In this document: positions 1 through 21,531 of the stretch, piece after piece
How positions within the stretch are numbered: the stretch's first letter is position 1
Layout of the letters: each line of letters opens with the position of its first letter
Source of the DNA: a virus
IMG/VR virus record: IMGVR_UViG_3300025543_000258
Location: 1 to 21,531 of that record
Strand: one strand, 5' to 3'
Length of the DNA stretch: 21,531 nt
Translations under genes and position numbers: made by a program
Notes under the pieces: model-generated
Seen by the model: only the letters and a program-made list of their open reading frames with translations
What the model was told of the DNA's origin: nothing
Databases searched by the model: none

Positions 1-105
1 CCTGCCATCCGTACCCTGTGGTGGGACGGCAAGCCATACGAGGCCAGAGGCCGAGCCTGTGCGAGCGTAGCGAGTTGATTACAGGCGGGCAAAGCCCGGC
101 TATTC

Positions 106-128
106 TTCGCGCGCAGCGCGAAAATTTT
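106..128 (+). terminator. Possible intrinsic terminator (plus strand)
   Basis: A perfect 7-bp stem TTCGCGC with a GCA triloop and GCGCGAA (106-122) is followed by AATTTT. The T run is only four bases, so termination would be weak. It would stop transcripts entering from the left of the window. Confidence 0.3.
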
Positions 129-148
129 GGGGGGCCATCCGACCCCCC
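121..148 (-). terminator. Possible intrinsic terminator of the minus-strand gene
   Basis: On the minus strand a GGGGGG / CCCCCC stem with an 8-base loop (148-129) is followed by AAAATTTT, starting just past the stop codon of the 170-residue gene. The hairpin is strong, but the T run is short and offset by four A residues, so the call rests mainly on position. Confidence 0.35.
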
Positions 149-154
149 GCTGTG

Positions 155-667
155 TTACGCAACCCCTTTCTTGGGGGCTGCGCTCTCGTTGTCTGCGTCC
201 ATGCTGTCCATGGATTTCATAAGCGTTGCGATGTCGTCGGGCAGATCGCCATCAATGACAGTGGCTTTCTGTGATGTATAGCTTTTGTTGAAGCTCTCTT
301 TGTATGCTGCCTGAAACTGTGCAAGCTCGGCTTGCATGGTCGTGGTCAACATGTGTTCCGCTTGATAGCGAGCTACGGCACCGCGAAAGTTGTTCTCGGC
401 CAGCTCGTTGCCGGGTGTGTATTCGCCGCGATAACGCTCGGCAAAATACTTGGCCTTCGACTCGCGATCCTTCTGACGTGGCAACCAATATTCGAAGTGG
501 CCAATCATGCGTTCGAGCAGAATACGGCGGTGAAATTCCATGGTATCAACGTGACGCCAGCCATCGGTCTTGCCTGAAAGATTGTCTTCGTGAAAATACA
601 CCTCTGTGTCGTGTGTGAACATGTTGCAGATTTCGTTAGCGATATTTACTGATTTCGTATTAGTCAT
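155..667 (-). CDS. Hypothetical protein, 170 residues, opposite orientation
   Basis: I do not recognise this protein. The open frame extends ten codons further upstream, but I chose the ATG at 667 because it has a good Shine-Dalgarno (AGGAGAA) just before it and the upstream methionine has none. The product is soluble-looking, charged and probably mostly helical, with a central stretch rich in Arg, Glu and aromatic residues (about 45-95), a Gln/Ala-rich helix (about 105-130) and an acidic tail ending in a Lys pair. No signal peptide or membrane segment is visible. It is the only gene in the window on the minus strand, is flanked on both sides by G+C-rich hairpin-bearing DNA, and may be the edge of a leftward early-gene block or a singly inserted cargo (moron-type) gene. 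Function unknown; that it is a real gene is fairly likely from length, start context and end hairpin. Confidence 0.7.
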   Translation of the reverse strand: MTNTKSVNIANEICNMFTHDTEVYFHEDNLSGKTDGWRHVDTMEFHRRILLERMIGHFEYWLPRQKDRESKAKYFAERYRGEYTPGNELAENNFRGAVARYQAEHMLTTTMQAELAQFQAAYKESFNKSYTSQKATVIDGDLPDDIATLMKSMDSMDADNESAAPKKGVA

Positions 668-761
668 GATCTGTTCTCCTGAGTTCTGTTTTAACACCCC
701 ACACAGTCTTTCGGCGGACGAAAGCGGCTGGGGCCAGAACGACAGGGGTCATCCACAAACT

Positions 762-774
762 GAGCAAAGCGAGG
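762..774 (+). repeat. Direct repeat GAGCAAAGCGAGG, copy 1
   Basis: Exact 13-base repeat of the sequence at 884-896; a divergent relative GAGCGTAGCGAG lies at 63-74. All three have the same orientation and lie in the G+C-rich flank. Confidence 0.6.
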
Positions 775-781
775 CTTGACG

Positions 782-826
782 TTCGCAAGGGGCCGAAGGG
801 CGAAGCGTACCCCTTGCGAATGTTTT
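782..826 (+). repeat. 11-bp inverted repeat, terminator-like
   Basis: Arms TTCGCAAGGGG (782-792) and CCCCTTGCGAA (810-820) are perfectly complementary around a 17-base loop and are followed by TGTTTT. On the plus strand this resembles an intrinsic terminator with a short T run; it could equally be one stem of a larger structured RNA. Confidence 0.45.
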
Positions 827-883
827 GGGGAATGAGCCATGACGGGCTGGAACCAGACGGTTTTGGCCGTTGAAAGACGCCCC

Positions 884-896
884 GAGCAAAGCGAGG
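884..896 (+). repeat. Direct repeat GAGCAAAGCGAGG, copy 2
   Basis: Exact 13-base match to 762-774, here in the context CCGAGCAAAGCGAGGGG. Confidence 0.6.
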
Positions 897-958
897 GGTG
901 TGTTCTTAAACCTGTGCGCATAGCGCTCATTCTTTCTCTTTTGGCATAGGGGGTCTAA

Positions 959-980
959 GGGGGACAGGCCAATGTCCCCC
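959..980. repeat. 8-bp perfect hairpin GGGGGACA/TGTCCCCC
   Basis: The stem is perfect with a 6-base loop (967-972). No T run follows on either strand, so it is not an obvious terminator. With the hairpin at 1011-1025 and the neighbouring CCC-GTA-GGG elements it suggests a folded RNA. Confidence 0.5.
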
Positions 981-1060
981 TGCGATAGGGATGGAAGCCC
1001 GTAGGGTGGAGACGCCAAGGGCGTCACCATTCACGACAGCCCGGCCCGTAAGGGATCGCC

Positions 1061-1089
1061 CTGTCAATGGCTAAACGAGGTACTATGAT
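1061..1089 (+). promoter_or_regulatory. Predicted sigma-70-type promoter ahead of the packaging operon
   Basis: CTGTCA (1061-1066; 4 of 6 consensus) and TATGAT (1084-1089; 5 of 6) are spaced by 17 bases, placing a start site near 1096, immediately before the palindrome at 1104-1118. A TTGACA (1122-1127) lies further down but lacks a convincing -10 box. Either could drive the rightward genes. Confidence 0.4.
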
Positions 1090-1103
1090 ACCTATTTACG
1101 TAA

Positions 1104-1118
1104 GTGACGCTACGTCAC
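1104..1118. promoter_or_regulatory. 15-bp palindrome GTGACGCTACGTCAC, candidate operator
   Basis: Dyad with arms GTGACGC and ACGTCAC around a central base, with one mismatch. Near-identical 15-mers occur at 7192-7206 and 7225-7239. An adjacent palindrome TTACGTAA occupies 1096-1103. Placed at the predicted start of transcription, it would suit a dimeric repressor or activator; the binding protein is unknown. Confidence 0.45.
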
Positions 1119-1180
1119 ATATTGACAAGCAGTTTCAGAATAGGGCTTATTGGGGGGAGAGAGGGAGAGGGGGGCAAGCA

Positions 1181-1210
1181 ATGGGATTAAGTGATGGTAT
1201 GTACGGATGA
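1181..1210 (+). CDS. Possible 9-codon leader peptide coupled to the small terminase
   Basis: ATG at 1181 follows a strong purine-rich Shine-Dalgarno (1164-1174) at six bases and encodes MGLSDGMYG before a TGA that overlaps the small-terminase start as ATGA. The small-terminase start itself has no evident Shine-Dalgarno and its frame is closed upstream by TGA at 1192, so ribosomes may reach it by terminating on this leader. Whether the peptide has a function of its own is unknown. Confidence 0.35.
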   Translation: MGLSDGMYG

Positions 1211-1587
1211 ATAAGGTTCCGAATACAAGACAGCTGACTAAGAAACAGACAGCGTTAGTTGACACCATTGTAGCAAGAGGGTGTACTATAGCTAAGGCAG
1301 CAGAGGCCGCTGGATACAGTAGCGGTGAGTCTGGAAGAGTAACAGCTACCAAGACTATGAAGCTACCACATGTGCAGCAGTACTTGATGCAGAGGATGAA
1401 CGAGGAGTTTGGGCTTAGTGCTACCTTGGCAGCTGGAACAGTGAGACGGCTAGCTATGGGGGCTAAGTCAGAGTACGTTCAGCTAGAAGCTAGCAAGGAT
1501 TTACTGGATCGAGCTGGGTATAAACCGATAGACAGGTCACAGGTTCAGGTGGCTGGTGATATCCGAGTCAGCATTGATCTGGGCTAG
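1207..1587 (+). CDS. terS: Terminase small subunit
   Basis: This is the DNA-recognition half of the packaging motor: small terminases bind the viral concatemer and present it to the large subunit. The 126-residue product has an N-terminal Lys/Gln-rich helix and a helix-turn-helix (about residues 26-43, containing AAEAAGYSS) followed by a pattern shared by phage small terminases (a conserved PHVQQYL segment near 54-60 and a C-terminal helical oligomerisation part). Length is usual for the family. The start is at ATGA, overlapping a short leader frame, and lacks its own ribosome site. It is first in the rightward operon behind a predicted promoter and palindrome. Unusually, the large subunit follows only about 1.95 kb later. 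The role is inferred from HTH pattern and position. Confidence 0.8.
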   Translation: MNKVPNTRQLTKKQTALVDTIVARGCTIAKAAEAAGYSSGESGRVTATKTMKLPHVQQYLMQRMNEEFGLSATLAAGTVRRLAMGAKSEYVQLEASKDLLDRAGYKPIDRSQVQVAGDIRVSIDLG

Positions 1588-1779
1588 GAGGCCCCGCCGC
1601 CATCACTTAGGTGCGTTTGTCACAGGCGGGGGTGGGGGAAAAACTACCGGGCCTCCTTCCGTTACTGGTCCCCCGCTCTCATTATTTCCCCACAAGGCTT
1701 GCAGGGATACTCCCTGCTGCTGACAGCTAGTAGATTCTGTGCGGTTGATAATTATTTTTTCTTTAGCTAAGGTCCGATC
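1588..1779. other. Structured gap after the small terminase
   Basis: No gene is visible. From the small-terminase stop there are two competing pairings: GGAGGCCC (1587-1594) with GGGCCTCC (1649-1656), and CCCCGCC (1592-1598) with GGCGGGG (1625-1631). They share 1592-1594, so they cannot both form fully. A perfect hairpin GCAGGGA-TAC-TCCCTGC lies at 1701-1717. An A+T-rich patch with a T run (1755-1764) follows, near a weak TTGATA (1745-1750). None of the hairpins is followed at once by a T run, so simple termination is not supported. Confidence 0.45.
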
Positions 1780-1896
1780 ATGAGTAGATTTAGCAAATCC
1801 CCAGAGCCGACCCCCGCTCCCCGACAGGACATGAGCAAGGTTAAGGCTGCATTGAAGAGTACAGGTTATGGTAATCAAAGCGCATCAGAATCCTAA
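1780..1896 (+). CDS. Small hypothetical protein, 38 residues
   Basis: A short frame starting MSRFSKSPEPTPAPRQ and ending QSASES, preceded by AAGG at seven bases and overlapping the next gene by 29 bases in another frame. The N-terminal half is Ser/Pro-rich and the rest basic and polar. I do not recognise it. Support comes from the ribosome site and from filling the gap before a tightly packed chain of small genes; codon evidence at this size is weak. Confidence 0.45.
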   Translation: MSRFSKSPEPTPAPRQDMSKVKAALKSTGYGNQSASES

Positions 1897-2155
1897 AGGT
1901 GGTTTGAACAAAGCGGGTCGCGCCCACTTCAACAGAACCACTGGCTCCAAGCTAAAGGCTCCTGTTAGGAGCGGGGACAATCCTCGTCGCGCTTCTTTCC
2001 TTGCTCGAATGGCTGGCGTTAAAGGCCCGATGAAAGATGAGAAGGGTCGCCCGACCCGCAAGGCTTTAGCATTGAAAGCATGGGGCGCTTCTTCCCCAGC
2101 AGATGCCCGGAAGAAAGCAGCAGCAATTACTAAAAGGAACAAGGCCCGTGGGTAA
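1868..2155 (+). CDS. Small basic phage protein (DUF6321-like)
   Basis: A 95-residue, very basic protein with the segments GGLNKAGRAHFNRTTG (about 12-27), RRASFLARM (about 40-48) and KGPMKDEKGRPTRKALALKAWG (about 52-73; split here by description). This arrangement recurs in small proteins next to phage packaging genes, which I recall being annotated as DUF6321; the family number is from memory. No function is established; the charge suggests nucleic-acid or capsid-interior binding, which is inference. It overlaps the upstream 38-residue frame and the downstream gene and has a modest GAAGAG ribosome site. Confidence 0.7.
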   Translation: MVIKAHQNPKGGLNKAGRAHFNRTTGSKLKAPVRSGDNPRRASFLARMAGVKGPMKDEKGRPTRKALALKAWGASSPADARKKAAAITKRNKARG

Positions 2156-2396
2156 TAACACTCTGAAGAAACCGATTACCAAGCAAGCCGTGTACGAGCG
2201 GTTAGACAAGCAGCTTGATGACATGGACAAAGCAAAGAACAATAAGCCTCTCAAGGTTATTAAACGAGCTATTATCAAGGCGTTTAACTTAAAGCGCATC
2301 CCTGAGAAGAATGATGTTATTTCCAGCAAGCACTATTCATTGCTGAAGCGCGTTGAAAAGATGGAAGCTGACATGATTAAAGAAGGGAACAGGTAA
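2148..2396 (+). CDS. Small hypothetical protein, 82 residues
   Basis: Unrecognised. The frame opens at an ATG at 2103, but I prefer the GTG at 2148: it has AAAAGGAAC upstream, gives an 8-base overlap with the previous gene in keeping with its neighbours, and avoids 15 residues encoded wholly inside the other gene. The product is helical and Lys-rich, with a possible short coiled coil (VYERLDKQLDDMDK), a basic middle and an acidic/basic C-terminal helix. The stop overlaps the next start as TAATG. Confidence 0.6.
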   Translation: MGNNTLKKPITKQAVYERLDKQLDDMDKAKNNKPLKVIKRAIIKAFNLKRIPEKNDVISSKHYSLLKRVEKMEADMIKEGNR

Positions 2397-2584
2397 TGTG
2401 TTTTGGCGGCAGTAAGGGCAAAAGCGTTTCTCAGATGTACGGTGAGCAGAAAGTAGACTACGGGGCGCTCCCGTCTCTTTCTCAGAAGAAGGTTGACCGC
2501 GATGTTCCTGAGATGAAGGATGTCGAGACACCAGAGCAGCGCGTTGGAGCGATGCGGCGCAGTTTATTGAACCCTTACGGATAG
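2396..2584 (+). CDS. Small MCFGG-start protein, 62 residues
   Basis: Starts within TAATG of the preceding stop. The product begins MCFGGSKGKS and ends RRSLLNPYG; the middle is polar and charged. The same N-terminal MCFGG and an RRSL near the C-terminus occur in the 83-residue protein at 5119, so the two may be distant relatives or share a sorting or assembly signal. Proteins beginning this way are common near portal genes of marine podoviruses in my experience, without known function. No catalytic motif or membrane segment is seen. Confidence 0.6.
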   Translation: MCFGGSKGKSVSQMYGEQKVDYGALPSLSQKKVDRDVPEMKDVETPEQRVGAMRRSLLNPYG

Positions 2585-2592
2585 GATGAAGC

Positions 2593-2859
2593 ATGGCTTG
2601 GATGCACGCAAACGACAATACACCTTACGATGGTCCCACTCACACCCTTGCTGGAACCACATATACAGGCGCAACGCGAAAGCCAGACACTCGACGTTTG
2701 CTTTTCATTGCAGATGCAGACGTAAAAGAAGTTAAAGTGCGTGCGCGGACTAAGAAGGGACACTATGTAGCTGACGACCCAAGCACCCCAGAGAATGAGG
2801 CTTGGGTTAAAAAGAAAGCTAAGACGCCAGCCAAGGGTAAAAAGAATGGCAGTAAATGA
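2593..2859 (+). CDS. Small hypothetical protein with basic tail, 88 residues
   Basis: Starts at ATG 2593 behind GGATGA, eight bases after the previous stop. The N-terminal half (HANDNTPYDGPTHTLAG, then YTGATRKPDTRRLLF) looks like a compact beta-type fold; the C-terminal 25 residues are almost all Lys, Ala, Gly and Pro. Small proteins with a folded head and Lys-rich tail are frequent in marine phage packaging clusters. I cannot assign a function. It overlaps the next gene by 14 bases. Confidence 0.6.
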   Translation: MAWMHANDNTPYDGPTHTLAGTTYTGATRKPDTRRLLFIADADVKEVKVRARTKKGHYVADDPSTPENEAWVKKKAKTPAKGKKNGSK

Positions 2860-3013
2860 AGCAGGTAACTACACAAAGCCTAAGATGCGGAAGACTTTGT
2901 TTAACCGGATAAAGGCAGCAAATGTTCAAGGGACGGCAGCAGGCAAGTGGTCTGCTCGTAAAGCGCAGCTACTAGCTAAACGCTATAAGGCGGCAGGCGG
3001 TGGATACCGATGA
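2846..3013 (+). CDS. Small basic protein, 55 residues, SARKAQLLAKRYKAAGGGY type
   Basis: I start at the ATG at 2846 (MAVNEAGNYTKP) rather than the earlier in-frame ATG at 2795, because the extra 17 residues would lie inside the previous gene and lack a ribosome site. The C-terminal segment WSARKAQLLAKRYKAAGGGY is a recurrent signature in small proteins of marine phages and large DNA viruses; its function is not known to me. Highly basic, compatible with DNA or RNA contact. The stop overlaps the next start as ATGA. Confidence 0.65.
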   Translation: MAVNEAGNYTKPKMRKTLFNRIKAANVQGTAAGKWSARKAQLLAKRYKAAGGGYR

Positions 3014-3249
3014 AAGCTCCACAAAAGTCTCTGATGAATTGGGGCAAGCAGAAGTGGCGCACCAAGTCTGGAAAGAAGTCCAGTGAAACAGGTGAGCGGT
3101 ATCTTCCTACTAAGGCTATCTCTGCTCTTAGTAGTTCTGAATATGCAGCTACAACCGCAGCTAAACGAAAGGGCAAGGCTCAGGGTAAGCAGCATGTGGC
3201 TCAACCGAAAGCAATTGCCAACAAAGTAAGGAAGTATCGCAATGCCTAA
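3010..3249 (+). CDS. Small basic protein, 79 residues (DUF5872-like)
   Basis: Starts at ATGA over the previous stop. It has the pattern SLMNWGKQKWRTKSGKKS (about 7-24) followed by GERYLPTKAISALSSSEYAA (about 28-47) and KGKAQGKQHVAQPKAIA (about 54-70). I associate this with the DUF5872 family of small phage and viral proteins; the number is from memory. There is no known activity; the strong positive charge points to nucleic acid or the capsid interior (inference). It overlaps the next gene by eight bases. Confidence 0.65.
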   Translation: MKAPQKSLMNWGKQKWRTKSGKKSSETGERYLPTKAISALSSSEYAATTAAKRKGKAQGKQHVAQPKAIANKVRKYRNA

Positions 3250-3337
3250 TGTAGCTGGAAAGAAATACCCATATACTAAAGCTGGTATGAAGGCCGCAGT
3301 TATTGCCGCTAAGAAGGCAAAGGCCAAAAAGAAGTGA
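3242..3337 (+). CDS. Tiny Lys-rich protein, 31 residues
   Basis: The ATG at 3242 opens a frame beginning MPNVAGKKYPYTKAGMKAA and ending in a run of Lys and Ala before TGA at 3335-3337. The pattern G-K-K-Y-P-Y-T-x-A-G-M-K-A-A is one I have seen repeatedly as a stand-alone tiny protein in marine phages, which is the main reason to accept so short a frame. It overlaps the genes on both sides (8 and 4 bases), consistent with coupled translation. Function unknown. Confidence 0.6.
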   Translation: MPNVAGKKYPYTKAGMKAAVIAAKKAKAKKK

Positions 3338-3534
3338 GCTTTATCAGTACGTTAAAGCCCATGGAGCTACAGATGCTTCGTGGCATTGTTCGTAAGACTG
3401 AGTTCGCTTACGTTGAGGCCAAGCACGGCAAGTCGTTTGTCACAGATCAAGAGTGCGACAAGCTAATTGAAAGCATAGGCCCAGAGGTCGTGCAGCGTAT
3501 GATTAAGTTCGGCGTGGATAAGGGACTGCGGTAG
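3334..3534 (+). CDS. Small hypothetical protein, 66 residues
   Basis: GTG start within GTGA over the previous stop; the stop overlaps the large-terminase start as TAGTG. The product is helical and mixed-charge (KPMELQMLRGIVRKTEFAYVE, then a DQECDKLIESIGPEVVQRMI helix). I do not recognise it. Its fixed place directly before the large terminase suggests a packaging or assembly role, but this is only positional inference. Confidence 0.6.
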   Translation: MSFISTLKPMELQMLRGIVRKTEFAYVEAKHGKSFVTDQECDKLIESIGPEVVQRMIKFGVDKGLR

Positions 3535-5057
3535 TGGTTGACTTCAAGTACAAGCCTGATGGCGATGTTCTCAAGGGCTTCATGAAGGACAACACTTTCT
3601 TTCGTGGCATACGCGGTCCCGTAGGTTCTGGAAAATCTGTTGCTTGCTGTGTAGAAGTATTCCGCCGCGCTCTGGAACAGAAGAAAGCGCCTGATGGCAG
3701 TCGGAAAAGTCGCTGGGCGATCATACGGAACACTAACCCACAGCTTAGAACAACGACGATTAAGACTTGGTTGGACTGGTTTCCAGAAGCTGACTGGGGA
3801 AAGTTTACTTGGTCAGTCCCATATACACACAACATAAAAAAAGGTGACATTGAACTTGAGGTTCTCTTCCTTGCACTTGACCGCCCAGAAGATGTCAAGA
3901 AACTCCTATCTTTGGAGCTTACTGGCATCTGGATTAATGAAGCGCGCGAAATACCTAAGAGTATTATTGATGCCTGTACTATGCGTGTGGGTCGTTATCC
4001 TTCTATGCGTGATGGCGGTCCTTCTTGGACTGGCGTCATTGCCGATACCAACGCTCCTGAAGAAGATCACTGGTGGCCGATTATGTCTGGAGAAGTACCA
4101 ATCCCGGATCATATACCGCGTGAGCAGGCTAAGATGCTGGTCAAACCAGATAACTGGAATTTCTTTACGCAGCCCGCTGGCATGGTCGAAAAGAAATCAG
4201 AAGAAGGCGAGATAGAGGATTACGTTCCCAGCAAAGAAGCTGAGAACCAGAAAAACATGATGAAGAGCTATTACCCTAACTTAGTACAGGGTAAAACTAA
4301 GTCTTGGATTGATGTGTATGTTATGAATAGACTAGGCCATATCCAAGAAGGAAAGCCTGTGTATCCAATGTTTGCAGCAGAAGTTCATGTCGCCAAGGAG
4401 GAAATACCTGTAGCAGCCAACGTGCCTCTGTATGTAGGCGTGGACTTTGGGCTAACTCCTGCCGCTGTTATAGGGCAAAAGGTGCGCGGAAGATGGTTTG
4501 TTCAGTCTGAGATCGTAGCTATCGACATGGGCATCGTTAGATTCTCTGAAGTTCTACGAGAAGAATTAGCGACTAGGTTCGCTGCCGCTGGAGAAGTCAT
4601 TATATTTGGCGATCCATCGGGTGATTTCCGCGCGCAAACTGATGAGTCAACTCCCTTTCACATCATGCGCGGAGCTGGCTTGAGGGCGTTCCCAGCGCCT
4701 TCCAACTCTGTTGACCTTCGACTTGAGGCTGTCTCCTCCCAGCTGACCAAGATGGTGGAAGGGAAGCCAGCGATGTTAATAGATCGGCGCTGTCAGCAGC
4801 TAATCAAGGGCTTTGATGGCGGCTATGCTTACAAGCGAATGGAAGTTTCTGGAGAAAGGTTTGCGGATAAACCTGACAAGAATATGTTTTCTCATGTTCA
4901 CGATGCAGCACAATACTTGTTTCTGGGTGCAGGCGAGGGCCGCGCTCTTATGAATAGTCAAAAGCCAGCCACTCCCACAGTGGCTAAACGTGACTTTGAT
5001 GTCTTCAATAAAGGCCCAGCCAAACGAAAACGGCAGGGGTTATGGGCGCGAATGTAG
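3534..5057 (+). CDS. terL: Terminase large subunit (packaging ATPase-nuclease)
   Basis: Motor that pumps DNA into the prohead and cuts the concatemer. The N-terminal ATPase has a Walker A GPVGSGKS (28-35) and a Walker B ending GIWINE (131-136, catalytic Glu136). The C-terminal RNase H-like nuclease shows the expected acidic residues: Asp304 in GVDFG, Asp360 in FGDPSGD and Asp457 in HVHDAA. At 507 residues it is of usual size for podovirus large terminases. It starts at GTG overlapping the previous stop by one base, so it is probably translated by coupling. It works with the small terminase at 1207 and docks on the portal at 5370. All key motifs are intact. Confidence 0.95.
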   Translation: MVDFKYKPDGDVLKGFMKDNTFFRGIRGPVGSGKSVACCVEVFRRALEQKKAPDGSRKSRWAIIRNTNPQLRTTTIKTWLDWFPEADWGKFTWSVPYTHNIKKGDIELEVLFLALDRPEDVKKLLSLELTGIWINEAREIPKSIIDACTMRVGRYPSMRDGGPSWTGVIADTNAPEEDHWWPIMSGEVPIPDHIPREQAKMLVKPDNWNFFTQPAGMVEKKSEEGEIEDYVPSKEAENQKNMMKSYYPNLVQGKTKSWIDVYVMNRLGHIQEGKPVYPMFAAEVHVAKEEIPVAANVPLYVGVDFGLTPAAVIGQKVRGRWFVQSEIVAIDMGIVRFSEVLREELATRFAAAGEVIIFGDPSGDFRAQTDESTPFHIMRGAGLRAFPAPSNSVDLRLEAVSSQLTKMVEGKPAMLIDRRCQQLIKGFDGGYAYKRMEVSGERFADKPDKNMFSHVHDAAQYLFLGAGEGRALMNSQKPATPTVAKRDFDVFNKGPAKRKRQGLWARM

Positions 5058-5118
5058 TTTGTGCGTTGAGTTTTTGTAAGTTTCGTGCTTACGAAGGATA
5101 AAGCAAAGGAGATTTACT
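5058..5118 (+). promoter_or_regulatory. Intergenic leader with repeated 11-mer TTTGTGCGTTG
   Basis: One of the few real gaps in the structural cassette. It starts with TTTGTGCGTTG (5058-5068), also found at 8341-8351 and 19747-19757. A small hairpin TTCGT-GCTT-ACGAA (5082-5095) follows, then an AAGGAG ribosome site before the ATG at 5119. A promoter role is plausible but no clean sigma-70 boxes are visible. Confidence 0.3.
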
Positions 5119-5370
5119 ATGTGTTTTGGTGGTGGCGGTGGCCCTAGTCAAGAAGAGAAGCAAGTATCTGTAGATCAGTCACTTGAAGCTGATGCTGCAA
5201 AGCGTGAGTCAGCAGAAGAGGCAGCTAAGGTAAAGCGTGAAGATATTGGCGAAGCTCTTGAGGCTCGACGTGCTGGCGAGGGACGAGGCAGCGGTGGTGG
5301 GCGTGGACGTAGATCTTTGTTCCGTAGCGGCGGAACTGGAGCAGGATTTATTGGTAGGTTCAATCAGTAA
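5119..5370 (+). CDS. Gly-rich MCFGG protein, 83 residues
   Basis: Begins MCFGGGGGPS, has a charged Glu/Ala/Lys helix in the middle (about 15-50) and a Gly/Arg-rich C-terminus with RRSLFRSGG and ending GFIGRFNQ. This head-helix-RRSLF-GRF layout recurs directly upstream of portal genes in marine podoviruses, but no function is known to me; a head-tail assembly or capsid-interior role is inferred from position. Start is well supported by AAGGAG. The stop overlaps the portal start as TAATG. It shares its N-terminal MCFGG and the RRSL motif with the 62-residue protein at 2396. Confidence 0.75.
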   Translation: MCFGGGGGPSQEEKQVSVDQSLEADAAKRESAEEAAKVKREDIGEALEARRAGEGRGSGGGRGRRSLFRSGGTGAGFIGRFNQ

Positions 5371-6911
5371 TGGACAAACTAGCTAAACAATATATCCAAC
5401 GCTATCAGAAAGCTAAAGGCTTTCGGGAGCAATGGGTTCCGTTGTTTGAAGAATGCTATGAGTATGCTCTTCCACAACGCGAGTCGTTTTATTCGGAAAC
5501 CCCCGGTGAACGCCGTGACGACAAAATTTTTGACGAGACCGCAGTTGTGGGTGTCCAAGAGTTTGCCAGTCGATTGCAGTCTGGCATTGTTCCTAACTTT
5601 GCTCGATGGGCAGATCTTATGTCTGGTAGCGAAGTGCCAAAGGATCAGCGCGAAGAGATCGACAACCAGCTTGACGATGTAACTGATTACGTTTTTGAGG
5701 TGTTGCAGAACTCTAACTTTAGCCAAGAGGTGCATGAGTCGTTCATGGACTTGGCTGTTGGCACAGGTATTCTCTGTGTCGAAGAGGGTGATGCAATTAA
5801 TCCTATTAATTTCAGTGCGATACCCTTACCTCATGTCGTGCTAGACACTGGACCTGACGATAAAATCGACCACGTTTATCGTGAGCGTAAGAAGGTTAAG
5901 TACGACCAGCTATCTGAGTTGTATCCCAACGCTACCTTTGATCCTAAAGTTATGGCTCAGATGGGTAAAGAAGCAACCACTACTGTTCTTGAGCTTGTCT
6001 GCAAAGACTATTCAAAGAAAAATCAGGATGCTTACTTTCACTATGCGATCTGCATGAACACTGAGACAGTGCTTTACTATAAAGAGATATCTGGACTTGG
6101 AGCAAACCCATTTATTTGTTTCCGCTGGTCTAAGTGCGCGGGTGAAATCTATGGTCGTGGCCCACTAATCAACGCTCTGTCTGCTATTAAGACAACCAAT
6201 CTAACTATTGAGTTAATTCTTGAGAACGCTCAAATGGCTATATCTGGTGTCTATCAAATTGATGACGATGGCGTCATTAACCCTGATACGATCCAACTTG
6301 TTCCTGGTTCAATCATTCCTAAAGCTATGGGTTCTGCTGGCTTGCAGCCAATCCAAGCAGCAGGTAGCTTTGATGTAGCTCAGCTTGTGCTAAGCGATAT
6401 GCGCCTTAACATTAAACGCGCTCTTTACAATGACATGCTTGGCAATCCAGATCGAACACCAGCTACTGCGACTGAAGTTGCAGAACGTATGGCCGACCTG
6501 TCTCGGCGCATGGGGTCTGCCTTTGGTAGATTGCAGGCAGAGCTTGTGCAGCCATTGTTGCAACGAGTTATCTATATCTTAAAGAAGCAGGGTCGCATTG
6601 AGGTTCCTTCAATTAATGGCCGTGAAGTTAAGATTCGGTCTGTATCTCCGCTTGCTCAAGCCCAAGCTAACCAAGACATCTCAAGCATTGCACGGTTCTT
6701 GGAGCTTGTTGGTGGCGTGTTTGGCCCAGAGATGTTGCAGCTTCTTATTGACGGTGAGCAAACAGCAGCGCATCTTGCTAAGAAGTTTGGTGTGCCTGAG
6801 AGCTTGATCCGCGATGAGAATCAACGCAAGCAGATAGCAGCGATGGCGCAGCAGATGGCACAGCAGCAACAGCAACAGCAAATGGGAGCGCCTGTTGAAC
6901 AACAAGGTTAA
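5370..6911 (+). CDS. Portal (head-tail connector) protein, T7 gp8-like
   Basis: Forms the dodecameric ring at one capsid vertex through which DNA enters and leaves and on which the tail is built. The 513-residue sequence follows the T7-type connector family: N-terminal helix with YALPQRESFYSETPGERRDDKIFD-like start (about 30-53), a FASRLQSGIVP segment (about 65-75), the wing domain, the RTPATATEVAERMADLSRRMG stretch typical of these connectors (about 363-383) and a Gln-rich tail. T7 gp8 is 536 residues, close to this. Starts at TAATG over the previous gene; the CAG/CAA repeat at 6861-6881 encodes the poly-Gln tail. It directly precedes the scaffold block, as in T7. Confidence 0.95.
   Translation: MDKLAKQYIQRYQKAKGFREQWVPLFEECYEYALPQRESFYSETPGERRDDKIFDETAVVGVQEFASRLQSGIVPNFARWADLMSGSEVPKDQREEIDNQLDDVTDYVFEVLQNSNFSQEVHESFMDLAVGTGILCVEEGDAINPINFSAIPLPHVVLDTGPDDKIDHVYRERKKVKYDQLSELYPNATFDPKVMAQMGKEATTTVLELVCKDYSKKNQDAYFHYAICMNTETVLYYKEISGLGANPFICFRWSKCAGEIYGRGPLINALSAIKTTNLTIELILENAQMAISGVYQIDDDGVINPDTIQLVPGSIIPKAMGSAGLQPIQAAGSFDVAQLVLSDMRLNIKRALYNDMLGNPDRTPATATEVAERMADLSRRMGSAFGRLQAELVQPLLQRVIYILKKQGRIEVPSINGREVKIRSVSPLAQAQANQDISSIARFLELVGGVFGPEMLQLLIDGEQTAAHLAKKFGVPESLIRDENQRKQIAAMAQQMAQQQQQQQMGAPVEQQG
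6861..6881 (+). repeat. CAG/CAA trinucleotide run
   Basis: A short run of CAG and CAA codons encoding the poly-Gln tail of the portal protein. Such runs vary in length easily. Confidence 0.6.
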
Positions 6912-7155
6912 CATTGGCAGGGACGGCTTTCAGCGCCCTGCCGACAAAGACGTTGAAATCAGTAAGAATATTGCTGAGATATTCTCGACACCGACTGGGA
7001 AGGAAGTGTTGAGTTACTTGCGGTCCGTAACCATTGAAATGGTTCACGGTCCTAACGTGACAACGGAGGAGTTGAGACACGTTGAAGGCCAGCGGTACAT
7101 TGTTGGCCTTATCGAACAGCGTATCTCACATGCACATAGGAGCAAAAATAAATGA
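6895..7155 (+). CDS. Small structural-module protein, 86 residues
   Basis: Starts at TTG 6895, 17 bases inside the portal gene; the choice is supported by GGGAG six bases upstream. The sequence has FSTPTGKEVLSYLRSVTIE (about 31-49) and LRHVEGQRYIVGLIEQRI (about 61-78), a pattern shared by a family of small proteins placed between portal and scaffold genes of many tailed phages, some annotated Bbp19-like; I am unsure of the family name. Function unproven. The stop region overlaps the scaffold start by four bases. Confidence 0.75.
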   Translation: MNNKVNIGRDGFQRPADKDVEISKNIAEIFSTPTGKEVLSYLRSVTIEMVHGPNVTTEELRHVEGQRYIVGLIEQRISHAHRSKNK

Positions 7156-7895
7156 GTGAAGAAGTTGAAGGTCAAGTAGAAACGCAGGAAAGTGACGCAA
7201 CGTCACGGGACTATGTTATTGAAAGTGACGTAACGTCACAAGATAGACCGGACTGGTTGCCTGAAAAATATAAAACTGGTGAAGACTTAGCCAAGGCTTA
7301 CTCTGAGTTATCATCTAAGCTAGGCGCTAAAGAAGAGGATATTCGCAGCGGTTTACTTGAAGAGCTACAGGCAGAAGCATTTAGCAGCCGCCCTGATAGT
7401 GCTGGTGATTACGAGCTACCTGACATCATTGACCCAGAAGCCTCTGTAGACAATGAGCTTTTGAAGTGGTGGTCTGATCATGCGTTTGAAAACGGATTCT
7501 CACAAGAAGAGTTTAAGCAGGGCATCGAGATGTATGCTCAGTCCGTTGGTACGGAAAGCGGTCCTGACCTAGAGGCAGAGGCAGCAAAGCTAGGTGAAAA
7601 TGCAGATACTCGTATTGAGGCTGCATCTATGTTCGCTAGTAAGTTCTTTCCAGAAGAATCTATGCCAGCAATCGAGCGTATGTGCGAAAGCCATGAAGGC
7701 ATTCTTGCGCTAGAGGCTATACAAGAAGCACTAAAAGGTGGATCATTTGCTGGGAATACTCAGCCAACAGCGGGACTGAGTAGGGAAAAGCTCACGGAGA
7801 TGATGAATGATCCAAGATATTACAGTCAAAGAGACCGAGACCCAAACTTTGTACGGGAAGTCGACGCTGGCTTCAAACAGGTCTACCGAGATTAA
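7152..7895 (+). CDS. Capsid scaffolding protein, T7 gp9-like
   Basis: Guides assembly of the capsid shell and leaves or is degraded afterwards. The 247-residue product is acidic, has a disordered N-terminus, then DRPDWLPEKYKTGEDLAKAY (about 31-50), a signature of podovirus scaffolds, and ends in a helical C-terminus with a charged tail, the usual shell-binding end. T7 gp9 is 307 residues. AGGAG sits nine bases before the ATG. Two copies of a 15-bp palindrome lie in the 5' part (7192-7239) and encode ESDATS and ESDVTS. The last 89 bases overlap the next gene, and a strong hairpin follows the stop. Confidence 0.88.
   Translation: MSEEVEGQVETQESDATSRDYVIESDVTSQDRPDWLPEKYKTGEDLAKAYSELSSKLGAKEEDIRSGLLEELQAEAFSSRPDSAGDYELPDIIDPEASVDNELLKWWSDHAFENGFSQEEFKQGIEMYAQSVGTESGPDLEAEAAKLGENADTRIEAASMFASKFFPEESMPAIERMCESHEGILALEAIQEALKGGSFAGNTQPTAGLSREKLTEMMNDPRYYSQRDRDPNFVREVDAGFKQVYRD
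7192..7206. promoter_or_regulatory. 15-bp palindrome GTGACGCAACGTCAC, candidate operator
   Basis: Differs from the copy at 1104-1118 only at the central base. It lies inside the scaffold gene, 18 bases before a further copy, and is embedded in the direct repeat GAAAGTGACGYAACGTCAC. Confidence 0.4.
7225..7239. promoter_or_regulatory. 15-bp perfect palindrome GTGACGTAACGTCAC, candidate operator
   Basis: Perfect dyad with a central A. Centre-to-centre spacing from the copy at 7192-7206 is 33 bases, about three helical turns, so two bound dimers would sit on the same face. Confidence 0.4.
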
Positions 7896-8406
7896 AATAC
7901 TAAAGCGGGGTGACTACTATCTCACCCCGTTTACTCTTGGCCATATAGATGAAGTGGCCGAGAATCTAAGCTCAGAGAATAAAAGAGAGATGGTTCTCCT
8001 TGGGCATACAGACATTAAGCAAGCACTGTTAGAAATGTATGAAACGTCTAGCGCGTACCTTTGCAGGCGCAATGATGACAGCTTTTTGATGGTTGGTGGG
8101 CTTTGGTACAATGATGATCAAGAGTCTCCTCAAATGTTCTCAATGTTTTCAGATGGTTTGAAGCAAAACTTTCACGCTATGGCGCGTGGATCTAAGCTAT
8201 TAGTTAACTTTTTCGATCAGAGCGAAACGTATATGAGCATGACAATCTTAGCAGATTATGAGGGAATGCTTAACTGGGCAGCGTGGCTAGGCTTTGAGGC
8301 TGTAGGGATACACCAAGTAGATGCGAACAAGTATGTTGATTTTGTGCGTTGCAATCCAGACAAAAAGATTGTTTACAATGAGGCACTACGGCCCGTAACG
8401 CACTGA
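7807..8406 (+). CDS. T7 gp13/GNAT-like internal virion protein
   Basis: The 199-residue product resembles the T7 gp13 (DUF2833-type) family, a GNAT-fold protein linked to virion assembly; the resemblance rests on FTLGHIDEVAENLSSEN near residue 42, a central GG-W strand pair, and MLNWAAWLGFEAVG near 160. Catalytic acetyltransferase motifs are not clear, so a structural role is more likely. The start at ATG 7807 overlaps the scaffold gene by 89 bases but has GGAG seven bases upstream; no standard start codon exists nearer the scaffold stop in this frame until well into the fold. The N-terminal 25 residues are therefore atypical. A hairpin (7903-7932) and the 11-mer TTTGTGCGTTG (8341-8351) lie within it. 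In T7, gp13 is after the tail-tube genes, not before the capsid gene. Confidence 0.65.
   Translation: MIQDITVKETETQTLYGKSTLASNRSTEIKILKRGDYYLTPFTLGHIDEVAENLSSENKREMVLLGHTDIKQALLEMYETSSAYLCRRNDDSFLMVGGLWYNDDQESPQMFSMFSDGLKQNFHAMARGSKLLVNFFDQSETYMSMTILADYEGMLNWAAWLGFEAVGIHQVDANKYVDFVRCNPDKKIVYNEALRPVTH
7903..7932 (+). repeat. Strong hairpin just after the scaffold stop
   Basis: AAGCGGGGTGA pairs with TCACCCCGTTT around an 8-base loop (10 Watson-Crick pairs and one G-T). It begins eight bases after the scaffold stop codon and lies inside the gp13-like frame. Only three T residues follow, so it may act as a partial terminator, an RNA-processing or stabilising stem, or a ribosome pausing element. 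Confidence 0.5.
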
Positions 8407-8417
8407 AAGGCCCGAAA

Positions 8418-8455
8418 GGACACCCTTGCTGACGTGAAAGAGCGGACACCCGTTG
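8418..8455 (+). repeat. Direct repeat GGACACCC in the capsid gene leader
   Basis: GGACACCCTTG (8418-8428) and GGACACCCGTTG (8444-8455) are spaced 26 bases apart in the 78-base gap before the capsid gene. AAGGA precedes the capsid start. The pair could be binding sites for a regulator or part of a leader RNA; no promoter boxes are obvious. Confidence 0.35.
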
Positions 8456-8484
8456 AATCGTAACTTCATCTAAGGACTGATAAA

Positions 8485-9294
8485 ATGGCTAATACTATCG
8501 ACCAAGCCTTCATCAAGCAGTTCGAAACAGAAGTACATTTGGCGTATCAGCGTATGGGGTCTAAGCTCCGCAATACTGTTCGTTCGTCAAACGTCACTGG
8601 TTCGGTTGCTCGTTTCCAAGTAATTGGTAAAGGCGCTGCAAACACTAAAACTCGTAACGGTGATGTCACCGCTATGGAACTCGTACACACCAATGTCGAA
8701 GCTACTATGGCTGACTTTTACGCTCCAGAGTACATCGACAAGCTAGACGAATTGAAGATCAACATTAATGAGCGTCAAGCTGTAGCACAATCTGCTGCTG
8801 CCGCTCTGGGTCGCAAGACAGATGAGATCCTTATTACAGCTATGGATGCTGGTGCAAACTCAACTCAGATCGCTGACACCGCTGGTGCATTGGTCAAGGC
8901 TGACTTGCTTACATTGTTCTCCACATTCGGCGCAGCCGACATTCCAGAAGATGGCCAACGCTATCTTGCTATGTCTCCTGCTGGTTTTGCTGACTTGTTC
9001 TCTATCAACGAGTTTGCATCGTCCGACTATGTAGGGCCACAGAACCTGCCATTCGCAGGCGGCATGACAATGAAAGAGTTCTTGGGCTTCAAGATCTTCT
9101 CAACGTCTGCTGTAGCTGGTGGTAAGAACTTTGCGTATCACACATCCTCAATTGGTCTTGGCATTAACGCCGATGTGACTACTGAGGTAAACTATGTACC
9201 GCAAAAAGTATCACACCTTGCAACTTCTATGATGTCCATGGGCGCTGTCGTTATTGATGACGACGGTATCTATGAAGTCTTAGATAACAACTAA
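8485..9294 (+). CDS. Major capsid protein
   Basis: Forms the icosahedral shell (HK97 fold expected). The 269-residue product starts MANTIDQAFIKQFETEVHLA, a form typical of T7-like and marine podovirus capsid proteins, with AYQRMGSKLRNTV near 20-32, a central Ala-rich spine-type helix (SAAAALGRKTDEILITAMDAGA) and a C-terminal half rich in Gly and beta-type segments (GGMTMKEFLGFKIFSTSAV). It is shorter than T7 gp10A (345). AAGGA seven bases before the ATG fits high expression, and a hairpin closes the gene. Codons look more uniform than in neighbours, as usual for a highly expressed gene. Position directly after scaffold and before tail-tube A supports the call. Confidence 0.92.
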   Translation: MANTIDQAFIKQFETEVHLAYQRMGSKLRNTVRSSNVTGSVARFQVIGKGAANTKTRNGDVTAMELVHTNVEATMADFYAPEYIDKLDELKININERQAVAQSAAAALGRKTDEILITAMDAGANSTQIADTAGALVKADLLTLFSTFGAADIPEDGQRYLAMSPAGFADLFSINEFASSDYVGPQNLPFAGGMTMKEFLGFKIFSTSAVAGGKNFAYHTSSIGLGINADVTTEVNYVPQKVSHLATSMMSMGAVVIDDDGIYEVLDNN

Positions 9295-9301
9295 GTAGGG
9301 A

Positions 9302-9319
9302 GGGGGGCTTAGGCCCCCC
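9302..9319 (+). terminator. Hairpin after the capsid gene (terminator-like or SD-bridging)
   Basis: GGGGGGC pairs with GGCCCCCC's complement to give a 7-bp stem with a TTAG loop. It occupies the place of the T7 late terminator after gene 10 but lacks a T run. AGGGA lies immediately before it and eight bases separate it from the tail-tube A start, so when folded it would bring that Shine-Dalgarno to a normal distance. Confidence 0.45.
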
Positions 9320-9327
9320 GACTTCAA

Positions 9328-9912
9328 ATGCCAGATGTAGCAAACACACCCATCAAGATCTGCTCTCGCGCATCATTGCTTATCGGCGGTGATGTGATTC
9401 AGTCTTTTGATGATGGCACTGCGGAAGCAACAATTTGTGACGCAATGTACGAAGACATGGCCCGATCAGCTCTGACTAGTTCACGCTGGCGCTTTTCTAC
9501 TGACCAAGCCGTCTTAAACAGATTAACGGATGCGCCCTCTGGACGTTGGGACGCAGCTTACCAGCTTCCATCTGAGTCAATCATGCTTGTTGCGGTCACA
9601 GTGAATGACTTCCCAATCAAGTATGACACCTATGGCTCTAAGGTATTTTGCAATTCATCTGATACAGAGACCTTAGTTGCAGACTACATCTTCCGTGCTG
9701 ATGAGTCTGACTGGCCTCCCTATTTCGTTACTGCGGTTGAGTATATGATGGCTGGTGTTCTTGCTGTCTCTGCTGCGCGTGACTCTCAGCTTGCTAGCTT
9801 GATGGAGCAGAAAGCCAACTATCAGATGACACAAGCTAGACGCCTGCACTCTCAAACGCAGACAACGCGCAAGCTCAACACGTCGAGGTTTATTGCTGAA
9901 AGGCGAAGTTAA
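9328..9912 (+). CDS. Tail tubular protein A, T7 gp11-like
   Basis: Gatekeeper ring between portal and nozzle. The 194-residue length matches T7 gp11 (196). Family features include the opening IKICSRASLLIGGDVIQSFDDGTAEA (about 9-34), the SALTSSRWRFSTDQA segment (about 48-62) and DWPPYFVTAVEYMMA (about 127-141), all usual in this group. No ribosome site sits directly before the ATG; AGGGA is 27 bases upstream on the other side of a strong hairpin. The stop overlaps the tail-tube B start as TAATG. Confidence 0.92.
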   Translation: MPDVANTPIKICSRASLLIGGDVIQSFDDGTAEATICDAMYEDMARSALTSSRWRFSTDQAVLNRLTDAPSGRWDAAYQLPSESIMLVAVTVNDFPIKYDTYGSKVFCNSSDTETLVADYIFRADESDWPPYFVTAVEYMMAGVLAVSAARDSQLASLMEQKANYQMTQARRLHSQTQTTRKLNTSRFIAERRS

Positions 9913-12458
9913 TGCAGAAAGTTAGAGTCCCAATAAGTAGCTTTCAGTTTGGCGAAGTCAGCGATTCACTTATTAGCCGCAACGACACACCAATTCTCAA
10001 CTCCTCTGCACAGCGGGTTGAGAATTTTTTAGTATTACCAGAAGGCGGCTTGAGAAAGCGTCATGGCCTAAAGCATATACACGACTATGGCTTAACGTAT
10101 GATGCCAATGCTCCATACAAATCAGTCCTTACTTCGTTTATCTTTGACGATAATGAAGAGTATATTATCTCAATCGAACATGAAAAGCTCCGCGCATTTC
10201 GCTTGCTCTCGGATGGTTCAGTTAGCCTTGTAGCAACAGTTACATCTGACGTTAATTCTGCAACCCTGCCCTTCGACAAGGACTACGCAAATGAATACAC
10301 GTTTGCTCAATATGGCGATGTCATGTGGGTTTGCCACCCGCTCTTTGCATCTCGTTTGGTGACAAGAACTAGCTTAACTACCTTTGAGGTCAGCACTTTT
10401 TCTTTTGATACTCGCACTGATAACAAGAAGATTTATCAGCCTTACTATAATTTTCAAGCTCAAGGCATTGCTCTCGACCCGGCTGCTACAACAGGAACGG
10501 GTGTAAATGTTCGAGCCTATGCGATTATAGAAGCAGACGATGATGCTATTGCTACTGAGCAAAGTTCTGGAGTTGGGTCGCTTACTCTTGATGGTGTCTT
10601 GTCTTCAGGCGGGGTTGCAACACTAAGTACCCTTCAAAACCTTACGTTTACCAGCGGTGCTGGGGCCGACAATTCTTCAGTATATATTCAGATAAATGGC
10701 ACTAACAAAAATGGCACGACTGTTGGCGACAGTTTTTATGGCCCTGCGGCAGGTGCAACTGTAACTACTACTACAGAGTGGAGAACAGTTAACTATATTG
10801 ATATTAACTTTTCCTCCTGTACGGATCTAAGAGTTGGCGTTGGCAACAAAGATTATGATATCTCTTATTTTACGTCAGATCATGTAGGCGTTACTTTAAG
10901 ATACCATGAATCTGAAATGACAGTTACAAATTACTTTAGTCCTACAAATGTCAATGTAGATATTGTTGATACATTGAAGATTAGACTTGCTGTTCTTAAT
11001 CCACTTAGAACTATTGAGGGGTCTAGCACAGTAGAGGTTACACATCTTGATCACGGATTTTCTGGTGGTGAAACGATTGTTATCGAAGATGCCGCTGCTG
11101 TGGGGAGTATTAACACTGGCAACCTTAACGGCACACGAACTGTTGGCAGCATAATTGATGAGAACACTTACACCTTTACGGCTGGTGGTAATGCAAGCTC
11201 TTCAGAAGATGGCGGTGGATATGTAAAGATAGAAACACATGCGCCTACGACTGATTGGTATGAGCAGGCTTTCTCTGCTGTTCGTGGCTATCCTGCTGCT
11301 GTTTGCTTTCATGAAAACAGACTCGTGTTTGCTGGAACCTTAGCGCAGCCAGATACAATTTGGATGAGCCAGATAGGGAAATACTTTAACTTTGACGTAG
11401 GGGACGCAGAAGATACTGACTCGTTTGACTTGACCGCTGCAACAGGGCAGGTAAATGAGATTAGATACATGATCTCTAATCGTGATCTTCAAGTGTTTAC
11501 TGCATCTGGTGAGCTTTATGTTCCGACTTACTTGAACCAAGCCATCACGCCGACTAACGCCCAGATCAGGAAGCAGACACCATACGGCACTGAGTTTGTT
11601 CTCCCTGCCTCCATAGACGGCGCTACAGTCTTTGTTCAGCATGATGGCCACACTGTTAGGGAATATCTCTACACGGAGTCTGAGGACGCTTACACGGCCT
11701 CTGCGGTATCAACGCTGTCTGGACACCTAATACAGCACCCCACGTTTATGACTGTTGTGCATTCTGGCTTTGACTTAGCTGACTCGTATGCTTTCTTTGT
11801 CTTTAAAAGCGGAGAGGGCGCTTTGTTTTCTTCTAACCGTGCTGAGAAGAGAGCTTCATGGACTAGGGTTACTACGCCGGGAACATTCTCTAGCACAGTA
11901 GCAGTACATAACAGGCTCTTTGCAAACGTCCATGATGCTGATGGCAATCTTCAACTATGTGAGTTCTCTGAAGATGTTGGCTTAGACCTGTACCTATACA
12001 AAGCTGTCTCGACAAACACAGTAGACGTAAGCGATCTGTATAATAGCGGAGACGTTGTTGACGTTATTGGTGTTAAGAGTGGCAAGCAGTCTTATCTTGG
12101 AGAGCTTACTGTAACAGCAGGAGAAGAGGTTGACCTTACTCTTTACAGTGAGTCGGCATTTACCCATGCGTATGTAGGCAAAGCTTTTACAGCTAAGATA
12201 GTCAGCAACCCAATTGACGTAACGTCAGGTAATGGGCCTGTGACTGGTGATGTGCGTGGGATTAGCAACGTAATCCTAGACCTTAAAGGTGCTAGATCGT
12301 TTAAGATAAACAACCGATCCTTCTCTCCAGACAATGCGATTACTGGCAAGAAGGAAATACGGGTACTAGGCCATAGCAGAGACCCACAGGTAACTATCGA
12401 ACAGAAAGACCCACTACCGCTACAGGTCAATGGGCTAATAGCGGAGCTTGTATTGTAA
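9912..12458 (+). CDS. Tail tubular protein B (nozzle), T7 gp12-like
   Basis: Forms the tail nozzle below tail-tube A. The 848-residue product is near T7 gp12 (794). The N-terminus has the family hallmark: a FQFGEVSDSLISRNDTPI segment followed by SAQRVENFLVLPEGGLRKRHG (about 31-51), and the middle carries FHENRLVFAGT and PDTIWMSQIGKYFNF (about 466-493), also typical. Residues about 180-300 form a Gly/Ser/Thr-rich beta insertion. Start is within TAATG; the stop overlaps the next start the same way. A 13-bp match to the recurring palindrome core lies near the 3' end (12215-12227). Confidence 0.93.
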   Translation: MQKVRVPISSFQFGEVSDSLISRNDTPILNSSAQRVENFLVLPEGGLRKRHGLKHIHDYGLTYDANAPYKSVLTSFIFDDNEEYIISIEHEKLRAFRLLSDGSVSLVATVTSDVNSATLPFDKDYANEYTFAQYGDVMWVCHPLFASRLVTRTSLTTFEVSTFSFDTRTDNKKIYQPYYNFQAQGIALDPAATTGTGVNVRAYAIIEADDDAIATEQSSGVGSLTLDGVLSSGGVATLSTLQNLTFTSGAGADNSSVYIQINGTNKNGTTVGDSFYGPAAGATVTTTTEWRTVNYIDINFSSCTDLRVGVGNKDYDISYFTSDHVGVTLRYHESEMTVTNYFSPTNVNVDIVDTLKIRLAVLNPLRTIEGSSTVEVTHLDHGFSGGETIVIEDAAAVGSINTGNLNGTRTVGSIIDENTYTFTAGGNASSSEDGGGYVKIETHAPTTDWYEQAFSAVRGYPAAVCFHENRLVFAGTLAQPDTIWMSQIGKYFNFDVGDAEDTDSFDLTAATGQVNEIRYMISNRDLQVFTASGELYVPTYLNQAITPTNAQIRKQTPYGTEFVLPASIDGATVFVQHDGHTVREYLYTESEDAYTASAVSTLSGHLIQHPTFMTVVHSGFDLADSYAFFVFKSGEGALFSSNRAEKRASWTRVTTPGTFSSTVAVHNRLFANVHDADGNLQLCEFSEDVGLDLYLYKAVSTNTVDVSDLYNSGDVVDVIGVKSGKQSYLGELTVTAGEEVDLTLYSESAFTHAYVGKAFTAKIVSNPIDVTSGNGPVTGDVRGISNVILDLKGARSFKINNRSFSPDNAITGKKEIRVLGHSRDPQVTIEQKDPLPLQVNGLIAELVL
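12215..12227. promoter_or_regulatory. 13-bp core palindrome TGACGTAACGTCA
   Basis: The core of the GTGACGYWACGTCAC element, without the outer G/C pair, inside the tail-tube B gene. Being coding and shorter, it may be fortuitous. Confidence 0.2.
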
Positions 12459-12901
12459 TGTCTATAGGGCTTATTTTCAGCGTTATATCTGCGGCCTCAC
12501 AGGCGGCAGCAGGAGAAGCGGCTTATCAAGAGTCGTTGTTAAGTGGCTTTAGAATTACTGAAGTAGACAAGAAGCTACAGGAAACTGAAGCTAAGAACGC
12601 TGCAATGGTCAGACAGCAGGAAGCTGCAATGCTTGAAAGTGCAAATATTGCTGCGTTAAGCGCTACAGGCAGAGAGCTAAGTGGCTTAACTGTAGATAGA
12701 ATCTTAAAGAGAGACAAAGAAGTGCTGGGCGATGATATTAAATCAATTGCAAGAATGTCTTTGTTTAGACAATTGCAAGCAGACGCATCTGCATTTGCAG
12801 AGATTCGATCTGGCCGCAATCGACGTGCCGCTAGCAGAGTAAAGGCTCTTGGTACTCTTGTGTCTGGAATAGAAAATGCTGCAAAAACAGATGCGCCATA
12901 A
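12458..12901 (+). CDS. Internal virion protein, T7 gp14-like
   Basis: A 147-residue ejection protein by position and shape. It starts MSIGLIFSVISAASQAAAGE, a short hydrophobic Ala-rich segment (about 1-20) that could insert in a membrane, followed by an amphipathic Glu/Lys/Gln helix (about 30-65) and a basic helical C-terminus with RNRRAASRVKALG. T7 gp14 is 196 residues and forms the outer-membrane part of the ejection channel. Start is within TAATG over tail-tube B; AGGAGG after the stop serves the next gene. Sequence similarity to gp14 is not obvious by eye, so the call rests on order and architecture. Confidence 0.75.
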   Translation: MSIGLIFSVISAASQAAAGEAAYQESLLSGFRITEVDKKLQETEAKNAAMVRQQEAAMLESANIAALSATGRELSGLTVDRILKRDKEVLGDDIKSIARMSLFRQLQADASAFAEIRSGRNRRAASRVKALGTLVSGIENAAKTDAP

Positions 12902-12916
12902 GGAGGCTAGAATTAA

Positions 12917-15900
12917 ATGGTTGTAAGAAGATTACAGAGACAGTCGTTTGTTCAGCCTATTGGTGTTGTTAGGGCAAATGCTGGTGGAGAATTAGTTGGT
13001 CAAGCTATTGCAAACTTTGCAACAGAAAGAGCTAACGAAGCGTTTAGGAAGGCTGGCATTAGGGCAGAAAAGATAGGCACTGAAGCTGCTGCGTCACTCA
13101 GCTCTGAAGCTATTGTTTCAATAGACCCAGAAACTAACCAGCCAGTAAGGTACACACCGCCTGTCGGGTACGGAGAAATTGCTGCGACTGCATATCAGAA
13201 CATGATTAAGTCTCGCTTTGAAGGCTCTGTTCAAAAAGAAATTCAAAGCAAAGGCACTGAGCTTGCATCCTCTTCTGGTAGCGCTGCTAACTACAGAGAC
13301 AGTATGTCTAGCTATATAGACAGTATGTATAATGCTGATGGCGATGCTACACCCTATAGTCGTTACATAACTGAGTACGGTCAAGAGTATGTGCAAAGCA
13401 CATACACAACCTTAGCTAGAAAAGAAGCTGAAGCCGCAAGGAAAGCACTTATAAAATCAGAGAAGATTCGTTTAGCTGGAAATGAACTAACTATTAAAGG
13501 GCTAATAGCTGCTGGCACAGACCCTGATGAAATCCGCTTACTTATGGATAAGCAGTATATTGGATATGAAGGCCTTCTTGAAGTTGATGGTATGACGGCA
13601 ACTCAGTATTCAGCTGCCTTAGAAAGAACATACGGTCTCAATTCTATGCTTGGAAGTAATAGGCTGATTGATATTTATACTGGCCTCTCTGACCCACAAA
13701 AAGCTAAATTAATGGTTGGGATAAGAAACCCTACTGTTTTAATGGAGCTTTCAAAGGAGATAGGAGAGGATGATCTGAACGCTTACGTCCTTGCCGCTAA
13801 AACAAATGCCTCTATTCCAAGTGTAATTTCTGCCATTAAGTCTTACGATGAATCAGTTACCAGCTATGAAGAGACTGTAGCTGACTCAGCTATTTCTGAC
13901 CTAACGCCAATGGTAAGCCCCCTTCAAACTTTAGATGGTGTTATAGCCCTTGCAAAAGATGTTGACCCTACTGTTCAGGCTTCAGTAATTGATGAGCTTA
14001 CTGCTACTTGGATTAGTCAAAACTTAGATATTGCAGGCGGGACAACAGCAGATATAGACGTAATAACAAACGCCCTGCGAAGTGACGGCGGTGTTGACTA
14101 CAATGCAATTAAAGAGTTGATTGGTGGAGATCAGGGGCAGTCAATTGTTTCTCAATTGAAATCAATGTCTTCTGAGGAAAGGTCTGGACTTGCTGACACG
14201 CTCGATGATCGTCAGACAGCCCTCAACAGAATTGAAGATCAAGGCAAAAGCGATGAAGAGAACAGGCTTAGAAGCTCTATAGGTTCTCTCTCAAAGGCTA
14301 TGAATGTTGACTCTGAGTACAGAAGTCAGGCAGCAATCATAAAAAAGTCTAGCTTAGACGAGGTTAAGAAGTCTACTCTACTAAACTTGTTAGATGAGGC
14401 TTACACAGAGACATTAAGGAGTGACTCAAAAGACATACAGCTAAGTGTAGCCGAGCTTCAGGTTGTTTCTGATGCTCTAAACGATCCAGCCAGTGCTAAC
14501 TTTGAACTGTTTTCTCCGAATGCCAAGAAGATGTACGATACTCTAAAGGTATCTAATGACAAGTTTCCAGCGCTTACTAGGGGGTTTGTTGATGCAAGGA
14601 TTACTGCTGCTAAGAATGTTACTAGAAGAGAAGTTATTAAGACTCAATTGTTTGCAATTAAAAGCGGCTTAGACCAAGCTTCAGCTGAAGACCTAGAGTT
14701 CTACGAAAAAGAGATTTTGGGAGACACTGTTCTTGTTGCTTCTACAATGATGAGCTACTTTGCAGTTCGTTCTTCTCTTGCTAAAGGGGTTGTGCTTCCT
14801 AAGGTTGCTGAGGCAATGGAGTCCGCATTGAACGCAATTGATGAAAATGTTTTACGTTCAGCGCTTCAAACATTTGATCAGTACTCAGGAATTTCTTTAA
14901 CTGTTCGTGGTGCTGGAGATGTGCCTTTGGACATTATGCGAGGAGCATTGTCTGAAGAAGCTTACGCTAAGTACAGGGCAATATCATATGTTGCCAACAA
15001 TCAAAGAATAGAACCTATAGTTGTTGCTACTAAGTTACGAAACTATGATGGCAACATAGACGCTGACATTAAAGAGGATTTAGATTTAGCTAAAAGTGCA
15101 AATCTCAACAAGGCGTTTAATGGTCGCCCTATGAGTCCAAAGTTTAAGCAAGAGCTTTTAGCTATTCTTAGAGTGCGCAAGGCATATGGCGAAACAATAA
15201 CAGAGGATACTGTCAATACTGTAATCAAGTCATATACAAAAGGCATGACTAAAGATGACAATGTATTTGCCCCAAACATAGAAAATAAACACTTTTATGG
15301 TCGTCGTCAATACTTCAGCGTAGATGAGATTATTAACAACAGAGAAGCCCTTGCGGATGCAATGGGCGAATCTAGGGTGTACGGCCACCTGCTAACTGGA
15401 GGGACTCCACTTGATACTACCATAGCTCAATTAGGTTTTGGGATTGGGGCTAAGTTAAGTGCTGGTCTTAGGGCCGGATTTGAACGATTAGGCGCTGGAT
15501 CTGAATTAACCAACAGTGAATATGTCAGCGACTCGGCTAGAAACGCATTAGGAAAGAAGGTTCTTAGAATGGAACTTTCTTACAAGCCTATCATTGAATC
15601 TTTTAATGCTACTCCGTCCGTTGAACCTAGATTTTTAGTTGGTTATACGGACGACATGGGTGCGTTTCAGTCCATCGAGATTAATGGACAGCCTTGGGTT
15701 CTTGAAAAAGATTACAACGAAAGCAGAAAGTCAGATCTAAGACTCCAAGCTAAAAATGGTTTATCTGTAGTAGCTAACTCTGGAGCTAATATGAAGGAAA
15801 GAATGATAGCTGAAATCTCTTACCTTGCTACTCTTGACCACTTTAATGAAGACTTGCTTCTCAATGGAAGCTCAGAGTTTACTAGAAACTTTATTACTAT

Positions 15901-15967
15901 TCTAGGGCAAGACAATGCTTTAACTCTATTTAGAGAAAAGAAAGCCGCATACGAGGGGGCTGAGTAA
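12917..15967 (+). CDS. Large internal virion protein, T7 gp15-like position
   Basis: A 1016-residue, mostly helical protein rich in Ala, Ser, Asp and Lys, without a signal peptide or clear membrane segments. I see no enzyme motif. AGGAGG lies ten bases before the ATG, the best ribosome site in this block. It stands between gp14-like and gp16-like genes, where T7 has gp15 (747 residues), the ejectosome tube that spans the periplasm. It is clearly longer than gp15. The assignment is by context and composition; details such as which part lines the tube cannot be read from sequence alone. Confidence 0.72.
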   Translation: MVVRRLQRQSFVQPIGVVRANAGGELVGQAIANFATERANEAFRKAGIRAEKIGTEAAASLSSEAIVSIDPETNQPVRYTPPVGYGEIAATAYQNMIKSRFEGSVQKEIQSKGTELASSSGSAANYRDSMSSYIDSMYNADGDATPYSRYITEYGQEYVQSTYTTLARKEAEAARKALIKSEKIRLAGNELTIKGLIAAGTDPDEIRLLMDKQYIGYEGLLEVDGMTATQYSAALERTYGLNSMLGSNRLIDIYTGLSDPQKAKLMVGIRNPTVLMELSKEIGEDDLNAYVLAAKTNASIPSVISAIKSYDESVTSYEETVADSAISDLTPMVSPLQTLDGVIALAKDVDPTVQASVIDELTATWISQNLDIAGGTTADIDVITNALRSDGGVDYNAIKELIGGDQGQSIVSQLKSMSSEERSGLADTLDDRQTALNRIEDQGKSDEENRLRSSIGSLSKAMNVDSEYRSQAAIIKKSSLDEVKKSTLLNLLDEAYTETLRSDSKDIQLSVAELQVVSDALNDPASANFELFSPNAKKMYDTLKVSNDKFPALTRGFVDARITAAKNVTRREVIKTQLFAIKSGLDQASAEDLEFYEKEILGDTVLVASTMMSYFAVRSSLAKGVVLPKVAEAMESALNAIDENVLRSALQTFDQYSGISLTVRGAGDVPLDIMRGALSEEAYAKYRAISYVANNQRIEPIVVATKLRNYDGNIDADIKEDLDLAKSANLNKAFNGRPMSPKFKQELLAILRVRKAYGETITEDTVNTVIKSYTKGMTKDDNVFAPNIENKHFYGRRQYFSVDEIINNREALADAMGESRVYGHLLTGGTPLDTTIAQLGFGIGAKLSAGLRAGFERLGAGSELTNSEYVSDSARNALGKKVLRMELSYKPIIESFNATPSVEPRFLVGYTDDMGAFQSIEINGQPWVLEKDYNESRKSDLRLQAKNGLSVVANSGANMKERMIAEISYLATLDHFNEDLLLNGSSEFTRNFITILGQDNALTLFREKKAAYEGAE

Positions 15968-18900
15968 TTGGCAGAGCTAAACGTACCTCCGCGCAAAGAC
16001 TACAAGGTTGGACCAAGGCCACCAGCAGACGTTAGCGTAAGCCTTGGTCAAACTCTTGGCGCTCAGTATTCTAATATCTTTAGCCCAATATCTGAGGGGC
16101 TTTCTTTCTATGGCGGCAACCAAGATAGCTATGATCCTGACTCAATTCAGAATGTAGAAGACCTGATTAAAGAGTTTGGTTTTGAGGGGACAGACGCAAG
16201 CTACCTAAGAACTTATGGGATAGGCTCTCAAGAAAACTTGCAAGCTGCATTGTCCTATATAGATAAGCGCGGAGAGAATAGAGAAGTATTAGCTCAGTCA
16301 TCTGGTGCTGCTTTGTTTGTTACTGACCCTTCTTTGCTTGCATCTGTTGCTATACCTTATTTTGGCATAGCTATTACTGGAAGGTCAGCCTCATTAGTAA
16401 ACTCTCTTTCTTCATCTTCTGCATTGAACCAAGCGCTAAAGGCAAGAGAAGTATTGCGAGGTGGTGCAAATATTGATGATGTTATCTACAGGGCAAGCCA
16501 AGGCGCAAAGACTAGTTTAGATGGACCTCGCGTTGCTAAGTCTAAAGTAAAATACGATACTAATGCTGAAGAGTTTATAAGATTAAGTGACGGTTCTGCG
16601 CTTAGAGTTGGCAAGAAAGGTTCTTTTGATGATGGGATTTACAATGCTCAAACTGTATATAACGCAAAGACTTTAGCTAAACTTGGCGCATTAGATGCTG
16701 CTGTTGTCGATGGCAGCGTTTCCTTAACTGAAGCTATGACTCAGATTAGTGAGGGCAAAGACCCTATAGAAGAGATAGCAAATGCAGCGCTATACACTTC
16801 AGCGTCTACTGCTATTGGCAGTATGCTTGGTTATGGAATTGGAAGCGCGTTAACTAGACCTAAGAACGCTGCTACGCGAACTGCTACATTTAACAATGCC
16901 TATAAAGAATACTTAAAAAGTGTTTCGAGTACGCCCCCTCAAACAGATGAGGGCTTGTCGCTTGCTGGAAAATGGTTCAACGACTCTTGGTTTATGAGGG
17001 CCATTCCGTCCATTCTTCGAACAACGCTTAGAGATAAAGAGCTGCCTGATTTTGCCAAGCTAGATATACTTGGCGTTATGGGTGACAATGGTATGCCTTT
17101 GGCTATGAACCAAATGAATAGAAGCGTTGGATCTTCTGTTGCTGTTAAAGCGGCGCGGCGTCAGGGCGACTGGTTTAAAGCCCTTGATGTTATCAATACT
17201 AACTATAGAGAAGTAAGCCCTAGGGGTAACGCTCAGTTTCTTAACGTGCCTGTAGGCGAGTATGTAGAAAAGGTTCGCCGTAAGGTAGGCGCAAGTAGCT
17301 TTGCGCCTGATGAATGGTACAATCACATTGGCCGACTAATGGTTGATGAGGTTCCGTTTGAAAAGATGACGCCGCAAGAGGCCGCATCTGTGCAGGCTGC
17401 TAGAAGTTTCTTTGATAAGTACGGCAAAGAACTTGAGGAGCTTGGCCTTATCAATGCAAGGGATGTCTTTGATACAACCTTTGATAAAGCGACTGGCAAC
17501 CTGTCTCGGCTTGAGAGTTTAACTGAAAACATTATTGAGCAAAACAGACGTTGGATGACTCCACAGTTAAGAGAAAGCATTAGGAAGATTGAAGAGCTTA
17601 ATGGCAAGCTGTCTTCTTTGAACAAGACTGCAACAACGCGAGGCCTAACAAACAGACAGCTAAAGTTTCAAAAGGATTTAGAAAGAGAAGTTGCGGGTCA
17701 TATAGAAGTTAGAGATAAGTTTGAGGCTTATTTCTCAGCTATTGATTCAGCGAAGAATGTAGATGATCTAGCTAATTTGTATAACAAGCTGGACCTTACT
17801 CCAGATATGCAATTTGCTTTAAAAGATCTTGCTGGCTCTTTAACAGAAGCAAGAGCTAAAGTTGCAAATGTTCAGGAAATGCTAGACAGAGCGCCTGCAA
17901 CAGCAAGTCAGAACAGCTACCTTACCCGCATATACAATCGCAGAAAGATTACAAAGGACAGGGATGCCTTCCGTAAGATTCTAGTTGATTGGTTTAGAGA
18001 AAACCCTGAGCAAATTGTTAAGGGTGATGATGGCTTGTTTAAGGTGCAGAAGCTAAACACTGATGAAGATTCCCTCATTGCTCGGGCAAATAGAACTATA
18101 GATAACATTCTTGGAGAAACTGACGAAGACGCAATTGATGCAATCTTTACAGGTATAGGTAGAAGCGGTCCTCTTATTTCTAAGCGCCTTAACATACCCA
18201 ATAAACTGATAAAGGACTTTATTGTTACCGACATTAAAGAGGTAATGATTGCTTATACAAACAGAGTAGCGCCAAAGATTGAGTACCATTCTAAGTTTCG
18301 ACATCCAGAGACCGGAAAACTTATGTCTCTTGAAAGCAGAATTAGTTACTACCGCGAAAGGCTTGCTTCTGAAGGAGTCAGCGAGAAAAAGATTGATGAA
18401 TACATTAAGAACTTTGTTGCATCCTATGACTTAGTTGTTGGGTCTACGCTTAAACGTACAGATGCTATTGATACGAAGGCTGCTGACGCTTTAAGAACAG
18501 CTACAAGCTGGACGTTTCTTGGTAGCTCTGGCGTTGCTGCAATGGGGGACGCGGCTTCAATATTCATGGATCATGAGCTTAATGTAATCGGTCGATCCTT
18601 TCTTGGAATGATGGATGACGTTTCGTTAAAGATGTCTACAAGAGAGCTTCAGTTAGCTGGTGAGGCTTTGGAGATTGTTCGAGGAACTACTCACCTTAAA
18701 TACCTTGAGAGCTTAACTAACGATGCGTTTAGCAAGACGCTGCCTGATAAGTTAAACAACGCCTTCTACATTCTAAACGGCCTTGCTCCGGTTACAGTTG
18801 CTATCAAATCCCTTGATGGATTGCTTCGAGGTCATACAATCATTGAGGCTTCAAATCGTTTGATTGATGGCACTGCCAGTAAGTTTGAGAAAGAGTTTCT

Positions 18901-19732
18901 TGCAAGGTACAATATTACAAAAGACCTTGCCAAAAGGATTTCAGACTCACCTTATCAGAAGAGCAATGGTGAGCTGTTTCTTCCAAACACTGAAGCGTGG
19001 ACAGACGAGATTGCTGTAAACGCATTTAGAGATGCTTTGTCTTCTGGAGTTATAAACAGGGTTATTATGGGTACTCCTGCTGACAAACCACTTGCTATGA
19101 ATGGTGTGGCTTATGTGCCTGATAGCGTTGCCCAGTACTTGCCGTTTGATTTACCTGCAGACCCGCGTGTCCAAGGTTATCGTAGAGTTGAGAGCGGTCT
19201 GCTTGCTCTTCCGTTTACCTTTTACAGCTACACAATGGGCGCATTAAGTAAGATTACAGGCAACTATGCTTCTGGCTCTGTTAGAAACAAGATTGCTCAT
19301 ACATCTGTTGCTCTTGGTCTTGGCTATGCAATCGTAAGAAGCAGAACACCAAGCTGGGCTTGGGACGATATGGATACAGAAGACAAGATTATGAGGTCTT
19401 TTGATTTCTCTGGCCTTGCCGCAATCTACAGCGACATGACTTATCGCGCTATTGCTATGGCGAATGAGATGGGTGTTGAAAGTAATTTCCCAATTCAACC
19501 TAAGTACGATCCTGGAGTAGATAGGCTTGGAGCTGTTGTTTCTTTAGGTGGTGCGCCTGCTGATTGGAGCTATGAAGTATTAAGTTCTATTGGTCAGATG
19601 CTGAATGGTGACATTCAGGATGGAGCCAAAGGTTTAATTAAGATGACACCACTAATTGATGCACTTGCAATCGGAGATGGAATTAAAGACACGGCAAAAG
19701 ACCTTGCTAGTGGTTTGCCCAATAGGCCTTAA
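15968..19732 (+). CDS. Very large internal virion protein, T7 gp16-like
   Basis: A 1254-residue product (T7 gp16 is 1318) started by TTG directly after the previous stop, with GAGGGGG about eight bases upstream. Hydrophobic stretches at about 113-138 and 274-297 could interact with membranes. The C-terminal third has the form seen in large podovirus ejection proteins: a TFLGSSGVAAMGDAASIFM segment near 848, LPFTFYSYTMGALSKITG near 1081 and a terminal SGLAAIYSDMTYRA region. Unlike T7 gp16, I see no lytic transglycosylase (SLT) Glu-Ser signature in the N-terminus. It should line or anchor the inner-membrane end of the ejection channel. Confidence 0.75.
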   Translation: MAELNVPPRKDYKVGPRPPADVSVSLGQTLGAQYSNIFSPISEGLSFYGGNQDSYDPDSIQNVEDLIKEFGFEGTDASYLRTYGIGSQENLQAALSYIDKRGENREVLAQSSGAALFVTDPSLLASVAIPYFGIAITGRSASLVNSLSSSSALNQALKAREVLRGGANIDDVIYRASQGAKTSLDGPRVAKSKVKYDTNAEEFIRLSDGSALRVGKKGSFDDGIYNAQTVYNAKTLAKLGALDAAVVDGSVSLTEAMTQISEGKDPIEEIANAALYTSASTAIGSMLGYGIGSALTRPKNAATRTATFNNAYKEYLKSVSSTPPQTDEGLSLAGKWFNDSWFMRAIPSILRTTLRDKELPDFAKLDILGVMGDNGMPLAMNQMNRSVGSSVAVKAARRQGDWFKALDVINTNYREVSPRGNAQFLNVPVGEYVEKVRRKVGASSFAPDEWYNHIGRLMVDEVPFEKMTPQEAASVQAARSFFDKYGKELEELGLINARDVFDTTFDKATGNLSRLESLTENIIEQNRRWMTPQLRESIRKIEELNGKLSSLNKTATTRGLTNRQLKFQKDLEREVAGHIEVRDKFEAYFSAIDSAKNVDDLANLYNKLDLTPDMQFALKDLAGSLTEARAKVANVQEMLDRAPATASQNSYLTRIYNRRKITKDRDAFRKILVDWFRENPEQIVKGDDGLFKVQKLNTDEDSLIARANRTIDNILGETDEDAIDAIFTGIGRSGPLISKRLNIPNKLIKDFIVTDIKEVMIAYTNRVAPKIEYHSKFRHPETGKLMSLESRISYYRERLASEGVSEKKIDEYIKNFVASYDLVVGSTLKRTDAIDTKAADALRTATSWTFLGSSGVAAMGDAASIFMDHELNVIGRSFLGMMDDVSLKMSTRELQLAGEALEIVRGTTHLKYLESLTNDAFSKTLPDKLNNAFYILNGLAPVTVAIKSLDGLLRGHTIIEASNRLIDGTASKFEKEFLARYNITKDLAKRISDSPYQKSNGELFLPNTEAWTDEIAVNAFRDALSSGVINRVIMGTPADKPLAMNGVAYVPDSVAQYLPFDLPADPRVQGYRRVESGLLALPFTFYSYTMGALSKITGNYASGSVRNKIAHTSVALGLGYAIVRSRTPSWAWDDMDTEDKIMRSFDFSGLAAIYSDMTYRAIAMANEMGVESNFPIQPKYDPGVDRLGAVVSLGGAPADWSYEVLSSIGQMLNGDIQDGAKGLIKMTPLIDALAIGDGIKDTAKDLASGLPNRP

Positions 19733-19806
19733 TCTGTCCTAGTTATTTTGTGCGTTGGTCAAACAAAACGCTGTGTGCAATAAAAGGGAAAACAAGGTGA
19801 GCAAAC
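19733..19806 (+). promoter_or_regulatory. Intergenic leader before the tail fibre, with repeated 12-mer
   Basis: Contains TTTTGTGCGTTG (19746-19757), identical over 12 bases to 8340-8351 and over 11 to 5058-5068. AAGGTGA precedes the ATG at 19807. No intrinsic terminator and no clean sigma-70 boxes are visible. Confidence 0.3.
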
Positions 19807-21531
19807 ATGACAATTGATATTTCAAACAACGCAGCCCGAGTTAATTACACAGTTGCATTCGGGGTTACTCAAACCTCTTTCTCTGTACCTTTTGAGTTCT
19901 TCAATGACAGCGACCTGAGTGTTTACCTGAATGGTGTGCTGCAAACTATCACAACTCATTACACAGTTAGCGGTGGTGACGGATCTACAGGCACAGTAAC
20001 AACGTCTGTGACGGGAGTGTCAGGCGGATCAACTGTCGTTATTTCTCGTAGCATTGCTATTGAAAGAACGTCAGACTTCCAGACAGGCGTAGACATTAAC
20101 CGCGCTGCTCTTAACACACAGCTAGATACGCTTACCGCTATTGCTGCTGATAACGAAGATAAGGCTAGCCGCTCTATCTCTGCGCCTAACTCAGAGGTTA
20201 ATCCAGTTCTTGAGTTGCCAGACGCAGACACACGCAAGGGCAAACTTATTGGCTTTAATGAAACAAGCGGTAATGTTGAGCTAAGTGCAACTCTTGCTGA
20301 TGGTAATACCTTAGCGTCTATCTCCAGTGACATAGCAACGCTTGCTGACATTGAGGACGGAACAGATGCGACTGACGCTATACAAACTGTTGCTGGCATT
20401 TCATCTAACGTAACTACAGTCGCAGGCGTTTCTGCTAATGTAACTACAGTTGCAGGCAATACTACAAACATAAATACGGTTGCAGGAAACAATGCTAACA
20501 TTACAACTGTTGCTGGTATAGACAGTGACGTAACTACTGTATCGGGTATATCTTCTGATGTAACTACTGTTGCTGCTGACGGCACTGATATTGGTGTGGT
20601 TGCTGGAATTAGTTCTAATGTAACTACTGTGTCTGGTATTTCTTCTGATGTAACAACTGTATCAGGTATTAACGGTGCTGTTAGCTCAGTGGCTTCTGAT
20701 GCAGCAAATATCGGTGTAGTATCGTCAAACATATCTGACGTTAATACCGTTTCAAACAACATTTCTTCTGTAAATACAAACGCAACAAACATTTCAGACA
20801 TTCAGAACGCTTCTACTAATGCTGCAACTGCAACTACTAAAGCAGGAGAGGCTGCTACAAGCGCAACTACAGCGACAACACAGGCTGGTATAGCAACAAC
20901 TAAAGCAAGTGAGGCGTCTGCTTCTGAGGTTGCTGCTGAGGAAGCTAAGGTTGCGGCTGAGGCTGCGCTTGATGAGTTTACAGACATCTATCTCGGGGCT
21001 AAGGCTTCAGATCCCACAACAGATAATGATGGAAATGCTCTGACTGCTGGTGACCAGTACTTTAATACAACAACAAACATATTAAAGATCTATAATGGCT
21101 CCTCTTGGCAATCTGCTGCTATTGATAGCTCAGGCTTTGTCGAGACCACTGGCGACACGATGACGGGCGATCTGTCCTTCGGTGACAACGACAAGGCTAT
21201 CTTTGGTGCTGGCAGTGATCTTGCTGTATTCAGTAATGGAACCGACAGTTTTATTCAGGAATATACAACTGGTGGTCACCTTTATGTTGATGCAACGAAT
21301 GTTCGCATTAGGAATAGAAACGATAATACACTTAGGCTTCAAACATCAGATAGTGGTGCTGTTGATTTGTATTACTCAGGTTCAGCCAAACTAGCCACCA
21401 CCGCCACAGGCGTAGACATCACGGGTACTTTGACCAGCGATTCGCTGACTGTGGATGGTGAAGGGATAATATCTAGCGCAACAACTGCAACAAACTTATC
21501 TAATCCGATTTTGCAACTTACTGGATCAAGC
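19807..21531 (+). CDS. Tail fibre protein, T7 gp17-type N-terminus (cut by window end)
   Basis: Receptor-binding fibre attached to the tail. The ATG at 19807 opens 575 codons with no stop before the window edge. Residues 1-120 match the gp17-type adaptor that anchors fibres to the tail: a VNYTVAFGVTQTSFSVPFEF segment (13-32), LSVYLNGVLQT, then VVISRSIAIERTSDFQ and RAALNTQLDTLTAIAADNED. Residues 194-333 are fourteen tandem 10-residue units (T-V-A/S-G-x-x-x-N/D-V-T). An Ala/Thr/Lys helical spacer (about 334-395) follows, then a YLGAKASDPTTDNDGNAL domain and a beta-structured region with ETTGDTMTGDLSF and DITGTLTSDSLTV, motifs common in fibre shafts. The C-terminal tip, which normally decides host range, lies beyond the window. 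Confidence 0.9.
   Translation, partial: MTIDISNNAARVNYTVAFGVTQTSFSVPFEFFNDSDLSVYLNGVLQTITTHYTVSGGDGSTGTVTTSVTGVSGGSTVVISRSIAIERTSDFQTGVDINRAALNTQLDTLTAIAADNEDKASRSISAPNSEVNPVLELPDADTRKGKLIGFNETSGNVELSATLADGNTLASISSDIATLADIEDGTDATDAIQTVAGISSNVTTVAGVSANVTTVAGNTTNINTVAGNNANITTVAGIDSDVTTVSGISSDVTTVAADGTDIGVVAGISSNVTTVSGISSDVTTVSGINGAVSSVASDAANIGVVSSNISDVNTVSNNISSVNTNATNISDIQNASTNAATATTKAGEAATSATTATTQAGIATTKASEASASEVAAEEAKVAAEAALDEFTDIYLGAKASDPTTDNDGNALTAGDQYFNTTTNILKIYNGSSWQSAAIDSSGFVETTGDTMTGDLSFGDNDKAIFGAGSDLAVFSNGTDSFIQEYTTGGHLYVDATNVRIRNRNDNTLRLQTSDSGAVDLYYSGSAKLATTATGVDITGTLTSDSLTVDGEGIISSATTATNLSNPILQLTGSS
20386..20805 (+). repeat. Fourteen tandem 30-bp repeats in the tail fibre
   Basis: The region divides exactly into 14 units of 30 bases encoding TVAGISSNVT-like decapeptides. 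Units 1-6 and 8-10 are close to consensus (for example TVAGISSNVT, TVSGISSDVT); units 7 and 11-14 are degenerate (TVAADGTDIG, TNATNISDIQ). The regular V/I spacing suggests a trimeric beta-type or coiled shaft. Confidence 0.85.

Follow-up and report, generated by a model that had tools for sequence, protein, structure and literature searches.

What is the role of a hairpin-rich, non-coding stretch that separates the early and late genes of a tailed phage? The window, i.e. the complete 21,531-nt stretch of a metagenomic virus record that was analyzed here, carries the late gene block of a tailed phage on its + strand, with TerS at 1207, TerL at 3534, portal at 5370 and capsid at 8485 (Pfam, PHROG). 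The gene of the small terminase subunit (TerS; 1207-1587, +; Pfam Terminase_2 2.7e-6, PHROG 2538 1.9e-14) is the first of this rightward block, and the first leftward early gene (p180; 155-667, -) is an ORF with its ATG at 667 and the Shine-Dalgarno sequence AGGAG at 676-680. Between them lies region 668-1080. It is non-coding and, with a G+C content of 0.579 compared with 0.452 for positions 1207-21531, clearly richer in G+C than the phage genes; on both points the first-pass annotation was right.

The early gene encodes a 170-aa protein of unknown family that matched neither Pfam nor PHROG families and found no counterpart in plasmids. Its relatives are located in other viral contigs (L004, 97%; L005, 79%; L139, 59%; L070, L075 and L088, 36%), and its AlphaFold model is mostly helical, of moderate confidence (pLDDT 72) and not informative. 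Toward the terminase gene, the palindromes GGTACTATGATACC (1079-1092) and GTGACGCTACGTCAC (1104-1118) are followed by a TTGACA box (1122-1127) that points to TerS. Similar sites with small changes are present in L005 and L139, and a sigma70-type consensus scan of 1079-1127 gave weak scores. Judged from its sequence, this stretch is likely an ordinary dsDNA control region, and positions 1080-1110 may contain a duplex promoter of the early operon. The two palindromes resemble operators of a repressor, placed between an early and a late promoter that diverge.

A long hairpin specific to the + strand

Five hairpins had been listed for the intergenic region (708-724, 782-820, 916-926, 959-980 and 1011-1025). 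All of them are present in the sequence, but the picture of a field of small hairpins is incomplete, as two larger structures absorb several of them. The hairpins at 708-724 and 782-820 are parts of a single imperfect stem (about 74 bp; 701-903, +), and the one at 1011-1025 is a single helix of a larger structured element that we named R1 (982-1059, +). Folded as + strand DNA, the 413 nt of the region reach -95.4 kcal/mol (z -5.69), a value that none of 100 dinucleotide shuffles equaled.

The long Frpo-like hairpin comprises a perfect apical stem (779-792/810-823) and a side hairpin (880-898). The fold of positions 690-910 is strand-specific: the + strand has a z-score of -7.56 with none of 200 shuffles as good, and the - strand one of only -2.54. 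The folded + strand is the template strand for the leftward operon, and a single giant hairpin was likewise recovered on the T-strand of F Frpo1/2 and ColIb-P9, which served as positive controls. The disappearance of the hairpins in close relatives, named beforehand as an outcome that would speak against a functional structure, was not observed. L139, L005, L095, L088 and L037 retain the long hairpin with + strand z-scores from -4.6 to -8.9 and weaker values on the other strand. A comparison of L139 with the window shows that 14 of the 18 changed hairpin pairs are preserved, seven of them by a double change; the single-sided changes that preserve a pair do so as G.T on the + strand, where the - strand would have A.C. 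In related phages, nearly all of the folded regions preceding TerS had the better fold as + strand, although these relatives are not independent of each other. Four R1-bearing contigs (L170, L171, L174 and L161) showed no single long hairpin on folding.

The right arm of the hairpin contains promoter-like boxes on the + strand (814-843), namely TTGCGA (814-819) and, after 18 nt, CATGAC (838-843), which point, within the folded strand, toward the leftward gene. Their agreement with sigma70 is weak (7/12), and the stems of F and ColIb score no better in the same scan. Box-like hexamers occupy the same place of the right arm in L075 (TTGACA-17-CATGAC), and similar ones are found in L070, L037, L095 and L004. 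A further G5/C5 hairpin AGGGGGACA..TGTCCCCCT (958-981, +) directly abuts R1 and has counterparts in L095 (GGGGGATTG/CAATCCCCC) and L037 (GGGGGAATC/GATTCCCCC).

R1 is a covarying structural element

R1 consists of a core surrounded by an outer helix, with the helices designated P1, P1b, P2 and P3. The 5' arm of the outer helix P1 (GCGAT; 982-986, +) covaries with the 3' arm ATCGC (1055-1059, +), which is followed by a conserved CC. The core (987-1044, +) harbors P1b (GGGATX/YAGCCC), P2 (CCC-GTA-GGG) and P3 together with the conserved motifs GAAG, AGAC and TTCACGA, and between core and 3' arm lies the variable hairpin P4 (CCC-GTAA-GGG; 1045-1054, +), whose length differs between instances. An alignment of phage, plasmid and chromosome instances yielded a 57-nt core consensus with three helices, aGGGATxGAAGCCCGnAGGGyxxAGAC-stem-GGCTxxrTTCACGAyAGCCCg. 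The window sequence matches a covariance model (CM) of R1 with 72.6 bits and an E-value of 6e-17; E-values of this home-made model are rough, and the 25 sequences of the model include the window.

Covariation among homologues, suggested as a check in the first-pass annotation, is strong. Across 72 distinct CM matches the covariation score is 0.424, compared with 0.115 after shuffling and at most 0.05 in slid controls, and 194 pair cells are changed on both sides compared with 59 in the shuffles. For the outer helix, a generic longest-helix test was uninformative and an anchored test was used instead: the two P1 arms of an instance match each other in 35 of 48 distinct cases (1000 shuffles: mean 12.1, maximum 21), with variants such as GCGTC/GACGC, GCGAT/ATCGC, GCGTT/AACGC and GCGCA/TGCGC. 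Because the CM fit can bias pair counts, we also checked 117 instances found with a fixed pattern, in which 97.4% of the free pairs form compared with 63.8% in shuffled sequences. Wobble pairs are rare in this set (6 G.T and 7 A.C of 702), a scarcity that is unusual for RNA, and their near-equal numbers do not tell the strand. An apparent + strand bias in the balance of G.T and A.C pairs, seen in the CM-fitted alignment, did not recur in the pattern-found set and was hence not used for R1. The proposed Rfam search retrieved no family for R1 in Rfam 15, neither at the gathering score nor at E<=1, and a search of the open-access literature with the motif sequence returned unrelated papers only. 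We accordingly judge R1 to be new relative to these two sources.

R1 in conjugative plasmids and bacterial genomes

The stretches GATGGAAGCCCGTAGGG and CACGACAGCCCGGCCCG had been likened to intergenic DNA of proteobacterial plasmids and genomic islands, and this comparison proved correct, with many matches in plasmids and genomes. In a blastn search with positions 1-1900 of the window, 981-1061 matched 1821 plasmid records with about 76% identity, representing one strong class of relatives, and the short R1 query alone retrieved 3962 plasmids, 3005 of which are typed as conjugative. Plasmid F harbors R1 exactly twice, in the leading region and on the transferred strand (T-strand). Both copies are located within a 559-bp direct repeat (89% identical) that precedes the ssb and the ygeA/DUF932 genes, and the two repeat sites correspond to Frpo2 and Frpo1. 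These loci are needed in vivo for early expression of leading genes and have been proposed as ssDNA promoters (PMC9849209); F Frpo has been described as a 328 bp stem-loop with -10 and -35 boxes recognized by RNA polymerase (PMC8744291, PMC9849209), which yields primers besides mRNA (Masai and Arai 1997, as cited in PMC7736820).

The parallels between F Frpo1/Frpo2 (ssiD) and the window extend beyond the R1 motif within the repeat. A long imperfect T-strand hairpin lies between R1 and the gene, the operon reads away, and a DUF932 gene follows, which is located downstream of the element both in the phage lineage (early operon of the close relative L004, 1831-2679) and in the F leading region (L021:16439-17260). 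Homology is limited to the R1 part (981-1061, ~76%), whereas none was detected between the two hairpin sequences, and the dimensions differ as well: R1 is 437 and 477 nt away from the gene in F but about 290-320 nt in the window, and the F hairpins measure 115-126 bp compared with 74 bp. Moreover, F Frpo is carried by a conjugative plasmid, whereas the carrier here is a dsDNA phage in which no conjugation genes were seen. Phage-borne Frpo was not described in any paper found in the open-access literature.

Plasmid ColIb-P9 provides a second comparison. The established ssDNA (ssi) promoters of its leading region, upstream of ssb and ardA, form giant T-strand hairpins of 127-129 bp (z -10.0 and -4.2) like that of the window, but a search for R1 in this plasmid found none. 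This rules out that R1 is the Frpo promoter itself; it is separable from the hairpin, is not required for an Frpo-type promoter, and is a companion of the promoter hairpin rather than a synonym. In R388 (L241), two equal-scoring partial R1-like matches (20095-20128 and 24101-24134) lie 4 kb apart, one of them upstream of ardC; this plasmid may hold duplicated ssDNA initiation modules.

R1 is also present in 21 of 399 sampled Pseudomonadota genomes. Twenty loci were inspected, and at about half of them R1 is followed by a gene that points away from it and encodes ArdC (6), ArdA (1), SSB (1), DUF932 (2; directly after R1 in G386 and G202) or a ParB-like protein (1), the repertoire known from leading regions (PMC11541004, PMC7736820). 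A further instance of R1, in an assembly of Streptomyces morookaense (NZ_JABBXF010000124), has enterobacterial-type flanks and likely stems from a contaminating enterobacterial plasmid contig.

R1 in tailed phages

R1 was found in about 130 viral contigs, Microviridae included. The first set of tailed phages comprises L004, L070, L075, L076, L088, L089, L095, L167-171, L174 and L175, with weaker matches in L159-161, L165, L166, L037, L041, L098 and L173. Here R1 is always located upstream of TerS and on the TerS strand or, in contigs covering the early side only, on the strand opposite to DUF932. A pattern search found 33 further TerS contigs, a few of which overlap the first set, with TerS to the right of R1 and in the same sense in 30 of the 33; the exceptions are L268, L271 and L297. 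L268 and L271 form a subgroup in which R1 adjoins TerS but on the opposite strand, thus breaking the orientation rule. In most related tailed phages, R1 is accordingly placed between early operon and small terminase gene in one, largely fixed orientation, although the relatives compared are phylogenetically dependent. Their leftward operon encodes DUF932, a Holliday-junction resolvase, YqaJ, an exonuclease and an O-like initiator, and those of L310 and L367 additionally encode ArdC and SSB. A Pfam search detected no SSB in the 12 records covered, and the host SSB could serve instead.

L005 and L139 retain P1 and P3 with a degenerate R1 core, which indicates that R1 can decay while the hairpin stays. 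The stretch around TerS of Pelagibacter phage Hodr, the nearest annotated isolate by TerL, is free of R1. On the 38-kb 'virus' contig L007 (IMGVR 3300020181_000021), five R1 matches fall into a stretch of 8 kb near Rad52-like and Dam genes; this contig is possibly not a phage but a conjugative element.

R1 in Microviridae

An initial scan of viral sequences gave three contigs, of which L006 and L008 represent one microvirus (Phage_F 8e-50, Phage_GPA; 100% overlap). Altogether, R1 is present in five Microviridae genomes, namely L006 (IMGVR 3300005527_003615) and, with scores of 66-80 bits, L300, L342, Gokushovirus KT264808 (1608-1668) and MH572438 (2710-2769). It is intergenic and consistently located on the strand that encodes the genes. 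As this is generally the virion strand in Microviridae (PMC3394797), R1 belongs to the DNA strand that is packaged and later injected. Its distribution is patchy, as six microviruses close to L342 by capsid lack R1.

The microviral loci share the core, the covarying outer helix and, in L006, L300 and L342, a hairpin 5' of R1 with the window, but they differ in their ssDNA genomes and in genes that have the same sense as R1. This common sense excludes a promoter role for microviral genes from the virion strand. The microviruses thus speak for a priming or stabilizing role, at least of R1, that needs no downstream gene.

Proposed function and alternative explanations

Taken together, the homology of R1, its covariation, the strand-specific fold and the conserved placement make it probable that the region is an Frpo/ssi-type module for initiation on ssDNA, by transcription and/or priming, which heads the early operon. 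The + strand would become exposed as ssDNA at some stage, be it at a replication fork, by end resection or by supercoil-driven extrusion. It would then fold into the long hairpin (701-903), whose arms may mimic a leftward duplex promoter, and the junction-like R1 (982-1059), which may act as a protein-binding or priming site. Host RNA polymerase, or a primase, could initiate at the folded strand and produce, by leftward transcription, an early mRNA of the 170-aa gene followed by DUF932 and the recombination and replication genes; RNA from the hairpin could also, or instead, prime second-strand synthesis. Hairpin promoters are known from phage N4, where short ones are used at the start of infection by the phage's own virion RNA polymerase; the putative promoter hairpin in the window is long.

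The most serious alternative, clearly less probable than the module just described, is a complementary-strand (lagging-strand) origin of the ssi type that would only prime DNA synthesis on the displaced + strand and would not be an early promoter, with R1 as the priming site of a primase, the primosome or RNA polymerase. In the complementary-strand origins of G4 and M13, folded ssDNA recruits a priming enzyme. Microviral genes are encoded by the virion strand, from which an ssDNA promoter could not produce mRNA; nevertheless, R1 with a hairpin close by is found on this strand. Primer formation by Frpo, the O-like initiator encoded by a related phage and a shift of the GC skew at the element also fit. 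However, the G4 origin has no R1 match near 3970-4000, and the element heads an operon that reads away from it in F, at about half of the inspected genome loci and in most tailed phages.

A structured RNA was one of the initial proposals for this region; it would be the leader at the 5' end of an early transcript running left (- strand) or a small RNA of + sense. The covarying structure stands, but its RNA nature is improbable. A leftward transcript across the region could arise from the palindromic control sequences at 1079-1118, and a + sense RNA would be compatible with the folding. On the other hand, the hairpin is much weaker on the - strand, where changes tolerated by the + strand disrupt it, and R1 has almost none of the wobble pairs that are common in RNA helices. 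The RNA reading is further disfavored by the lack of any Rfam match, by conservation on the strand that is single-stranded during conjugation and in Microviridae virions, and by homologues within the F repeats characterized as ssDNA promoters.

A site acting at the dsDNA level, such as a packaging site (pac/cos) or a protein-binding palindrome beside TerS, would suit the position immediately in front of TerS that the element has in the majority of related phages. It is very improbable, as the element also occurs in conjugative plasmids, ICE-like loci and Microviridae, all of which do without this terminase for packaging or transfer, and as a strand-biased fold with compensatory changes is unexpected for a duplex site. 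Finally, the step in G+C content (0.58 compared with 0.45) might hint at a plasmid/phage assembly chimera or a recent mobile insertion, but this idea can practically be dismissed: independent contigs (L004, L005, L139, L095, L088 and dozens more) carry the region in the same layout between early genes and TerS, so that the region is not an assembly artefact, and the mobile-element origin considered initially is unsupported for what is a fixed component of the phage lineage.

The preferred reading, an initiation module acting on ssDNA, suggests by analogy with plasmids that a dsDNA phage, too, may start gene expression or DNA copying from ssDNA. In conjugation, ssDNA promoters are known to allow expression of anti-defense genes before the incoming strand is duplex. 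More tentatively, R1 might be a general ssDNA initiation signal common to conjugative plasmids, ICEs, ssDNA microviruses and dsDNA tailed phages, the latter having a programmed ssDNA stage in which they express early (counter-defense, recombination) genes or prime second strands. The occurrence of one folded element in dsDNA phages and on the virion strand of microviruses implies that a single ssDNA signal recognized by the host may serve several kinds of invading DNA. The R1 covariance model can help to locate early and anti-defense operons in unannotated plasmids, ICEs and phages, and the small phage genomes make the question of what recognizes leading-region ssDNA testable.

Far from the module, at 17071-17164 of the window, ARAGORN reported a tRNA-His (atg anticodon) within a 1254-aa ORF, which is probably a false positive.
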